From NCBI RefSeq assembly GCF_002968335.2, contig NZ_CP134398.1, forward strand, positions 5,828,001 to 5,892,000: a DNA stretch of 64,000 nucleotides. Direction: 5' to 3'. Both the position numbers and the translations under genes were made by a program. The notes beneath the pieces are model-generated. The model did not search any database, was not told where the DNA came from, and saw nothing but the letters and a program-made list of their open reading frames with translations. This stretch comes from Mycobacterium sp. ITM-2016-00316 (lineage in GTDB: Bacteria > Actinomycetota > Actinomycetes > Mycobacteriales > Mycobacteriaceae). Shown here one piece after another: positions 1 to 64,000 of this stretch (the first letter of the stretch is position 1; each line of letters begins with the position of its first letter).

Positions 1-538
1 GGCCGGCGTGATGATGCACGGCATCAACATGCTCGGCACCGACAACACCGGCGAGTACCACAAGTCGCTGCGGCCCGAGGGCGCCCAGCGCATCGCCGAG
101 GCCGGCGGTACTCCGGCCTCGCCCTCGTTCGACACCCTGAACGTCGGCGACGAGTTGCCGGTGCACCACACCCGGCTGTCCCGCGGCGACCTGGTGAACT
201 ACGCCGGCGTGGCCGGCGACGCCAACCCGTTGCACTGGGACCTCAAGGTCGCCAATCTCGCCGGCCAGCCCGATGTGCTGGCCCACGGCATGCTCACCAT
301 GGGGCTGGGAGCCAGCTTCGGCACTTCCTGGACCGGCGACCCGGGTTCGGTGACCCGGTACGCGGTGCGGCTGTCACAGCCCGCGATCGTGCCCGTCGAC
401 GGCGGAGCGGATATCGAGTACAGCGGCCGCATCAAGTCGCTGGACCCCGAGACCCGCTCCGGCGTCGTGATCGTCGGCGCAAAGTCGCAGGGCCGAAAGA
501 TCTTCGGTCTGGCGACCCTGAACGTCCGCTTCAGCTGA
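1..538 (+). CDS. fused HadA/HadB-type (3R)-hydroxyacyl-ACP dehydratase, 3' part
   Basis: The reading frame is open at the left edge, so only the C-terminal 178 or so residues are present. The first third (AGVMMHGINMLG and on) looks like the tail of a HadA-type hot-dog domain. The rest is a complete HadB-like MaoC domain: a DLVNYAGVAGDANPLHWD block carries the conserved Asp and His of the catalytic hydratase motif, followed by LAHGMLTMG. In mycobacteria this family dehydrates 3-hydroxyacyl-ACP or -CoA intermediates in fatty or mycolic acid metabolism; two fused hot-dog halves form the active unit. The substrate cannot be read from this fragment. The ATG and GTG codons near the edge are internal Met/Val codons, not the start. 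Confidence 0.85.
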   Translation, partial: AGVMMHGINMLGTDNTGEYHKSLRPEGAQRIAEAGGTPASPSFDTLNVGDELPVHHTRLSRGDLVNYAGVAGDANPLHWDLKVANLAGQPDVLAHGMLTMGLGASFGTSWTGDPGSVTRYAVRLSQPAIVPVDGGADIEYSGRIKSLDPETRSGVVIVGAKSQGRKIFGLATLNVRFS

Positions 539-547
539 CCCGGGCTG

Positions 548-2129
548 TCACCACACCGACAGGGTCAGTGCACCGGCCGAGCTGTTCACGCCATCGGTGT
601 CGGTGGCGACGATCAGGATCGTCCGGGTTGTCCACCCGCCTTGGGTGGCGGTGAACGTGACGGCCTTCAGCGCGTCCTCGTACTGCTGCTTCGTCGCGAT
701 GCCCGACAGGGTCAGCGTCCTGGTCCCGGCGTCGTAGGTCGCCGTGATCGGGTTTCCGGACAGGCCGGCGAAAGTGAGGGTGTCCCCGGCCTTGCCGAAG
801 GTCGTGACACTCATGGTGACCTTCTGCATATGGCTGGAGTCCGCGTCGACGATGCTGACCGAGGCGACCGGCTTCATCGGGGAGTCACCGATGGTGTACG
901 ACCGGCCGCCGATCGGGGTCACCAGCGGCACGTACCGGGTCGGGGACGAAACGCCCAGTGTCACAAAGCCGGGGGCAATGTTCGCGATGCCGTGTTCGTC
1001 GGTCGCCGAGATCGAGAGCCCGCGCACGAGTGCCGCGCCCTGTGTCGCCGTGAACGTCACGGCCTTGAGCGCCTCCTCGTACTGAGCCAGCGTGCCGGCA
1101 CCGGTCAGCGTCAGAGTGAAGTCTGCTGCATTCCACGTCGCGGTTACCGGGTTACCCTCTGGCGCAACGTAGTTCAGAGTGTCGCCGCTCTGCGCGAACG
1201 TCACGATTCTGACGGTCAGCTTGGACAGCTTGCCCGAATCACCGTCGACGATATCGACGGCGGAGACGACGTTCGCCGGGTTGCCGCCGAGGGTGAACCC
1301 ACCTCCGGCGATCGGAGTGACCAGCGGCGGCAGTGTCGGCGCGGCGCCCACACCGACGGTGACGAACCCGGGAGCGATGTTGTCCACGCCGTCCTCATCG
1401 GTGGCAGAGATGGACAACCCACGCACCAGCAGCGCACCGCCGGTGGCCGAGAACGTCACCGCCTTGAGCGCTTCCTCGTACTGAGTCAGCGTCGCATCAC
1501 CGGACAAGGTCAGCGTGCGCTCGGCCGCATCCCACGTCCCGATGATCGGATTACCCTCCGGCGCAGCGTAGTTCAGCACGTCGCCGGACTGAGCCAGCGT
1601 CGCGATCTTCACCGTCAGCTTCGACAGCTTGTCCGAATCACCGTCGACGATATCGACGGCGGAGACGATCTTGGCCGGATTGCCACCGAGGGTGAACCCT
1701 CCACCCGCGATCGGGGTGACCAACGGCGGAAGCTTCGCGGCGGGCCAGACACCGACCGTGACAAACCCGGGTGCGATGTTGTCCACGTCATCTTCGTCGG
1801 TGGCCGAGATGCTGAGTCCGCGCACCAGCAACGCGCCCTGGGTCGCCGAGAACGTCACCGCCTTGATGGCTTCTTCATACTGCGCAAGCGTGGCCGAGCC
1901 GGACAGGGTGAGGGTCAGCGTCTCGGCATCCCAGGATCCGACGATCGGGCTGTCGACCGGAGCGTTGTAGGTCAGCACGTCGCCGACCTGGGCGAGGGTG
2001 GCCACCTTGATGACCACCCGCTTCAGCCCGATCGAGTCGCCGTCGACGATGTCGACCGTGGACACGATATGGGCCGGTTCTTTGCCGATCGTGTAGCCGC
2101 CACCGGCGATCGGGGTGACCAGCGGCGGT
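548..2129 (-). repeat. four tandem 399-bp coding repeats
   Basis: The anchor codons for Pro-Ile in the PLVTPI motif lie at + strand positions 911, 1310, 1709 and 2108, exactly 399 bases apart each time, so each unit is 133 codons. The middle two units are nearly identical in long stretches, for example around the Asp-rich motif near 1245-1275 and 1640-1675. The outer two have diverged and the last unit is cut short by the stop codon. The units sit inside the exported repeat protein gene, and the exact spacing implies whole-unit duplication without later indels. Confidence 0.85.
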
Positions 2130-3361
2130 GCCTGGTAGACGGGGTCAACCGTGACCGGGATGGTGACCGTCAGATTGTCGGCCTGGGCGATCCCGAGGAA
2201 GCGGGTGACGGTTTCGACCACCGTCTGAATCTGGCCGAGCACCCCGGGCAGATGTTCGGAGTCGTCATGCACGACGATCTTGAAGCTGTCCACGAGGGGC
2301 TGCCCGGTGACCAGTGCCCACGGGGTGTAGACGAACTTTCCGCTGATGAGATCCCGGTACACCCAACCCTTTTCGGGTTGGATGATCTCGTAGGTGAGGA
2401 CATCACCGTTGGGATCGGTGGCGTTGAGATCGATGTAGACCTGACCGAGGACGTTCTGCTCGTAGACGATCGGACCGGCGACGGGCGTCCTGTTGACGAA
2501 CGTGTGGCTGATCTGACGCGCGACCCACGCCATCATGGTGTTCACCAGCAGATCCAGCGGATTCGGCGTGGTCGCCGACTGGGTGCCCAGGGTGGCGCTG
2601 GCCGCGGTCATCTTCGGCGTCGCGGCGCCGACGGTCGGCTTGGTGTCCTCGATCGCCGGCGCCTGCGGCACCTCGATCGCCGGGGCCTCCGGCGGTGTCT
2701 GCTCGGTGTCGGTCAGCACCGGGGCCACGGACTCGGTGGTGAGTTCCGGCGCGGCCTGCACCACGGCGGTGACGGCCTTTTGGACTTCGAGAGGCTTGTC
2801 GAGCTGGATATGGGCCCGGGCCTTGCGCACCGGCGGCGCGGACGTCGTGGCCTCGGCCGGCGCATCTCCCACCACCGCCGGGTCATCGCCGGACTCCGGC
2901 GCCGTGGCCTCCAGATCGGGATCGGCGATCTCGGGATCTTCGTCGGTCGTGGTGGCGCTCGGCTTGGCCGCCGTCTTGGGCCCGCGCTTACGGTTGATGG
3001 CCGGGCGCTCGGAGGCGTCACCGGACGATGCCGACGGCGTGCGGGGGCCTGCCGGGGTGGACGAGTCCGACCCCGATGAGTCCGATGACGACTCATTGCT
3101 GGACGTCGTCCCGGTGTCGGCGTACGCGGGCGCTGCGGCGTTGGCGATCGCGAACCCGACGCCCAGCGATACCGCCAGCGCGCCCACCCGCCCGACGTTC
3201 AGTACGTGGTTCGCGGAATTCTTGCGTGCGTGGCGCACCGACCCGCTGGATCCCGACGGCGTCAGAAGATGCTTGGCCAGCCACCACTGCTCGTTGTCCC
3301 GGGGACCTCCGCTGCGTTCGACGCGATGACGGGCGGGGGCTGCACACATAGACTTCTCCAT
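548..3361 (-). CDS. exported repeat protein with four 133-residue tandem repeats
   Basis: Roughly 937 residues from the ATG chosen here; an in-frame start 78 bases further upstream is possible but adds a non-conserved tail. The N-terminus has a long positively charged stretch, then a signal-like hydrophobic segment (VGALAVSLGVGFAIANA) and a cleavage-like AYAD. A low-complexity Ser/Pro/Ala/Glu region follows to about residue 300, then a cadherin/Ig-like segment (NRTPVAGPIVYEQNVLGQV ... DPNGDVLTYEI), a type common in large mycobacterial envelope proteins. The C-terminal half is four tandem repeats, each opening with PLVTPI(A/G)G and carrying a VDIVDGDS-like Asp-rich motif. A surface or secreted structural or adhesive role is inferred; no catalytic motif is visible. 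Confidence 0.8.
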   Translation of the reverse strand: MEKSMCAAPARHRVERSGGPRDNEQWWLAKHLLTPSGSSGSVRHARKNSANHVLNVGRVGALAVSLGVGFAIANAAAPAYADTGTTSSNESSSDSSGSDSSTPAGPRTPSASSGDASERPAINRKRGPKTAAKPSATTTDEDPEIADPDLEATAPESGDDPAVVGDAPAEATTSAPPVRKARAHIQLDKPLEVQKAVTAVVQAAPELTTESVAPVLTDTEQTPPEAPAIEVPQAPAIEDTKPTVGAATPKMTAASATLGTQSATTPNPLDLLVNTMMAWVARQISHTFVNRTPVAGPIVYEQNVLGQVYIDLNATDPNGDVLTYEIIQPEKGWVYRDLISGKFVYTPWALVTGQPLVDSFKIVVHDDSEHLPGVLGQIQTVVETVTRFLGIAQADNLTVTIPVTVDPVYQAPPLVTPIAGGGYTIGKEPAHIVSTVDIVDGDSIGLKRVVIKVATLAQVGDVLTYNAPVDSPIVGSWDAETLTLTLSGSATLAQYEEAIKAVTFSATQGALLVRGLSISATDEDDVDNIAPGFVTVGVWPAAKLPPLVTPIAGGGFTLGGNPAKIVSAVDIVDGDSDKLSKLTVKIATLAQSGDVLNYAAPEGNPIIGTWDAAERTLTLSGDATLTQYEEALKAVTFSATGGALLVRGLSISATDEDGVDNIAPGFVTVGVGAAPTLPPLVTPIAGGGFTLGGNPANVVSAVDIVDGDSGKLSKLTVRIVTFAQSGDTLNYVAPEGNPVTATWNAADFTLTLTGAGTLAQYEEALKAVTFTATQGAALVRGLSISATDEHGIANIAPGFVTLGVSSPTRYVPLVTPIGGRSYTIGDSPMKPVASVSIVDADSSHMQKVTMSVTTFGKAGDTLTFAGLSGNPITATYDAGTRTLTLSGIATKQQYEDALKAVTFTATQGGWTTRTILIVATDTDGVNSSAGALTLSVW

Positions 3362-3806
3362 CGTTCTGTCCGTGCCCCCGGGTCCGTTCGCTTGCTCTGA
3401 CGTCGTTCGGCGTCGGACGAGCTCCCCCACGTCCACCACGGTTTCCCGCTGTTGCCACCGAGACTGTAAATGGAATTACGATCCGGGCGTAGCGTTATTG
3501 AGTCGTTTTATTGCGAACGCAATGACTGAGCTACCCCGCGGTGGGCGATATTGGCCATTCAGGCGGTTCATCTTTGCCTGCAGCAAATAGACATTTGCGT
3601 CAAATATGTGTGATGCCCGCGCCTCCCGCCGTGGACACGGGGCATCATGGGACAGGGCGCTCCCGGCGCGACCGCCTCAGCAGTCTGTGCACAAGCCGAG
3701 AATCTCCTGTTGGAATCTGGTTAGCTTTGCAGGTCAGGACTACCAACCCGGCGTCCTGCCACATGTCGGGCGTCTCCCCGACCATCGATCACAAAGGAGC
3801 CGATCA
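3362..3806. promoter_or_regulatory. 445-bp intergenic region between divergent genes
   Basis: This stretch separates the leftward repeat protein from the rightward haemophore gene and must hold both promoters. It contains a distinctly AT-richer patch, roughly 3465-3620, unlike the rest of the window. An AAAGGAG ribosome-binding site precedes the haemophore start. I could not identify a clear IdeR/Fur-type palindrome or a convincing -35/-10 pair, and I see no coding potential or RNA gene. Confidence 0.4.
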
Positions 3807-4184
3807 ATGTCGCTCAACGTCCGTCGCACGGTCGCCGGAATCCTAGGAGCCGGCGCGTTCACCGGTGCGACGCTGTTCGCCGCCATCCCCACCGCCTTCG
3901 CCGAGCCGGTGCCCCCGCCGAACTGCACCGCAGCCGACCTTGCCGGGGTGGCCTCTGGCGTCTCCGCATCGACCTCGGCCTACCTCTTCACCCACCCCGA
4001 GGTCAACAACTTCTTCACCAGCCTGCACGGCCTTCCGCACAACGAGATGGAGGCCAAGGTCAACGAGTACTTCGACGCCAACCCGCAGATCGGCGCGGAG
4101 CTCAAGGGCATCCGGAAGCCGCTGCAGGACGTCCGGATTCGGTGTGGCGACACCGACAGCGACGGCGACGTCGACATCCTCTGA
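3807..4184 (+). CDS. MHB-family haemophore (exported haem-binding protein)
   Basis: 125 residues. A Sec signal peptide (RRTVAGILGAGAFTGATLF ... AFA/EP) precedes a small mature helical domain. The mature part has one Cys near its start (NCTAADLAGVA) and one near its end (VRIRCGD), as in mycobacterial Rv0203-like haemophores where these form a disulphide. The LFTHPEVNNFFTSL and NEYFDANPQIGAELKGIR segments match the family. The protein would act in or outside the envelope to bind haem and pass it to uptake systems. The start is fixed by an AAAGGAG site nine bases upstream; longer in-frame extensions lack a ribosome-binding site. A small exported gene follows in the same direction. Confidence 0.85.
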   Translation: MSLNVRRTVAGILGAGAFTGATLFAAIPTAFAEPVPPPNCTAADLAGVASGVSASTSAYLFTHPEVNNFFTSLHGLPHNEMEAKVNEYFDANPQIGAELKGIRKPLQDVRIRCGDTDSDGDVDIL

Positions 4185-4238
4185 CCCACTGCGGTCATCA
4201 ACCTCTTCGCTTCACCCAATCCATTGAAAGGGACCCTT

Positions 4239-4493
4239 GTGATCAAGTCACGTTGGACCGCCGCCGCACTGCTCGCTGCCGCGGGCGCCGCCGGCGCAAT
4301 CATCGCCGCACCGATGGCGTCGGCCGAACCCACCAATTGCACCAACACCGGAAACATCGTGTCCGGCACCAGCAACGTCTGCGTGAGCCCGGGCAACGCC
4401 CAGATCACCAGCTCGCCGGGTCAGCTCGGTGAGTCCCAGTTCGGTATGTGGCCCTGGGGCTACGGCGGCTACGGCGGCATCGGCATCCTGTAG
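4239..4493 (+). CDS. small exported Gly/Tyr-tailed protein of unknown function
   Basis: 84 residues from a GTG start preceded by GAAAGGGA. The N-terminus is a signal peptide (WTAAALLAAAGAAGAIIAAP) with probable cleavage after ASA. The mature peptide is about 55 residues with two Cys close together (NCTNTGNIVSGTSNVC), likely a disulphide, and ends in a Gly/Tyr tail (GYGGYGGIGIL). It lies 54 bases after the haemophore gene and is probably co-transcribed, so a role alongside haem capture is possible but not shown. A strong hairpin follows. I do not recognise a named family. Confidence 0.65.
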   Translation: MIKSRWTAAALLAAAGAAGAIIAAPMASAEPTNCTNTGNIVSGTSNVCVSPGNAQITSSPGQLGESQFGMWPWGYGGYGGIGIL

Positions 4494-4519
4494 CCGGCCG
4501 ACAGGCTACGTCGAAACGA

Positions 4520-4550
4520 ATGAGGGCGCCCACACTGTGGGCGCCCTCAT
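4520..4550. terminator. bidirectional hairpin terminator
   Basis: A perfect 14-bp inverted repeat (ATGAGGGCGCCCAC and its complement) closes on a 3-base ACT loop. It lies between two convergent small-gene ends (the + strand exported gene and the - strand gene that ends at 4563), so it can stop transcription from both sides. There is no long T tract, as is common for mycobacterial terminators. Confidence 0.8.
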
Positions 4551-4562
4551 CATTTCGGTCGA

Positions 4563-4787
4563 TCAGTTCCGCACGGACGTATCCACGTGCGGCACGTACA
4601 CCCGCGGCACGAGCTGGTTGATCCAGGGGTAGTTGCTGTCATTGTTGTAGATGTCGTAGACACCGGAGCCGTTGCCCAGTGCGGTGATGCCCTGCAGGTC
4701 TACGCCGGCGTGTGCCGGTCCGGCAAAGCCGATCACCGCTGCCGAGAACGCTCCTGCGACCAGTCCTGCCAATGCGAAGTTCTTCAT
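4563..4787 (-). CDS. small exported protein of unknown function
   Basis: 74 residues. A clear Sec signal peptide (MKNFALAGLVAGAFSAAVIG ... AHA/GVDL) leaves a mature peptide of about 47 residues with several aromatic and Asn residues (YDIYNNDSNYPWINQLVP) and no Cys. It is convergent with the haemophore pair and shares the hairpin terminator. I do not recognise a family. The start has a plausible purine-rich site (GAGAGCG) just upstream. Confidence 0.6.
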   Translation of the reverse strand: MKNFALAGLVAGAFSAAVIGFAGPAHAGVDLQGITALGNGSGVYDIYNNDSNYPWINQLVPRVYVPHVDTSVRN

Positions 4788-4876
4788 CGCTCTCGCCTCT
4801 TACGTCTGTGAGCCTCTATCGGGGGCAATCGCCCGGCGACATCCGGTGTAACGGGCGCACTGGGAGTTTGATTCCT

Positions 4877-5305
4877 TCAGCCGTAGGTGGCATCGAGGAA
4901 ACGGCCGCGCACCTCGGGGCCCGGAATCGGGCAGGTGTCGTACTTGCCGCCGACCCGGTACCGGACGGCCGCGAATGCGGCGTACAACCGGTCCCGGATG
5001 AACGCCGGCATCACCCGTGCCGCCGTCGCAAGCCTCCAGAAACCGCCGAGATAATCGGCCACCTCCAGCAGCGCGGCAGACTCCGTGCTCACCATCTCCC
5101 CAGGGCCGCCGGCATTGCGCACGAAGACCACCGAATCCAGACCCGCCAGCCGCGGATGGCGGGCGATGACGTCACGCGCGAAATCGCTGTCCAGGGCGGC
5201 GAAGCGGAGGGTGCCCTGGCGGTCGAACCGCAGGATGGTGCGCACGGCGCCATTGCAGACTCCGCACACACCGTCGTAGAGCAATACCGGTGGGGTTGCA
5301 TCCAT
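4877..5305 (-). CDS. DCC-family thiol-disulphide oxidoreductase (DUF393)
   Basis: 142 residues, the usual length of the family. The defining DGVCGVCN motif begins at residue 11, right after a short beta strand (VLLYDG), and gives a CxxC redox pair in a thioredoxin-like fold. The segments RFAALDSDFARDVIARH and SVVFVRNAG also match DUF393 proteins. The cellular partner is unknown. It ends a leftward run with the TetR gene 16 bases upstream, so the two may be one transcript. Confidence 0.85.
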   Translation of the reverse strand: MDATPPVLLYDGVCGVCNGAVRTILRFDRQGTLRFAALDSDFARDVIARHPRLAGLDSVVFVRNAGGPGEMVSTESAALLEVADYLGGFWRLATAARVMPAFIRDRLYAAFAAVRYRVGGKYDTCPIPGPEVRGRFLDATYG

Positions 5306-5320
5306 GCCACGAGTATTCCC

Positions 5321-5905
5321 TCATCGACGCATCCTCACACCGTCGAGCAGGATCGCCGTCGTACTGTCCACCCAGGCTTCGGTCAGGCCGTCCGGCCCGC
5401 GGACCAGCATGGCCGCCAGCGCCGAGCCGATGACCAACTCGAGCAGAACACCGGCGTCGAACCCGGGTTTGAGGTGGCCTTGTGCGGTGGCCTCGGCCAG
5501 GTAGGCGTCCAGTCCGCTCCAGCCTCGCCCGGAGAACCGGTCGAGCAGGCGCTGGTTCAGCGACGGGTCCGATGCGGCCTCGCCGATCAGGCCGGGGACG
5601 GCAACCCGGGCCAGCGGCGAGGTGAGCAGCGCCGCGGTGCGCGCCACGATGGCGCGCAGATCCTCGTCCAGGCGTCCCGTGGCGGGAACGGTTGAGGTGT
5701 CCGCGTCACGGAAGACGGTCTCGTGTATCAGATGTGCCTTACTGGGCCAGCGCCGATAGACCGCGGGCCGCGACGTGCCTGCACGGTCGGCGATGGCGGC
5801 GACGGTCAGCTCCGCATAGCCGACCTCGAGCAACAACGCCGCGGCGCCGTCGAGGACCGCCGCATCGATGCGCGCGTCCCGTGGCCGTCCGTTTTCTGCC
5901 GTCAT
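5321..5905 (-). CDS. TetR-family regulator, divergent from the dikinase gene
   Basis: 194 residues from the ATG at MTAENGRPRDARID. The N-terminal helix-turn-helix is typical (YAELTVAAIADRAGTSRPAVYRRWPSKAHLI), and the C-terminal half resembles the TetR_C16-type ligand domain. A longer frame exists upstream but would run through the divergent gene. Only 27 bases separate this start from the rightward dikinase start, and a palindrome sits in that gap. The regulator therefore probably represses itself and the dikinase. The inducer is unknown. Confidence 0.88.
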   Translation of the reverse strand: MTAENGRPRDARIDAAVLDGAAALLLEVGYAELTVAAIADRAGTSRPAVYRRWPSKAHLIHETVFRDADTSTVPATGRLDEDLRAIVARTAALLTSPLARVAVPGLIGEAASDPSLNQRLLDRFSGRGWSGLDAYLAEATAQGHLKPGFDAGVLLELVIGSALAAMLVRGPDGLTEAWVDSTTAILLDGVRMRR

Positions 5906-5908
5906 ATA

Positions 5909-5924
5909 CGTGACACATGTAACG
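5909..5924. promoter_or_regulatory. probable TetR operator
   Basis: The 16-base sequence CGTGACACATGTAACG matches its own reverse complement at 12 of 16 positions and fills most of the 27-bp gap between the divergent TetR and dikinase starts. The position makes it the natural binding site for the TetR protein, controlling both directions. Confidence 0.5.
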
Positions 5925-5932
5925 TTACTGCG

Positions 5933-8347
5933 GTGTCTGATGCAATATCGACCGTCCTCGACCTCGGCGACGTGGTCGACGACAGCTTCGGCGGCAAAGC
6001 CCTGGGCCTGGCCGAGCTGATCCGGCTGGGCGTATCCGTGCCGACCGGTTTCGTGATCTCGCATGCGTCGAGCTCGGGGCTGAACGACGCAGTCATAGAA
6101 CGATTCTCACGTATGCAGGCGGCGGGCTCGACGCCGGTGGCGGTACGTTCCTCGGCTGCCGGCGAAGACGGAGCCGAGCAGTCCTTTGCCGGTCAGTACG
6201 ACACCGTGCTGGGCGTCGACTCCGTCGAGAGTCTTGCCGCGGCGATCGCCCGGTGCGTCGGATCGGTGTCCTCCGAGCGCGCATCGTCCTACACCGGTTC
6301 GCGTGCTCACATGCATCTGGTGGTCCAGCAGATGGTGGATGCCCGCGCAGCCGGCGTGGTGTTCACCGCCGACCCGACCTCGGGGCGGCGCGACCTGGTG
6401 GTGATCGACGCGGTCCGCGGGCTGGGCGAGGCCCTGGTCGACGGTTCCACCTCCTCGGACCACCACGTGTTGACCCACGCCGGAGTTCCGGTGACCGCCG
6501 AGGTCGGTGACCGGCCCGCGCTGTCCGCCGGCGAGATCGCCCGGATTCGCGAAGGAGCGCTGCTGGCGGCCGGGCGCTGGGGCCGTCCGCTGGATCTCGA
6601 GTGGGCCATCGATCAATCCGGTGAGCTGTGGTGGCTACAGGCCCGGCCCATCACCACCCTGCCGGGCGACCTGAACGAGATGGACACACCCGTCACCGGT
6701 CCCGCGCACGTCTACACCCGCTGCAATATCGGCGAGATGATGCCCGGTGCCTTCTGCCCGCTCACCGCGTCGGTCAGCGGGCATGCCATCGACTACGCCA
6801 TGCAGATGGTTCAGGTCGCGGGCGGGGTGCAGCAGCAGTACGAAGACCGCTGGCCGCAGGTCGGCTACTTCTACGGCCACATGTTCCTCAACATGACCGA
6901 GGGCACCGCGCTGAGCTCAGGAATCCTCGGCAACTCCCGCGAGCAGTTCTCCCTGTCGATCTGCGGTCGCGTGGTCGACGAACTGGAAGCAGGTCCGCCG
7001 AAACCGTTCGCGCGCAGGCTTATCAACACCATCCGGCTGAGTGCGTTCGCGTTGAGCGCGGGCCCGGCCATCAAACGCATGCCGGCCACGATCGCGCGTT
7101 TCCCGGTGTTCACCAGCCGCGATCCACGCGTCGTGCTGGCGCAGCTGGAGACCGGGGTCGAAATCTACCGCGACGTCACCCTCACCCACGTCCGGTCTTC
7201 GTCACGGTCCGCGGTCGCAGCGAATGTGTTGGAGAGCCATCTCATTCGGCAGGCCGTCAAGCGGGGGGACAGTGAAACCGAGGGCAGCGCCGAGGCGATC
7301 AGGATGATGACCGGCGCCGGCGTCGAGAGCGCGCGGATGGTCGAGGAACTGAACGCGGTGGTGCGGACGCTGCGCCGCGACCGGGCCGCCACCGAGAATT
7401 TCCTGGCTTCGTCGCCGGCCGATGCTGTTGCCGGTTTGTGCGCTGCCGGCAGTCCCAGCGGCGTCGCGCTGCGGCAGTTCCTCGACGCTCACGGCCACCG
7501 CGGCTACCGCGAGCTGTGCATGCGCGATCCATCCTGGGCCGACGATCCCGCGGGACTCGGCGCGATGATGCAGGTGATGCTGCGCGCACCGGCACAGGAC
7601 GAATCCGCCGCGGCCGGTGCCGCCCCGCCGCGGTCACGGGTGCTGCGCACGCTGGCTCGCCTCGCCCAGGGCGGAGCGCGTGGCCGGGAAGAGACCAAGT
7701 CGCGAATGGCGTTGGTGGCACACCTTCTCAAGCGCGGCTACCGGCACCTCGGCGAGGTGCTGCGCGACGCCGGGCGGCTACCGGACGCCGATCTGGTGTT
7801 CTTCTTCGATCGCCTTGAGCTGCCCGAGCTGGTGAACGGTGCCGATCCGTCCGGACTGGTGGCCCGCGCGGTGGTCCGCCGCGAGGCGCTGGCCGTCCAG
7901 GCCGCGCTGGAGTTCGATGACGTGTCGGTGGGCCGGCCGAGCCCGGTGGCGCGCACCGCGGCGGCCGCCTCCGACGGACAGATCGTGGGCAGGCCCGCCG
8001 GCCGCGGATCGGTGGAAGGTACCGTCCGCGTGGCGCGTTCCGTGGTGGAAGCGCGAGAGCTGCAGCCGGGCGAGATCCTGGTGGCGCCGGTCACCGATGT
8101 CGGGTGGACGCCGTATTTCGCCGTCATCTCCGCCCTGGTCACCGACATCGGAAGCTCGGTGTCACACGGCGCGGTGGTGGCCCGCGAGTACGGGTTACCT
8201 TGTGTCGTCAATACTCTGGTGGCCACCCGGGTGTTGCGCACCGGCGACCGGGTGCGGGTCGACGGCGATCGCGGGTTGGTCACCGTGCTGGATCAGCAGC
8301 CCTCTACTGTGGCCGCCGCGGACGACTCGATCACATCGGACACCTGA
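5933..8347 (+). CDS. rifampin-phosphotransferase-like PEP-utilising dikinase
   Basis: 804 residues from a GTG start. The N-terminal third is a PPDK-type ATP-grasp domain (KALGLAELIRLGVSVPTGFV; RSSAAGEDGAEQSFAGQYDT near residue 70; LEWAIDQSGELWWLQARPIT). A central helical region spans about 260-700. The C-terminus is the swivelling phosphohistidine domain with SHGAVVAREYGLP, giving catalytic His745. This ATP-grasp / binding domain / His-domain order and length resemble rifampin phosphotransferase (about 860 residues) more than PEP synthase, which has a C-terminal TIM barrel absent here. The small-molecule substrate is not proven; an unknown phosphotransfer is possible. The adjacent TetR gene suggests inducible expression. 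Its 3' end overlaps the convergent ligase gene by 55 bases. Confidence 0.75.
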   Translation: MSDAISTVLDLGDVVDDSFGGKALGLAELIRLGVSVPTGFVISHASSSGLNDAVIERFSRMQAAGSTPVAVRSSAAGEDGAEQSFAGQYDTVLGVDSVESLAAAIARCVGSVSSERASSYTGSRAHMHLVVQQMVDARAAGVVFTADPTSGRRDLVVIDAVRGLGEALVDGSTSSDHHVLTHAGVPVTAEVGDRPALSAGEIARIREGALLAAGRWGRPLDLEWAIDQSGELWWLQARPITTLPGDLNEMDTPVTGPAHVYTRCNIGEMMPGAFCPLTASVSGHAIDYAMQMVQVAGGVQQQYEDRWPQVGYFYGHMFLNMTEGTALSSGILGNSREQFSLSICGRVVDELEAGPPKPFARRLINTIRLSAFALSAGPAIKRMPATIARFPVFTSRDPRVVLAQLETGVEIYRDVTLTHVRSSSRSAVAANVLESHLIRQAVKRGDSETEGSAEAIRMMTGAGVESARMVEELNAVVRTLRRDRAATENFLASSPADAVAGLCAAGSPSGVALRQFLDAHGHRGYRELCMRDPSWADDPAGLGAMMQVMLRAPAQDESAAAGAAPPRSRVLRTLARLAQGGARGREETKSRMALVAHLLKRGYRHLGEVLRDAGRLPDADLVFFFDRLELPELVNGADPSGLVARAVVRREALAVQAALEFDDVSVGRPSPVARTAAAASDGQIVGRPAGRGSVEGTVRVARSVVEARELQPGEILVAPVTDVGWTPYFAVISALVTDIGSSVSHGAVVAREYGLPCVVNTLVATRVLRTGDRVRVDGDRGLVTVLDQQPSTVAAADDSITSDT

Positions 8348-9393
8348 CCGCGGCGTTCCCAGGCGGCACGCTGACGCATGGCGCCGTTGCCCTGTTCATG
8401 AATGCGACTCAACTCGTCGGTGACAAACTCCAGGTCGCCGACTCTGCGTAGTGCCGGTGCGATCATGTCGACGAAGGCCCGGAGCAGTTCGTAGGCCGGT
8501 GCGGCACCGTAACCGCCCAGCAGGTCCACCGCCTGCCCGTCCAGTCCGTCGTGCGCGGATTTCCAGTACGCCGCATCCAGCGCGTGCGAGGCGATGGGCG
8601 AGACGCCGACACCGCGTTCGTCCTCCTCCAGTGCTGTCATCACCGCGCCGCGGGTCAGCGCCGCCAGCAGCACCGACTCGGCAATCGTGGCCGGAACATC
8701 GGAGACGCGCACCTCCACCGTCGGAAAGTTCGCCGACGGGCGAACGTCCCAATAGACCATGCCGTCGTCGAGCATCGCGCCGATGTCCTGCATCATCTGG
8801 ACCGTGCCGTCGTAATCGTCGAGCGAATCGAAGTACGGCGGCGGACCGGCGCTCGGCCACCGCGACCACAGCACGTGACGCCAGCTGGCATGGCCGCTGT
8901 CGGCGTTGCGGTAGATCGCCGAGTTGGCGGTCAGCGCCAACAGCAACGGCAGCCACTGCCGAATCCGGTTGCTGACCCGGATCGCCGCGGCTCGGTTCGG
9001 TACCGCGACGTGTACATGGCAGCCACTGATGCCCTGTTCGTGCGCAATCATCCCGAACCGCTTCGCGATACGGCCGTAGCGCGGCGTGTCCGTGATCGGG
9101 AACTGGCGCGGGAGCGTCGGCGGCAATCCGACGGCCAACAGGCGGGCCCCGGCGGCGTCGGCGGCAGTGCCGGCGACCCGCCGCAAACGTTGGAGTTGGG
9201 ACCGCACGTCGGCGACCGTGTCGGCGACCTCGGTGGCGGTCTCCACCTGACAGCTGGTCAACTCCAGCTGCAGCTCCACACCGTCGGCCTTCGCGATCTC
9301 GGCGACCCGCGTATTGAGCGGGACCGGCTCACCCGAGTCCGGATCGATGAGCAGAAACTCCTCTTCCACACCGAAGGTGGGATGGTTGGACAT
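8293..9393 (-). CDS. YbdK-type glutamate--cysteine ligase (GCS2 family)
   Basis: 366 residues, the normal length for carboxylate-amine ligases of the GCS2 family. The N-terminus starts with the signature FGVEEEFLLID, followed by LQLELTSCQVETATEV, a conserved GCHVHVAVPNRAAAIRVSNRI block, and ANSAIYRNADSGHASWRHVLW. The family makes gamma-glutamyl amide bonds using ATP; YbdK-like members have weak gamma-glutamylcysteine ligase activity. Mycobacteria do not use glutathione, so the physiological product here is uncertain. The end overlaps the dikinase gene by 55 bases on the opposite strand. The PPOX gene lies 48 bases upstream in the same direction. Confidence 0.85.
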   Translation of the reverse strand: MSNHPTFGVEEEFLLIDPDSGEPVPLNTRVAEIAKADGVELQLELTSCQVETATEVADTVADVRSQLQRLRRVAGTAADAAGARLLAVGLPPTLPRQFPITDTPRYGRIAKRFGMIAHEQGISGCHVHVAVPNRAAAIRVSNRIRQWLPLLLALTANSAIYRNADSGHASWRHVLWSRWPSAGPPPYFDSLDDYDGTVQMMQDIGAMLDDGMVYWDVRPSANFPTVEVRVSDVPATIAESVLLAALTRGAVMTALEEDERGVGVSPIASHALDAAYWKSAHDGLDGQAVDLLGGYGAAPAYELLRAFVDMIAPALRRVGDLEFVTDELSRIHEQGNGAMRQRAAWERRGQVSDVIESSAAATVEGC

Positions 9394-9441
9394 GATCTCC
9401 CCGAACGATTGACCCTGTGTCGGCCCAGGGGTCCCTGCGCG

Positions 9442-10101
9442 CTAGCTGGATTGCCCGTTTTCCGGCGGCACCAAACGGGCGAGTTGTTCGGAAAGCCGGA
9501 CGTTCTCCCGTCGCAATGCCGCGAGTTCTTCGTGCAGCGGCGCGAGGTGGGGTTCGAGGTCCGCGGCACTGAACCGGATGGTGATGTGCTGGGGACAGTT
9601 CCAGTCATAGGCCTCGACGGTGATCAGGACGGCACGTTCGACCACGGCGTCGTAGCCCGGGTCGACGAAGGCCTCGAGCAAGGCTGGATCGTCCTCGGCG
9701 GTGACCACCCGCGCATGGCCGAAGATCTTGAGCCGGCGCCGGTGGACGTAGTCGACGGCGATCAGCGCGACCCGGTCATTTCCGCTGAGATTGCCGGTGC
9801 TGATGTATTGCAGATTGCCGCGAAAGTCGGCCCAACCGATGGTGTTGTCATCGACGGCGCGTAGGAAACCGGCAGGGCCGCCGCGAAACTGAACGTAGGG
9901 CCATCCTGTCGCGCCGACCGACGCCAGATAGAAGCTGTCCCGCTCGGCGAGATAGTCCTTCTCGTCATCGGTCAGCGCGTCCGCACCGGGCACGGCCGTT
10001 CCCTGGACACGTTTGCGATCGTAGAAGCCGTCGCTGCCGTAGCGGTGCTGAACATCGCGCACCGCATCGGTGAACGCGATCGCGCCGTAGTGTGTGCTCA
10101 C
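9442..10101 (-). CDS. pyridoxamine 5'-phosphate oxidase-family flavoprotein
   Basis: 219 residues from a GTG at STHYGAIAFTDAV; an ATG 36 bases further out is an alternative. The split beta-barrel FMN-binding fold is visible in DSFYLASVGATGWPYVQFRGGP, FADFRGN-like residues (GWADFRGNLQYISTGNL), and DRVALIAVDYVHRRRLKIFGHARVV. The C-terminus ends in a short coiled coil (LHEELAALRRENVRLSEQLARL). Mycobacterial proteins of this group bind FMN or F420 and reduce various substrates; no specific one can be named. It is divergent from a small gene that starts seven bases away. Confidence 0.8.
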   Translation of the reverse strand: MSTHYGAIAFTDAVRDVQHRYGSDGFYDRKRVQGTAVPGADALTDDEKDYLAERDSFYLASVGATGWPYVQFRGGPAGFLRAVDDNTIGWADFRGNLQYISTGNLSGNDRVALIAVDYVHRRRLKIFGHARVVTAEDDPALLEAFVDPGYDAVVERAVLITVEAYDWNCPQHITIRFSAADLEPHLAPLHEELAALRRENVRLSEQLARLVPPENGQSS

Positions 10102-10107
10102 CGATTC

Positions 10108-10371
10108 ATGAAAGCACGGCTGCCCGGGCGCCGGCATCGGTCTGCGACGTCAGCGCTACACGAAATCGCCCGGAAGATAAGGGCATCGGGAGCTTTCGCC
10201 GGTTCGCTCAGCGAGTACGCGTTGGCCGATGTCACCCTCTACCACTACGGCCCACAGAACGGCTTTCACTTCACCGTCAGCGTGCTCGGCTGGACCGAAG
10301 AGCGGGCCCGGGATTTCCTCAGCGCCCAGTTCGCACACTCGCTCCACGAAATGGCCACACCTACGGCGTAG
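10108..10371 (+). CDS. small hypothetical protein
   Basis: 87 residues. I do not recognise a family. Codon use is strongly GC3-biased over the whole length and the residues look globular (LADVTLYHYGPQNGFHFTVSVLGW), which supports a real gene despite its small size. The start is uncertain: the ATG used here is seven bases from the divergent PPOX start, and a later start is possible. A protein frame of the FNT gene runs through the same DNA but begins downstream. Confidence 0.5.
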   Translation: MKARLPGRRHRSATSALHEIARKIRASGAFAGSLSEYALADVTLYHYGPQNGFHFTVSVLGWTEERARDFLSAQFAHSLHEMATPTA

Positions 10372-10448
10372 CAGGCACGCCCGGCGGACGGTTGGCCGAA
10401 AGCTGGGTTGGGTACTCCGTGCCGTCACCCAATCACCCGATCGTGAGG

Positions 10449-11306
10449 ATGTCCATGAGCAGGACGAGCCAGCGCGATCTGGGCAGTTCCGGCAGTCCGA
10501 TCGAGGACGAGTTGGAGGATGCCTTCAACCGAATGGTCGACGAAGGCACCCAGCGCCTGCACCGCAGCTGGCGCGAGGTGCTGGTGACCGGATTCTTCGG
10601 TGGTACCGAAGTGGCGATGGGCGTGCTCGCCTACCTTTCGGTGCTGCACGCCACCGGTGATCACCTGCTTGCCGGGCTCGCATTCTCGATCGGCTTCCTG
10701 GCACTGTTGCTCGGCCGCAGCGAACTGTTCACCGAGGGATTCCTCATCCCGATCACCACCGTGGCCGCGAAGAGGGCGAGTGGCCGACAGCTGCTCACAC
10801 TCTGGAGTGGCACCCTGGTCGCCAATCTCGCCGGCGGGTGGGTGCTGATGTGGCTGATCATGCGGGCATTCCCCAAGCTGCACGAACAGACCGTCGAGTC
10901 GGCCTCGCACTTCGTCACGGCCCCGATATCGGTGGAGACGGTGGCGTTGTCCCTGCTCGGCGGCATGGCGATCACGCTGATGACCCGCATGCAGCACGGC
11001 ACCGATTCGGTGTTCGGCAAGATCGCGGCCGCCGTGGCCGGTGCCTTCCTGCTCGCCGGCCTGCAGATGTTTCACTCCATCCTGGATTCGCTGCTGATCT
11101 TCGGCGCGCTGAGCACCGGAGAGGTCCCCTTCGGATATCTCGACTGGCTCGGCTGGTTCGGCTACGTCCTGGTCGGCAACGTCGTCGGCGGCCTCGGCCT
11201 GGTCACGCTACTGCGGTTGTTGCGCAGCAAGGACCGCATCCAGGAGGAGCGCACGGAGGCCAGGCGTGGAAACCCGCCGAGCGGGGCATCCTCCGACGAT
11301 GAATGA
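10449..11306 (+). CDS. formate/nitrite transporter (FNT) family channel
   Basis: 285 residues. The start is ATG (or the next ATG two codons on). A hydrophilic N-terminus of about 45 residues leads into six predicted membrane helices: VLVTGFFGGTEVAMGVLAYL, LAGLAFSIGFLALLLGRSEL, LLTLWSGTLVANLAGGWVLM, the SVETVALSLLGGMAITLM segment, IAAAVAGAFLLAGLQMFHSI and WFGYVLVGNVVGGLGLVTLL. FTEGFLIP and GNVVGG match the FNT half-helix pore regions. The family passes formate, nitrite or related monovalent anions. A short acidic gene overlaps its stop by eight bases and is likely translationally coupled. Confidence 0.85.
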   Translation: MSMSRTSQRDLGSSGSPIEDELEDAFNRMVDEGTQRLHRSWREVLVTGFFGGTEVAMGVLAYLSVLHATGDHLLAGLAFSIGFLALLLGRSELFTEGFLIPITTVAAKRASGRQLLTLWSGTLVANLAGGWVLMWLIMRAFPKLHEQTVESASHFVTAPISVETVALSLLGGMAITLMTRMQHGTDSVFGKIAAAVAGAFLLAGLQMFHSILDSLLIFGALSTGEVPFGYLDWLGWFGYVLVGNVVGGLGLVTLLRLLRSKDRIQEERTEARRGNPPSGASSDDE

Positions 11307-11541
11307 CAACACTGCAGCGCCGAAGCCTCCCGGCCCCACCGACCAGGGCCGCACCGGAGGGATGGCCACTCGGGAAGTGGCCCCAGAAGTGGTGGAGAAA
11401 CACCGCGGTGGCGTGCCCAAGGACGCCACCGAGGTCACCGAGGAGCAGGCCGAACAGCAGGAGCAGCAGGAGCATCGCAACGACGACCCCGACGCACCCG
11501 GACGGCATCAGGACCGCCACCAGATCGCCGACGAGACGTAG
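11299..11541 (+). CDS. small hydrophilic Gln/Glu-rich protein
   Basis: 80 residues, starting inside the last codons of the FNT gene (8-base overlap), so translation is probably coupled. It is entirely hydrophilic, with a Pro-rich start (APKPPGPTDQGRTGG) and a Glu/Gln tract (EEQAEQQEQQEHRNDD), and is likely disordered. No family recognised. The tight coupling suggests an accessory role for the channel, but nothing in the sequence proves this. Confidence 0.5.
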   Translation: MNDNTAAPKPPGPTDQGRTGGMATREVAPEVVEKHRGGVPKDATEVTEEQAEQQEQQEHRNDDPDAPGRHQDRHQIADET

Positions 11542-11637
11542 CGGTCACCCCGCAACGGACCGCCGAAGCCGGGTAGCCCCTAGATCGAGCTGGAAACCTG
11601 TCAGCGCTGGTGCGCCGATGCCGGAGGTGTGAATGCC

Positions 11638-12813
11638 ATGGGTGCAGTCGAGACCGCCCAGCGCCTCAAGCGCGCGCTGCCCGTGGTCGCCGTCGACCGC
11701 AACACCGCACTGGTCCTGGTGAAGTGCATCATCGCGGGAACCGCCGCCTGGATCGTGGCGACCGATGTCTTTCACGCCACCTACGCCACATTCGCCACGT
11801 TTTCGGCGATGCTGCTCATGCACCAGACCATCGCGGAGTCGGTGGAGAAAGCGGCCCACTACACCGCCGCGGTACTTCTCGGGATCGCGCTGGTAGGCGG
11901 GGCTGTCCTGGCGGTCGGCGTGCAGCCATGGCTGCTACCGATCATCCTGGCGGTGACGCTCGTGATCGGGCATTGGCACCGCTTGGGCAGCCAGGGCTTC
12001 AACGTGACGGTGGCGGCGGTATTCGCCTACGGCGTGTTCGCCATCCCGTCGTCCGACAAGCCCGCATTGACCCTGATCCGCGACCTTGCCGGGATGGTGC
12101 TGCTGGGCGCAACCGTCGCCATCGTCACCAATCTGCTCATCGCACCGCCATTGCGATACCGAAGTGCCGCGGGCGCGGTCGAAGGTTACTTCCAGGCCGC
12201 CACCACGCTGCTCGAGGACATGGCCGCCGCAATGGACTCCGGAATACCCGAACCCGACGCCGCTCGGGAGTGGCGGCGGCGCAGCGACGACCTGCCGCGG
12301 ATGGCCGCTCAGACCCGCAGCACCATCGATCACGCCTGGGAAACGCACAAACTGAATCCGCGCCGACTGCTCGCCCGCGATCGGAGCGATCTGACCGTCT
12401 ACCGGATAACGGTGCACGGCGTCGACCGCATCGCCGAACAACTCCGGTTCGTCACGGCCGGTCTGGTCCGGGTATCCCACGAAAGAAATCGTGAACAAGC
12501 GGCGCAGGAGATTCCGCGCAACGAATTTCATCGGCACTACGCCGGCGTGCTGGCCGCGGTCTGCGATGCCGTCGCCGCGGCGGCGACGATCCACTCGATG
12601 GCAGACCTGACGCCCGGTGACGCTACCTCCGACCCATCCCGCCGTTGTGAAAGCGCCCTCCGGCTACTCGGTGCCACCGCCGACATCCACCGACTGGACC
12701 TACCCGACGATTGGGCGCTCTACGGCGCGCTCTACACCGACGCCGAGCGTCTGTGTGAGGAGGTTCGATCCCTGCGCGAGGCCCTGCACGACGCATTTCC
12801 GCCGCATCGGTGA
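11638..12813 (+). CDS. FUSC/ArAE-family membrane protein (aromatic acid exporter type)
   Basis: 391 residues from the ATG that follows GGAGG by ten bases; a GTG nine bases earlier sits too close to that site. The N-terminal half has about five or six hydrophobic helices (ALVLVKCIIAGTAAWIVATD, YTAAVLLGIALVGGAVLAV, LLPIILAVTLVIGHWHRLG, LAGMVLLGATVAIVTNLLIA). The C-terminal half is a cytosolic helical domain (EGYFQAATTLLEDMAAAMDSG). This is the arrangement of FUSC/ArAE proteins such as YccS and AaeB, which export aromatic acids or related anions. Substrate unknown. It follows the FNT gene pair in the same direction. Confidence 0.75.
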   Translation: MGAVETAQRLKRALPVVAVDRNTALVLVKCIIAGTAAWIVATDVFHATYATFATFSAMLLMHQTIAESVEKAAHYTAAVLLGIALVGGAVLAVGVQPWLLPIILAVTLVIGHWHRLGSQGFNVTVAAVFAYGVFAIPSSDKPALTLIRDLAGMVLLGATVAIVTNLLIAPPLRYRSAAGAVEGYFQAATTLLEDMAAAMDSGIPEPDAAREWRRRSDDLPRMAAQTRSTIDHAWETHKLNPRRLLARDRSDLTVYRITVHGVDRIAEQLRFVTAGLVRVSHERNREQAAQEIPRNEFHRHYAGVLAAVCDAVAAAATIHSMADLTPGDATSDPSRRCESALRLLGATADIHRLDLPDDWALYGALYTDAERLCEEVRSLREALHDAFPPHR

Positions 12814-12906
12814 CCGGCTTCACCGGCACGGATACGCTGAGATGTCGGGTCAGCGGACTACCATTCCTCCCGCAATCCCACCCGGCCCAGACGGAGACAA
12901 CCAGCA

Positions 12907-14940
12907 GTGAGTTACAACGCCGCAGACATCACCGAGCTCGACGATGTCCAGCACACGCGCCTGCGGCCGGCCGTGAACCTGGGCCTCGATGTGCTCAACA
13001 CCGCCCTGCGCGAGTTGGTCGACAACGCCATCGAAGAGGTCGCCGATCCCAGCCACGGCGGCTCCACGGTGACCATCACCCTGCACGCCGACGGATCGGT
13101 CAGTGTCGCCGACGACGGCCGCGGCCTGCCCGTCGACTCCGATCCGACCACCGGTAAGAACGGCATCGTCAAGACCCTGGGCACGGCGCGCGCCGGTGGC
13201 AAGTTCTCCGCGCATTCCGATGCCACCAGCACCGGTGCCGGCCTGAACGGAATCGGCGCCGCGGCAGCGGTGTTCATCTCTGCGCGTACCGACGTGACCG
13301 TGCGCCGCGCCGGCAAGACCTACCTGCAGAGCTTCGGCGCGGGCTACCCCGGTTCGTTCGAAGGCAACGAGTTCGACCCGGACGCGCCGTTCACCCGCGC
13401 CGACAACCAGAAGCTGCGCGGCACAGGTAACCGCAAGCCGGACGCGCACGGCACCACGGTGCGCATCCTGTTCGACCCGATCGTGGTGCCCGACTCGACC
13501 GTGGACGTCGGTGAGGTGCTGCTGCGTGCGCACGCCGCCGCGCGGATGTCCCCCGGTGTGCACCTGACGGTCGTCGACGAAGGCTGGCCCGGTCAAGAGG
13601 TGCCGCCGGCATTGCTCGAACCGTTCAGCGGCCCGTGGGGCAGCGACACCCTGCTGGACCTGATGTGCACCGCGGGGGGCACTCCCCTGCCCGGCGTCCG
13701 CGCCGTCGTAGAGGGCCGGGGCGAATACACCACCGGCCGCGGCCCCACGCCGTTCCGCTGGTCGTTGACCGCCGGACCGGCAGAACCCGCCACCATCGCC
13801 GCGTTCTGCAACACCGTGCGCACCCCGGGCGGCGGGTCCCACCTGACGGCCGCGATGAAGGGTCTGTCCGAAGCGCTGGCCGACCGCGCCTCCCGGATTC
13901 GTGATCTCGGCCTGGCAAAAGGCGAGGACGGCCCGGAGCCACAGGATTTCGTGGCCGTGACCGCACTGGCCGTCGACACCCGCGCCCCCGACGTGGCGTG
14001 GGACTCGCAGGCCAAGACCGCGGTCTCCTCACGATCGCTCAACTTGGCAATGGCCCCGGATGTGGCGCGCAGTGTCACCATCTGGGCGGCCAATCCGGCC
14101 AACGGCGACGCCGTGTCGCTGTGGACGAAGCTGGCCCTGGAATCGGCGCGGGCGCGACGCAGCGCCGAGGGCGCCAAGGCCCGGTCCCGGGCGGCGTCGA
14201 AGGCCAAGGGGCTGGGCACCAACCTGTCGCTGCCACCGAAGCTGCTGCCCAGCAGGGAAACCGGACGCGGGTCGGGCGCCGAATTGTTTCTGTGCGAGGG
14301 CGACTCGGCGCTGGGCACCATCAAGGCGGCCCGCGACGCCACGTTCCAGGCCGCCTTCCCACTGAAAGGCAAGCCGCCCAACGTCTATGGGTTCACCGTC
14401 AACAAGGCGCGGGTCAAGGACGAATTCGACTCGATCGAACGCATCCTGGGCTGCGGGGTGCGTGAGCACTGCGACCCCGAGCAGTGCCGTTATGACCGCA
14501 TCCTGTTCGCCTCCGACGCCGACCCCGACGGCGGCAACATCAACTCCAGCCTCATCTCGATGTTTCTGGACTTCTACCGGCCACTGGTGGAAGCCGGGAT
14601 GGTCTATGTGACGCTGCCGCCGCTGTTCGTGGTCAAGGACGGCAACGAACGCATCTACTGCCAGGACGAATCCGAGCGTGATACCGCGGTGGCCCAGCTG
14701 AAAGCCACCTCCAAACGCAAGGTGGAGGTGCAACGGAACAAGGGCCTTGGCGAGATGGACGCCGATGACTTCTGGAACACCGTGCTGGATCCGCAGCGGC
14801 GCACCGTGATACGGGTGCACCTCGACGACGGTGACGCCAAGCTGCACCACACCCTGTTCGGCGGGCCACCGGAGGGACGGCGTACGTGGATGGCCGATAT
14901 CGCCGCCCGTGTCGACACCGCCGCGCTGGACCTGAGCTAG
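12907..14940 (+). CDS. topoN: TopoN: ATPase/TOPRIM subunit of atypical type II topoisomerase
   Basis: 677 residues from a GTG start, similar in plan to GyrB/ParE. The GHKL ATPase domain shows RELVDNAIEEV (catalytic Glu and Mg-binding Asn), DDGRGLPVD, GTARAGGKFSA and GLNGIGAAAAV. A transducer domain follows (GGGSHLTAAMKGLSEAL), then a TOPRIM domain with LFLCEGDSALGTIKAARD and ASDADPDGGNI (the metal-binding DxD, with Pro where gyrase has Val). It pairs with the next gene, 18 bases downstream. Mycobacteria already have one gyrase; M. smegmatis carries this second enzyme (TopoNM), reported to relax, decatenate and introduce positive supercoils. The assignment to that enzyme is from architecture and genus. 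Confidence 0.88.
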   Translation: MSYNAADITELDDVQHTRLRPAVNLGLDVLNTALRELVDNAIEEVADPSHGGSTVTITLHADGSVSVADDGRGLPVDSDPTTGKNGIVKTLGTARAGGKFSAHSDATSTGAGLNGIGAAAAVFISARTDVTVRRAGKTYLQSFGAGYPGSFEGNEFDPDAPFTRADNQKLRGTGNRKPDAHGTTVRILFDPIVVPDSTVDVGEVLLRAHAAARMSPGVHLTVVDEGWPGQEVPPALLEPFSGPWGSDTLLDLMCTAGGTPLPGVRAVVEGRGEYTTGRGPTPFRWSLTAGPAEPATIAAFCNTVRTPGGGSHLTAAMKGLSEALADRASRIRDLGLAKGEDGPEPQDFVAVTALAVDTRAPDVAWDSQAKTAVSSRSLNLAMAPDVARSVTIWAANPANGDAVSLWTKLALESARARRSAEGAKARSRAASKAKGLGTNLSLPPKLLPSRETGRGSGAELFLCEGDSALGTIKAARDATFQAAFPLKGKPPNVYGFTVNKARVKDEFDSIERILGCGVREHCDPEQCRYDRILFASDADPDGGNINSSLISMFLDFYRPLVEAGMVYVTLPPLFVVKDGNERIYCQDESERDTAVAQLKATSKRKVEVQRNKGLGEMDADDFWNTVLDPQRRTVIRVHLDDGDAKLHHTLFGGPPEGRRTWMADIAARVDTAALDLS

Positions 14941-14958
14941 AAGATTTAGGAAATCACT

Positions 14959-17088
14959 GTGACCGCGATCATCGAGCAGAATCCCGATCTGGTGCTCGAC
15001 CAGAGCGCCGACGACTACTGGAACCACTACCAGCTGACGTTCGCGCTCTACAGCGTCAGCGACCGCGCGATTCCGTCCGCGTTCGACGGGCTCAAGCCCG
15101 GCCAGCGGCGTCTGCTCTACCAGATGCACGACTCGCGACTGCTGCCCGGCAACAAACCGCAGAAGTCCTCGAAGGTCTGCTCGGCGGTCACCGGCAACCT
15201 GCACCCGCACGGCGGCGCGTCCATGTACGGGGCCGCTGCGCTGATGGCCGCGGAGTTCCAGCGCGTGAAAGTGATTGACGGACAGGGCGCTTTCCCCCGC
15301 ATCCAGGGCGATATTCCCGCCGCCGACCGGTACACCGAGATGCGGTTGTCGGCGCCCGGGGCCGCGCTGACCGCCGAACTCGATGACCACGCCGTACCGA
15401 TGGTCTCGACGTTCGACGGTGAATGGATCGAGCCGACCATGCTGCCGGCCCAGTGGCCGGTGCTGCTGTGCAACGGTGCCGTCGGCATCGCCGAGGGCTG
15501 GGCCACCAAGGTGCCCGCCCACAATCCGCGCGAGATCATGGCCGCCTGCCGGGCGCTATTGGCGCGGCCGAACACGACCGACGACACCTTGATGAAGCTC
15601 ATTCCGGGCCCCGACTGGGGATGTGGGGCCACCGTGGTGGGCACCGCCGGGCTGCGGGAGTACATCACCACTGGACGCGGGCAGCTCACGGTACGCGGCA
15701 CGGTATCGGTGGACGGCAAGAACGTCATCGTCACCGAGTTGCCGCCCGGGGTCGCGAGCAACACGGTGCAGGAACGCATCCGGGCGCTGGTCGAATCCGG
15801 GGAGCTGTCGGGGGTGGCCGACATGTCGGACCTGACCGACCGTCGGAACGGGCTGCGCATCGTGGTCACCGCCAAGCGCGGACACAGCGCCGAAACGATC
15901 CGAGACCAGTTGCTCGCGCTGACGCCGCTGGAATCGACGTTCGCGGCCAGCCTGGTAGCGCTCGACGAGGACCGGGTGCCGCGCTGGTGGACGGTGCGGG
16001 AACTGATCGGCGCATTCCTGCACCTGCGCGACTCGGTGGTGTTGCGCCGCAGCGAGTACCGGCTGGAGAAGGTCACCGCGCGGCGGCACCTGGTCGCCGG
16101 TCTGATGACCATTCACCTGGACATCGACGCCGCGGTCGCGGTGATCCGCAACTCCGACACCGTCGACGACGCCCGGCGCGGCCTGCAGGACCGCTTCGCG
16201 ATCGACGAAGAGCAGGCCAATTATGTTCTGGCGCTGCAGCTTCGGCGGCTCACCAAGCTCGACGTCATCGAGCTGCAGGCCGAAGCGGACAAGCTGGACG
16301 CCGAGTTCATCGAGCTGACCGAGCTGGTGACCAACCCCGATGCCCGCCGCAAGGTGATCGACAAGGAGCTGGTGGAGACCGCCAAACTGTTCAAGGGGCC
16401 CGAGTTCGACCGGCGCACCGTCCTGGACCCCGACGCGGCACCGGTCACCGCCGGCTCCGACGACGACGGGCCCCGCGAGAAGAAGGTCAACGCCGCCTGG
16501 CGTCTCGATGACCGCGGCGTGTTCTCCGACAGCCACGGCGAACTGCTCAGCTCAGGGCTGGGCTGGGCGGTGTGGACCGACGGGCGGATCAAGTTCACCA
16601 ACGGCAACGGTCTGCCCTACAAGATCCGCGATATCCCGGTGGCACCGGATATCACCGGGCTGCTGGCATCGGGTGTACTGGCCGACGGCTACCACCTGGC
16701 GCTGGTGACGCGCCGCGGCAAGGTGCTGCGGATCGACCCGGCGGCGGTGAATCCGCAAGGCGCAGCGGGTAACGGCGTGGCGGGGGTGAAGCTCGCCGCC
16801 GAAGACGACGCGGTGATTGCGGCGCTCCCGGTGTCGTGCGGCAACGGTGAAGCGATCCTGTCGATCTCCGAGAAGGCCTGGAAGGTAACCGAAGTCGCCG
16901 ATATACCGGTGAAGGGCCGGGGCGGAGCCGGCGTCGGTTTCCACCCGCTCGTCAACGGTGAGACCGCGCTGCTGTCGGCGGCCATCTCGGCGACCGGATT
17001 CGTGCGCGGGAAGCGGTCGGTGCGGGCGGAGAAGCGCGCCAAGGCTTCGGTCAAGGGCTCCGGGGCGGATGTGACCCCGGCGGAGTAG
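14959..17088 (+). CDS. topoM: TopoM: DNA cleavage/ligation subunit of atypical type II topoisomerase
   Basis: 709 residues from a GTG start with AGGAAA upstream. The winged-helix/tower region resembles GyrA/ParC, and the catalytic tyrosine is Tyr125 in AADRYTEMRLS. The domain order is breakage-reunion domain, coiled-coil tower (to about 470) and a short C-terminal domain. The canonical gyrase box QRRGGKG is absent; the nearest match is KGRGGAG at about residue 651. This is consistent with an enzyme that is not a classical negative-supercoiling gyrase. It is co-transcribed with topoN. A paralogous gyrase elsewhere in the genome is expected but not visible here. Confidence 0.88.
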   Translation: MTAIIEQNPDLVLDQSADDYWNHYQLTFALYSVSDRAIPSAFDGLKPGQRRLLYQMHDSRLLPGNKPQKSSKVCSAVTGNLHPHGGASMYGAAALMAAEFQRVKVIDGQGAFPRIQGDIPAADRYTEMRLSAPGAALTAELDDHAVPMVSTFDGEWIEPTMLPAQWPVLLCNGAVGIAEGWATKVPAHNPREIMAACRALLARPNTTDDTLMKLIPGPDWGCGATVVGTAGLREYITTGRGQLTVRGTVSVDGKNVIVTELPPGVASNTVQERIRALVESGELSGVADMSDLTDRRNGLRIVVTAKRGHSAETIRDQLLALTPLESTFAASLVALDEDRVPRWWTVRELIGAFLHLRDSVVLRRSEYRLEKVTARRHLVAGLMTIHLDIDAAVAVIRNSDTVDDARRGLQDRFAIDEEQANYVLALQLRRLTKLDVIELQAEADKLDAEFIELTELVTNPDARRKVIDKELVETAKLFKGPEFDRRTVLDPDAAPVTAGSDDDGPREKKVNAAWRLDDRGVFSDSHGELLSSGLGWAVWTDGRIKFTNGNGLPYKIRDIPVAPDITGLLASGVLADGYHLALVTRRGKVLRIDPAAVNPQGAAGNGVAGVKLAAEDDAVIAALPVSCGNGEAILSISEKAWKVTEVADIPVKGRGGAGVGFHPLVNGETALLSAAISATGFVRGKRSVRAEKRAKASVKGSGADVTPAE

Positions 17089-17101
17089 CGAATGCTCGCC
17101 G

Positions 17102-17647
17102 TCAACCGCCGAGGATGAGTCCGGTGAGCCAGACCAGCGCGGCACTGCAGGCTTCGTCCGCCTCCTCGATGGATTGCGTGCTGGTCAGGAACGCCAGGCG
17201 CAGTCCGTCGACGGCGGCCACCACGATCTGTCCCGCCAGCGTGGGCTCGGGAGCGCCGAGCACGTCAAACAGGTGGGCGAAGAGGTCGTTGGTCTCGTCC
17301 TGCCAGGCACGGACCTCGTCGCGCATGGACGGCTTGGCCACGGCATACAGTTGCAATTCGTACTGCGCACGCATGTAGACGCGGCCACGCGGTTCGGACA
17401 CCATGACCTGGCGCAGCCACTGGTCCACCGCGGCGCGCACCTTCGCCGGCTCGCTCTGAGCCATGGCCGCCAACCGGGCGGTGTTCGCCCTCATCTCGGC
17501 CAGCTCCGTGGCCACGGTGTGCCGGAAGGCCGCGGCGATGATGTCCTCGCGGGACGCGTAGTGGTAGGTGGTCGACGACAGCGAGACCCCGGCCGTCTGT
17601 GCGACGGCCCGGTGCGTCAATGCGTCGATACCCTTGTGACCGGCCAC
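17102..17647 (-). CDS. TetR-family regulator with problematic 5' end
   Basis: The open frame gives 181 residues from a GTG, with a good recognition helix ([29 protein letters not shown]) and a TetR ligand domain. Helix 1 is missing from this version, yet it is encoded upstream in frame ([19 protein letters not shown]) without any ATG, GTG or TTG. A strong AGGAGA site precedes a GTG at 17714 in the neighbouring frame. Removing one base from the GGG run at 17698-17700 would join that GTG to helix 1 and give a normal 203-residue TetR protein. So either the start is unusual or there is a one-base indel. It is convergent with topoM and divergent from the sigma factor. Confidence 0.75.
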
Positions 17648-17744
17648 CTCGATGGCCGCGTCGACGATGTCAGCGCAGATCTGTTCCGCCGTCTTGCGGG
17701 TAGCGATCGCCCACTCTCCTACTTTCGGTACCGGGGTACCGGCG

Positions 17745-17756
17745 GTACAGGTGTAC
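17745..17756. promoter_or_regulatory. TetR operator copy 1 (GTACA-GG-TGTAC)
   Basis: A 12-base palindrome with perfect 5-base arms and a 2-base centre, lying just upstream of the TetR coding region. The same arms recur twice about 90 and 107 bases away, upstream of the divergent sigma factor gene. Likely the autoregulatory site. Confidence 0.65.
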
Positions 17757-17834
17757 TTGCAGACCGTTCAGCTTACTCAGGCATCGACGCCGCGGGCCGC
17801 TCACACACCGGCGCGGGATCGAAGGGCGGTTGTG

Positions 17835-17863
17835 GTACAAATGTACTTACGGTACAAATGTAC
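17835..17863. promoter_or_regulatory. tandem TetR operators copies 2 and 3 (GTACA-AA-TGTAC)
   Basis: Two identical 12-base palindromes at 17835-17846 and 17852-17863, 17 bases start to start, lie about 35 bases before the sigma factor start. With copy 1 they make three sites of the same GTACA-NN-TGTAC form in the 184-bp divergent region, a strong hint that the TetR protein controls the sigma gene as well as itself. Confidence 0.7.
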
Positions 17864-17897
17864 TCATAGGTCGCCGACACCCCGGACGGGAGACACC

Positions 17898-18515
17898 GTG
17901 GAGCACCTTCCGGCACCGTCGGGCGCGGGTGACCGGTCTGTGGCCGGCGCCGAGCTGGTCGCACGTTTCGAGCGCGATGCGCTGCCCATGCGGGACCTGA
18001 TCTTCTGCAGCGCGCTGAAGATGACGCGGCATCGCGCCGACGCCGAGGACCTCACCCAAGAGGTGATGCTCAAGGCATTCCGGAGTTTTCATTCGTTTCG
18101 GCCGGGGACCAATCTGCGCGCATGGCTTTTTCGGGTGCTCACCAACACCCACATCAGCAACCATCGCCGCCGGTCGAGCCGACCCACCGAAGTGACAGCA
18201 GCCGAGTTCACCGACGGTCAACTCGCGGCCGACAACCGCTACCGGATGCGATCCGCCGAGGCGATGGCACTGGACTCCCTGCCCGACCGCGCGGTCACCG
18301 ACGCCCTGACCGCATTGCCCGAGAACTTTCGGATCGCGGTGTTCTATGCGGATGTCGTGGGCCTGTCCTACCGGGACATCGCCGCCATCACCGGGACACC
18401 GGTCGGCACCGTCATGTCGCGGTTGCACCGCGGCCGCGCCCAGTTGCGCCACCTGCTCGCCGACGTCGCCACCGACCACGGCTACCACCACAGTCCGCGG
18501 CTGAAAGCATCATGA
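17898..18515 (+). CDS. ECF sigma factor, SigH-like
   Basis: 205 residues from a GTG start. Region 2 ([42 protein letters not shown], with [21 protein letters not shown]) and region 4 ([45 protein letters not shown]) are complete and very close to mycobacterial SigH. SigH responds to oxidative and heat stress and is held by the zinc anti-sigma factor RshA encoded next to it. No RshA-like gene follows here; a DUF5996 gene does. Control may therefore be by the divergent TetR protein, through the palindromes just upstream. Probably a paralogue rather than the main SigH. Confidence 0.85.
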
Positions 18516-18582
18516 GAACAGCCGGAGTCCGCACTTCTCGAACACCACTGGCACGGCCGCGGTCTGAGACAAGGAGACTGTC

Positions 18583-19503
18583 ATGAGCGAACCAACGGCG
18601 GGGTGGCCGGCACTGCGTGTCGACGATTGGGAGCCCACGCGCCAGACGCTGCACATGTGGACCCAGATCATCGGGAAAATACGACTGGCGCATGCACCGT
18701 TGCTCAACCATTGGTGGCAGGTGCCGCTATACGTGTCACCGCGCGGACTCACGACCTCGGCGATTCCGGTGGACACGAGGCTGTTCGACGTGGAGTTCGA
18801 CTTCGTCGACCATGCGCTGAAGGTCCGGGTGAGCGACGGCGGTGCCGGCTCGATCTCGTTGCGCGACAAGTCGGTCGCGCAGTTTCACAACGAGGTTCTG
18901 GGCCTACTCGCCCGCTCGGGGATCGAGGTGCAGATCTCCGCCGGGCCCAACGAGGTGGACCCGGCAGTACCCTTCGTCGAGAATGTCCAGTCCGCGTATG
19001 ACGCGGACGCGGTCGGCAAGTTCTGGCAGCAGCTGATCCAGGCCGACAGGGTCATCGGCCAGTTCCGGTCCCGTTTCATCGGGAAGGTCAGTCCGGTGCA
19101 CTTCTTCTGGGGCTCGTTCGACCTGGCCTGCAGCCGGTTCTCCGGACGTCCCGCGCCGCCGCACCCCGGCGGGGCGCCGAACTGTGGCGACTGGGTCATG
19201 GTCGAGGGCTACTCCCACGAACTGACCAGTTGCGGCTTTTGGCCCGGGGGTGGCGACGAGGGTGCGTTCTACGCCTACGCCTACCCCGAGCCGGACGGCT
19301 ACGCCGAGTTCCCGGGTTGCCCCGACGGAGCCTTCTACGACAGCAAGCTCCGGCAGTACCTGTTGCCGTATGAGGCGGTGCGCACGGCCGACGATCCGGA
19401 GCAACTGGTGCTGGACTTCCTCGAGTTCACCTACGTTGCGGCGGCGGATCTGGCGGGATGGGACCGCGCGGCGCTCGAGGTCGATCCCAAGCGTTGGCAC
19501 TGA
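18583..19503 (+). CDS. DUF5996 family protein
   Basis: 306 residues, starting at ATG after AAGGAGACTGTC. It opens with WPALRVDDWEPTRQTLHMWTQIIGKIRLA and continues NHWWQVPLYVSPRGLTTSAIP, the hallmark of DUF5996 proteins. A later HFFWGSFDLACSRFSGRPAPPHP and WVMVEGYSHELTSCGFWPGG block is rich in aromatic, His and Cys residues. Function unknown; no transmembrane segment. It lies 67 bases after the sigma factor gene in the same direction, so it may be part of the same TetR/sigma unit. Confidence 0.8.
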   Translation: MSEPTAGWPALRVDDWEPTRQTLHMWTQIIGKIRLAHAPLLNHWWQVPLYVSPRGLTTSAIPVDTRLFDVEFDFVDHALKVRVSDGGAGSISLRDKSVAQFHNEVLGLLARSGIEVQISAGPNEVDPAVPFVENVQSAYDADAVGKFWQQLIQADRVIGQFRSRFIGKVSPVHFFWGSFDLACSRFSGRPAPPHPGGAPNCGDWVMVEGYSHELTSCGFWPGGGDEGAFYAYAYPEPDGYAEFPGCPDGAFYDSKLRQYLLPYEAVRTADDPEQLVLDFLEFTYVAAADLAGWDRAALEVDPKRWH

Positions 19504-19657
19504 AGGTTGCCGGCTCGTCCAAATCGCCCTCGGTGCACGTTTCATCGGCTAGCCTGCGATCAGTCCGTCCCATCGATGGTCGAGTTGTCGCGAATATCGC
19601 TCGGCGTCAATATGTTTGGTCGGCGGATTGCCGTGAGGCCCGACGCAGGAGCACGCG

Positions 19658-19969
19658 ATGAGATGGACCACCACCGGATTACCCGGCACCGTGACGAAGA
19701 GCATTGCGGGCGGTGCGCTCATCTTTCTTGCGGTCACCGGTGCCCCCGCGCAGGCGTTCGCGATGCCCGGCACCTTCGGCGCGCCCGTGCCGCTCGAACC
19801 TCCCACCGGCCCGGACGACGACTCCTGCATCAGCCAGCCCGCCGATCCGGTGTGCGGAGGCGGGCCGTACGCGCTGCCATCTCCTCCGACGATTTCCATG
19901 CCGTCGCCCGCAATGGACGGCGGGATGCCCGGCATTGCCGGCATCGGCGGGATGCCCGGGACCATCTGA
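19658..19969 (+). CDS. small exported Pro-rich protein
   Basis: 103 residues. The hydrophobic segment SIAGGALIFLAVTGAPAQAF acts as a signal peptide with cleavage near AFA. The mature chain is rich in Pro, Gly and Met, with two Cys (SCISQPADPVCGGG) and a tail of GMPGIAG-type repeats. No family recognised. A second exported gene follows after 43 bases in the same direction. Confidence 0.55.
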   Translation: MRWTTTGLPGTVTKSIAGGALIFLAVTGAPAQAFAMPGTFGAPVPLEPPTGPDDDSCISQPADPVCGGGPYALPSPPTISMPSPAMDGGMPGIAGIGGMPGTI

Positions 19970-20012
19970 CACGTCCGCGGCGCCGCCTACCACCGTCCAC
20001 GAGAGGAACACC

Positions 20013-20480
20013 ATGACCATCACCGGCGTGCGGTCCGCGGTCTTCATCATCGCGGCGGGCGTGGCGGTCGGATCGGCAGGCACCGCATGGGCCGGTGGGC
20101 CGCCCGGCGCCATATCGGGTGAACTGAGCGGCACCTATAGCTATCAGTCCGACACCGGACGACTCACCACCTGGGTGATCACGCCGTGCGGACCCGGATG
20201 CGCCGACGTGGCCGTCACGCCCGTCACCGACCCGAGAGTGAACCCCCACGGCGGGCAGGCGCGGCTGGCCGACGGGCGGTGGGTGTTGATCGTGCCGTCC
20301 ACGCAGGCCGTTCGGTGCAAGCCGCCCAACGATGGTGTGACGGTCCCTGGAACCGTCACCTTTTCGCTCGATGCAGGCTCGATGAGCGGTACCGCCGTCC
20401 ACGTTCAGTCCGTCGCGGGCTGCGGCGATCCGGCCGGGGCAACCTATCGGGGCGGCTTCACCCTGACGAAGGTCGGATAG
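20013..20480 (+). CDS. exported protein of unknown function
   Basis: 155 residues with a clear signal peptide (GVRSAVFIIAAGVAVGSAGT, cleavage after AWA). The mature part looks like a small beta-rich domain (GELSGTYSYQSDTGRLTTWVI; GTVTFSLDAGSMSGTAVHV) with four Cys (PCGPGC, RCKPP, AGCGD) that could form two disulphides. Mycobacteria have many such secreted proteins; I cannot name one. GAGAGGAAC precedes the start. It is convergent with the aldolase gene, ending 13 bases from it. Confidence 0.7.
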   Translation: MTITGVRSAVFIIAAGVAVGSAGTAWAGGPPGAISGELSGTYSYQSDTGRLTTWVITPCGPGCADVAVTPVTDPRVNPHGGQARLADGRWVLIVPSTQAVRCKPPNDGVTVPGTVTFSLDAGSMSGTAVHVQSVAGCGDPAGATYRGGFTLTKVG

Positions 20481-20493
20481 CTCGGGGTTCTGC

Positions 20494-21515
20494 CTAACGC
20501 ATCGCCCGTCCCGCCGATCCCAGCATCTGTGCGGCCTCGACAACCCTTGCCGCCATGGCATTCTCGGCCGGCTTACCCAGGATCTCGGGTCGTAGGCCTT
20601 CTTGTTGCCGTAGCCACCGTCGACCTTGAGCACCTGGTCGTAGTGGGAGATCATGTGGCCGGCGATGGACCGGGTGAACGCGTATTGAGTGTCGGTGTCG
20701 ACGTTCATCTTGACGACGCCGCTGGCGACGGCCGACGCGATGTCCTCGGCGCTCGACCCGGACCCACCGTGGAAGACGAGGTCGAATGGCTTGGCCCTGC
20801 CGGTTTCACCACCGATGACGGTCTGGATCTCCTCGAGGATCTCCGGACGCAGGTGCACCGATTCCGGGTGGTAGACGCCGTGCACGTTGCCGAAGGTCAG
20901 CGCGGTGAGGTAGCGACCGCGCTCTCCGGTGCCCAGCGCCTGCACGGTGGCGCGCGCGTCGTCCACGGTGGAGTACAGCTTGTCGTTGATCTCATGGGAC
21001 ACGCCGTCCTCCTCGCCGCCGATCACACCGACCTCGATCTCCAGCAGCGTGTTCGCTTCCACCGACGCCTCCAGCAGGCCTTCGGCGATACGGAGGTTCT
21101 CCTCGAGCGGCACCGCGGATCCGTCCCACATGTGCGATTGGTACAGCGGATCCAGCCCGCGTCTGCGCCGTTCTGTCGCGTCGGCGATCAGCGGCCGGAC
21201 CCAGTCGTCGAGATTCTCCGCGGGGCAGTGATCGGTGTGCAGAGCGACGGTCACCGGATAGTGCTGTGCGACCTCGTGCGCGTAGAGCGCCAGCGCCTTC
21301 GAGCCCGCGAAGCGGTTCTGCACCGCATTGCCCGACAGGTAGAGCGCGGTGCCCAGGGACACCTGGATGATGCCGTCGCTGTCGGCCTCGGAGAACCCCT
21401 GTAGGGCGGCGTTGAGGGTCTGTGAACTGGTCACGTTGATGGCCGGATACGCGAACGCGCCCTCCTTGGCGCGATCCAGCATCGCCACATAGTGCTCAGG
21501 GGTTGCAATCGGCAT
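20494..21515 (-). pseudogene. fba: class II fructose-bisphosphate aldolase, frameshifted near the C-terminus
   Basis: The first 313 or so residues are a normal class II aldolase: ALHTDHCPAENLDDWVRPLI holds a zinc His and active-site Asp, LEIEVGVIGGEEDGV and TFGNVHGVYHPE supply further ligands, and FHGGSGSS and KMNVDTDTQYAFTR bind substrate phosphate. After KKAYDPRSW the frame changes. The expected ending (GKPAENAMAARVVEAAQML and so on to GRAMR-stop) is intact in another frame, ending at 20494. One G is missing from a G run at 20576-20578, making the total 1022 bases rather than 1023. Left unrepaired, the frame runs on far past the normal end. The gene is the last of the frc operon, consistent with cleaving fructose-1,6- or a related bisphosphate. 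Confidence 0.85.
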
Positions 21516-21536
21516 GATGGACAGTCCTATCGGTGG

Positions 21537-22535
21537 TCAGGTGCATCCGCACGAATTGCGGTGGTGAAAGGTCGTGGGCACGCGAATCTGCTGCGGCGCG
21601 TCATCGCTTCCGTGGATGCGGCGCAGCAGCAGCTCGACCGCGGTGACACCGATCGTCTCGACGTCCTGTGCCGCGGCGGTGAGTCTGGGCGCGAAGAGAT
21701 CCGACCATTCGAAGTCGTCGTAACACGAGAAGGCCACCTCTCCTGGTATCGACAAGCCAAGTGTGCGAAGGGCTTTGAGCGTTCCGATGGTCATGGCGTT
21801 GTTCAGGGACACCAGCGCGGTGGGCCGGTCGGTGTGCGACATCAGGGCGTGCACCACACGTTCGGCCACGTCGGTGTTGGAATCGCCGTCGAGGACCAGC
21901 GCGGGGTCCACGGCGATACCACGATCGGCCAGCGCCGCGCAGTAGCCATCGAATCGCTCGATGGTGGAGGAGATCCCGGCAAGGCCGCGGACGACGGCGA
22001 TGCGGCGGTGCCCGAGGTCGAGCAGATGCGCGGTCAGCGACCGCGCCGAGGAGAAATTCTCCGGGCCGACCTGATCGCACCCGGCGTCGACACCGCGATC
22101 GATCAGGACGAGTGGGGTTCCGCTGCGGGTGATCTCGGGCAGGGTGATCCGCTCCGACCCGGCCGCGGGCGCCACGATCATCCCGTCCACCTGGCGGTCC
22201 AGCAGCGAACCGGTCACGCGCTGCTCCGAGATCACATCGTCATGGGAGTCCCCGACGATCAGGACGTACCCGGCGTCGGACAGCGCCCGCTCCACGGCGT
22301 GCACCAGGCTGCCGAAGTACGGGTTGGTCAGCGCGGAGATGGAGAGACCGACGGTGTGCGTGCGACCGGCCGCGAGCGAACGGGCCACCCCGTTGCGGCG
22401 GTAGCCGATTTCCTCGATGGCCGCCTCGACGCGCAGGCGCGTGGCGGTGTTGACCTTGCGGGTGCCGTTGAGCACATGCGACACCGTGGACGGCGAGACA
22501 CCGGCGATACGGGCGACATCGCCCATGGTCTTCAT
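21537..22535 (-). CDS. LacI-family regulator of the fructose-type operon
   Basis: 332 residues from the ATG at MKTMGDVARIAGVSPSTVS. The N-terminal helix-turn-helix (VARIAGVSPSTVSHVLNGTRKVNTATRLRV) is followed by a hinge and a periplasmic-binding-protein-like effector domain (TVGLSISALTNPYFGSLVHAV; DGMIVAPAAGSE; ERFDGYCAAL). The start overlaps the kinase stop by four bases (ATGA). Being inside the operon, it probably autoregulates it through the palindromes upstream of frcB; the effector is probably a sugar or sugar phosphate. A longer frame upstream is only the kinase gene read in another frame. Confidence 0.88.
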   Translation of the reverse strand: MKTMGDVARIAGVSPSTVSHVLNGTRKVNTATRLRVEAAIEEIGYRRNGVARSLAAGRTHTVGLSISALTNPYFGSLVHAVERALSDAGYVLIVGDSHDDVISEQRVTGSLLDRQVDGMIVAPAAGSERITLPEITRSGTPLVLIDRGVDAGCDQVGPENFSSARSLTAHLLDLGHRRIAVVRGLAGISSTIERFDGYCAALADRGIAVDPALVLDGDSNTDVAERVVHALMSHTDRPTALVSLNNAMTIGTLKALRTLGLSIPGEVAFSCYDDFEWSDLFAPRLTAAAQDVETIGVTAVELLLRRIHGSDDAPQQIRVPTTFHHRNSCGCT

Positions 22536-23185
22536 CGGAGGCGCACGATGCGGTCCGCGCGGCCGGCGGTCGACTCGATCAACTGCGCGTTGCGCTCGTC
22601 GGATCCGAGGGCCCAGAACGTCGCTTCTTCCGGGGACTTGCCGTACGCCTCGTGCCGGCGCACGAGCCGGGCATGCCGAATGTCGGTGTCGGGAGCCAGG
22701 AACCACACCTGGTCGATATGGGACCGCGCCGCGGGCCACGCGTCGGATTCCAGCAGCAGGTAGTTGCCTTCGGTGACCACGAGCGGCACCGCAGGTGGGA
22801 CGGGAATGGAGGAGCCGATCGACTCTTCGATCTCACGCCGGAAGCGCGGGGCGTAGATGACGGGGTCGTCCGGGCGCTGGGCCCGCACGCTCGCGATCAG
22901 CCGCGCGTACCCGCCGTCGTCGAAGGTGTCGTGTGCACCCTTGCGGTTCAGGCGACCCAGGTCGATCAGGACCTCGTTGGCCAGATGGAAGCCGTCCATG
23001 GGCACCAGAACCGCGGCCTCGGGGCCCAGTGCGGTGACGAGTTGCTCGGCGACGGTGGACTTCCCGGCTCCTGGGGCGCCGGTGAGTCCGAGGATGCGGC
23101 GTTCGCCGGGCACGACGAGACCTCTGGCCGACTCGACCAGTTGGTCCAGGGTGGCGTCCTGCACGTCCTGCTCGAGGGTCACCAT
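22532..23185 (-). CDS. frcK: FrcK-like P-loop kinase of the uridine kinase fold
   Basis: 217 residues. A Walker A motif (GLTGAPGAGKSTVAEQL) is followed by VPMDGFHLANEVL and an RRKG-type region (NRKGAHDTFDDGGYARLI), then VVTEGNYLLL, as in the uridine kinase / pantothenate kinase superfamily. Proteins of this kind sit in fructose ABC operons as FrcK. The phosphate acceptor is not established; a sugar or nucleoside are both possible. It overlaps the LacI start by four bases and the PfkB stop by seven. Confidence 0.78.
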   Translation of the reverse strand: MVTLEQDVQDATLDQLVESARGLVVPGERRILGLTGAPGAGKSTVAEQLVTALGPEAAVLVPMDGFHLANEVLIDLGRLNRKGAHDTFDDGGYARLIASVRAQRPDDPVIYAPRFRREIEESIGSSIPVPPAVPLVVTEGNYLLLESDAWPAARSHIDQVWFLAPDTDIRHARLVRRHEAYGKSPEEATFWALGSDERNAQLIESTAGRADRIVRLR

Positions 23186-24111
23186 TCTCGCTTTCGGGTG
23201 TGTGCTGCGTGAAGGTCGCTGGGGAGTTGGTCCAGCCATGCGCGCGGGCCGACTATCGAACACCGTAGTGCCGCCACCCTGGCTGAGCGATCGATGCGCT
23301 CGGTGATACTGCTCGCGCTCTGGGTCGCGTGATACGAGTACGCACCGTGGAAGGCGTCGCCGGCGCCCAGCGTGTCGAGCACCGTGACCCGCGGCACCGG
23401 CACGGATCCAGATCTGCCGTCCGACCACCACTGCACCGGGTCGCCGCCGTGCGTCGTGACGACGGTGCGCACACCGCCGCGCACCAGCGCGGCCGCGGTG
23501 GACTCCGGACCGTCAGCCTCCGGTACCCGGAAGTCATTGGAGCACACCATGTCCGTCGCGTGCGGGATGATATCGGTCATCACCGGCTTCCAGCGTCCGG
23601 CGTCGACGACGAGGGCGATGGCCCGTGCTGCCGCGTGCCGGGCAGCATCTTGGGCGATCAGCGGATGGTGTCCGTCGACGAGCACCACATCGGCATCCTT
23701 GATCAGCTCGCCCAGCGCTGCCGGTGGTGACGCGTCGGAGTTCACCGCGTCCAGCGAGACGACCGATCGGTCGCCCGTCGATTCGACGACCGACACCGCG
23801 GAGACGGGCACCGCGCGGTGGGTGCCCGTCGCGGCGTCGACCACGCGCACCCCGTATCCGGCAAGATCGGCCCGGATCAGGTCGGCGACCGGATCGTCTC
23901 CGAGCGCGGTCACCAGGGTTGCGTCCCCGCCCAGTGCCGCGAAGGTGACGGCCGCGTTTGCCGCCGGTCCGCCGGCCGCCACGAACTGTGCCGTCGACGT
24001 GATCTTCTCGTTCGCTGCAGGCGCTTTCGCGATCCGGTGAATCACGTCCAGCGTTGCCAATCCCACGAAGACCCCGACGGGGGCCTTCTCAGATACCGGC
24101 GCGTTCCTCAT
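23179..24111 (-). CDS. PfkB-family sugar kinase
   Basis: 310 residues from an ATG preceded by GGAGGAG. The PfkB fold is shown by an N-terminal GGPAANAAVTFAALGG motif (sugar site) and the C-terminal DTLGAGDAFHGAY anion-hole motif with the catalytic Asp. It would phosphorylate the imported sugar, giving a phosphate for the aldolase encoded later in the operon. Whether it makes a 1-phosphate, 6-phosphate or bisphosphate cannot be read from sequence. It overlaps the ATPase gene by 23 bases. Confidence 0.85.
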   Translation of the reverse strand: MRNAPVSEKAPVGVFVGLATLDVIHRIAKAPAANEKITSTAQFVAAGGPAANAAVTFAALGGDATLVTALGDDPVADLIRADLAGYGVRVVDAATGTHRAVPVSAVSVVESTGDRSVVSLDAVNSDASPPAALGELIKDADVVLVDGHHPLIAQDAARHAAARAIALVVDAGRWKPVMTDIIPHATDMVCSNDFRVPEADGPESTAAALVRGGVRTVVTTHGGDPVQWWSDGRSGSVPVPRVTVLDTLGAGDAFHGAYSYHATQSASSITERIDRSARVAALRCSIVGPRAWLDQLPSDLHAAHTRKREW

Positions 24112-24883
24112 CGGTCGGCTCCTCCGCACCGGTCATGAGCGCGACCACCTCGGACATCGAGCGCTTGTTGGGATCGACGACACCGGCACGCTTGCCGAGG
24201 CGGTGGATGTGGATCCGGTCGGCCACCTCGAACACGTGCGGCATGTCGTGGCTGATGAGCACCACCGGGATACCGCGGTCGCGGATCGACCGGATCAGGT
24301 CGATCACCTGTCCCGACTCGCGCACGCCGAGAGCGGCCGTGGGCTCATCCATGATGATGACGCCACGACCGAAGGCCGCGGCCCGCGCCACCGCGACACC
24401 TTGTCGCTGCCCACCCGATAGCGTCTCCACGGCCTGGTTCACCGACTTGATGCCGATCTTCAGGTCGGCAAGGTGCTGCGCGGCCTCCTGCCGCATTCTG
24501 GGCATGTCCAGCCGGCGGAAGATGCGGCCCGCGATGCCTTTACGCCGTATCTCACGCCCGAGGTAGAGATTCGATGCGATGTCGAGGGCGGGTATCACCG
24601 CGAGATCCTGGTACACCGTTTCTATTCCGGCGGCCCTGGCGTCCCGGGTGTTCCTGAACGACATGGGTGTCCCGCTCATCAGGATCTGCCCGGCGTCCGG
24701 TACCACCGCGCCGGCGAGCGCCTTGATCAGGCTCGACTTTCCGGCACCGTTGTCGCCGATGACGGCGAGGACCTCACCCTCGTGCAGCGCGAAGTCCGCG
24801 CCGTTGATCGCCGTCACGCTGCCGTACTTCTTGACCAGGCCGCGGGCCTCCAGCACCGGTGTGCCGCTCGTCGCGATCGTCAC
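24089..24883 (-). CDS. frcA: sugar ABC transporter ATPase, FrcA type
   Basis: 264 residues from a GTG with AGGAGG upstream. It has a single nucleotide-binding domain: Walker A GDNGAGKSSLIKAL, Q-loop region ETVYQDLAVIPALDIASNLYLGRE, signature LSGGQRQGVAVARA, Walker B GVIIMDEPTAALG, and H-loop VLISHDMPHVFEVADRI. CUT2 sugar importers such as RbsA usually carry two fused domains; the fructose transporter FrcA has one, as here. It works on the inner face of the membrane with the permease encoded four bases (overlapping) upstream. Confidence 0.88.
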   Translation of the reverse strand: MTIATSGTPVLEARGLVKKYGSVTAINGADFALHEGEVLAVIGDNGAGKSSLIKALAGAVVPDAGQILMSGTPMSFRNTRDARAAGIETVYQDLAVIPALDIASNLYLGREIRRKGIAGRIFRRLDMPRMRQEAAQHLADLKIGIKSVNQAVETLSGGQRQGVAVARAAAFGRGVIIMDEPTAALGVRESGQVIDLIRSIRDRGIPVVLISHDMPHVFEVADRIHIHRLGKRAGVVDPNKRSMSEVVALMTGAEEPTDEERAGI

Positions 24884-25887
24884 TGTGACCTCCTGCGCGC
24901 GAACTGATCCACGGCGACCGCGACGATCACGAGAATTCCGGTCGCGATGTTCTGGTAGAGATTGTCGACCCCGGCCTGGGTGAGGCCGTTGCGCAGCACC
25001 CCGACGATGAGCGTGCCGACCAGGGTTCCGCCGACGCCGCCGCGCCCACCGAACAAACTGGTGCCGCCGATGACGACCGCGGTGATCGACTCGAGATTGG
25101 CGTTCTGATAGGCGTTCGGGTCGGCGTTGGGGATGCGCCCGAGAGCGGCCCACGCGGCGATGGCCGCGATCACGCCCGTGGTGATGTAGACCGACAGCAG
25201 CACCCGCCCGGATTTGATGCCGGACAGCATCGAGGCCTGCGGGTTGCCGCCGACCGCGTAAACATGCTTACCCCAAGATGTTTGGGATAACGCGTACCAC
25301 ATGACGAGGTAGACCAACAGCATCGCGACCACACCGTAGGTGGTCGAGAACGAGCCGATGCGAAAGGACGTGCCCAGGAAGGTGAGCGGGCCCTGCTCCA
25401 CGCGGTAGGTCTCGGAGCCGGCGAGCAGCCGGGTCGCCGCCTGGATCGCGGTGAACGTGCCCAGCGTGACAATGAACGGTGGTAGCCGCAGCACCGTGAC
25501 CAGCCCGCCGTTGATCGCACCGAACGCCACGCACACCAGCAGCGTGGCCCCCAGGGCCACGAAAGGCCCATTCGCACCGGCAGTCTGGGCCATCACGATG
25601 CTGCCGAAGACGGCGACCGCGCCGATGGACAGATCGATACCGGAGGTGAGGATGATCAAGGTCTGGCCGACGGCCAGAATGCCGACGACCACCGACTGTT
25701 GCAGGATCAGCGAGACGTTCTGCGGATTGAGGAACGAATCCGAGACCGCGCTGAAGATGACGATGGCCAGCAGGAGTGCGACCATCGGGCCGAGCAGCGG
25801 CTCACGCAGGATGCTGCCCGCGTTGAACCGGCTCGATACCGAGGGCTTTGCCGTCGAAGGAGCCGTCGAGGGAGCGCCGGTGCTCAT
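24880..25887 (-). CDS. frcC: sugar ABC transporter permease, FrcC type
   Basis: 335 residues with about nine or ten hydrophobic segments (LLGPMVALLLAIVIFSAVSD, SVVVGILAVGQTLIILTSGIDLSIGAVAVFG with the conserved GIDLSIG, LLVCVAFGAINGGLV, VVAMLLVYLVMWYAL). The cytoplasmic coupling region is VYAVGGNPQASMLSGIKSGRVL, typical of RbsC/FrcC permeases. The start (MSTGAPSTAPSTAKPS) gives a hydrophilic N-terminus. It is co-transcribed with frcB and frcA, overlapping frcA by four bases. Confidence 0.88.
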   Translation of the reverse strand: MSTGAPSTAPSTAKPSVSSRFNAGSILREPLLGPMVALLLAIVIFSAVSDSFLNPQNVSLILQQSVVVGILAVGQTLIILTSGIDLSIGAVAVFGSIVMAQTAGANGPFVALGATLLVCVAFGAINGGLVTVLRLPPFIVTLGTFTAIQAATRLLAGSETYRVEQGPLTFLGTSFRIGSFSTTYGVVAMLLVYLVMWYALSQTSWGKHVYAVGGNPQASMLSGIKSGRVLLSVYITTGVIAAIAAWAALGRIPNADPNAYQNANLESITAVVIGGTSLFGGRGGVGGTLVGTLIVGVLRNGLTQAGVDNLYQNIATGILVIVAVAVDQFARRRSQ

Positions 25888-25895
25888 GGCCGGGC

Positions 25896-26888
25896 TCAGC
25901 CCCAGCAGTTCTGTTCGGCCCAGGCGGTGTCCTTGGATTCGAGGCCGGGGACGGGCTTGTCGGTGATGAGCTCCGAGCCGGTGTCGTTGAATCCGCTCGG
26001 CTTGGTGCCGTCGGTGGCGAACTTGACCACGGCCTGCACGCCTTGTTCGGCCATCTTTGCCGGGAACTGCATCACCGTGGCGCCGATCTTGCCGGATTTC
26101 ACATCGGCGACGCCGGTGCAGCTGCCGTCGATCGATCCGATGGTGATCTGGTCGGTGCGGCCGGCGGACTGGATGGCCTGATATGCGCCGGCGGCCGCGG
26201 GCTCGTTGATGGTGTAGAGCGCGTTGATGCCCGGTGCGCGCTGGAGGATGTTCTCCATGGCGGTCTGGGCCTTGGTCTGGTCTCCGTTGGTGTTCTCCTG
26301 GCCGACGATCTCCGGGGAACCCTCGGTGATGCCGAAGCCCTCCAGGAATCCGTCGTGCCGGAAGGTGTCGACGGTGCCGCCGGGGGTGCCGTCGAGCATC
26401 ACGATCTGGGGCGGTGCGTCACCGAGGGCGGCTTTCACCCATTTGCCCTGGCTGACGCCGGCGGCCAGGTTGTCGGTGGCGAACGTGGCGTCGACGGCGT
26501 CCTCGGGGTCGGTCGCGGTGTCGAGCGCGATGACCACGACACCGGCGTCGCGGGCCTTCTTGATCGCGTCGAGCACTCCGGTGGAGGAGTTCGGGGTGAT
26601 CAGGATGCCCTTGACGCCCTGGCCGACCATGTTCTCGATGGCCGCGACCTGGCCCTCGTTGTCGCCGTCGAACGCTCCTGCCAGCGCGATCAGCTCGGCG
26701 CCGTCCTTGTCGGCCTGCGCCTTGGCGGCCTCACGCAACTTCACGAAGAACGGATTCGAATCGGTCTTGGTGATCAGTCCGACCTTGATGGCGTCCGAAT
26801 CCGACCCGCCGCAGGCGGTCAGACCCAGAACCAGCGAGCCGGCCATGAGAACCGTCCCGACCGCGTGCGTGCTGCGCTTCCCGAACAT
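25896..26888 (-). CDS. frcB: fructose-type ABC transporter substrate-binding lipoprotein
   Basis: 330 residues. A lipoprotein signal peptide ends in the lipobox LGLTAC. The mature protein is a type I periplasmic-binding fold (VGLITKTDSNPFFVKLREAA; GILITPNSSTGVLDAIKKA; VVIALDTATDPEDAVDATFATDN; YTINEPAAAGAYQAI). It ends in DKPVPGLESKDTAWAEQNCWG, the same type of ending as rhizobial FrcB, which binds fructose (and ribose or mannose more weakly). It is the first gene of the leftward operon. A ligand other than fructose is possible. Confidence 0.85.
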   Translation of the reverse strand: MFGKRSTHAVGTVLMAGSLVLGLTACGGSDSDAIKVGLITKTDSNPFFVKLREAAKAQADKDGAELIALAGAFDGDNEGQVAAIENMVGQGVKGILITPNSSTGVLDAIKKARDAGVVVIALDTATDPEDAVDATFATDNLAAGVSQGKWVKAALGDAPPQIVMLDGTPGGTVDTFRHDGFLEGFGITEGSPEIVGQENTNGDQTKAQTAMENILQRAPGINALYTINEPAAAGAYQAIQSAGRTDQITIGSIDGSCTGVADVKSGKIGATVMQFPAKMAEQGVQAVVKFATDGTKPSGFNDTGSELITDKPVPGLESKDTAWAEQNCWG

Positions 26889-26923
26889 GTGGACTCCCTT
26901 GTCCCCGATGTGACGCGGATCGC

Positions 26924-26933
26924 ATCACGTGAT
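26924..26933. promoter_or_regulatory. palindrome ATCACGTGAT upstream of frcB
   Basis: A perfect 10-base palindrome 36 bases upstream of the frcB start, in the promoter region of the sugar operon. It could bind a second regulator or be chance; it differs from the LacI-type sites further upstream. Confidence 0.3.
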
Positions 26934-26954
26934 CTTCGGGAGCCTAAACCGTAG

Positions 26955-26966
26955 GCAAGCGCTTGC
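26955..26966. promoter_or_regulatory. LacI-family operator upstream of frcB
   Basis: GCAAGCGCTTGC is a perfect 12-base palindrome with the central AGCGCT often seen in LacI-family sites. It is 67 bases upstream of frcB and overlaps a second palindrome, GCGCATGCGC (26965-26974). Probable binding site for the LacI regulator encoded in the operon. Confidence 0.6.
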
Positions 26967-26987
26967 GCATGCGCTTTCGCAGAAATG

Positions 26988-26999
26988 TGAATCGATTCA
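26988..26999. promoter_or_regulatory. second LacI-family operator, TGAATCGATTCA
   Basis: A perfect 12-base palindrome with the classic LacI-type core (TGAAnCGnTTCA), 100 bases upstream of frcB. Its last three bases are also the stop codon of the CitE-like gene. With the site 33 bases away it could allow paired LacI binding. Confidence 0.6.
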
Positions 27000-27848
27000 A
27001 TCCAGGCCGAGCTTCTCGGCGAGGTCGAGCACCGCCTGAGCGCGGGCGCGGGTGGGTCCGACGCTGCCGTCATAGGGCCCGGTGGGCGCGTCGAGGCGCG
27101 CGAGCGTCCGGCGTGCCTCCTCGATGTCCAGCGCCGAGGGGCTGAGCAGGGTGTTGATCGTCTCGGCGTGCTCGGGATCCAGACACAGCCGCCCGGTCAT
27201 GCCCGCGGAGTTGGCGACCGCGGTCTCCCGGGCGAGGTGGCGCGACTGATCGCGCAGGGTGGGCCCGTCGATCGGCGCGGCAAGGCCGGCGGCGCGGCTG
27301 GCGATGACCAGCCGGGCGCGTGGATACGCCAGCACCATCGGATCCTGGCTCATCCCGGTGTCCCGGCGAAAATCACCGAGTCCGAAAGCGATCCGCGAGC
27401 ATCCCGGCGCCCGGGCGATCGCGGTGACCGATTCGATGCCCAGCGCCGATTCGACCAGAGCCACCACCGGCGTTCCGGACGGCAACCGCGCGGCGGTGGC
27501 GGCGATATCGTCGCCGGATTCGGTCTTGGCCAGCATCACGCCGACAAGCCCGGGGGTATGCGCCACGGCGTCCAGGTCGGCCGACCACGCCGAGGTCGCC
27601 ACGCTGTTGATCCGCACCCACGCCTGCGCCCCGGTGCTCAGCCACTCGGCCACCGACACCCGGCCGGCGGGTTTCTGCGCGTCGGGCAGTCCGTCCTCGA
27701 TGTCCAGCACGATCGCATCGGCGCTGCTGGCGATGGCTGCGTCATACGCCTCACCGCCATCGGGGGTCCCCGGCTGCAGCAGCCACGTGCGGGCCAGTGA
27801 CCAGTGCGGCTTCCGGCGTCGCTGCGTTGCCTGCGGTGAAACTGTCAC
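26997..27848 (-). CDS. CitE/HpcH-like CoA lyase or aldolase
   Basis: 283 residues. The TIM-barrel of the CitE/HpcH family is shown by IVLDIEDGLPDAQKPAGR (metal-binding Asp/Glu), AWVRINSV (conserved Arg), VVALVESALGIESVTAIA, and IAFGLGDFRRDTGM. Mycobacterial CitE-like proteins cleave or form C-C bonds on CoA esters such as malyl- or citramalyl-CoA. There are no other citrate lyase subunits here, so it is not citrate lyase proper. It lies upstream of the frc operon in the same direction with a 108-base gap full of palindromes, so it may or may not be co-regulated. Confidence 0.82.
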   Translation of the reverse strand: MTVSPQATQRRRKPHWSLARTWLLQPGTPDGGEAYDAAIASSADAIVLDIEDGLPDAQKPAGRVSVAEWLSTGAQAWVRINSVATSAWSADLDAVAHTPGLVGVMLAKTESGDDIAATAARLPSGTPVVALVESALGIESVTAIARAPGCSRIAFGLGDFRRDTGMSQDPMVLAYPRARLVIASRAAGLAAPIDGPTLRDQSRHLARETAVANSAGMTGRLCLDPEHAETINTLLSPSALDIEEARRTLARLDAPTGPYDGSVGPTRARAQAVLDLAEKLGLD

Positions 27849-28021
27849 GCGTGCACCTTTCGCTCGGCGATGTCCCTTCCATCGTCCGAGCCGATCGGCG
27901 CCCTGGCCAGATTAAGCACATAATGTTCACCGGCCCGTGGGCTGCGGCACGTCAAGGCCATCGCATTTGGCGTTTCTTCGGACCGCGGGGGCGAAGGTGT
28001 TGTGAAATAGCGTGACACACG

Positions 28022-29308
28022 ATGCCGTTGATACGGGGCTCCATGCACAAGCTGACGGCGGTCCTGGCCGCCTCTCTCGACCCCGTGTCCCTGATGAGCA
28101 GGATCGCCGAGCAGACGTGCCTGTTCACCCCCAAGGCCGACGGTGCCGCCATCAGCATCTACACCCAGGACAAGAAGTTCGTCGTCGTGTCAGCCCACGG
28201 GCTGGTGGCATCCCTGCTCGGCCTGGTACTGCCCGGGGAGGGCACCTTCCAGGGACGTGCGATCGCCACCGGGCGGCCCCAGGTGAGCCATGAAACCTCT
28301 TCCGACATGTCGCTGACCTCAGAGGTTCGTGAGATCGGCAACCGGTTGGGCATCCACTCCCTGGTGGTGATTCCGTTGATGCACAACGGCATCGCGATCG
28401 GCGCGCTGTCCGTCACGGCGACCGAGGCCCACAGGTTCAACGACGCCGACGTCCTCGCCATCACCTCGATCAGCCAGTTCGTCTCGGCCCTGATCGACTC
28501 GCACTCGGAGCTGTCGCGGCTACTCGAGGACCTGCTGGGCGACCCCCGCATACCAAATGCCGAGACGGCCGCTCGTTTTCTGGCGTCGGTGCTGCTACCC
28601 GAGGCCCTACGGGAAGACCAGTTTCACGACCAGTTGGACGCCCTGCTGTCGACGCCGGCCGAGCTTCAGCCGGTCTTCCAACCCGTTGTCGACCTGACCA
28701 GTGGCCGCACGCTCGGCTTCGAGGGGTTGTCCCGATTTCCGGCACAGCCGGAGGTGAGCCCCGCCCAATGGTTCGCGACCGCACGCCGGCTCGGCCGCAG
28801 CTATCCGCTGGAACTGCTGGCACTGCGGCGCATCCTCGCCGCCGCGAGTGCCATCCCGAACGATTGTTTTCTCGCGGTCAATCTGAGTCCGCTGACGGCC
28901 CTCGATCCGACCGTGCAGGACATCTTGACCTCCGCCGAGTCTCGACTCGTGGTGGAGATCACCGAGCACGAGCCGTTTCCCGAGGACTTCGCCGTTCGGT
29001 TGCAGCCGTTGCGGGACAAAGGTATCGACCTGGCCATCGATGATGCCGGCGCCGGGTTCGCCAGCTTCACTCAGCTGCTTCGGCTTCGACCGGACATGAT
29101 CAAGATCGACGGCGAACTGACCTCCGATATCGACAACGACCCCGTCAAACGAGCGCTGGCCACATCCATCGTGCAACTCGCCACCGAGCTGGGCTCGTCG
29201 ACGGTCGCCGAGGCCATCGAGAACCCCCAGCAGATGTGCGCCCTGCGGGCCCTGGGAATCCAGTACGGGCAGGGGTACCTGCTCGGCCGACCGGGCCACA
29301 TCAGGTGA
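28022..29308 (+). CDS. GAF-EAL cyclic-di-GMP phosphodiesterase
   Basis: 428 residues; an ATG seven codons in is an alternative start. Residues 15-165 form a GAF sensor domain (ISIYTQDKKFVVVSAHG; IHSLVVIPLMHNGIAIGALSV). Residues 205-425 form an EAL domain with the catalytic set intact: EGLSR from Glu234, VNLSP, VEITEHE, LAIDDAGAGFAS (metal-binding Asp pair), MIKIDGEL, AEAIEN and QGYLLGRP. There is no GGDEF domain, so it should only degrade cyclic-di-GMP, gated by whatever binds GAF. Soluble, cytoplasmic. Single gene, with no partner cyclase beside it. Confidence 0.88.
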   Translation: MPLIRGSMHKLTAVLAASLDPVSLMSRIAEQTCLFTPKADGAAISIYTQDKKFVVVSAHGLVASLLGLVLPGEGTFQGRAIATGRPQVSHETSSDMSLTSEVREIGNRLGIHSLVVIPLMHNGIAIGALSVTATEAHRFNDADVLAITSISQFVSALIDSHSELSRLLEDLLGDPRIPNAETAARFLASVLLPEALREDQFHDQLDALLSTPAELQPVFQPVVDLTSGRTLGFEGLSRFPAQPEVSPAQWFATARRLGRSYPLELLALRRILAAASAIPNDCFLAVNLSPLTALDPTVQDILTSAESRLVVEITEHEPFPEDFAVRLQPLRDKGIDLAIDDAGAGFASFTQLLRLRPDMIKIDGELTSDIDNDPVKRALATSIVQLATELGSSTVAEAIENPQQMCALRALGIQYGQGYLLGRPGHIR

Positions 29309-29424
29309 ATCGGCCCGCTGCGCTCACGGCTGGATCACCAGCCGGCTGATCAGTGCGCCGGGGGCTCCCGTGAGGGAGAGTCAAGCCGCGGAATAGTGCC
29401 CCGAGACCGGGCGTTGGCGCACAT

Positions 29425-30093
29425 ATGAAGATCGGAATCATCGGTGCAGGGCTGATCGGCGGGACACTGACCCGTCGGCTGCGCGAACTCGGGCACGACG
29501 TGGCCGTGGCGAATTCGCGGGCGCCCGAAACGCTCACCGACCTGGCGAACGAAACCGGCGCGACGGCGGTGTGGGCCAAGGACGCCGCGGCCGGCGCCGA
29601 CCTCGTCATCGTGAGCATCCCGCAGAAGAACGTGCCCGATCTCGCCGACGGCATCGTCGATGCGCGCAAGCCCGGCGCACCGGTGATCGAGACCAACAAC
29701 TACTACCCCCAGCAACGCGACGGGGAGATCCCGGCCATCGAGGACGGTCAAGCCGAAAGCGCCTGGGTCGCCGAACAGATCGGTGCGCCGGTGTACAAGG
29801 TGTTCAACGGGATCTTCTGGAAGCATCTGCTGAAGAAGGGCACCCCCAGCGGTGCATCCGATCGCATCGCGCTCCCGATCGCCGGCGAGGACGGACCGGG
29901 ACGCGACTTGGTGCACGGGATCGTCGAGCAGCTCGGATTCGATCCTGTCGATGCCGGGCCGATCTCCGAGTCGTGGCGCCAACAACCCGGGACGCCGGTG
30001 TACGGCAAGGACTTCGACGTCGAGAACACTGTGAAGGCCCTGGCGGCGGCGACACCCGAGCGTACGGCCGAGTGGAGCGCGCGAACGATGTAG
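29425..30093 (+). CDS. F420-dependent NADP reductase-like protein
   Basis: 222 residues. The Rossmann start MKIGIIGAGLIGGTLTRRL is followed by VAVANSRAPETLTDLA, whose NSR segment is the NADP 2'-phosphate site found in F420:NADP oxidoreductases (FNO) and their relatives. VIETNNYYPQQRDGEI is also typical of the family. In actinobacteria such proteins move hydride between F420H2 and NADP or reduce other substrates; the F420 contact cannot be confirmed by eye. It precedes the CocE-type esterase by 24 bases and may be co-transcribed. Confidence 0.8.
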   Translation: MKIGIIGAGLIGGTLTRRLRELGHDVAVANSRAPETLTDLANETGATAVWAKDAAAGADLVIVSIPQKNVPDLADGIVDARKPGAPVIETNNYYPQQRDGEIPAIEDGQAESAWVAEQIGAPVYKVFNGIFWKHLLKKGTPSGASDRIALPIAGEDGPGRDLVHGIVEQLGFDPVDAGPISESWRQQPGTPVYGKDFDVENTVKALAAATPERTAEWSARTM

Positions 30094-30117
30094 GTCTTTC
30101 CCGGCGATCGGCGGTCC

Positions 30118-31824
30118 ATGATGGACACCATGACCCGGACAGCCCCCACCGACGCCGCGCTGCCCGACCGGCCCTGGCGGCGTCCGGGTGCTGCCCGGTA
30201 TGCGATCGAGCGCGTGCGGGGAATCGTGCGCCCGCCGGTGCGGGTGTATGAGCCGGACGGTGAGATGCCGATCATCGAGCACGACGCGCCGATCGCCCTG
30301 CGGGACGGAACAGTGCTGTGCGCCAACGTGTATCGGCCTCCCGGCGAAGGAGCATTCCCGGTACTGGTCTGTGCACACCCCTACGGCAAGGACAAGCTGC
30401 CGAAGATCGGGCGCTTCGGCAGCTCGTTCTCCTTCCAGTACCGCGCACTGCGGCAGACCGGCCCGATCCGATTCTCGACGCTGACCAGTTGGGAGGCACC
30501 CGACCCCGCGTGGTGGACCGCCAAGGGATACGTCGTCGTCAACTGCGACCTGCGTGGCGCAGGCACCTCCGATGGCGTCGGCGACCTCATGTCGGTGCAG
30601 GAAGGCCGCGATGTCTACGACGTGGTGGAGTGGGCGGCCGGGCAACCCTGGAGCACCGGCGCGGTCGGCATGATCGGTGTCTCCTACCTCGCCATCTCGC
30701 AGTACGAGGGCGCGGCGCAACGCCCGCCGCACCTGCGCGCCATCGTTCCCTGGGAAGGTATGACCGATCCCTACCGCGACCTGCTGCGCCCGGGTGGCAT
30801 CCGGGAGACGGGTTTCGTCAGGCTCTGGTCCACCGGCCTCAAGGCCAACCGCCTCACCTACTCGCTGGGCGACCGCTCCGCCGAACACCCGGTGCGCGAT
30901 GACTATTGGCGATCCATCGTGCCCGACCTGGGCACGATCGATGTCCCGGCGTTGATCTGCGCCAGCTTCTCGGACAACAACCTGCACAGCCGTGGCTCGT
31001 TCCGGGCCTTCCAGCGCATCGCCTCGCGGGACAAGCACCTCTACACCCACCGCAGCGGCAAATGGGCGACGTTCTACAGCGACGAGGCCCGCCGCGCTCA
31101 GCTGGCCTTCCTGGACCGCCACCTGCGCGGAGCCGACGCGGCCGAATTGCCCACCGTACGCCTGGAGGTCCGGGAGAGCCGAGACGTCATCGCCGCAGTG
31201 CGCGACGAGACCACCTGGCCGCCGGCATCGACGCGGTGGACTGCCCTGCACCTCACGACCGGCGGCCTGACAACGGAGCCTGCCGCGGCGGGTGGATCCA
31301 TATCGTTCGACACTCGGATCGGCGGTGCCCGTCTCGGCTGGACCGTCCCGGCGGACACCGAGATCACCGGTCCGGCGGCGCTGCGGCTGTTCGTCGAGAT
31401 GGCCGGTGCGGACGACGTCGACCTCTATGTGGGTGTCGAAAAGTGGTGCGGCACAGAGTATGTACCCTTCGAAGGCTCCTACGGCTTCGGCCGCGACCGG
31501 GTGGCCACCGGGTGGATGCGCGCCTCCATGCGCGCTCTGGACGACGACGCCTCGCAGCCGCACGAACCCGTGCCCAGCTACACCCGTCCCGAGCCACTGC
31601 GCCCCGGCCAGATCGTCCAGATCGATATTCCGCTGGGGCCGTCAGCGACGTTGTTCCGAGCCGGCGAACAACTCCGCCTCGTCGTCGCCGGCCGCTGGCT
31701 CTGGCCGCGCAACCCACTCACCGGACAGTTCCCCGCCGCCTATGAACAGGGGCCGCGCGGAACCTGCACGCTGCACTGGGGGCCCGCGCACCCGGCGCGA
31801 CTCCTGGTGCCTGTCGCCCGGTGA
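30118..31824 (+). CDS. CocE/NonD-family hydrolase (S15 peptidase fold)
   Basis: 568 residues. The alpha/beta hydrolase core has GVSYLAI with nucleophile Ser189, an oxyanion region near HPYGKDKLPKIGRFG, and VVVNCDLRGAGTSDG. It is followed by the C-terminal jelly-roll domain of cocaine esterase and X-Pro dipeptidyl peptidases (LHLTTGGLTTEPAAAGGSIS; TGPAALRLFVEMAGADDVDL; LRPGQIVQIDIPLGPSATLF). No signal peptide, so probably cytoplasmic. The likely substrate is an ester or acyl-amide, not identifiable from sequence. Three ATGs occur in the first five codons. Confidence 0.88.
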   Translation: MMDTMTRTAPTDAALPDRPWRRPGAARYAIERVRGIVRPPVRVYEPDGEMPIIEHDAPIALRDGTVLCANVYRPPGEGAFPVLVCAHPYGKDKLPKIGRFGSSFSFQYRALRQTGPIRFSTLTSWEAPDPAWWTAKGYVVVNCDLRGAGTSDGVGDLMSVQEGRDVYDVVEWAAGQPWSTGAVGMIGVSYLAISQYEGAAQRPPHLRAIVPWEGMTDPYRDLLRPGGIRETGFVRLWSTGLKANRLTYSLGDRSAEHPVRDDYWRSIVPDLGTIDVPALICASFSDNNLHSRGSFRAFQRIASRDKHLYTHRSGKWATFYSDEARRAQLAFLDRHLRGADAAELPTVRLEVRESRDVIAAVRDETTWPPASTRWTALHLTTGGLTTEPAAAGGSISFDTRIGGARLGWTVPADTEITGPAALRLFVEMAGADDVDLYVGVEKWCGTEYVPFEGSYGFGRDRVATGWMRASMRALDDDASQPHEPVPSYTRPEPLRPGQIVQIDIPLGPSATLFRAGEQLRLVVAGRWLWPRNPLTGQFPAAYEQGPRGTCTLHWGPAHPARLLVPVAR

Positions 31825-31849
31825 AATTCTGGGTACGTATCGTTCGACT

Positions 31850-33082
31850 GTGACCTCACGACCGCAGCTGGACGTTCTGGTGGTCGGCGCCGGGCCCGCG
31901 GGAATGGCGTTGGCGGCGGCGTGTGGGCGGCTCGGGCTGGTCACCGGATTGTTGGACCCCTCCCCGGACCGGCCCTGGACGGCCACTTACGGGATGTGGA
32001 GCCCGCAGGTACCGGCGGATCTGCCCGCGTCGGTGATCGCGGCCCGGGCCGCCGGCCGGGCGATCGCACTGACCGAGCACCAGTTGGGTTGGGAGTACGC
32101 CGTTCTCGATGTGCCCGAGCTTCATCGTCACCTCAGTGACCAGCTGGCCGGGGTGCACATTCACACCGGTCGCGCGCTCGGGTCACCGGAGTGTGGGGTC
32201 ATCACGCTGGCCGACGGATCGGAGTTGCGCGCCGCCGTCGTCGTCGACGCCGGCGGCCGGTCACGCCCGCTGGATCCCCGCCCGGCGCGCAACGCGTCCG
32301 CAGACCAGACGGCCTACGGGGTGGTGCTCGACGAGGACGCGGCGGCACCACTCACCCGACCCGGAGACGCCCTGTTCATGGACTGGCGCACCGACCACGG
32401 GGAGTCCGGTTGGCCGACGTTCCTGTACGCGGTGCCCCTCGGCGGTGGCCAGGTCCTGCTGGAAGAGACCTCGCTGGCCCGGCGGCCGGGACTTTCACTG
32501 CCCGTGTTGCGCCGCCGGCTGCAGGCCCGGCTGGCCCGGCACGGCGTGCGGATCCCGGAAGGCGCACGCAGCGAGAAGGTTTCGTTTCCGCTGGATCAAC
32601 CACGGCACAACGGCAGAACTTCGCTCGGGTTCGGTGCGGCAGCGCCATTGATCCACCCGGCAACGGGGTTCAGCGTCGCCGCATCGCTGCACCTCGCCCC
32701 GCGCGTGGCGGCGGCGCTCGCCGCCCACCTGCCGGAAGGTCCGGACAGGGCGCTGACAGCAGCTCGGCAGATCGTCTGGCCACGCTCGGCACGAGCGATC
32801 CACCGCTTCCGGCTGATCGGCCTGGAAGCACTGCTGCGGATGCGTTCCGAAGAGGTCCCGAGCTTCTTCGAGACCTTCTTCGCCCTGCCCGAGGCGCACC
32901 GCTGGACCTACCTGACCGCACGCGACGATGTGCCTGGCACGGCCGTGGCCATGAGTCACCTGTTCCGGCTGGCGGACGGGCGGTTACGCCGCCATCTCGT
33001 CAGCTCGGCCGTCCGCCGGTCGGCGCCCGCCGCTGTTTCAGCGCCTCCAGCAATCGATGCTCGGCCTCCTGGCCCGGCCTGA
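31850..33082 (+). CDS. lycopene beta-cyclase (FAD-dependent, CrtL/CrtY type)
   Basis: 410 residues from a GTG start. The Rossmann motif VVGAGPAGMALAAACGRLGL binds FAD. YGMWSPQVP, LLEETSLARRPGLSL (with the FxEET-type catalytic motif) and GAAAPLIHPATGFSVAASL are hallmarks of bacterial and plant beta-cyclases, which close the ends of lycopene to beta-ionone rings in carotenoid synthesis. Mycobacteria usually use the small heterodimeric CrtYc/CrtYd; this single-chain form resembles the Rhodococcus CrtL. No other carotenoid gene is adjacent. The last 83 bases overlap the convergent permease gene. Confidence 0.85.
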   Translation: MTSRPQLDVLVVGAGPAGMALAAACGRLGLVTGLLDPSPDRPWTATYGMWSPQVPADLPASVIAARAAGRAIALTEHQLGWEYAVLDVPELHRHLSDQLAGVHIHTGRALGSPECGVITLADGSELRAAVVVDAGGRSRPLDPRPARNASADQTAYGVVLDEDAAAPLTRPGDALFMDWRTDHGESGWPTFLYAVPLGGGQVLLEETSLARRPGLSLPVLRRRLQARLARHGVRIPEGARSEKVSFPLDQPRHNGRTSLGFGAAAPLIHPATGFSVAASLHLAPRVAAALAAHLPEGPDRALTAARQIVWPRSARAIHRFRLIGLEALLRMRSEEVPSFFETFFALPEAHRWTYLTARDDVPGTAVAMSHLFRLADGRLRRHLVSSAVRRSAPAAVSAPPAIDARPPGPA

Positions 33083-34463
33083 TCCCCGTCGGGATGCGCA
33101 GCAGGAAAAACACGCCGAGAATCCACCAGGCGCCGAACAGGATCCACGGCTGCACGTCGAGGAATGCGGGCATACCCGGCAGATAGAGGCTGAGCAGCCC
33201 GGTGCAGAGGACCACGGCGGCGCCGCCGATCAGCAGGCCGCCCTTCCCCTTGCCACCGACGCGAAGCGGCCGGTCCATCTGCGGTTCGCGGCGACGCAGA
33301 ACGAGGAACACGACCGACACCAGCAGGTAGGCGATGACGATGCTCGGGGAGCCCGAGTCGACGAGCCATACCAGCATCGCCTCGCCCAGAAACGGGGCGA
33401 TGAACGACAGGCCGCCGATGAACAGCAGCGCGTTGATCGGGGTGCGGAACCTCGGGTGCAGCTTGCCGAACCAGGCGGGCAGCATGCCCGAGCGCGCCAT
33501 CGAGTACATCAGTCGCGATGCCCCCAGCAGTAAGGAGTTCCAGGACGTCAGGATTCCGGCGATGCCGCCCGCGATCAGGAGCTTCGCCATCACCTCGTTG
33601 CCGAACATGGCACCGAATGCATCGGCTGTGGCGATGTCGGCCTCGGCCAGTTCGCTGGCCGGCATCGCCGACGACGTGGTCACGATGGTGATGAGGTACC
33701 AGATCGTCGCCAGCACCACGGCGATGACGACCAGGCGACCGATCTGACGGGCGGGCACGTTGACTTCCTCGGCGGACTGCGGGATGACGTCGAAACCGAC
33801 GAACAGGAACGGCACCACCACCAGCACGGCGAAGAACCCTGCCGTGCCACCGGTGATGAGCGGTTGCATGTTCTCGATTGACCCGCCGGTGAAGGACCCG
33901 AACACCAGCATCAGGCCGATGATCAGCAGCAGCACCACCACGAAAGTCTGTGCCACGCTGGCGAATTTGACCCCGAGGATGTTGACGGTGGTGATCACCA
34001 CCGCGGCAATCGCGCCCACCAGCGCCCAGGTGAGATAGACCTCGCTGCCGGCAACGTCCCACAACTTCACCTGGTTGAGGTCGGGAAAGAGGTACAGCGC
34101 GGTCCGCGGAAGGGCCACGGCCTCGAACGCCACGATGGTGACGTAGCCGCCGACAATCCCCCACGAGCCGATGAATGACCACCGTGGCCCCATGCCGCGA
34201 AGCAGGAAGTTGTGCTCCCCGCCCGCCTTCGGCATGGCTGCGGTGAGCTCGGCGTAGGTCAGGCCGACGACGCCCATGATCACACCGCCGGCCATCATCG
34301 CCAGCACGGCACCGAGCGTGCCCGCCGACCCGATCCAGTCCCCGGTCAGCACCACCCAGCCGAAGCCGATCATGGCTCCGAATCCGAGAGCCAGCACATC
34401 CCAGTTGCCGAGAACCTTCAACAGCGAGGCTTCCTCGGTCGTGTCGACTACGTTTCGCTCCAT
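33000..34463 (-). CDS. APC-family amino acid/amine permease
   Basis: 487 residues with 12 predicted helices. LALGFGAMIGFGWVVLTGDW is the unwound TM1 substrate site, with GGVIMGVVGLTYAELTAAMPKAGGEHNFL after it as in APC transporters. Later blocks (TSWNSLLLGASRLMYSMARSGMLP; HPRFRTPINALLFIGG) match the family. The substrate, an amino acid or polyamine, cannot be assigned. The C-terminal 83 bases overlap the lycopene cyclase gene on the other strand. Confidence 0.85.
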   Translation of the reverse strand: MERNVVDTTEEASLLKVLGNWDVLALGFGAMIGFGWVVLTGDWIGSAGTLGAVLAMMAGGVIMGVVGLTYAELTAAMPKAGGEHNFLLRGMGPRWSFIGSWGIVGGYVTIVAFEAVALPRTALYLFPDLNQVKLWDVAGSEVYLTWALVGAIAAVVITTVNILGVKFASVAQTFVVVLLLIIGLMLVFGSFTGGSIENMQPLITGGTAGFFAVLVVVPFLFVGFDVIPQSAEEVNVPARQIGRLVVIAVVLATIWYLITIVTTSSAMPASELAEADIATADAFGAMFGNEVMAKLLIAGGIAGILTSWNSLLLGASRLMYSMARSGMLPAWFGKLHPRFRTPINALLFIGGLSFIAPFLGEAMLVWLVDSGSPSIVIAYLLVSVVFLVLRRREPQMDRPLRVGGKGKGGLLIGGAAVVLCTGLLSLYLPGMPAFLDVQPWILFGAWWILGVFFLLRIPTGIRPGQEAEHRLLEALKQRRAPTGGRPS

Positions 34464-34632
34464 CGGAACTCACCTCTCCGGTGCTCGTCCTGATTGCGGT
34501 CGTGCGCGTGGACTCACGGTAGCCGTTTCGGCGGCACCCGGTGGCCGGTGAACGACGAAAAGAGTGACGGTGGCGAAGAATGAGCTGCTGCAGTCGGCTC
34601 GGGCCTGTTCGCCGGTGTGATCGTGCCGAGCG

Positions 34633-36354
34633 TCAGCCGCCGCCGCAGATCACCGTGGGAATGGGATCGTAGATCACCGTGTGGGACTCGGTTCGCGTTT
34701 CGCCAGTGGCGATCTCGCGAAGGGTCCGGGTGTCGGTGATGGTGAATCCCGGCGCGCCGCCGCTGGGGCTGCAGGCTTCACCGGACGGGATCGTTATGGT
34801 GCGCGGGCTCGTCGGGCGGCTGCGGGGGCTCTGCGCCGATGTCACCTCGTAGCGTTTGATACCGACCAGCCGTGCGGTGATCGAACCCGACGTCCACTCG
34901 GTCTGTATCTGCACCGAGGTGGGGCCGTTGTTGCGGAACTTCACGTCGAGCACGTCACCGAACACGGTGGCCTCTCGCCCGGCCGGGTAGCGGCTGATGT
35001 AGTAGCTGTGCTCGTGATGTTCGATGTCTTCCATGCCCGCGAAGTACGCGGCATTGAAGAGGGTGGTGGCCATCTGGGAGACCCCGCCCCCGATACCCGT
35101 TGCGGGCCTGCCGTCTTCGATGATCCCGGCCTCGACGTAGCCCGCCGCCGCGTTCCGCGGATTGGTTGCTCCGTTGAGGCTGAACGTCTCCCCCGGCCGG
35201 ACCACGATGCCATTGATCTGTTGCGCAGCACGCCTGATGTTCCGGCCGGAGGAACTGGAGAAACCACCGGTCTGGAACTCACCGATGACCTCGATGGGCC
35301 CCAGTTCGTCGAGCTCGTCAACGGTCAATGCCGGCTCTTCGTCGACGTAGACCGCCGTGACCTCCCGATTGTCGGTGCTGCTGAGCACCGAGAGCAGATC
35401 CGCCAGGGTGGCGTCGTAGTCGACCCGGCGGCCGGTCTGTTCGGCGACTGTGACCGGCGGGGTGACGGCGAAGTCGATATCGGCGTCGCGCCGGGGGGTT
35501 TCCGACGCGGCGAGTTGGGGGCGCAGCTCGTCGGCGAGCAGGTCGATGTCGATGACCGGCGACAGCCGCCCGTCCTCGGCATCGAAGGTCAGCGCGGCCG
35601 CGATGACGCCCTCGGAGAGGAACGCCTGCGTGTCGTTGTCACCGTCGACGCGGACCGGTCCGGACACCGCCGGTATGGCGACGTCGTCCACGGCGGTCGC
35701 GACATCGGCATCGGTGGTGCTCGGTGCGAGTTCCACCATCGGCAGATCGAGGGGCTCGCCGACTGCCCAGTCCCGCACGAACACGTCGGCGGCGGCTTGG
35801 ATATCGAGCCGTCGGCCGTTCTGAGGATTTGACGACACGGGTTCGCCGTCGACGAATCCGACGGAGCCCTCGACCGGGTCTTCGGCGACGGTGGCACCCA
35901 GGTCCGCCAGGGCCGCGGTCAGGGCTTGTTCGTCGACCGACGTGACCACACCGATCGGGGTGTGCACGAAGAACGACATGAGGCGGGTGACCGGGTTCAG
36001 CGGTTGCGTGTCCGCCTGCTCGACGGTGGCGCGAGAGTCCACGGTCAAGTCGATCCGGCGCGGGTCCACCTCGGCGTGCACGGTCGCCATGGTGACCGCG
36101 ATCGGCCGGGCGGCGCGGGGAGCGACCACGCTCTGCAGGCGCTGCTCCGCGGCATCGGGGGTGAGACCGCCGAGCGGCACCCCGGCTGCGGTGACCCCGC
36201 GGGGAACCTTGCCCGAGGTGAACGTCAGGTCGGCAAGGTAGAGCGACGCCAAAGCGACGAAGGGGACGCCGACGACCAGGGACAGCCGTCCACGCCGGCT
36301 CTGGAACGCACCGGGGAGCTTCCACTGAGCGAGCCTCAGCCAGGTGGCCTGCAT
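34633..36354 (-). CDS. VanW-family membrane-anchored envelope protein
   Basis: 573 residues from an ATG with GAGG upstream; a TTG five codons earlier has no site. A single N-terminal membrane segment (LSLVVGVPFVALASLYLADL) anchors an extracytoplasmic chain. Two peptidoglycan-binding-4 (YoaR-like) repeats (GVTAAGVPLGGLTPDAAEQRL; VAVDDVAIPAVSG region) precede the VanW domain (RNIRRAAQQINGIVVRPGETFSLN; GAGSGGGVSQMATT-like GIGGGVSQMATTLFNAAYFAG; EHSYYISRYPAGREATV) at about 370-480. The tail is Ser/Pro rich. Family function is linked to cell wall and, in enterococci, the vancomycin cluster, but VanW itself has no settled activity. Confidence 0.85.
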   Translation of the reverse strand: MQATWLRLAQWKLPGAFQSRRGRLSLVVGVPFVALASLYLADLTFTSGKVPRGVTAAGVPLGGLTPDAAEQRLQSVVAPRAARPIAVTMATVHAEVDPRRIDLTVDSRATVEQADTQPLNPVTRLMSFFVHTPIGVVTSVDEQALTAALADLGATVAEDPVEGSVGFVDGEPVSSNPQNGRRLDIQAAADVFVRDWAVGEPLDLPMVELAPSTTDADVATAVDDVAIPAVSGPVRVDGDNDTQAFLSEGVIAAALTFDAEDGRLSPVIDIDLLADELRPQLAASETPRRDADIDFAVTPPVTVAEQTGRRVDYDATLADLLSVLSSTDNREVTAVYVDEEPALTVDELDELGPIEVIGEFQTGGFSSSSGRNIRRAAQQINGIVVRPGETFSLNGATNPRNAAAGYVEAGIIEDGRPATGIGGGVSQMATTLFNAAYFAGMEDIEHHEHSYYISRYPAGREATVFGDVLDVKFRNNGPTSVQIQTEWTSGSITARLVGIKRYEVTSAQSPRSRPTSPRTITIPSGEACSPSGGAPGFTITDTRTLREIATGETRTESHTVIYDPIPTVICGGG

Positions 36355-36553
36355 GGTTCTATACCTCAAAACATCGTCAGGCTCGGAATGTCCAGAGCCG
36401 GCACTGCTCTGACCGGCGGTGTGCTCGGCACGTTCCAGGCTATCGACCGGTGCCGGTCGGAGTCGGCCCAGGAGGACCCGGCGACGACCTATGGTTCAGG
36501 AGTGTCCGGCGAGGTCACGGCTGTCACAGCAGTCACCCTGTTAACATCGCGCC

Positions 36554-37354
36554 ATGCAGGACTCGCCGTCCACCATCGGCCCGCGTCGATCGCGCGCCGT
36601 CTCCCGGCGTGACGCGCTGCGCTATGCATCGGCAGCGCTGGCCGGGCTCGGGGCCGCGTCGGTCGCCCAAGCACCGGCAGCCTCGGCCGGCGCCCCCACC
36701 TTGATCGACTTCGCGATGCGCCAGATCCCGGCCCAGGACATCCGGGCTGCCGGGCATTCCGGGGTGATCAACTACGTGTCGACCTCGCGACCCGGCTCGT
36801 CCTTCGGCGCAAAGCCGATCACGCTGCCCTACGCCCAGTCACTGACCTCCGCCGGGTTGATCATCGTCAGTAATTACCAGTACGGAAAGCCGGGCGGGAC
36901 AGCACCGTCGGATTTCACCCGCGGGTATGCCGGTGGCGTCGCCGACGCCAAGACCGCCTGGGCGCTACATACCGCGGCAGGCGGCGGAAAGAGCGCACCG
37001 ATCTTCTTCAGCGTCGATGACGACATCGACCGCAACACCTGGAACACCGTTGCACTGCAGTGGTTTCGCGGAATCAACTCGGTGATCGGGGTCATGCGCA
37101 CCGGGATCTACGCCGGCATCAATCCATCCCAGTGGGCTATCGAAGACGGCGTGATCGGCAGGTCGAGTTCGGCCGGCAAGGCGTGGATCTGGCAGACCCG
37201 GTCGTGGTCCAAGGGGCAGATACATCCCGCCGCCGTGCTCTACCAGCGGGTCATCGACACCGCCTCGAATCCCGGGCCGATCGTCGGCGGCATCCGCGTC
37301 GACGTCAACGATGTGCTGGCCCAGGATTGCGGCCAGTGGAACAAGCACCCCTGA
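36554..37354 (+). CDS. Tat-exported DUF1906 glycoside-hydrolase-like protein
   Basis: 266 residues. The N-terminus has a twin-arginine motif (SRRDALRYASAALAGLGAAS) and cleavage near ASA/GAP. The DUF1906 domain follows: PTLIDFAMRQIPAQDI, GVINYVSTSRPGSSFG, IFFSVDDDID with conserved Asp residues, and AWIWQTRSWSKGQIHP. The fold is a TIM barrel related to GH25-like lysozymes, so a cell-wall or polysaccharide hydrolase is likely but unproven. It would be secreted folded. It is convergent with the coiled-coil LAS-like gene, with one base between the ends. Confidence 0.85.
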   Translation: MQDSPSTIGPRRSRAVSRRDALRYASAALAGLGAASVAQAPAASAGAPTLIDFAMRQIPAQDIRAAGHSGVINYVSTSRPGSSFGAKPITLPYAQSLTSAGLIIVSNYQYGKPGGTAPSDFTRGYAGGVADAKTAWALHTAAGGGKSAPIFFSVDDDIDRNTWNTVALQWFRGINSVIGVMRTGIYAGINPSQWAIEDGVIGRSSSAGKAWIWQTRSWSKGQIHPAAVLYQRVIDTASNPGPIVGGIRVDVNDVLAQDCGQWNKHP

Positions 37355-37355
37355 A

Positions 37356-38441
37356 TCAGCGGCGTGGCGTCACGGTGATGTGCACATGGTCGAAGTGGCC
37401 GTAGCCGGACGCCTGTGGACCGGCCGGCGTGTAGTACGTGCCGCGCCAGATCACGTCCTGCACCCCGAACCTGCCGGCGTTGGCCATCGCGAACGCCATG
37501 ATCTGATCGCCCAGCGCGATGCCCTCGGGACTGCCGGAGTTCGGAATCATGATGTCGATCGCCAGGCCGCTCGGGTGCCAGGGCTTGGAGTCCGGCCGTA
37601 CCCCGCCGATCTCGCCGATCTGCGGGAACTGTGCGCTCACGGCCCGGGCCGCCAGAATCGCGTTGGGCTGCAGGCCCGCCTCGTTGGCGACGCCGACGGG
37701 TAGGGCCGCCTCCGGGATGTCCATGACGGCAGCCGCCAGCGATGGCGGACCGGGCATCGCGATGATCGCCGGGTCCTGTGGTGCGGGTGCGACCGGCGGC
37801 GGCGCGAGGTCGACAGCGGCCTGCTGCTGCGGTGTCAGCGCCGCGTACTGCGCCTCCGCGGCGGCGATCTGCTTCAGCATCTCGCTCAGCTTGGTTTGCA
37901 GGTCGGCGCGCACCGAGGCGGCCTTCTCGGCGGCCGCGCGCGCGCCGGCGGCCGATTTCTCCGAGGCCTGGGCGGCGGTGGCCGCGCGCTCACGGGTCGC
38001 CAGGAAGACCTTCATCTGGTCGGCCGCCTGCGCGGCCACCGTCCGCTGCAGTGACAGGCGGTCGATGAGCTGTTGTGGGGAGCCCGCCGTCAGCACCGCC
38101 GCCATCTGACCGCTGCGTCCGCTCATGTACTCCATGGCGGCCACCCGGTTGATCGCGGCCTGATAGGGCTGCAGCTGAGCGTTGGCGGCCTCGAGGGCCT
38201 GCAGGTCGGCGCGATGGCGGTCATCGGCCGCGGCCTGAACGGCCACGGTGGCGTCCACGTCGCGTTGGGCAGCGGTGACGGCCTGGCGGCTCTGCACCGC
38301 CTGCTGGGACAACTCGTTGAGTTTGGCCAGTGCATCGGCCGCAGGATCGGCGTACGCGCCGCCCACCGACGCGCCCAGGACCAGGACCGTAGCCGCAAAA
38401 CCGCACATTGCTCGCCGAAGTGACTGGCGCACCGCGGGCAT
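37356..38441 (-). CDS. exported coiled-coil protein with LAS/M15-like C-terminal domain
   Basis: 361 residues. Signal peptide MCGFAATVLVLGASVGGA, cleavage after AYA. A long Ala/Gln/Glu coiled coil spans about 30-215 (LNELSQQAVQSRQAVTAAQ; LATRERAATAAQASEKSAA), as in the N-terminal half of RipA-type cell-wall hydrolases. The C-terminal domain has HPSGLAIDIMIPN and GHFDHVHITV; the H-xx-G-x-A-x-D and HxH pattern is that of the M15/LAS zinc peptidases. It is probably a peptidoglycan-acting or peptidoglycan-sensing protein in the envelope. ATG chosen over a TTG nine codons earlier. Confidence 0.75.
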   Translation of the reverse strand: MPAVRQSLRRAMCGFAATVLVLGASVGGAYADPAADALAKLNELSQQAVQSRQAVTAAQRDVDATVAVQAAADDRHRADLQALEAANAQLQPYQAAINRVAAMEYMSGRSGQMAAVLTAGSPQQLIDRLSLQRTVAAQAADQMKVFLATRERAATAAQASEKSAAGARAAAEKAASVRADLQTKLSEMLKQIAAAEAQYAALTPQQQAAVDLAPPPVAPAPQDPAIIAMPGPPSLAAAVMDIPEAALPVGVANEAGLQPNAILAARAVSAQFPQIGEIGGVRPDSKPWHPSGLAIDIMIPNSGSPEGIALGDQIMAFAMANAGRFGVQDVIWRGTYYTPAGPQASGYGHFDHVHITVTPRR

Positions 38442-38563
38442 TCGGATGGTCACGATCCTTCGCTGCAAGGACCGATCTTGGCCCGGCTGGTCGACTGTCC
38501 CCCGACACGCTACGAACTGGCACCGGGGATGTCTAGTTGGGCCCGGATGTGATCAGCCCCGCG

Positions 38564-39355
38564 CTACCGCCCTTCCGCCGCCATGCGGCGCAGCGCGCTC
38601 GCGGTTGCCTGCGTGATCTCAGCAGGAACACCGAGCTCACCGAGGTACTCCGCGGTGTCGTGCATCTCGTGCGCGCGCCGTTCGGCATGAGTACGGGTGC
38701 CGGTGAGAAGGCGGTCGATGACAGCGTGCCCGTCTCCGGCGAGCTGCCGGGCAATCTGGTCGCGGATCCACGGTTCATAGCCCGCGGCGGCACCGGCGGT
38801 GACCGCCTCGGTGACCACACCCGCCAGGCCTTTCATCAGCACGCTGCGAAGCAGCTTGTGGGCCATCGCCGAACCCGGGGGCCCGTCTACGACTTCGACG
38901 GGCGCACCCCAGCCGGACGCGATGGCGGCGACCGGTTCGGCGCTGTTCCCAGCCAGCATGAGGGGAGTCTGCGCGCCGTGCCACGCGACCGGTCCGAGGA
39001 TGGCGACATCGCAGAATGCGGCACCGGCGTTCTCCACGATGTCGGCTATGTCGCGCATGGCTGATGGCGAAGAGGACGTGAAGTCTGCATAGCGAGCCCC
39101 CGCCGAAAGACTCGTCCGCACAGATTCTGCAACTGGACGAGCCGCCTTGGCCGCAGTGAGCACCAGGATCAGGTCGGCACCGCGCACGGCGTCGGCCGCG
39201 GTGTCTGCGCGTGTCACTCCTGGTGGCGTCGCGGGTGGACCCGGATCGAAGCCGACGACGGATCGGCCGCTCGCGATCAGCGCGGCAGCGTATTTCGCTC
39301 CGGCCTCCCCGAGCCCGATGACAGCACTATGTGGGGGTTGGTCGCCGCTGTGCAC
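38564..39355 (-). CDS. 6PGDH-like NAD(P)-dependent dehydrogenase (DUF1932 C-terminal domain)
   Basis: 263 residues from a GTG that overlaps the RraA stop by one base. The N-terminal Rossmann half has AVIGLGEAGAKYAAALIASG and VVGFDPGP; the C-terminal half (GPPGSAMAHKLLRSVLMKGLAGVVTEAVTA) carries the conserved Lys of 3-hydroxyacid dehydrogenases within a DUF1932-type helical domain. It would oxidise or reduce a beta-hydroxy acid. It is the last gene of the Tct/RraA operon, so its substrate is probably the product of the imported carboxylate. Exact substrate unknown. Confidence 0.78.
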   Translation of the reverse strand: MHSGDQPPHSAVIGLGEAGAKYAAALIASGRSVVGFDPGPPATPPGVTRADTAADAVRGADLILVLTAAKAARPVAESVRTSLSAGARYADFTSSSPSAMRDIADIVENAGAAFCDVAILGPVAWHGAQTPLMLAGNSAEPVAAIASGWGAPVEVVDGPPGSAMAHKLLRSVLMKGLAGVVTEAVTAGAAAGYEPWIRDQIARQLAGDGHAVIDRLLTGTRTHAERRAHEMHDTAEYLGELGVPAEITQATASALRRMAAEGR

Positions 39356-39981
39356 TATCGGCCGGCCTTGATCTCTGCACGCTGGGCGGTTTCGTCGGCG
39401 AACTTGGCCTCCGCGGCCTCCAGCACTTGTTCAGCATCTTGCTGCGGAACGATGACGACGCCGTCGGCGTCACCGAGCACGATGTCGCCCGGCGCGACAG
39501 CCACACCTCCGACGGCGACAACGCCGCCCAGCCGACCCGGACCGTTTTTGTAGGGGCCTGCCGGTGTGATGGCACGCGCGAAGACAGGGAGCTCGATCTC
39601 ACCGATGACCTCGGCATCGCGGACGGCGCCGTCGACGACGAACCCCGCCAGCCCGAGAACCTTGGCGCGCTCCGCCATCAGCTCACCCAGGAGCGCCCGT
39701 GTCTCATCACCCTGTCCGTTGACGATCAGCACATCGCCGGGCGCTGCCTGTCGCATGGCTTCGTGCAGCAGTTTGTTGTCCCCGGCGCGGGTCCAGACGG
39801 TGAAGGCCGGCCCGGCGATCGTGGCGCCGTGCCACACCGGCTTTATGCGTGCATCCAGCGCTCCGAGGCGGTCCATCGCGTCGCCGACATTCGCTGTCGG
39901 GAGCTGCGCGAATCTCTCCACGATCTCGGCCGAGGGGCGGTTCAGGCCGTTGCTCGCCTGCGCAGTGGTCGGGCTGCTCAT
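39355..39981 (-). CDS. RraA-like / HMG-CHA aldolase family protein
   Basis: 208 residues starting at MSSPTTAQ, one base into the tctC stop. The core is the RraA fold: TANVGDAMDRLGALDARIKPVW, PGDVLIVNGQGDETRALLGELMA, GFVVDGAVRDAEVI (Arg/Asp metal site), and DADGVVIVPQQDAEQVL. The family includes 4-hydroxy-4-methyl-2-oxoglutarate / 4-carboxy-4-hydroxy-2-oxoadipate aldolases (retro-aldol to pyruvate) as well as RNase E inhibitors. Next to a carboxylate importer, the aldolase function is much more likely; the substrate is not defined. Confidence 0.82.
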   Translation of the reverse strand: MSSPTTAQASNGLNRPSAEIVERFAQLPTANVGDAMDRLGALDARIKPVWHGATIAGPAFTVWTRAGDNKLLHEAMRQAAPGDVLIVNGQGDETRALLGELMAERAKVLGLAGFVVDGAVRDAEVIGEIELPVFARAITPAGPYKNGPGRLGGVVAVGGVAVAPGDIVLGDADGVVIVPQQDAEQVLEAAEAKFADETAQRAEIKAGR

Positions 39982-40985
39982 CAGTTGCCTTCCTGGCTGA
40001 CGGCGGGCATCAGTTCCTTGTAGGTGCTTTCCTGTTCGGTCCACAGCTGCTCGTATTTCGCGGCGTCGAGGTAGCGGGTTTCCAGACCGAGATCGGTCAT
40101 CTTGGCGACCACCTCGTCGTTTTCAATCGCCGTCTTGAACGCGTCCTGCAATTTCTCCGACACCGCGTCGGGAAGACCAGCGGGTGCCGAGTAGCCACGT
40201 GCGGTGGTCGATACGACGTCGTAGCCGGACTCCTGGAAGGTCGGAACATCGGGCAGGAACTTGCTGCGTTGGGTGTCCATCACTCCGAGAACGCGGATCT
40301 TGTTCTGTTTGACCAGATCGATGACATCGCTGGTGCTACCGACATAGATGGGGACGTGGTTGCCCAAAAAGGCTGCGACGGCTTGCGACTGGCCCTCGGA
40401 GAAGTGCACCGGCGAGAACTCGGCGCCGGTGACCTTACTGATGTCGGCAACGGCGAAATGCTCGCCGGTCTGGATGCCGGTCGTGGTGGCAGTGATGGTC
40501 CCCGGGGCTGCCTTGGCGGCGTCGATCAGAGCGCTCAGCGAGGTGTAGGGGCTGTCGGGCGCGACACCGATGACGGCGGGATCGACGACCTGCATGCCGA
40601 GCGGCTGGAAGCTCTCGCGGGTGTAGGTGGCGCCACGAGCCGGGTCCAATGGCGAAACGACCACCGAGGGCGAGCCTGTCGCTCCGAGGGTGTAGCCGTC
40701 GGCCTTGGCGCCGGTCAGTTCGGTGTAACCGATCTGACCGCCGGCACCGGGCCGGTTGACGACCTCGATGTTGGTCCCGAGGCTCTTCTCCAGCTCGGGC
40801 GCGACGAGGCGGGCAGCCGTATCGACCGCGCCGCCGGGCGCGAATGAGACGACCAGTTCGATCGGCTTGCTGCCCGGGAATCCGTCGCCGGTGCCGCCGC
40901 CCTCGGTGGGGCGACCGCAGCCGGCCAACGCCAGGCTTGCGATCACCGCGGCGGTCGCGGTGATCTGAATCCGTCTGGTGTACAT
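39981..40985 (-). CDS. tctC: TctC-type substrate-binding lipoprotein
   Basis: 334 residues with a lipobox (SLALAGCGR). The TctC/BugT fold is shown by PIELVVSFAPGGAVDTAARLVAPELEK, NRPGAGGQIGYTELTGAKADGYTL, and PVHFSEGQSQAVAAFLGNHVPI. It captures a carboxylate outside the membrane for the TctAB permease of the tripartite tricarboxylate transporter. The ligand may be a di- or tricarboxylate or an aromatic acid. It is 46 bases after tctA and overlaps the aldolase gene. Confidence 0.85.
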   Translation of the reverse strand: MYTRRIQITATAAVIASLALAGCGRPTEGGGTGDGFPGSKPIELVVSFAPGGAVDTAARLVAPELEKSLGTNIEVVNRPGAGGQIGYTELTGAKADGYTLGATGSPSVVVSPLDPARGATYTRESFQPLGMQVVDPAVIGVAPDSPYTSLSALIDAAKAAPGTITATTTGIQTGEHFAVADISKVTGAEFSPVHFSEGQSQAVAAFLGNHVPIYVGSTSDVIDLVKQNKIRVLGVMDTQRSKFLPDVPTFQESGYDVVSTTARGYSAPAGLPDAVSEKLQDAFKTAIENDEVVAKMTDLGLETRYLDAAKYEQLWTEQESTYKELMPAVSQEGN

Positions 40986-41031
40986 GCTTTCTCCTTGATT
41001 TTCTGGGTTGGTTCGGTGCGGCCGCTACGGC

Positions 41032-42530
41032 TCAGGTCTCCGGATCGTCCTGCAGCATCTTGGGTTTGCGGAGTTTCAGCAGCGGACTGAGGACGATGAG
41101 ACCGGCGATGACCAGCAGGACCGCGCTGATCGGGCGGGTGAAGAACACCGCCGGGTCGCCGAGGGACAGCTCCAAGGATTCGCGCATCGAACGTTCCATC
41201 AGCGGGCCCAAGACGAGCGTCAATACCAGTGGGGCGAGCGGGATGTCGAGTTTTCGCATCGCCAGCCCGACGACTCCGGCGCCAATCATGACGAACACAT
41301 CGAACACGGTGAAGTTGATCGTGTAAGAGCCGACGACGAGGAACAACATGATGATTGCCGCGAGCAGCGGGTAGGGAATGCGCAGGATCGAAGTCCACAG
41401 TTTCACCAACGGCACGTTGAGCGCGAGCAGGATGACATTGCCGATGAACAAGCTGGCGATGATGGTCCACGCAATTGCGGAGTCTTCGGCGAACAGAGTC
41501 GGGCCAGGGGTGAGTCCCTGCTGCAGGAATGCGCCCATGAGCACGGCGATCGTCGGCGATGCCGGGATACCCAGGGTGAAGAGTGGGATCAGTGCGCCGT
41601 TGGCGTGCGCGTTGTTGGCGGTTTCCGGCCCGGCGACACCTTCGATGGCGCCGTGTCCCAGTTGATCTCTATGCTGTGAGAACTTTTTTTCCGCGCCGTA
41701 TGCGAGCAGTGACGACACCGAACCCGTCATGCCGGGGATCAGTCCCAGCGCCGACCCGATGACAGTGCCCCGCCCGATGGATGGGGTGCTGCGGCGCCAG
41801 TCCTCCCTCGTCGGCATCAGCGAACGGAAGCCGGGTGCCTTCGGCGCCGCGATCTTTGAACGGCCGGCCATCAACAGTTCGGAAAGGCCGAACAGGCCGA
41901 CGACGATGGCTACGAAGCTGACGCCGTCGAGCAGACGGTCGGCGCCGAAGGTGATCGCGGGGCTCCGGCGACGGGGTCGACCCCGATCATCGCGATCAGC
42001 AACCCGATCACACCCGAAATCAACGCCCGGATCATGGACTTACCTGAAAGGGCGACCAGCAGCGAGAGCCCCACCATGACAAGCGCGAAGAACTCGGGTG
42101 GCCCGATTTTGAGGCCGAGTGAGCCCAGTGGTTTCGCAGCGATGACGAGCAGGATGGTCGCCGCCGTCCCCCCGACGAACGAACCGACCGCGGCGATCGT
42201 CAGCGCGGACCCGGCGCGTCCTTGTTTCGTCATCTCATAGCCATCGAGAGTGGTGATGGCGGAGGCCGCCTCGCCCGGGGTGTTGAGCAGGACGCTGGTG
42301 ATGGTTCCGCCGTAGGTCGTGCCGTAGAAGATGGCGGCGAGCATGATGATGGCGCTGGCCGGGTTGAGGTTCATGGTCAGCGGGATGAGCAGGGCCACAC
42401 CGGCGACCGGCCCGATGCCCGGTAATACGCCGATGAGGGTGCCCAGTAGGCATCCGATCAGCGCGAATGCCAGGTTCTCCCATGTCAGCGCCAGGGCGAA
42501 GCCGTTGGCCAGATCAACGAGGACGTCCAT
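41032..42530 (-). pseudogene. tctA: TctA large permease subunit, split by a frameshift
   Basis: Two frames together give a full-length TctA of about 499 residues. The 5' part (from MDVLVDLANGFALALTWENL) covers the first helices with PGIGPVAGVALLIPLTM and YGGTITSVLLNTPGEAASA, the conserved motif. It then reads into a stop after VDPVAGAPR. The expected continuation (ITFGADRLLDGVSFVAIVVG and on to the 3' end) is in the next frame. One base is missing near 41955-41958 (coding CCGCG/ATCACC). The 3' part has GTVIGSALGLIPGMTGSVSS and AHANGALIPLFTLGIPAS, which also match TctA. If real, the transporter is inactive. Confidence 0.85.
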
Positions 42531-43073
42531 CTACAGCCCCAATCCCGACAGGCCGGGCAGGGACGAAAGCGGCAACTGCACGGCCAGAACTCGGTCGAAC
42601 AACACGAACACGCCGATGCTGCCGACGAGCGCTACGGCAGCCGACACCCACCATTTCTGACGGCCGAGCAGCGTCAGCTCTGCAAACAGGAAGATCGCCA
42701 TCGAAATCTGGAACCCGATCAGTTCCATGACCGCGGCCAGCACGATCAAGCCGCCGACGACTCCGACCACGTAGGGGCGGTCCAATGCCTCTTCCGGTTC
42801 GCGTCGCCCGGCTGAATCGGACGACCCTCGGCGCTCGATGACCGTCTGGATCGACCACACCGCAGAAAGGCCGGCGAGGGCCACACCGAGGACCAGCGGC
42901 AGAAGGCCCGGCCCGGGCCCCAACCTCGTCCACAGGCCAAGGGAAGTGGATTCGACCGCGACGTAGAGGCCGATCGCAATGAGAACGAGCTGCGCACTGG
43001 GCACCAGAACTCGCTGAGTCGCGGTCGGGCGGATGTCCGCCGACCGCATCTGGGGATCAGGGTGTGTCACCAT
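42531..43073 (-). CDS. tctB: TctB small permease subunit
   Basis: 180 residues with four predicted membrane helices (VPSAQLVLIAIGLYVAVES, GPGLLPLVLGVALAGLSAVW, YVVGVVGGLIVLAAVMELIG, WWVSAAVALVGSIGVFVLF). The GPGPGLLPLVLG segment is typical of TctB. It stops exactly where tctA starts. First gene of the leftward tct operon; palindromic IclR-type sites lie just upstream. Confidence 0.82.
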   Translation of the reverse strand: MVTHPDPQMRSADIRPTATQRVLVPSAQLVLIAIGLYVAVESTSLGLWTRLGPGPGLLPLVLGVALAGLSAVWSIQTVIERRGSSDSAGRREPEEALDRPYVVGVVGGLIVLAAVMELIGFQISMAIFLFAELTLLGRQKWWVSAAVALVGSIGVFVLFDRVLAVQLPLSSLPGLSGLGL

Positions 43074-43085
43074 CGACTACCGTTC

Positions 43086-43111
43086 TATCAGTGTGTGATA
43101 AGTACTATCAC
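43086..43111. promoter_or_regulatory. overlapping palindromes, probable IclR operator for tctB
   Basis: TATCA-GTGTG-TGATA and, overlapping it, GTGATA-AGTAC-TATCAC form three alternating half-sites immediately upstream (13 bases) of tctB. A similar TTATCAC half-site lies near 44127 before the iclR gene. The arrangement suits binding by the nearby IclR protein. Confidence 0.55.
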
Positions 43112-43325
43112 CTGCTGTAGTAATGGTGGTCACACTCGAAGGTCGCTGTCAACCCCGATTTGTCTGTGCGGCCTGACCGGCCAGCCACTCCACGAAGGAC
43201 TCGACCGACGGCGCGACTGTGTTCTGACCGATGGCCGAAGAACCGAGATATCCATCTGCTGAACGTATTTGACGGATCGTCCACTGCTCGCGCAGGAGAG
43301 AACCGGGTGTGTGGAGCGGTTCGTT

Positions 43326-44090
43326 CTAGCCGCTGGCAGGCAGGCGCGCGCCGAGCGCAGTTGCCGCGCGGCGCACCTCCGTGATCGCGCGTGCGATCTG
43401 CGGGCCAGCGATCTCTTCTGCGGGTCCGGTGATTCCCAGTACGCCCATCAGCGTCCCGCCCGACGACCGGACGGGTGCCGCGATCGATGCGATCCCATAA
43501 CTGCGCTCGCTTACCGAGTACGCGTGCCCGTCGGAGCGGATCTTGTCCAGTTCAGCGAGCAGGGCCGCCTTACTGGTCGCATCACCGGACGCCAGCTGAA
43601 TGGGCGTGGCGTCCGGCACGATCAAATCCACCTCTTCAGCCGCCAGGTCGGCGAGGAAGATTTTCCCCGCGCCACCGAGGTGCAGCGGAAGCCGCTCGCC
43701 GACCGGCAGGACGTAGCTCAGTGGATTCTCGCTTTCCACCCGGGCAACCAGCACGCGCGAATTCTCCACGCGCACATAGAGCGATGCGGTGTAGCCAGTG
43801 ATGGCCGCCAACTGTTGCAGCGTCGTCTGCGCAAGCAGGCTCAAGGGGTTGGTCACCATGAATGCGTGCGCGACCGCAAGCGCGGCAGGGCCGGCGGTGT
43901 AGGTGTCGCCGGTGCGTGCGGCGTAGCCGCGCTCCAGCAGCACATTCAGGATGCGTTGACTGGTCGCGACGTGGAGGTCACTCAGGCGTGCGACCTCACT
44001 GAGCCGTAGCGGCTGCTTCGCCGTCTGCAATACGGTGAGCACGTCGAATGCACGCTCCAGGGACCGCATGTTGCCGCTCGGCGTAGACAT
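43326..44090 (-). CDS. IclR-family regulator
   Basis: 254 residues from an ATG with GAGGAG upstream. The N-terminal winged helix (LERAFDVLTVLQTAKQPLRLSEVARLSDLHVATSQRILNVLLERGY) and the C-terminal GAF-like effector domain (TGYTASLYVRVENSRVLVARVESENPLS; LPLHLGGAGKIFLADLAAEEVD; SYGIASIAAPVRSSGGTLMGVLGITGP) are complete. IclR proteins usually control catabolic genes for aromatic or carboxylic acids. Placed 252 bases upstream of the tct operon in the same direction, it is the probable regulator; the gap holds palindromes near tctB. Confidence 0.85.
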   Translation of the reverse strand: MSTPSGNMRSLERAFDVLTVLQTAKQPLRLSEVARLSDLHVATSQRILNVLLERGYAARTGDTYTAGPAALAVAHAFMVTNPLSLLAQTTLQQLAAITGYTASLYVRVENSRVLVARVESENPLSYVLPVGERLPLHLGGAGKIFLADLAAEEVDLIVPDATPIQLASGDATSKAALLAELDKIRSDGHAYSVSERSYGIASIAAPVRSSGGTLMGVLGITGPAEEIAGPQIARAITEVRRAATALGARLPASG

Positions 44091-44217
44091 CTGACTCCTC
44101 GACACGTACCGAATCCGATCGGTCTTATCACTCTACGAGATGTTCGCGACGCACAGCGCAACTCTGCGACTGAATTGGTGCCGTTCTCCGGCGATCCTCC
44201 GGCCGTGCCACTCAGAC

Positions 44218-45123
44218 CTACTCGATCGTGTCACCGCCGCGCTGCTTCGCCGCCCAGCCGCGGACCGCGGCGACGAACTCCTCGGGTGCGTCGGACTGCA
44301 CGTAGGTGCCGGCACCTTCGACGATGACCGTCTCGTGATCGGTGAAGGTGGCTTCCAGTCGCTCACGCTCCTGGGAACGGAAGGCGATGTCGGCGTCGCC
44401 CCACACGATCAGGGTGGGCAGGTGGGCGAGGTCGGCGAGGCCCGCCTCGAGGTCGATGAAGAAGGCGTGGCTGGCGAGCACCCGGCCAGGGAGCACGGCG
44501 CTGGCGTGGCGTCGCTCGGCGGTGCCGAGCGCTTGGCGGTAGTGGGCCATCTCGGCGGAGGTTGGGGTTCGCCGGCGGTGACCGGTGGGGATGAAGGCGT
44601 TGACGAGGAGGTTGAACTGCCGGACCAGGAATCGCATCGGGAGCCCACCCACGATCCGGGCGAAGGCTTCGAAGTGCAGCACGCCGTTGACCGGCCACGC
44701 CCAGGTGTTGGCGAGTACCAGCCGTTCGAAGACGTCTGGCCGCCGCTGTGCGGCCGTCAGGCCGATCGGGCCGCCCCAGTCCTGGGCGACCAGCGTCACG
44801 TGGTCCAGTCCGAGGGCGTCGACGAAGCCCGTGACCACGTCTGTGTGCTGCTCGGGGAGGTAGCGGTATCCCGGTTTGGCCTCCGAGAGTCCGAACCCCG
44901 GGTAGTCCATTGCGACGCAGCGGAAGTCGTCCCGCAGCGCGGCGATCACGTCACGCCAGAGGAACGACCAGGTCGGGTTGCCATGCAGGAGAAGCAATGT
45001 CGGCCCGGAACCCTCGTCGACATAGTGCACGGTGTGCCCGTCGATCTCGACGAAGCGGCTCTGGAACGGAAACAGGTCGTCATCGACCCAGTCGGGCCGC
45101 GTGCTCCTGGTGGATTTGGTCAT
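44218..45123 (-). CDS. haloalkane-dehalogenase-like hydrolase with altered catalytic His
   Basis: 301 residues of alpha/beta hydrolase fold. LLHGNPTWSFLWR is the oxyanion loop, VAQDWGGPIG gives nucleophile Asp115, and DYPGFGLSEAKP is conserved. These match haloalkane dehalogenases of the Rv2296/Rv2579 group. The base His, normally in AGHYxQxDAPEE, is replaced by Thr273 (GAGTYVQSDAPEEF). This would abolish normal dehalogenation unless another His serves. The codon reads ACC where CAC is expected, a change that could also arise from two compensating single-base errors. Divergent from an HxlR regulator, with an operator between. Confidence 0.8.
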   Translation of the reverse strand: MTKSTRSTRPDWVDDDLFPFQSRFVEIDGHTVHYVDEGSGPTLLLLHGNPTWSFLWRDVIAALRDDFRCVAMDYPGFGLSEAKPGYRYLPEQHTDVVTGFVDALGLDHVTLVAQDWGGPIGLTAAQRRPDVFERLVLANTWAWPVNGVLHFEAFARIVGGLPMRFLVRQFNLLVNAFIPTGHRRRTPTSAEMAHYRQALGTAERRHASAVLPGRVLASHAFFIDLEAGLADLAHLPTLIVWGDADIAFRSQERERLEATFTDHETVIVEGAGTYVQSDAPEEFVAAVRGWAAKQRGGDTIE

Positions 45124-45173
45124 GATGCCTCCTGGCGTGCCAACCTTTTCTGTTGCTTGAAGTTTTCATATAG

Positions 45174-45190
45174 ACTTGAGAAAATCAAGT
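45174..45190. promoter_or_regulatory. palindrome ACTTGA-GAAAA-TCAAGT, probable HxlR operator
   Basis: A 17-base inverted repeat with perfect 6-base arms lies in the 80-base gap between the divergent dehalogenase-like and HxlR genes, just ahead of the HxlR ribosome-binding site. A related CTTGAA half-site is seen near 45157. The sequence is AT-rich compared with its surroundings, as expected for an operator/promoter. Confidence 0.6.
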
Positions 45191-45203
45191 GCTGGAGGAT
45201 CCG

Positions 45204-45828
45204 ATGCGTAGCTATGGGCAGTACTGCGGGCTGGCCCGCTCACTCGAAGGTCGTCGGCGATCGGTGGAACCTGCTGATCGTCCGGCAGCTCCTCATTTCC
45301 CCCGCCCGCTACCGCGACCTCGTCAACGGCTTGCCCGGTATCGCGACCAACCTGCTCGCCGACCGGCTCCGCGACCTGGAGTCCGCGGGTGTCATCGAGC
45401 GGCGGTTGGCCGGTGAAGGCAGTGCGGTCGAGTACAGCCTCACCCCGTGGGGGGCCGAACTGCGCCGGCCGATCGAGAACCTGATCGCCTGGTCCACCCC
45501 GCTGATGGTGCGCGGCCCCGAGGGCGATTCCTTCCGCCCCGAGTGGTTCGCGCTCGCCATTCCCGCCCTGCTCGGCGCCCGGGTCAAGGTCCGGTCCTCG
45601 GCGACGGTCGGCCTCGACATCGGTGAGGTACTGACGCTTCGCGCGACGCGGGCCGGCTTCGAGGTCGGCACGCACCAGGGCGGCGATCTCGATGCGACCG
45701 TCCGCGCCGAACCGGCCTACGTCCTCGGCCTCGCCGCCGGGGCCCTCACTTTGGACGACGCCCGGGCGCTTGGACTGGTCGAGATCGACGGAGACGAGTC
45801 CGTGGTGCGCGCGGTGTTCGCCACCTGA
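45204..45828 (+). pseudogene. HxlR-family regulator with SCP2-like C-terminal domain, frameshifted
   Basis: The gene starts at an ATG after GGAGG with MRSYGQYCGLARSLE, the usual N-terminus of HxlR proteins. The next expected residues (VVGDRWNLLIVRQLLISPARY) are in the following frame, so one extra G lies at about 45249-45250. With it removed the gene encodes 207 residues. The winged helix has GLPGIATNLLADRLRDLESAGVIERR; the C-terminal half (VLTLRATRAGFEVGTHQGGDLDATV) resembles SCP2-like domains that follow HxlR in some actinobacterial regulators. It is divergent from the dehalogenase-like gene and probably controls it. Confidence 0.8.
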
Positions 45829-45846
45829 CCGGTGTGCACACCCGGG

Positions 45847-47862
45847 TCAGGCGTCGTAGTCCACGGCGACCGTTGCGGTGCTGGGATGGGACTGGCATGT
45901 CAGGATGAACCCGGCTTCGAGCTCGGCCTTGTCGAGCACAAAGTTCTGCTCCATCGACACCGCTCCGGACAGCACTTTGGCTTTGCATGTGCCACAGGCG
46001 CCGCCCATACAGGCATAGGGCGCGTCGATATCGTTCTTCAGGGCGGATTCGAGGATGGACTCACCGGCGACGAGTTCCACGGTCTGCGTCGCCCCGGACA
46101 GCGTGACGCTCACCTGCGCTTCGGGATACGCGCCGACGTGCGTGGGTTGTGGGGCGCCGCGGAACAGTTCGAGCTGCACCCGCTCGGACGGTACCCCCTC
46201 GGACGTGAGGCCCCGGTGCAGCGTCGTGACGAGATCACTTGGGCCGCAGAGGTACCAGCGGTCCACCGAGGTGATCTCACCACCGAGCAGCCGAAGGATC
46301 ATCGCCAGGTCGATACGCCCGCGAAGATATTCCGGATGGTGCGCCTCGGTAGAGCGGACGTGAAAGATGCGCAGCCGGTCGGCATATCGCGCTTCGAGTT
46401 CGTCGACTTCGGCCGCGAACATGGTCGAGTCAGCGGTTCGGTTGCCGTAGAACAGGGTGAAGCGGCTCTCGGTTTCGATCTCCATGGTGGTGCGCACGAT
46501 CGACAGGATGGGCGTGATGCCGCTGCCGGCCGCCACCGCGACATAGTCGTGGCGAGCGAGCGGGTGAAGGGCTGCACCGAAATGACCCGTGGGTGTCATC
46601 AGTTCCAGGACATCACCGGCGCGCAGAGATTCGACCGCGAATGTGGAAAACGCCCCACCGGCAATGTGTCGCACCCCGATCGCGAGTTCTCCCGAGGTGG
46701 CCGACGTGCAGATCGAGTAGTTTCGCCGGACCACGTCCCCACCGATACGGTGCTTCACGGTCAGATGCTGGCCGGCCTGAAAGTGGAACTGGTCGGCGAG
46801 GTGATCGGGAACAGTGAAACTGACTTTGACGCTGTCCGGCGTCAGTCGCTCGACGCTCTTGACCGCAATCGGATGCGTACCGACACTGCCCGTCGCCGCA
46901 GAGCGTGGCGTGCGGACTGGCAGCAGCGCAGCCAGTTTCCCGTTGAGGCGTTTCCACTCGCGGTACTGCGGGGCGTCGAGCTGTTGACCGAAGACAGTGC
47001 TGATTGCCGCGTCGCGCTCCAGGTAGGCGGCTTCATTGCGTTGCCACGCAGCGACATACCGGTAGAACGGAATGGAGGGATGGAGGTGGTGGACGAGGTG
47101 GTAGTTCTGTGACAGCAGCAGCGGGGTCAGGATCCACTCGGAGCCGACGCGGTTGCGGGTCGCACGGTAGCGGTTCTCGCGCTGGGTGTCTTCCAGGTCA
47201 TGATGCGGCAGCCAGTCGAACCACCAGGCGAGCACGGCCATGGCCACCCGCTCGGGAATCAGATAGATCACCGCGAGCGTCCACAGATGACCGGTGACGG
47301 CGGCCGACACGATGACCGTCACCGCGACCGCCATCAACGCTGCCGTTTCCGCGATCTCGGCGCGTGGCCGCTTGCGCCAGTGGCGCACCAGGAAGCGGAG
47401 GTACGGCAGATCCATGGCGGGGAAGCGGATGGGCAGCTGCCACCACGGCGCAGCACTCACGAAATGATCGGGGTCGGCGTCACCGTCGTTGGTGTTGCGG
47501 TGATGCTCGATGTGGATGAACGCGAAGGACTTGAACGAAATCAGCGGCGAGACAAAGAACATCGCGACACGCCCGAACGCGACGTTGACCCAGCGCCTGG
47601 AGCTGATCGAGTAGTGCGACGCGTCGTGCAACACGGTGAACAACACGAAAATCGCGACGGCGCTGGCGGCGATGGTGACGACCGCAGGCAACGTGTCGGT
47701 GAGAGCGGCCCATGTTGACGCGCCGAAGAGCGCAAGCGCGAAGGTGAAGATGCCGACGATGGGCCAGGACAGCGCCGGCACCCGCTCACCCGGATCAGGC
47801 AGGGCGTGCGGCGAGCCCGCTGCACGGGTTTGGGAGTGTGAGTGTTCCGTCGTGGTGAACAT
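45847..47862 (-). CDS. membrane desaturase/hydroxylase fused to a PaaE-type reductase
   Basis: 671 residues from the ATG at MFTTTEH. Residues 1-310 form a di-iron membrane domain with three His boxes: HDASH (79-83), HIEHH (117-121) and HLVHH (255-259), among helices such as IFTFALALFGASTWAALTD. The HHLHPSIPFYRY ending resembles fatty-acid desaturases and CrtR-type carotenoid hydroxylases. Residues 325-570 are an FAD/NAD reductase (RNYSICTS at 380; AGSGITPILS). The C-terminus is a plant-type 2Fe-2S ferredoxin (Cys618, 623, 626, 656). The protein thus has its own electron chain. Substrate (fatty acid, alkane or carotenoid) is not defined. A PucR-type regulator lies upstream. Confidence 0.85.
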   Translation of the reverse strand: MFTTTEHSHSQTRAAGSPHALPDPGERVPALSWPIVGIFTFALALFGASTWAALTDTLPAVVTIAASAVAIFVLFTVLHDASHYSISSRRWVNVAFGRVAMFFVSPLISFKSFAFIHIEHHRNTNDGDADPDHFVSAAPWWQLPIRFPAMDLPYLRFLVRHWRKRPRAEIAETAALMAVAVTVIVSAAVTGHLWTLAVIYLIPERVAMAVLAWWFDWLPHHDLEDTQRENRYRATRNRVGSEWILTPLLLSQNYHLVHHLHPSIPFYRYVAAWQRNEAAYLERDAAISTVFGQQLDAPQYREWKRLNGKLAALLPVRTPRSAATGSVGTHPIAVKSVERLTPDSVKVSFTVPDHLADQFHFQAGQHLTVKHRIGGDVVRRNYSICTSATSGELAIGVRHIAGGAFSTFAVESLRAGDVLELMTPTGHFGAALHPLARHDYVAVAAGSGITPILSIVRTTMEIETESRFTLFYGNRTADSTMFAAEVDELEARYADRLRIFHVRSTEAHHPEYLRGRIDLAMILRLLGGEITSVDRWYLCGPSDLVTTLHRGLTSEGVPSERVQLELFRGAPQPTHVGAYPEAQVSVTLSGATQTVELVAGESILESALKNDIDAPYACMGGACGTCKAKVLSGAVSMEQNFVLDKAELEAGFILTCQSHPSTATVAVDYDA

Positions 47863-47940
47863 CGGACTCCTCGATCGTGCTGCGGATGAGATGCCCAACC
47901 TACAAACGGCCGACAACGTCAACAAGGCCCTCACAGCCCT

Positions 47941-47967
47941 CCGCGATGTGCTGGCAGCACATCGCGG
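47941..47967. promoter_or_regulatory. 12-bp perfect inverted repeat between the fusion gene and the regulator
   Basis: CCGCGATGTGCT and its complement flank a 3-base GGC loop. It lies 26 bases after the stop of the upstream PucR-type gene and about 80 bases before the fusion gene start, both leftward. It may be the regulator gene terminator, or an operator for the fusion gene; there is no T tract. Confidence 0.5.
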
Positions 47968-47992
47968 CACGGCCCAACCCCCGGTGGCGAGG

Positions 47993-49234
47993 CTAGGCCC
48001 CGGGTAACACCGAGGCTCCCAGCACGTCGCACACGAGTAGGGCCGCGTGCAGTTCGGCGACCTTGACCGTCGCGGGCCGGCCCCGGCGCTCTTCGGCACG
48101 ACGCACCCGTTGCAGCACCGTGTTCTTGTGGATTCCCAACGTGCGGGCGGCGGCGGTCAGACTCCCCTGCGCGTCGAGAACAGCCAGCAGAGCGGCGCGC
48201 TCACCGCGCTCTTTGCTGCCGTCGAGCGCGAGGTCACCGAGCTGTGCCGCAACGAAAGACCGTGCCGTATCGAGGTCGCGCGCGACGGCGTCCACCAACG
48301 CGACATCGCCGAACTCGGTGATCGATGGCGCCCCGCGCCCCGACAGTTCGACGACTCGCCGCGTGCGCACCGCCTCCAGGTGCGTCGCGCGAAAACCCGC
48401 GGCGCCGGGATGGGGTGAGCCCACCGCCAGATGCACGTGCTCTGATGGGCCCGGGAACTCCGCCGCCAAACGTGCGAGCGAAACCGCCCTCTCGTCCGTG
48501 GCCGAGGACCACCCCCACACCGCGAGTGGTCCGTCCGCCACGACGAGCGGATGACCGTCTCCGAGATGGCGGCCCACGTGCTTGGCGAATCCCTCCAGGT
48601 CCACACCGCGGTCCTTGACCCAACACACGAATCCGATCTGCCGGCCGGTGAGCCGGTGGCTGAGCACACGCTCGGCCCGGGCGCTGTCGACCCGCTCACC
48701 GGCCAGCAGTGCCCGCACCACGTCGTCGCGATCGGCTCTCGCCTGGTTCTGCCGTCGGTCGAGCTCGGCGACATACTCGGCCGCCACCAGCGAGGAAATG
48801 CGGTCGATGTAGCGAAACCCGAAGCGCTCGAGCTCGGCGAAGGTGCGCAGTGCCACAGCGGGATCGTCTATCCAGTTCATGAGCGAGTCGGAGAGCTTCT
48901 CGGTGAAGTACTCATGACCCAGGCGGTAGAACCGCAACATGACATCGACGCTGTGCCCTCGCGCTGCCATGGCCCGCGCGTGCTCGAGCGCAGTGACCGG
49001 TGCCTCCGCCGCCGCGACATCGATGCCATGACGGAACATCGAAAGGACCGCTTCAAGATTCGACGAGCATGAGCCCAGGGTCAGGCCACGGAGCTCGGTA
49101 TCGCCGCCGACCTCCGGTATCCGATCGACCAGGTAGTTCAGCATGTCGTCGGCCAGGCTGGACACATCCCCCAGCAGCGAGGCCGCGACACCCCTTCCGG
49201 CGACCGCGCCGTCAGCCGACTCGCGCGGGTCCAT
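47993..49234 (-). CDS. PucR/CdaR-type transcriptional regulator
   Basis: 413 residues. The N-terminal part is helical (GVDVMLRFYRLGHEYFTEKL-type RsbRD-like region); a middle GGDEF-like degenerate domain follows; the C-terminus is the PucR helix-turn-helix (LLAVLDAQGSLTAAARTLGIHKNTVLQRVRRAEERRG). Such regulators often control adjacent catabolic or lipid genes. It lies 130 bases upstream of the desaturase-reductase fusion, in the same direction, making that gene its likely target. Confidence 0.82.
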   Translation of the reverse strand: MDPRESADGAVAGRGVAASLLGDVSSLADDMLNYLVDRIPEVGGDTELRGLTLGSCSSNLEAVLSMFRHGIDVAAAEAPVTALEHARAMAARGHSVDVMLRFYRLGHEYFTEKLSDSLMNWIDDPAVALRTFAELERFGFRYIDRISSLVAAEYVAELDRRQNQARADRDDVVRALLAGERVDSARAERVLSHRLTGRQIGFVCWVKDRGVDLEGFAKHVGRHLGDGHPLVVADGPLAVWGWSSATDERAVSLARLAAEFPGPSEHVHLAVGSPHPGAAGFRATHLEAVRTRRVVELSGRGAPSITEFGDVALVDAVARDLDTARSFVAAQLGDLALDGSKERGERAALLAVLDAQGSLTAAARTLGIHKNTVLQRVRRAEERRGRPATVKVAELHAALLVCDVLGASVLPGA

Positions 49235-49270
49235 GCCTGCAGACTAACCGCGACGGTGATCGGCTAGCCG

Positions 49271-50923
49271 TCAGACCGCCACGGTGACGAAACGGCTCAC
49301 CGGCAATGCCGAGACAGCGGCGCGACCGATGACCACGCCTTGAGCCGTGCCCTTCTGCGTCGTGATGGGCAGAGTCGATCCCGGGAGCAGATCGTCACCG
49401 TTGTCGGTGTCCCCGGAGAACCACTCGTCGAACCAGGTGGTGGCCAATACCGTCACCGCAGCCTGGTTCTGTGGCTTCGGGAAGCCCGCGGCGATGAAGG
49501 CGGAGAACTGGATGATCGGGTTGCCGCCCCGCATCGAATCCATGTGCACACCGCCCTTGAGCACCACCCCGTTGAACCGGCCCGGGCGCGCCTCGTTGAG
49601 CGCCTCCTTGACGTTGCTCGTCGAGTTCAGGAAGTTCGAGGGTGCACCGATCTCGCGGATCGGGATGAAGCGGCCGGTGGCATCCTCATAGGCGGCCAAC
49701 TTGGCCAAGGTGTCGACCATCGTCGTGCCGGTCGGGACCCCGTCCAGCGTGATCACTCCGACCAGGTTGTCGACGGCACCGTTGTCGACCAAGTAGCCGG
49801 CGGCGGCCGAAACCAGCTGCCCGCCAAGGGAATGGCCGGCAAGACCGAACTTCTCGGGCAGCTGTGCGGTGGTCGGGTCCAAGCCGTAACGGGTGGCGAA
49901 GCCGGCGGCGAGGGCACTGTCGGTCAGAGCCGTCCGCTCGCCGACGAACAGATCGGCGATGGCCTTCGCCATGCCTTCACCGCCGAGCCAGTGGTCATCG
50001 CCGGCGAAAATGTTCGACGGGATCGACGGCGTGACGACGATGCTGCCGGTCGACGCGGCGAGGTCCGCCGCGGTGTAGCTGTACATCGGGCCCAGCGCCA
50101 ACAACCCGTGCTGCAGGACGATCAGCTTGTCCGGCACCACATCCCCTTCGGGGTAGTACCAGTTCGCCTTCAGCCGCTGCCCGTTGGAGAGCACGATGGA
50201 GGAGCTTCGCACCGTCACGTTGCTGTTCGGCGGCAGCGACGGCGGACCGGTAACCAGTGCCTCCAGCGCCTGAATGGTGTTCACGGCCAGCGAGCCAACG
50301 GTGCTGACGACGGCGTTGGCCACACTGCGGACCCAGCCCAGCAGTGACGGCGTGCGTGGGGCGGCGGCCTGCACCGGCGCCGCCGCCTCGGGTGTGGCCA
50401 GAGCCAGCGATACGGTCGGCTGCGCAGAGACGCGCGCCGCTGCCGCGCCACCGGAGCCGATATCGGTCAGCGCCGGTGGAGCCACACCTGGGGTGCGCGC
50501 GGCGGGATCGGGTTGGGCGGCTACCGCGAGGGTCGGCCTGAGCGCCCAGGAGGTCGCCGGCACAGAGTGCGACCGTGGCGCCGTCACCGCGGCGGTCCTG
50601 ACGGTTAGGTTCCTCTTCTTTTTCTTCGGCGGTTCTGTGAGCCCGTCTGCCGGATAGGAGATTTCGGGAGATTCCGCCACGGGAGTGCCCGAGTCCGGAT
50701 CGGCGTCGGGCTTTTCACTCTGCGCGACGTCTCGGACGGTGGTGAGCCGGGGGCCACGGACGGTGCCCGTTGTCGGGCCGTCGGCCGCAGGGCTTGTGGA
50801 CGAACCGCTCTGCGGGCTCGACGCATCGTCCGCCACAGCAGCACCTGCACCCGCGAATACGGCAGCAGTGACCCCGCCGGACAAAAGCCCGGCACCGACC
50901 CACGCAGTTAGTCGTTCCACCAT
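49271..50923 (-). CDS. exported alpha/beta hydrolase with long N-terminal linker
   Basis: 550 residues. The N-terminal segment TAWVGAGLLSGGVTAAVFAG ending AVAD is a signal peptide. A Pro/Ala/Thr-rich, probably disordered stretch with a KKKKRN cluster runs to about 195. The hydrolase domain follows (KLIVLQHGLLALGPMYSYTA; GLAGHSLGGQLVSAAAGY with nucleophile Ser365; GVITLDGVPTG; GGVHMDSM as probable His loop). This layout is common in mycobacterial envelope esterases or cutinase-like proteins. Substrate unknown. Encoded leftward as a single gene. Confidence 0.8.
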   Translation of the reverse strand: MVERLTAWVGAGLLSGGVTAAVFAGAGAAVADDASSPQSGSSTSPAADGPTTGTVRGPRLTTVRDVAQSEKPDADPDSGTPVAESPEISYPADGLTEPPKKKKRNLTVRTAAVTAPRSHSVPATSWALRPTLAVAAQPDPAARTPGVAPPALTDIGSGGAAAARVSAQPTVSLALATPEAAAPVQAAAPRTPSLLGWVRSVANAVVSTVGSLAVNTIQALEALVTGPPSLPPNSNVTVRSSSIVLSNGQRLKANWYYPEGDVVPDKLIVLQHGLLALGPMYSYTAADLAASTGSIVVTPSIPSNIFAGDDHWLGGEGMAKAIADLFVGERTALTDSALAAGFATRYGLDPTTAQLPEKFGLAGHSLGGQLVSAAAGYLVDNGAVDNLVGVITLDGVPTGTTMVDTLAKLAAYEDATGRFIPIREIGAPSNFLNSTSNVKEALNEARPGRFNGVVLKGGVHMDSMRGGNPIIQFSAFIAAGFPKPQNQAAVTVLATTWFDEWFSGDTDNGDDLLPGSTLPITTQKGTAQGVVIGRAAVSALPVSRFVTVAV

Positions 50924-51100
50924 TTCCCCAGCGCCTTTGCGATAGTGAATGAAGCTAACTTTCGTGGAGACTAACGCCGGGTTGAGGGTTCGCGTGCCGT
51001 TTTGCGCGTACCGAACTGGCCACCCGGCGGCCAGTCAACGACTCGGACCGACGTTCCCGGCGTCGGTGCACAAATGCGCCGAGTGGGTACTCACCCATCC

Positions 51101-52120
51101 ATGACGAGTACGGAGACCTCCGGGCACACGCACGACCAGACCGATCCCACAGCCGCGTCGAAGCATCCGCACACCGTGGTCATCTTCGCCCCGTCACCCG
51201 TGCTGACCGTGACCGTCGAGGACCGTTCCGGTGAGGCCGACATTCACGTGCACGCGGGGGGACAGGGCGTGTGGCAGTCACGCATGGTGTCCTCGCTCGG
51301 CGTGCCGACCGTGCTGTGTGCCGCACTCGGCGGGGAAACCGGCTCCGTGCTCGGCCATCTGCTGCCGACAGCGGACGTCACCGTGCGAAGCGTTGCGGTC
51401 AGCGCACGCAACGGGGCATACGTGCACGATCGCCGCTCGGGCGATCGAGACATCATCGCCGAGAGCCCCGGGAGCCCGCTGGACCGCCACGAGCTCGACT
51501 CGCTCTACGAACTGACCCTGACCGACGGTCTCATTCACGGGTGGGTGCTGCTGTCCGGGCCGCAGGACGACCGGGTGGTTCCGGCCGACCTCTACCGGCG
51601 CCTGGCCACCGACCTCGGTGCCAACGGGTGCAAAGTCGCCGCCGATCTCGCCGGCGAGCGACTTGAGGCGGTCCTCGCGGGTGGGCCGGATCTGATCAAG
51701 GTGAGTCACGAGGAACTGCTCGACGACGGCCGGGCGAAGTCCGAGGATGCCGAAGACCTGGTCGCGGCCATGCGATCGCTGCGCGACGAAGGCGCGGGAA
51801 CGATCGTCGTGTCACGGTCCGGGGCCGCACCGGCCCTGGCCCTGCTCGACGAACACGACGCAGCGGGCGACGGGACGCGAGGCGGTGCCGTCCTAGAGGT
51901 CGAGATGCCCAAGTTGGAGCCGGCCGACCCGGCCGGTGCCGGGGACTCGATGACGGCAGGCATGGTCGCCGCGCTGGCGAGCGGACGTTCGCTGCGCGAA
52001 GCGTTGCAGATCGGCGCGGCTTGCGGGGCGCTGAATGTGGTGCGCCACGGCTTGGGCACCGGCGGAGCGCAGGCCGTGGAGACGCTCGCCGCACGGGTCG
52101 AGCTGCGCTCGTGGGGATAG
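51101..52120 (+). CDS. PfkB-family carbohydrate kinase
   Basis: 339 residues from the ATG at MTSTETSG; an in-frame extension upstream has no ribosome-binding site. A His-rich hydrophilic leader is followed by the PfkB fold (VEDRSGEADIHVHAGGQGVWQSRMVSSLG; PADPAGAGDSMTAGMVAALASG with the catalytic Asp). FAPSPVLTVTV resembles the 1-phosphofructokinase/tagatose kinase subgroup. SurE follows in the same direction 20 bases later, which is a nucleotide link but does not fix the substrate. Confidence 0.78.
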   Translation: MTSTETSGHTHDQTDPTAASKHPHTVVIFAPSPVLTVTVEDRSGEADIHVHAGGQGVWQSRMVSSLGVPTVLCAALGGETGSVLGHLLPTADVTVRSVAVSARNGAYVHDRRSGDRDIIAESPGSPLDRHELDSLYELTLTDGLIHGWVLLSGPQDDRVVPADLYRRLATDLGANGCKVAADLAGERLEAVLAGGPDLIKVSHEELLDDGRAKSEDAEDLVAAMRSLRDEGAGTIVVSRSGAAPALALLDEHDAAGDGTRGGAVLEVEMPKLEPADPAGAGDSMTAGMVAALASGRSLREALQIGAACGALNVVRHGLGTGGAQAVETLAARVELRSWG

Positions 52121-52140
52121 GACGAGAGGGAGGACGACGG

Positions 52141-52929
52141 GTGCCGCGCGCATTGGTGACCAATGACGACGGGATCGACTCGGCCGGACTGCACGCGCTG
52201 GCGGTCGCGGCACGGCAGGCGGGACTGGACGTGATCGTGGCCGCACCCGCGGAGCAGGCCAGCGGCGCCAGTGCGTCCCTGGCCGCGGTCCGGCGCGACG
52301 GTCGCACGGTCATCGAGCGCCGAGAGGTGCCCGGCCTGGACGGCATCGAAGCATGGGCGGTCCAGGCGCAACCCGGACACATCGTGGCTGCGGCGCTGAA
52401 CGGCTGGTTCGATCCACGTCCGGACCTGGTGCTGTCCGGGATCAATCATGGCGCGAACGTCGGTCAGGCGGTACTGCATTCGGGCACCGTCGGCGCGGCG
52501 TTGACCGCGAAGACCAACGGCGTTCGTGCGTTGGCGGTTTCTTTGGATGTGGCGCTGCACCCCAGCGGGCAGCGGCACTGGGGAACTGCCGCCGATCTCG
52601 TGGCTCCGGTGCTGCAGCTGCTACTCGATGCGCCCGAGGCCACCGTGCTGTCCTTCAACGTTCCTGACCGCCCTGGGGCCGAAGTTGGACCCATCCACCA
52701 TGCCGCGCTGGCGCGTGGCGGAGCGGTGCAGGCGCGTGTCGACGAAGTTCGCGATGGCGACGTCCGGCTGGCCGAGTTCGAGATGAACGAGGATCCCGAA
52801 CCTGGCACCGACAGCGCGCTGCTCGCTGCCGGGCACCCGACGCTCACCGAACTCCGGTCCGTCGAAGCGCACAGTGGTGGACTGGTGCAGCACTGGCTAC
52901 AGGCGAGGACCGCGCACGGCAACAGCTGA
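52141..52929 (+). CDS. surE: SurE-type 5'/3'-nucleotidase
   Basis: 262 residues from a GTG after GGGAGG. The SurE motif ALVTNDDGIDSAGLHALAVAA provides the two metal-binding Asp; APAEQASGASASL and LVLSGINHGANVGQAVLHSGTVGAAL complete the active site. SurE dephosphorylates nucleoside monophosphates and short polyphosphate. It shares a transcript with the PfkB kinase. It is convergent with the zinc-ribbon gene, 32 bases away. Confidence 0.88.
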   Translation: MPRALVTNDDGIDSAGLHALAVAARQAGLDVIVAAPAEQASGASASLAAVRRDGRTVIERREVPGLDGIEAWAVQAQPGHIVAAALNGWFDPRPDLVLSGINHGANVGQAVLHSGTVGAALTAKTNGVRALAVSLDVALHPSGQRHWGTAADLVAPVLQLLLDAPEATVLSFNVPDRPGAEVGPIHHAALARGGAVQARVDEVRDGDVRLAEFEMNEDPEPGTDSALLAAGHPTLTELRSVEAHSGGLVQHWLQARTAHGNS

Positions 52930-52961
52930 CGCGCCGACTCTGCCCCGAGATGTGCGCAGCC

Positions 52962-53216
52962 TCAGGCGCCCGCTGGCACCGGGTAGCGGTCGTTGATGTC
53001 GGCGCCGGACGCTTTGCGCGCGCAGTGGGCGCAACAGAAGATGCCCTCGTCCGCCTCCACTCCATGGCCGAGGATCCGGCAGCCGCAGTGCGCGCAATCG
53101 GGCGCGAGCTGGACGGCGGCACATTCCACGCTGTCGAAAGTCGCCGAATGCCCGTCCGCGAAGGTCACCGAGAAGGCCTTGTCGTAGTCGTTGCCGCAGG
53201 TATCGCAGATCGCCAT
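52962..53216 (-). CDS. small zinc-ribbon protein
   Basis: 84 residues rich in Cys pairs: ICDTCGNDYDKAF, CAHCGCRILGHGVEADEGIF and CCAHCARKA. The paired CxxC motifs and conserved HG(V/I) suggest one or two structural zinc sites. The family is widespread in actinobacteria, short and of unknown function; a regulatory or RNA-binding role is sometimes supposed. It is a single leftward gene between surE and the DUF4174 gene. Confidence 0.75.
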   Translation of the reverse strand: MAICDTCGNDYDKAFSVTFADGHSATFDSVECAAVQLAPDCAHCGCRILGHGVEADEGIFCCAHCARKASGADINDRYPVPAGA

Positions 53217-53402
53217 CAGAACTCCTCACATTGCCGTTCAGCAATGTGTGCCCAACCGCGCGGGTCGCCAAACGGGCAGCAGCCCTGTGGTGCTGGAACG
53301 GGTGGCCGGTCAGATCGACAGCGCGGCGTCGGTGCGGGCGAGGATCTCCTCGGGAGCATCGACTTCGACAACCCGGCATGCGTCGGTAAAGTCGAGAAGA
53401 CT

Positions 53403-53873
53403 ATGGCAGCGAAGCGCAGGGGCCGACGATTGGCGCTCATGCTCAGTGCTTTGACAATGTGCGCCGTCCTCGGATCGGGTACCGCCGGGGCTGCCGAACT
53501 CAGTGACTATCGCTGGACGAATCGTCCCCTGCTGCTGTTCGCGCCCACGAACAGCGATCCGCGGCTCGTGGAAACGTTGACCAGAATCGAGGCCAGTCGA
53601 TGCGACTTTGTCGCTCGGGACATGGTGATCGGCCTGGTGGTGTCCGAGGGCACCAGCACGCTCGATGGCCACGTCCTCAGCGCCGATGCGTCACAGCGGC
53701 TGGCAAACCAGTATGCGATCGAGGAAAACGCCTTCAGCGTGTTGTTGATCGGAAAGGACGGCGGCGAGAAGCTGCGCGTCAACCAGGTACCGGATCTTCA
53801 AGCCGTCTATGCCGTGGTCGACGGCATGCCCATGCGCAGCCGCGAGATGGCCTCCGGTCCGAGCCGGTGTTGA
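53403..53873 (+). CDS. exported DUF4174 protein
   Basis: 156 residues. Signal peptide RRLALMLSALTMCAVLGSGT, cleavage after AGA. The mature chain begins LSDYRWTNRPLLLFAPTNSDPRL, the DUF4174 hallmark, with a thioredoxin-like beta-alpha pattern but no CxxC; SVLLIGKDGGEKLR is also typical. Function unknown, extracytoplasmic. The CIA30 gene starts inside its last codons. Confidence 0.8.
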   Translation: MAAKRRGRRLALMLSALTMCAVLGSGTAGAAELSDYRWTNRPLLLFAPTNSDPRLVETLTRIEASRCDFVARDMVIGLVVSEGTSTLDGHVLSADASQRLANQYAIEENAFSVLLIGKDGGEKLRVNQVPDLQAVYAVVDGMPMRSREMASGPSRC

Positions 53874-54493
53874 AGCGTCTGCTGGTCGGCATCGTCGTCG
53901 CGTGCTCGGCGCTTCTGGCTGCGTCGTGCGGAAGCACCGAGCGATCCGCCAACGCAGACGAGACGACGAACGCGCCGGAGACTCCTCGCTCGTCGGTACT
54001 CGTCGACCTCGACGATGCCGGCGAGGTCGCCACCTGGACAACCGTCAACGACCCTGTCATGGGCGGAATGTCCACCTCCAAGATCGCATTCGGCGACGGT
54101 GGCCTCGTGTTCTCCGGCAATCTCTCGCTGGAGAACAATGGCGGGTTCGCCTCGGCCCGCAGTCCGCAGGACCCCGACATCGGGCGGCGAGCAACAGGCG
54201 CGAAGTCGCTCCGCGTGCACGCACTGGGCGACGGAAAGACCTACCTGTTGAAGCTGGGCATTGCAGGGCAACCGTGGTCCTACGCTCAGCGCTTCCCCAC
54301 CGAGGCCGCCGTCCCCCGGGTCTACGAGCTGCCCATCGAGGGGTTCGAGCCGGTCGGCATGCGCCTGGATCCGGCGCCCGACGCTCCGCAGGCACTGGAC
54401 CCTTCGCTCATCGACGAAGTGGCGGTCTACATTCTGGACAAACAGCAGGGCCCCTTCGCGATCACGATTGGCGCGATCGATGCCACGACCTGA
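53867..54493 (+). CDS. CIA30-family lipoprotein
   Basis: 208 residues. The start is a GTG overlapping the DUF4174 stop (a TTG one codon on is equally possible). A lipobox (LLAASCG) makes it a lipoprotein. The mature domain (DDAGEVATWTTVNDPVMGGMSTSKIAFGDG; LVFSGNLSLENNGGFASARS; YELPIEGFEPV) is the CIA30 beta-sandwich, found in complex I assembly factors and in bacterial periplasmic proteins of unclear role. The coupled overlap suggests it works with the DUF4174 protein. Confidence 0.78.
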   Translation: MLKRLLVGIVVACSALLAASCGSTERSANADETTNAPETPRSSVLVDLDDAGEVATWTTVNDPVMGGMSTSKIAFGDGGLVFSGNLSLENNGGFASARSPQDPDIGRRATGAKSLRVHALGDGKTYLLKLGIAGQPWSYAQRFPTEAAVPRVYELPIEGFEPVGMRLDPAPDAPQALDPSLIDEVAVYILDKQQGPFAITIGAIDATT

Positions 54494-54563
54494 AAGTAGT
54501 TGCTGCACAGTTTTTTCCGTCAGGACCGCAAAGCCAGGACGCTCCAGGGCGTAGCCTGCACGG

Positions 54564-55652
54564 ATGGCATCGACGCCTATACCCGTGGTACTGGCCACGC
54601 TCGCGCTGCGACGCCTGCTCAAACAGTTGGCGGACAGGCTGGTGCCGCCTCAGATCGCGATGCTGGACCTCGGCGAGGGTGTCGGTGGCGTCCAGATCGC
54701 CGCAGCGATAGCCGAACTCGGGATTGCCGATGTGCTCGCCGCAGGGCCGATGACCGCACAGCAGATTGCCGCCCGGATCGACTGCGATGACGAGACCACG
54801 CATCGCCTGCTACGCGGTGCCGTCGCGTGCGACCTGTGCACGATGGATCGCCGGACCGGTGCGGTGGCACTGACCCGGATGGGAGCGGTGTTGCGCAGCG
54901 ACCACCCTGCGTCGCTGCGAGCCTGGATGCGCTACAAGGGAATGCGGTCGACCGTCGACGCCTGGGGTGGGCTGGCCGCCAGCGTGCGTAGTGGCCGCAG
55001 CGCGTTCGAGATCGTGCACGGCATGTCGGTCTGGGAGTGGTTTGCCACGCACCCGGACGAGCAACGGGTGTTCGCCGCGACGATGCGCCAGGCCACCGAG
55101 ATCAGTGCCCGCGCCATCGCCCGGGTGTATCCGTGGCCGGACCGGGCCGTGGTGTGTGACGTGGCCGGTGGGATCGGCACGCTGCTGTCGGTCATCGTGG
55201 CCGAGTCGCCCGCGAACCTGCGCGGGTTTCTGGTCGACAGTGCGGGAATGATCGCCGAGGCGGAAGGTTTACTGGCAGAGCGCGCGGTTGCCGACCGCAT
55301 CGACCGGGTCGAGGGCGACATCTTTCACGCCGTGCCCGCCACCGCCGACGTCTACCTGCTCAAGGATGTGCTGCACGACTGGGACGACGAACGCTGCGCG
55401 AAGATCCTCGACGCGGTGGCGGCGAGCATGCCCGTCGGCAGCAGGCTGGTGGTGATCGAGTACCTGCAGCCACGGAATCGCCCGAATCCGTTCTCACCGC
55501 TGCTCGACCTGCATACGTTGACCCAACGGGACGGTGGACGTCTGCGCTCGCTGGACGAATTGTCGGCACTGCTCACCGGCGCCGGCCTACGACCCACCGG
55601 CCGCACGTTCTCGGTCGTGCCACACGACCTCGTCGAGGCAGAGAAGATCTGA
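54564..55652 (+). CDS. class I SAM-dependent O-methyltransferase
   Basis: 362 residues. A dimerisation/winged-helix N-terminal domain (IAAAIAELGIADVLAAGPMTAQQIAARI) precedes a Rossmann methyltransferase domain (VVCDVAGGIGTLLSVIVAESP as motif I; VEGDIFHAV; YLLKDVLHDWDDERCAKIL with the His-Asp catalytic pair). This is the plant-COMT-like family used for O-methylation of phenols and secondary metabolites. The substrate is unknown; the gene stands alone. Confidence 0.85.
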   Translation: MASTPIPVVLATLALRRLLKQLADRLVPPQIAMLDLGEGVGGVQIAAAIAELGIADVLAAGPMTAQQIAARIDCDDETTHRLLRGAVACDLCTMDRRTGAVALTRMGAVLRSDHPASLRAWMRYKGMRSTVDAWGGLAASVRSGRSAFEIVHGMSVWEWFATHPDEQRVFAATMRQATEISARAIARVYPWPDRAVVCDVAGGIGTLLSVIVAESPANLRGFLVDSAGMIAEAEGLLAERAVADRIDRVEGDIFHAVPATADVYLLKDVLHDWDDERCAKILDAVAASMPVGSRLVVIEYLQPRNRPNPFSPLLDLHTLTQRDGGRLRSLDELSALLTGAGLRPTGRTFSVVPHDLVEAEKI

Positions 55653-55895
55653 GCACAGGTCTGCGACACGATCAGGGCACGGCCAAACCTGCCAGCGGTG
55701 TTAGGCACATCACGCGTCCTTCGGCGTGCGGATTCGGCTGCGACAAAAGTCTATTCAGCAACTGAACGGTGTCTGGCTACCTGGTGCCGCGGCGGTCGGT
55801 GCAGTCATCGCACTGACCGTGAGCGCGGCCGTTCGCGTGCGGCGCGCGGTCAGATGAGCCGTGCTCGCCCAACCCTGGGGCGTGTGTGCGGGAGC
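55653..55895. other. intergenic region with one possible 43-residue membrane ORF
   Basis: From a GTG at 55726 to a stop at 55855 the frame encodes a basic start (VRIRLRQKSIQQLNGVW), one hydrophobic helix (LPGAAAVGAVIALTVSAAV) and a basic end (RVRRAVR). There is no clear ribosome-binding site, so it may be a small membrane protein, a remnant, or chance. Nothing else is recognisable in this gap. Confidence 0.2.
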
Positions 55896-56471
55896 TCATC
55901 GGCTCTTGGTCATGCGCAGGATCAAGGAGATCGCGTCCTGCGAATGAGCCGCTGAAGTCAGAACTTCCTGTAACAGCAGGCCACGGATTGCGGCAGTCGC
56001 GACGGTGGCCATGCTCAGTGCTTCCTCGGCGCCGTGCCCTTCGCTTTCCGCGAGCGAGGCCAGCATTGTGGTCAAGTCGCCGAGCGAGTCGATGAACTCA
56101 CGAAAGCTGTCCGGGTCATACGCGGCCAGTCCTACGACGTGAAAGAAGCCGCGGACACGCGGCAGCTGCTCCGGGCGGGTGTAGGCCCGCCAGATCGCCG
56201 CGACGAGGTCGTCAAAGGTGCCCTGCTGGGCGGTCTTGAGTAGCGCCTCGTTGTCGCGAGATCGCTGCACCGCGAGCATGGCCGCTAAGACACCGGAGAG
56301 GGACCCGAAGTGGTACCGCAGCAGGGCGTGGCTGGTCTCGGCCCGTGCGGCGACCTCACGCAGCGACACCTCCGGCGAGGGAAGCTCTTCGCCGTAGGCG
56401 TCGAGAAGCCGAGCCAGAAGTCGGTCGCGGGCGTCGCCTCTGCGTTCCGCGCTTGACAAGATCACCCCCAC
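55896..56471 (-). CDS. TetR-family regulator divergent from the esterase gene
   Basis: 191 residues. The helix-turn-helix is VSLREVAARAETSHALLRYHFGSLSGVLAAML; the C-terminal helices (VRGFFHVVGLAAYDPDSFREFIDSL; ATVATAAIRGLLLQEVL) are a TetR ligand domain. A pair of matching palindromes sits between it and the rightward esterase gene, so it probably controls itself and that gene. Inducer unknown. Confidence 0.85.
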   Translation of the reverse strand: MGVILSSAERRGDARDRLLARLLDAYGEELPSPEVSLREVAARAETSHALLRYHFGSLSGVLAAMLAVQRSRDNEALLKTAQQGTFDDLVAAIWRAYTRPEQLPRVRGFFHVVGLAAYDPDSFREFIDSLGDLTTMLASLAESEGHGAEEALSMATVATAAIRGLLLQEVLTSAAHSQDAISLILRMTKSR

Positions 56472-56473
56472 AG

Positions 56474-56508
56474 CTTATCCATTGGATAAGACTTTACCAA
56501 TGGAAAAG
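56474..56508. promoter_or_regulatory. tandem TetR operators
   Basis: CTTATCCA-T-TGGATAAG (56474-56490) is a perfect 17-base palindrome. CTTTACCA-A-TGGAAAAG (56492-56508) is a second, imperfect copy directly after it. They fill the 45-base gap between the divergent TetR and esterase starts, a typical autoregulatory layout. Confidence 0.7.
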
Positions 56509-56516
56509 GACGTTCG

Positions 56517-57371
56517 ATGAGCTCCATGTGGCAAGGCTGTCTCGCCGGCACCGACTACTTCGAGATGCGTTCCAGCGGTGGGTATGACTACGGCGTGTGG
56601 GTCACGACGCCACCCGGATACGACCCCGCCACGACACAGGCGTCCGTCGTGTATGTCCTCGACGGCAACTTCGCTGTGGGCCTGACCGCTCCGCTCATCG
56701 TCACCCAGATGGACCCCATGCAACGGATCCAGCCCTACATCCAAGTCAGTGTCGGCTACGCGGGCGAGGAAGCGCAGGACTGGGATCGGCTGCGCAACAG
56801 AGACTTCGTGCCACCCGGCGAACCCATCGCCAAGGAACTCATCGATGCCGTGGAGATGGGACTGCAAGCGGGCATGCGGACACGCGAAGAAGCCGACGCC
56901 TACCTCGCCGAACTACGCGACACCCACGCCGATGCATTCCTGAGCTTCCTCACCGCGGAACTGCACCCGCGGATCGAACGCGACTACGGCACAGCCGCGA
57001 GCGGTCACGGCCTTTTCGGCTACTCCTACGGCGGACTCTTCACTCTCTACGCCTGGCTCACCGGCGCCACGCTCTTCGAGAGCATCGGAGCGGGCAGCCC
57101 TGGCGTCATCGCCGAAGACAGTCAGATCTTCGCCCAGCTCCACGACATGGGCGATAGCCAGCGCGACGCCAAGCTTCACGTGACCATCAACGAACGAGAA
57201 CTTCTCGGAGACCTCGCCGTCTACCAAAGCCTCGCGAGGAATGCCGCCACCGTCCTTCACCGCCTCACTTCGCGGGGCGAAGCGGTCACCGGCGAGATCC
57301 TGCGCGAGACACACATCACCGGCCTACAGGCCTCGTTCCTCAGCTACCTCAGGACCTGCCGTCTCCTGTAG
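56517..57371 (+). CDS. esterase-family alpha/beta hydrolase
   Basis: 284 residues. The fold matches the esterase D / IroE / BES1 type: YGVWVTTPPGYDPATTQ, SVVYVLDGNF, IQVSVGYAGEE, and nucleophile Ser in GLFGYSYGGLFTLYAWL; IGAGSPGVIAED follows. No signal peptide. It is divergent from the TetR gene across tandem operators, so it is likely induced by the TetR ligand. Substrate unknown. Confidence 0.8.
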   Translation: MSSMWQGCLAGTDYFEMRSSGGYDYGVWVTTPPGYDPATTQASVVYVLDGNFAVGLTAPLIVTQMDPMQRIQPYIQVSVGYAGEEAQDWDRLRNRDFVPPGEPIAKELIDAVEMGLQAGMRTREEADAYLAELRDTHADAFLSFLTAELHPRIERDYGTAASGHGLFGYSYGGLFTLYAWLTGATLFESIGAGSPGVIAEDSQIFAQLHDMGDSQRDAKLHVTINERELLGDLAVYQSLARNAATVLHRLTSRGEAVTGEILRETHITGLQASFLSYLRTCRLL

Positions 57372-57474
57372 CAGGATCGCGCACGAAAACGTCGTGGCGG
57401 CAAGGCATGCCGCGATGTGGGCTACGGTGAACGCGACGCCAACCGCAGCTATTGCCGCCCGGGAGGGCTCGTTC

Positions 57475-58674
57475 TCACGAGTAGTCGGCAAAGTGGAAAT
57501 CATCGGCAATCTTTTGTGCGCGCTTCGCGGCGTTTGACCTGAATTGGCTTTGCACGGCACTGCTCGCCATGAGTCTCTGCGCCAGATGTGTGAGGTTGAT
57601 TCCACACCGGCTTGTCGGGTGCATCAGCCGTATGCGGCGTGGATTCAACGTGCTCTGCGACGCTTCGACATACGGGCGCACAAGCCTTTCATAGACGGCA
57701 AAAGCTTGCGAGTGATCGTCGCTCCGTTTGATCTCGCCGGCAAGCACATACGCCGCCACCAGCGCCAACGCCGTGCCTGCCCCCGTGAACGGCGTCGGGC
57801 AGAAAGCGGCATCGCCCAACAGCACAATCCGCCCCTGTGACCACGTGGACGCTTGCACTTGGCTCATCGGCCCAAAGTAGAAGTCGTCGACTGTGTGCAA
57901 ATTCGCGGTGATGCGATCAGCAATCGCGCCCCGGCCCTCAAGGGCTTGGCGCAGCAAGCCTTTTCGCGCTGCTGGCGTGTCCCCATTCATGCCGGGGTCT
58001 CGTCTGAGGAAAGTGACGAGGACAGTGGTCTCTGTCTCGTTGCCCGGCCGCAGGGTGATGAATGTTCCGCCAAAGCCGTTCACCGAATAAGCCCACCGAT
58101 CGTCCTCGACGCGTCGGGGGATCTTGAAGAACGCCATATAGGCGCCGAGGTAGCGGAAACGAGTTTGCCCGGCCATGACCATGTCTCGGGTCGAGGAATG
58201 GATGCCCTCGGCGCAAATGACCAGCTCAAAATCCTCGACCTCGCCATTGTCGAAGGTGACCGAGATGCCGTCCTGCTTCTCTTCGAGCGCGGTGATGAAC
58301 CTCCCGAAGCGGTATTCACAGTCGTCTTTTGTCGATTCGAAGAGCACCTGAGCGAAATCGCCTCGCAAGATCTCGAAATCATTCGTCAGCGATCCCAGCG
58401 CGCCTTTGGGCAGAACGGCGACCACACGCCCGGCGGCGTCGAGATACTTCTGGCCGCATTCCTGAGTGTTTTTGGCTTCGATCTTTTCGGCGAGTGACAT
58501 CATGTCGATGACGTGTTGACCTGCGCCCTTGATGTCGACGTTTTGACCGCCGTCCCGCAAAGCCGGTGCCTTTTCCACGATGACGGTGGAGTACCCGTAT
58601 TTGTGCAGCCAGTAGGCGCACGTGGGGCCGGCAACGCCGCTGCCGCACACCAGGATCTTCTTGGTTGATTGCAT
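57475..58674 (-). CDS. FAD-dependent monooxygenase (PHBH/TetX type)
   Basis: 399 residues from the ATG at MQSTKKIL. Rossmann FAD motif ILVCGSGVAGPTCAYWLHKYG; second motif FELVICAEGIHSSTRDMV; third motif RIVLLGDAAFCPTPFTGAGTALAL. This is the aromatic-hydroxylase fold that includes TetX and p-hydroxybenzoate hydroxylase. Codons use more A/T in third positions than the neighbours, a hint of transfer. It is downstream of and in the same direction as an AraC regulator. Substrate, possibly an aromatic or antibiotic-like compound, is unknown. Confidence 0.82.
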   Translation of the reverse strand: MQSTKKILVCGSGVAGPTCAYWLHKYGYSTVIVEKAPALRDGGQNVDIKGAGQHVIDMMSLAEKIEAKNTQECGQKYLDAAGRVVAVLPKGALGSLTNDFEILRGDFAQVLFESTKDDCEYRFGRFITALEEKQDGISVTFDNGEVEDFELVICAEGIHSSTRDMVMAGQTRFRYLGAYMAFFKIPRRVEDDRWAYSVNGFGGTFITLRPGNETETTVLVTFLRRDPGMNGDTPAARKGLLRQALEGRGAIADRITANLHTVDDFYFGPMSQVQASTWSQGRIVLLGDAAFCPTPFTGAGTALALVAAYVLAGEIKRSDDHSQAFAVYERLVRPYVEASQSTLNPRRIRLMHPTSRCGINLTHLAQRLMASSAVQSQFRSNAAKRAQKIADDFHFADYS

Positions 58675-58833
58675 ACATCCCCACCTCTTCCGGGTATCGA
58701 TCGAGATCAGGCGGCCAAGGCGCACCCCGTGTCGTGTGCCTCCACTGTCGGCTCTGCCGGCTGTGCCGCCAACCGGCAAATGGACATCTGATACCGGAAA
58801 GTCGCCAGATCGGGCGAGAGCCGAGAAGTGCCG

Positions 58834-59619
58834 TTACTGACTGACGCGAAGACCGGCCTGATAGCGACCTGGGGTCTGGCCCACGACGGCGGTGAAAGCC
58901 TCGATGAAGCTCGTCGGGTTGGACCACCCACACGCCATCGCGGTGTCGGTAACGGACAGGCCGTTGGTGAGGTCGATCAAGGCATGGTGAATGCGCAAGA
59001 CCGTTCGCCAGCGGTGAAAGCTCATCCCCAGTTCGTCATGGAACAGCCGGCTCAGGGTCCGCGCGCTCGCGCCGGCGGTCCGACCCAGTTCGATCAGGGT
59101 CGCGCTCTGGCCGGGATCGGCGCGTAGCAGATCAGTGACGGCGCGCAGCCGGTCATCGCGCGGTTCGGGCAGGTGCAGCGATTGATCGGGGGCCTCGGCG
59201 AGCTCGTCGATCACCACCGCGCGCAGCCGTTCGTAGCCACCGGACGTCGCGTCTTGCCGTTCGCTCAGCGCCAGCAGCGCTTCTCGCAGTAAGGGATTCA
59301 CCGCGAACACGCCGGGGTGCGCCACGAGCGCGCCGCACAGCTCCGCCGGAATGACGACCAGCCGGACATCGGTGCGTCCGTAGAAGCGATGGGAGTGCTC
59401 GAAACCCGGTGGCGTCCATGTCACCCGGTTGGCCGGCGCGACCCAGGTGCCGCGCCCGGTGGTGGTGGACAAGACCCCGGAGGCCGGGTACACGAGTTGA
59501 CCATCGGTGTGCGAGTGGACGTCGATGTGAAAGCCGTGGGCGAGCCAGCCGGCGCCGCTAGACACCCCAGGCGGAGGCATCGTCACGGTCGGCGACTTTC
59601 CGGCATCGGCATCCGACAT
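58834..59619 (-). CDS. AraC-family regulator with cupin sensor domain
   Basis: 261 residues. The N-terminal half is a cupin-like sensor (IDVHSHTDGQLVYPASGVLS; WVAPANRVTWTPPGFEHSH). The C-terminal half has the paired AraC helices (ATLIELGRTAGASARTLSRLFHDELGMSFHRWR; SVTDTAMACGWSNPTSFIEAFTAVVGQTPGRY). It is 159 bases upstream of the FAD monooxygenase in the same direction, so that enzyme is the probable target. Confidence 0.85.
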   Translation of the reverse strand: MSDADAGKSPTVTMPPPGVSSGAGWLAHGFHIDVHSHTDGQLVYPASGVLSTTTGRGTWVAPANRVTWTPPGFEHSHRFYGRTDVRLVVIPAELCGALVAHPGVFAVNPLLREALLALSERQDATSGGYERLRAVVIDELAEAPDQSLHLPEPRDDRLRAVTDLLRADPGQSATLIELGRTAGASARTLSRLFHDELGMSFHRWRTVLRIHHALIDLTNGLSVTDTAMACGWSNPTSFIEAFTAVVGQTPGRYQAGLRVSQ

Positions 59620-59689
59620 TACCGGTCCAACGCTGCCTGCGACGGGGAGATCCGGGCCATATCGGCCCGTTGAACGGCGGACTGATCGC

Positions 59690-59971
59690 CTAGCAGTTCC
59701 GGAGGCGGTGATCACCCCGGCCCCGCAGCCTCGCGCGGGACACAGAGGGGCCGTAATCGATGCCAGTCGGCTGGTCCGCAGTCCGACTCGTCTGCGTTGC
59801 ACGCCGGCCGATCAGCAGCCATGCCAGCGCACCCACCACCGGTAGCACCATGACTGCCGCCAACCACGTCCCTTTTTCACTGGCCGGCAGATGCTGGTCG
59901 TCCAGGGACATCACCTCGCCGATCGCCCACGCCCACAGCAGCGCCGCAACGCTGATCAGCACTACACCCAT
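59690..59971 (-). CDS. small two-helix membrane protein (PLDc_N-like)
   Basis: 93 residues from an ATG at MGVVLIS. Two hydrophobic helices (ISVAALLWAWAIGEVMSLDD; TWLAAVMVLPVVGALAWLLIGRR) surround a short polar turn, the pattern of PLDc_N / phospholipase D N-terminal-like membrane proteins. The tail is basic. Function unknown. It is divergent from the LysR gene. Confidence 0.65.
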   Translation of the reverse strand: MGVVLISVAALLWAWAIGEVMSLDDQHLPASEKGTWLAAVMVLPVVGALAWLLIGRRATQTSRTADQPTGIDYGPSVSRARLRGRGDHRLRNC

Positions 59972-60087
59972 GACAACGAGTCTCCTTTCACACGCGCTGC
60001 TGCTCTCGTCGAACGCTGCAAGCATGGGTGGACCAGCACTGTTCACACAAGCAACACATTGTTGACGAATTGTTTAGAGTTCACTTC

Positions 60088-60981
60088 ATGGATGTGGAAC
60101 GCCTGCGCCTGTTGCGCGACTTCGCCGCACACGGCACCGTGCAGTCCACAGCCGCCGCGCTGTCCCTGACACCCTCGGCGGTATCCCAGCAGCTCAAGCG
60201 ACTTCAGCGAGAGGCCGGAGTGGAGTTGCTCGAACCCCACGGCCGGCGCATACGCCTCACCGAAGCAGGCCAGGCGCTCGTGGCGCGCGCCGATGAGATC
60301 CTCGCCGCGCTGGACCGTGCACACGCCGAGATGGAGTCCTTCCGGACCGTCCCGCGAGGCGCCGTGCGAGTGGCGATCGTGCCCTCTGCGGCGGCGATGC
60401 TCCTCCCCGGGCTCATCGCCGAGGCATCCGCAATCGGGGTCGAGGTTATAGCCCACGATATCGACCACTCCGCCGCTCGCACAACCGAACTCCTCGTCGA
60501 TCACGATGTCGTCGTCATCGACCGCGACGAACGCGACACCACAACCTGGGGCCCCAGGTACACCTCGACCTTTCTGCTGCGCGAACCGCTGGACCTACTG
60601 CTACGGCCGGACCACCATCTGGCCGCCAACGAGTCGATCGCCTTGCACGAGCTCGCACACTGCCCCTGGATCAGCGTCGAGATCGGGCGCATGGTCGACG
60701 ACGTGATGCGTTCACTGGCCACCATCTCCGGAGTGCAGCCCCGGATCATTCAACGCATCAATGACTTTCGCGTCGTCGAGGAGCTCGTGCTCTCCGGGGT
60801 CGGCATTGCGCTACTCCCCCGCTACGCACCCACGGTGCGTCAACTCATCCGCAAGCCCGTCGATGGCATCAATGTGGCGCGCCACGTCGAAGCGATCACC
60901 CGCACCGGCACCGCCACCCGCCCGTCCATTGCCGCCGTCATCGACATCCTGACCCGCGTCGCCGGCAGATACTCACACTGA
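60088..60981 (+). CDS. LysR-family regulator
   Basis: 297 residues from the ATG at MDVERLRLL; an in-frame leader upstream lies outside the family. The N-terminal winged helix (LRLLRDFAAHGTVQSTAAALSLTPSAVSQQLKRLQREAGVELLEPHGRRIRLT) is complete; the effector domain (VRVAIVPSAAAMLLPGLIAE; PLDLLLRPDHHLAANESIAL; LVLSGVGIALLPRYAP) is a LysR_substrate fold. It is divergent from the small membrane protein across 116 bases. The regulon is unknown. Confidence 0.85.
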   Translation: MDVERLRLLRDFAAHGTVQSTAAALSLTPSAVSQQLKRLQREAGVELLEPHGRRIRLTEAGQALVARADEILAALDRAHAEMESFRTVPRGAVRVAIVPSAAAMLLPGLIAEASAIGVEVIAHDIDHSAARTTELLVDHDVVVIDRDERDTTTWGPRYTSTFLLREPLDLLLRPDHHLAANESIALHELAHCPWISVEIGRMVDDVMRSLATISGVQPRIIQRINDFRVVEELVLSGVGIALLPRYAPTVRQLIRKPVDGINVARHVEAITRTGTATRPSIAAVIDILTRVAGRYSH

Positions 60982-61069
60982 CGGGCATCGCGAACGAGCG
61001 GCGACAGTTTCGCCGCCCGCGACCTTGATCGGACTCTGGACAACTTGAACGAGCACCGAAGTTGTTATC

Positions 61070-61708
61070 TCACAGGGATAGCTGAAAGGCTCGCCGCAGA
61101 TCGGCAACAGCCCTATCGTCTCCTTCAAACCGCATGCGCTTGATCGCGGACCTACGTCGCGGCGCAGATGGCGCCAGCCGGGCCGTAATGAGGTCAGCCG
61201 CCGTCGCGGTCACGTCGACGTCGGGAGCACCGTCACCGCCGGCCAAACGCCCGTGGTCGACCAAAAATTCGAAGATGCGACCATCGATGTCCAGGCGATA
61301 CGAGGCGTGAAGGCCGCTGGCACCAGCCGAGTCGAACCCCAGGAGCAATCCAGTCAGGAATCCGGTCAACGGCGTCCACTCCGAGTCATCCCGATCGAAC
61401 TGATCCATCCCGAAGTCGGCGATGGCCTTCACCACGGGGACGACCTTGCGCCAGCCGAGGTCGCTGAGTGCGTAGACCGTCCGCGCGATCGGTGCCGGCA
61501 GATCGGCGCGGGAGACCAGACCGGCGTCCTCCAAGGCACGAAGCCTGTCCGCCAGTAAGTTTGTGGCGATTCCTGGCAGCTCGGAACGCAGATCACTGTA
61601 ACGACGCGCGCCGCCCATCAGCTCGCGCAGGATGAGCAGTGTCCATCGCTCGCCGAGGGTGTCCAAACCCAGTGCGACAGGGCAGTTCTGACGATAGGTC
61701 TTTGACAT
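61070..61708 (-). CDS. HxlR-family regulator with SCP2-like C-terminal domain
   Basis: 212 residues from the ATG at MSKTYRQNCPVAL. The winged helix has LGLDTLGERWTLLILRELMGGARRYSDLRSELPGIATNLLADRLRALEDAGLV; the family-typical Cys is present near the start. The C-terminal half (RLDIDGRIFEFLVDHGRLAGG; APDVDVTATAADLITARLAP) resembles an SCP2-like small-molecule domain. It is divergent from the Fe-S/SCP2 fusion gene, with tandem repeats in the gap. It resembles the frameshifted HxlR gene at 45.2 kb. Confidence 0.82.
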   Translation of the reverse strand: MSKTYRQNCPVALGLDTLGERWTLLILRELMGGARRYSDLRSELPGIATNLLADRLRALEDAGLVSRADLPAPIARTVYALSDLGWRKVVPVVKAIADFGMDQFDRDDSEWTPLTGFLTGLLLGFDSAGASGLHASYRLDIDGRIFEFLVDHGRLAGGDGAPDVDVTATAADLITARLAPSAPRRRSAIKRMRFEGDDRAVADLRRAFQLSL

Positions 61709-61778
61709 TGACACAGACCGATCATACGCGCGCCACCTCGTGGGCGTGAGTCGCATCCACCGAGTGATCAACACGTCT

Positions 61779-61802
61779 TTATAGACTTACTTATAAACTT
61801 AC
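61779..61802. promoter_or_regulatory. tandem 12-base direct repeat, probable HxlR site
   Basis: TTATAGACTTAC and TTATAAACTTAC lie head to tail, differing at one base, in the AT-rich 199-base gap between the divergent HxlR and Fe-S/SCP2 genes. The position and repetition suggest operator or promoter sites shared by both directions. Confidence 0.5.
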
Positions 61803-61907
61803 CACTTGAGTTTCTTGTCTAGTGAGTAGATCATCAGTATCGAAGTCGGGACTGAGCCTTGAGCGCTCCTGGTCCCGCAGCACGGGCATAGCGACGAAGG
61901 AGGCCTT

Positions 61908-63251
61908 GTGGCCAAACCGAACAAGCTCGAAGACCATCCGAATGTGATCGCGGTGCGGCAACGCGGTGACGAAGCCACTCCTGCTCAGCCGTTGGACGAG
62001 TCCTGGTTGCGTCAATTGGTTCTCGACGCGGGCGCCGACGATGTGGGGTTTGTCCACATCGACCGCCCCGAAATCGCCGACCAGAGGGCCGATCTCACGG
62101 CGGCGCTACCGGGTGTCAAGGTGCTGATCAGCTATGTGTGCCGGATGAACCGGGAGAACATTCGCACACCGGCCCGATCGGTGGCCAATCTGGAGTTTCA
62201 TCACACCGGTGACCATTCAGACGACGTCGGTCGCAGCGTGGCGGGCAAGCTGGAGGCGGCGGGTGTACGCGCGATCAACCCCTCCATGGGATTTCCCATG
62301 GAGATGAACAACTTTCCCCGCAAGACATGGGTGGTCAGCCACAAGCCGGTTGCGGTGGCTGCAGGTCTGGGCAAAATGGGCGTACACCGCAATGTCATCC
62401 ACCCGAAGTTCGGGAACTTCATCCTGCTCGGCACCGTGCTGATCGACGCGGAGGTCAGCGACTACTCCGAACCGATCAACTACAACCCGTGCCTGGAATG
62501 CAAACTCTGCGTCACCGCCTGCCCCACCGGGGCGATCGCCGCCGACGGACACTTCGACTTCTCCGCCTGCTACAGCCACAACTACCGCGAATTCATGGGC
62601 GGCTTCACCGACTTCATCGAGGACGTCGCCGACAGCAAGGACGCAGGCGACTTCCGTTCGAAAGTCACCGCAAACGAGTCGGCGTCCATGTGGCAAAGCT
62701 TGTCCTTCGGCGCCAATTACAAGGCGGCGTATTGCATGTCGGTGTGTCCCGCCGGCGAGGACGTGCTCGGGCCGTGGCTCGACGATCGCAAGAAGCACCT
62801 GACCGACGTGGTGCGTCCCCTGCAGGCAAAAGAGGAACCCGTGTACGTCATCGAGGGATCCGATGCCGAAGAGTTCGTGACGAGGCGCTATCCGCACAAA
62901 ACGGTACGACACGTCGGCCAGACCTTGCGGGCCACGAGCATCGATGGGCTGGTCGAAGGCCTGCCGATCATCTTCCAACGCGGGCAGGCCAAAGACGTCT
63001 CCGTGCTGTACCACTTCACTTTCACCGGATCCGAGCAGCGCAAGATCACCGTGACGATTCGCGACCGGAAACTCGACGTGGCCGAGGGACATCACGGCAA
63101 ACCCGATATCCATGTCACCGCCGACTCGGACACCTGGATCCGTTTCTTGAACAAGCAGGCCTCGATGCCATGGGCACTGGTGACTCGACGCATCAAGATC
63201 AAAGGGTCCCCGTTGCTTCTCCGCATTTTCGCGCGCTGCTTCCCCACCTAG
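61908..63251 (+). CDS. QueG/RdhA-like Fe-S protein fused to an SCP2 domain
   Basis: 447 residues. The central part resembles epoxyqueuosine reductase (QueG) and reductive dehalogenases: WVVSHKPVAVAAGLGKMGVHRN, then a first 4Fe-4S motif CLECKLCVTACPTGAI (Cys195, 198, 201, 205), ACYSHNYRE (Cys221, like the RCISY of QueG) and CMSVCPAGED (Cys276, 280). Two 4Fe-4S clusters are thus likely, and by homology a cobalamin site in the N-terminal domain; cobalamin binding cannot be confirmed by eye. Residues 350-447 form an SCP2 sterol-carrier domain (YHFTFTGSEQRKITVTIRDR; WIRFLNKQASMPWALVTRRI), an unusual partner. A PDR-type reductase follows directly. Reductive dehalogenation or another reduction is inferred. 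Confidence 0.75.
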   Translation: MAKPNKLEDHPNVIAVRQRGDEATPAQPLDESWLRQLVLDAGADDVGFVHIDRPEIADQRADLTAALPGVKVLISYVCRMNRENIRTPARSVANLEFHHTGDHSDDVGRSVAGKLEAAGVRAINPSMGFPMEMNNFPRKTWVVSHKPVAVAAGLGKMGVHRNVIHPKFGNFILLGTVLIDAEVSDYSEPINYNPCLECKLCVTACPTGAIAADGHFDFSACYSHNYREFMGGFTDFIEDVADSKDAGDFRSKVTANESASMWQSLSFGANYKAAYCMSVCPAGEDVLGPWLDDRKKHLTDVVRPLQAKEEPVYVIEGSDAEEFVTRRYPHKTVRHVGQTLRATSIDGLVEGLPIIFQRGQAKDVSVLYHFTFTGSEQRKITVTIRDRKLDVAEGHHGKPDIHVTADSDTWIRFLNKQASMPWALVTRRIKIKGSPLLLRIFARCFPT

Positions 63252-63294
63252 ACAAAGCCCTGAGCCGACCGCAAGCGAGGAGATACAGCGGGAC

Positions 63295-64000
63295 ATGAAC
63301 ATGTTCTTTGTCGACACCGAGCACGAACTCGTGCTGGAGAAGAAGTCCGTCGTCGCCGAGGACGTCGTAAGGCTCACATTGCGTGACCCGCTGGGACGGC
63401 CGGCCCCCAAATGGCACCCCGGCGCCCACATCGACCTGATGCTGGGCGACAACCTGGTCAGGCAGTACTCGCTATGTGGAGACCCCAGCGACCGGTCCAG
63501 CCTGCAGGTTTCGGTGCTGCGCGCACCAAACAGCCGTGGTGGATCACGGCATGTGCACGACGAACTGGTCGAAGGGCAGAAGATCCACATTCGCGGTCCG
63601 CGCAACAACTTCGAGCTCGTGCCGTCGAAGCGCTATCTCTTCATTGCCGATGGAATCGGTATCACCCCGATCCTGCCGATGGTGGCAGCCGCTCACGCGA
63701 AAGGTGCCGACTGGCGCCTGGTCTACGGGGGACGCACACGGACATCGATGGCGTTCCGCGATGAGCTGCAGAGCACCTACGGCAAGCGCGTGGAGATACG
63801 CCCGCAGGACGAGTACGGACACCTGGACCTGAAGTCACTGCTCGGCCGCCCGAAGCGGCGGACAGCGGTGTACTGCTGCGGTCCGGAGCCGTTGCTCGAC
63901 GCGGTCGAATCCGCCAGTGCACAGTGGCCGGAAGGAGCCCTACACCTGGAGCGGTTCGCACCGAGGAAGAGCGAGGGCACCGACGAAGACGCCGCGTTCG
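63295..64000 (+). CDS. PDR/VanB-type oxidoreductase, 5' part
   Basis: Open at the right edge; 235 residues are visible. The flavin domain has HIDLMLGDNLVRQYSLCGDP (RxYSLC), and the NAD domain has RYLFIADGIGITPILPMVAAA and AVYCCGPEPLLDAVE. This is the phthalate dioxygenase reductase (VanB) family: FMN/NAD domain, then a plant-type 2Fe-2S ferredoxin that would lie beyond the edge. It starts 43 bases after the Fe-S/SCP2 gene and would pass electrons from NAD(P)H to it. Confidence 0.85.
   Translation, partial: MNMFFVDTEHELVLEKKSVVAEDVVRLTLRDPLGRPAPKWHPGAHIDLMLGDNLVRQYSLCGDPSDRSSLQVSVLRAPNSRGGSRHVHDELVEGQKIHIRGPRNNFELVPSKRYLFIADGIGITPILPMVAAAHAKGADWRLVYGGRTRTSMAFRDELQSTYGKRVEIRPQDEYGHLDLKSLLGRPKRRTAVYCCGPEPLLDAVESASAQWPEGALHLERFAPRKSEGTDEDAAF

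Follow-up and report, generated by a model that had tools for sequence, protein, structure and literature searches.

A QueG/RdhA-like iron-sulfur protein with a fused SCP2 domain and a conserved loss of one proximal-cluster cysteine

The end of the 64,000-nt stretch of DNA analysed here (the window; Mycobacterium sp. ITM-2016-00316, GCF_002968335.2, NZ_CP134398.1, positions 5,828,001 to 5,892,000 of the forward strand) holds a group of three genes, and the window stops inside it. A divergent HxlR gene is followed by the gene of a 447-aa Fe-S protein and by a reductase gene. The Fe-S protein combines the fold of QueG and RdhA with a C-terminal SCP2 domain, and the conserved loss of one of its proximal-cluster ligands is the most informative new fact. 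On balance, we favor a reading in which the 447-aa protein would be the catalytic component of a reductive enzyme that is driven by NAD(P)H, belongs to the QueG/RdhA superfamily (class III cobalamin enzymes) and acts on a hydrophobic molecule, with cobalamin as its probable cofactor. More tentatively, and with rather more doubt than belief, the protein may represent an undescribed branch of QueG/RdhA in which a three-cysteine cobalt-side cluster has an open or differently ligated iron beside or replacing cobalamin, SCP2 presents lipid-like molecules, and NAD(P)H reductases are interchangeable. If true, ordinary bacteria would possess an enzyme that reduces apolar molecules and whose catalytic metal site is not known from the QueG/RdhA superfamily.

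Two functions are described for this superfamily, reduction of an epoxide on tRNA and dehalogenation (PMC4646009, PMC10463259). A literature search, with most subscription papers outside its reach, found no paper joining SCP2 with QueG or with a reductive dehalogenase.

Gene layout and fold of the Fe-S protein

The reductase gene starts 44 nt 3' of the enzyme gene (Table 1). Its full product has 320 residues (L004:6296-7258) and ends at the window equivalent of 64257, 257 nt past the window. The cysteine motifs quoted in the sequence-only reading are indeed present in the 447-aa open reading frame (CLECKLCVTACPTG at residues 195-208, ACYSHNYRE at 220-228, CMSVCPAGED at 276-285). Judged by its relatives, the HxlR gene probably starts at the ATG of residue 23, at about 61708. 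Four intergenic regions between the divergent genes held no convincing palindrome that could be a conserved operator, and PADLOC, consulted for an anti-phage role, returned no match for the enzyme or the reductase.

Table 1. Features of the three-gene group, in window coordinates.
Feature	Position	Strand	Basis
HxlR-type winged-helix regulator	61070..61774	-	Pfam HxlR and homologues in other loci
SCP2-like C-terminal domain of the HxlR regulator, about residues 126-234	61073..61399	-	hhalign
QueG/RdhA-like Fe-S protein with C-terminal SCP2, 447 aa, GTG start	61908..63251	+	domains, model, fold matches
N-terminal module of cobalamin-binding type, about residues 26-190	61983..62477	+	
First cysteine motif: C195, C198, C201 (distal cluster) and C205 (proximal cluster)	62490..62525	+	roles by alignment to QueG
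C221, proximal-cluster ligand	62568..62570	+	alignment
A273 (codon gcg), site of QueG proximal-cluster ligand C236	62724..62726	+	
C276 (proximal cluster) and C280 (distal cluster)	62733..62747	+	alignment
SCP2 domain, residues 343-447	62934..63248	+	
PDR-type reductase: flavin, NAD(P)H and C-terminal 2Fe-2S domains	63295..64000, cut by window end	+	

An SCP2 domain on the same chain as the Fe-S core had been proposed from the letters of the DNA, and it is borne out both by fold and by score: Pfam SCP2 (PF02036) matches residues 360-439 with E 5.5e-8 and 33.5 bits against a gathering cut-off of 21.3. Ahead of it, the Pfam double-cluster family Fer4_16 aligns with residues 195-281 and falls marginally below its cut-off (29.6 vs 30). 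The models of the two known families match over limited segments only. TIGR00276 (QueG, NCBIfam) covers residues 142-224 with 59.7 bits (E 2.3e-16), far under its cut-off of 200, and TIGR02486 (RdhA, NCBIfam) covers residues 142-225 with 34 bits (E 2.8e-8) against a cut-off of 160.35. The top sequence match in the PDB is QueG 5d6s (E 1e-7, residues 145-226), followed by the NuoI-type ferredoxin chain 2fug_9 (1.5e-5) and QueG 5d08 (4.6e-5). An AlphaFold model built from 102 sequences, SCP2-less and distant relatives included, reached a pLDDT of 90.4 and was the one used; a model from 34 close sequences (pLDDT 61.9) was dropped. The computed structure has a nitroreductase-type module and then a double-cluster ferredoxin module, which is the architecture of the class III cobalamin enzymes QueG and RdhA, and its fold matches support the QueG/RdhA assignment made earlier.

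The protein deviates from each of its closest known systems. SCP2 stands where QueG (TIGR00276; PDB 5d6s, 5d0a, 5t8y) has its HEAT-repeat domain (PMC4646009). In comparison with the catabolic RdhA proteins NpRdhA, BhbA and JtRdhA, one proximal-cluster ligand is absent, an SCP2 domain is present, and no residue is assigned as the catalytic Tyr. Identity to the respiratory dehalogenase PceA is 16-22% in fold alignments; PceA is without SCP2, and the partner of the window gene is a soluble protein of PDR type. Unlike other SCP2 and alkylsulfatase C-terminal domains, the SCP2 domain here sits behind a QueG-like core.

Cluster cysteines and the absent proximal ligand

The distal cluster of S. thermophilus QueG is bound by C184, C187, C190 and C243 and the cobalamin-near cluster by C194, C210, C236 and C239 (PMC4646009). 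Alignment to QueG gives C195, C198, C201 and C280 for the distal cluster of the 447-aa protein and C205, C221, A273 and C276 for the proximal one. The cysteine sets had been read as arranged as in QueG/RdhA, but with seven cysteines against the eight of QueG they are one short. Because the fourth proximal ligand is absent, both in the best 80 of at least 578 relatives in genome contigs (hereafter the best 80) and in the 54 rows of alignment A2 that belong to the family (40 with SCP2, 14 without), the ligand arrangement differs from that of QueG/RdhA. Among the best 80, Ala occupies position 273 in 75 and Ser in 5; in the family rows the numbers are 51 and 3. The same column of alignment A2 holds Cys in 47 of 48 distant relatives. 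The other seven ligand positions are Cys in all of the best 80, bar one Gly at C201. Since the core (the first 335 residues) has exactly seven cysteines in 23 of the best 80, no spare cysteine is left in these. With the proximal ligand absent, the redox chain therefore differs from that of QueG/RdhA, and the absent cluster anchor hints at unexplored reductive chemistry.

The conserved loss leaves room for cobalamin-free, open-cluster chemistry. IspH and aconitase-type clusters provide the model for substrate binding at an open iron. In a cobalamin-free reductase, the open iron of the three-cysteine proximal cluster would itself bind and reduce the substrate, and the old cobalamin module would now shape the substrate pocket. 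We regard this as unlikely, though worth keeping in view. It agrees with the replacement of the ligand by Ala or Ser in every one of the best 80 and in 14 of 14 SCP2-less rows of alignment A2, with the seven-cysteine cores, and with the membership of the lost ligand, C236, in the cobalamin-near cluster of QueG (PMC4646009). However, the glycine-rich AGLGxxGxH segment common to QueG is retained, B12-binding proteins occur in all 33 hosts tested, and H224 or another residue may substitute for the cysteine. H224, three residues past C221, is His in all of the best 80 and in 54 of 54 family rows and is a candidate replacement ligand; in the 48 distant rows, the commonest four letters of this column are V, N, A and I, together 41 rows.

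The absent ligand also counts against the cobalamin-dependent enzyme that we favor, as does the joint alignment, where other residues occupy the positions of QueG D100-Y101-H102 and D130 and clear equivalents are missing; an invariant E96-F97-H98 lies near, its register unsure. A conserved ligand loss next to cobalt makes for a precise, testable prediction.

Reductase partners, regulators and neighboring genes

The reductase of the window aligns nearly end to end with phthalate dioxygenase reductase 2PIA (2PIA residues 12-321, E 1.1e-59), in agreement with the PDR-type (VanB-type) assignment made from the open reading frames, and is closer still to the C-terminal part of the 786-residue P450 chain 6KBH (E 7.9e-92). 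Fer2, NAD_binding_1 and FAD_binding_6 are all above cut-off in its orthologue of L012. The neighborhoods of the best 80, comprising 22 actinobacterial and 58 other loci, were surveyed. A downstream reductase of one of two types is found in 20 of the 22 actinobacterial loci: a PDR gene within 100 nt in 13, with that of L023 at 1477 nt, or in its place a ferredoxin-FNR fusion within 100 nt in 6. Two Nocardia loci have neither downstream. Among the 58 other loci of the best 80, four encode enzyme and reductase as one chain of about 820 aa, with the reductase as its C-terminal part (L034, labelled Acidobacteria; L041, L045 and L057, labelled Planctomycetota). The reductase part of L057 resembles GbcB (221 bits) and PRK10684 (Hcr; 209 bits), with both scores under cut-off. 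In the remaining 54, no reductase is fused, and neither of the two reductase queries finds a match in the 1600 nt downstream, some of the contigs being shorter than that.

The link between reductase and Fe-S gene proposed in the sequence-only reading is supported by 20 of the 22 actinobacterial loci and by the four fusions. In the 54 loci outside Actinomycetota, the two do not co-occur within the stretch searched, which for those phyla is one half of what the sequence-only reading had named as its refutation; these loci count against the reductive enzyme that we favor. Where such a partner is linked, the existence of three reductase kinds, one of them fused, is the strongest evidence for NAD(P)H-derived electrons, and the natural one-chain fusion would be assayable without a partner search. 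Some catabolic dehalogenases are fused to a PDOR domain and some lie beside a ferredoxin oxidoreductase (PMC10463259); like them, the present family has its reductase fused or adjacent in some loci.

What computation shows is the fold, the domains, how many cysteines there are and where they stand, and the reductase link; for the cobalamin-dependent enzyme, we infer the cofactor, the hydrophobic substrate, the kind of reaction, the order of electron flow and the sensing of a ligand by the regulator. Electrons from NAD(P)H would pass through the flavin to the 2Fe-2S cluster of the adjoining PDR-type reductase, from there to the distal [4Fe-4S] cluster and the proximal three-cysteine cluster, and finally, most likely, to base-off cobalamin in the N-terminal module. 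The cobalt would then reduce the hydrophobic molecule, with removal of oxygen or halogen suggested by analogy with QueG and RdhA, while the SCP2 domain would hold this molecule or deliver it to the core. A double-cluster ferredoxin module with adjoining or fused reductases would also suit a non-catalytic electron carrier, through which the reductase would serve a separate oxygenase or reductase acting on an SCP2-held lipid. This is improbable in our view: the N-terminal module of the core is conserved at about 60% identity between phyla and contains numerous invariant polar residues (E96, H98, K146, H160, R161 and H165 in all of the best 80), beyond what a carrier needs, and no oxygenase recurs beside the enzyme gene among the clustered neighborhoods inspected.

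The regulator of the window scores 72.2 bits with Pfam HxlR (PF01638; cut-off 20.8) and has homologues in L011, L012, L019, L021, L027 and L029. Its C-terminal half aligns with the SCP2 domain of the enzyme in hhalign with probability 97.9 from 17 sequences (E 6e-13, 102 columns), although with a probability of only 53 from 7 sequences and with no Pfam SCP2 match on this half; with that qualification, the SCP2-like domain ascribed to the regulator is upheld. SCP2 domains bind hydrophobic molecules, and the occurrence of such a domain in the enzyme as well as in the regulator suggests a hydrophobic substrate. On the strength of this domain match, the SCP2-like domain of the regulator may sense the substrate of the enzyme or a relative thereof. 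An HxlR gene lies within 1100 nt upstream in 14 of the 22 actinobacterial loci of the best 80. In the 58 others, a MarR-type gene lies upstream on the same strand within 250 nt in 39 and within 1100 nt in 44, and is divergent in one more (L083); the 13 without a MarR gene include 3 with less than 500 nt of upstream sequence. In its exact form, the trio is not kept in the other phyla, whose loci mostly have a MarR gene as neighbor.

An alpha/beta-hydrolase gene is found on the same strand within 1600 nt in five of the 22 actinobacterial loci (L018, L019, L021, L024, L027) and three of the 58 others (L048, L057, L085) of the best 80. On two Priestia plasmids, the enzyme gene precedes genes of an ABC permease, an SDR, a FabF-like synthase and a MaoC dehydratase.

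Host genomes and distribution

Of the host genomes behind the best 80, 32 were searched with the QueG model (TIGR00276). All 32 match at E<=1e-10, the family protein itself counted, and 23 hold a protein above the cut-off of the model. Because eight of the nine hosts below cut-off are Actinomycetota, the ninth being G221 (L071, Pirellulaceae), a separate QueG is present in 23 of 24 non-actinobacterial hosts. That the family might be QueG in disguise was rejected on this count, together with its 59.7 bits against 200 and its seven cysteines. CobS is present in 22 of 33 hosts and B12-binding domains in all 33, a capacity that is consistent with cobalamin use and non-discriminating. Against the enzyme that we favor, we count the 11 hosts in which CobS was not found and the lack of a cobalamin riboswitch: neither this nor any other Rfam element reached gathering score in the window, and the 19 loci searched among the best 80 gave only a single group-II intron. 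A cobalamin-handling protein of the CblC/CblD kind, which would reduce or trim corrinoids and not be directed at lipids, seems to us very improbable.

The branch occurs in Actinomycetota, Planctomycetota, Acidobacteriota, Cyanobacteriota, Nitrospirota and Methylomirabilota, and in Bacillota on plasmids. Outside Actinomycetota, identity to the window protein is about 55-65%, and the branch was met under domain names or as 'epoxyqueuosine reductase'. Even sampling of the phylum to which the window belongs gave 6 matching genomes among 198 (E<=1e-20). In just one of the six, the genome of the window itself, the match extends through the SCP2 domain; the others are three SCP2-less proteins of the same genus, one 170-residue partial match and one distant relative (28% identity). 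Sampling of the genus gave 86 matching genomes among 198 (E<=1e-40). Because only 3 of these matches extend through SCP2, the SCP2-less form is the usual one in the window's genus, and SCP2 is therefore dispensable for the core, a point that weighs against the enzyme for hydrophobic molecules that we favor. A Planctomycetota sample around a gene-carrying genome, searched with a fused query, gave 8 of 199 genomes matching the enzyme part and 3 more matching the reductase part only.

A tree built from 84 proteins places Actinomycetota in a single group (support 100/100), while Planctomycetota and Acidobacteriota each require at least four changes on well-supported branches. Cyanobacteriota require two, because of a bin labelled Gracilibacteria, and a single origin is compatible with the tree for Nitrospirota. 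Plasmid carriage was seen in 3 of 72,556 plasmid records, one of them a conjugative Nostoc plasmid; for viral carriage, 26 pattern matches included no relative. The patchy distribution, the plasmids and the cross-phylum identity of about 60% agree with horizontal transfer, with mislabelled bins and paralogues possible as well.

Around the SCP2-less mycobacterial relatives (three loci), ispE, an AMP-binding ligase gene, pth and rplY lie near in L091 and L092 and not in L093. The permease of the Priestia plasmids and that of L091 showed no close relationship; it is in L091 only that an ABC transporter pair adjoins the SCP2-less gene.

Shorter relatives of the enzyme

In the window's genus, a shorter relative of the enzyme without SCP2 is common (L091:6048-7097, the loci L092 and L093, and most genus matches), with a length of ~345 aa and 56-63% identity. 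The eighth cluster cysteine (C236 of QueG, A273 in the window's enzyme) is also missing from this relative, and ispE, an AMP-binding ligase, pth and rplY lie close to it in two of the three loci read. In a genome of the same class (G023), the enzyme match spans only ~170 residues inside a 245-aa frame (L094:5888-6403) and is perhaps a fragment. Another branch is formed by short QueG-like proteins of ~257 aa (L010:1513-2283 and P0241-P0360), in which all eight cysteines are present and SCP2 is absent; some sources label them epoxyqueuosine reductase.

The reductase module in other contexts

In three genomes of Planctomycetota (loci L163, L165 and L166), a relative of the fused reductase module sits within other long ORFs. 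It looks like a reusable module there, since in L163 and L166 it is preceded by a low-complexity, apparently membrane-anchored N-terminus.

HxlR-type regulators and a monooxygenase

In several loci from Streptomyces and Lentzea, relatives of the second HxlR-type gene (36-40% identity) are found upstream of the enzyme gene and share its strand. At L131 and L132, HxlR relatives of 337-339 aa seem, on inspection by eye, to have two tandem SCP2-like domains. The FAD monooxygenase elsewhere in the window scores well under the cut-offs of both models that it resembles.

Additional genes in and beside the window
Feature	Position	Strand or orientation	Remark
Second HxlR-type gene	L004:7255-7725 (window-equivalent 64254-64724)	convergent	after the reductase
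FAD monooxygenase	57475-58779	(-)	resembles PRK07588 and tetracycline-destructase models
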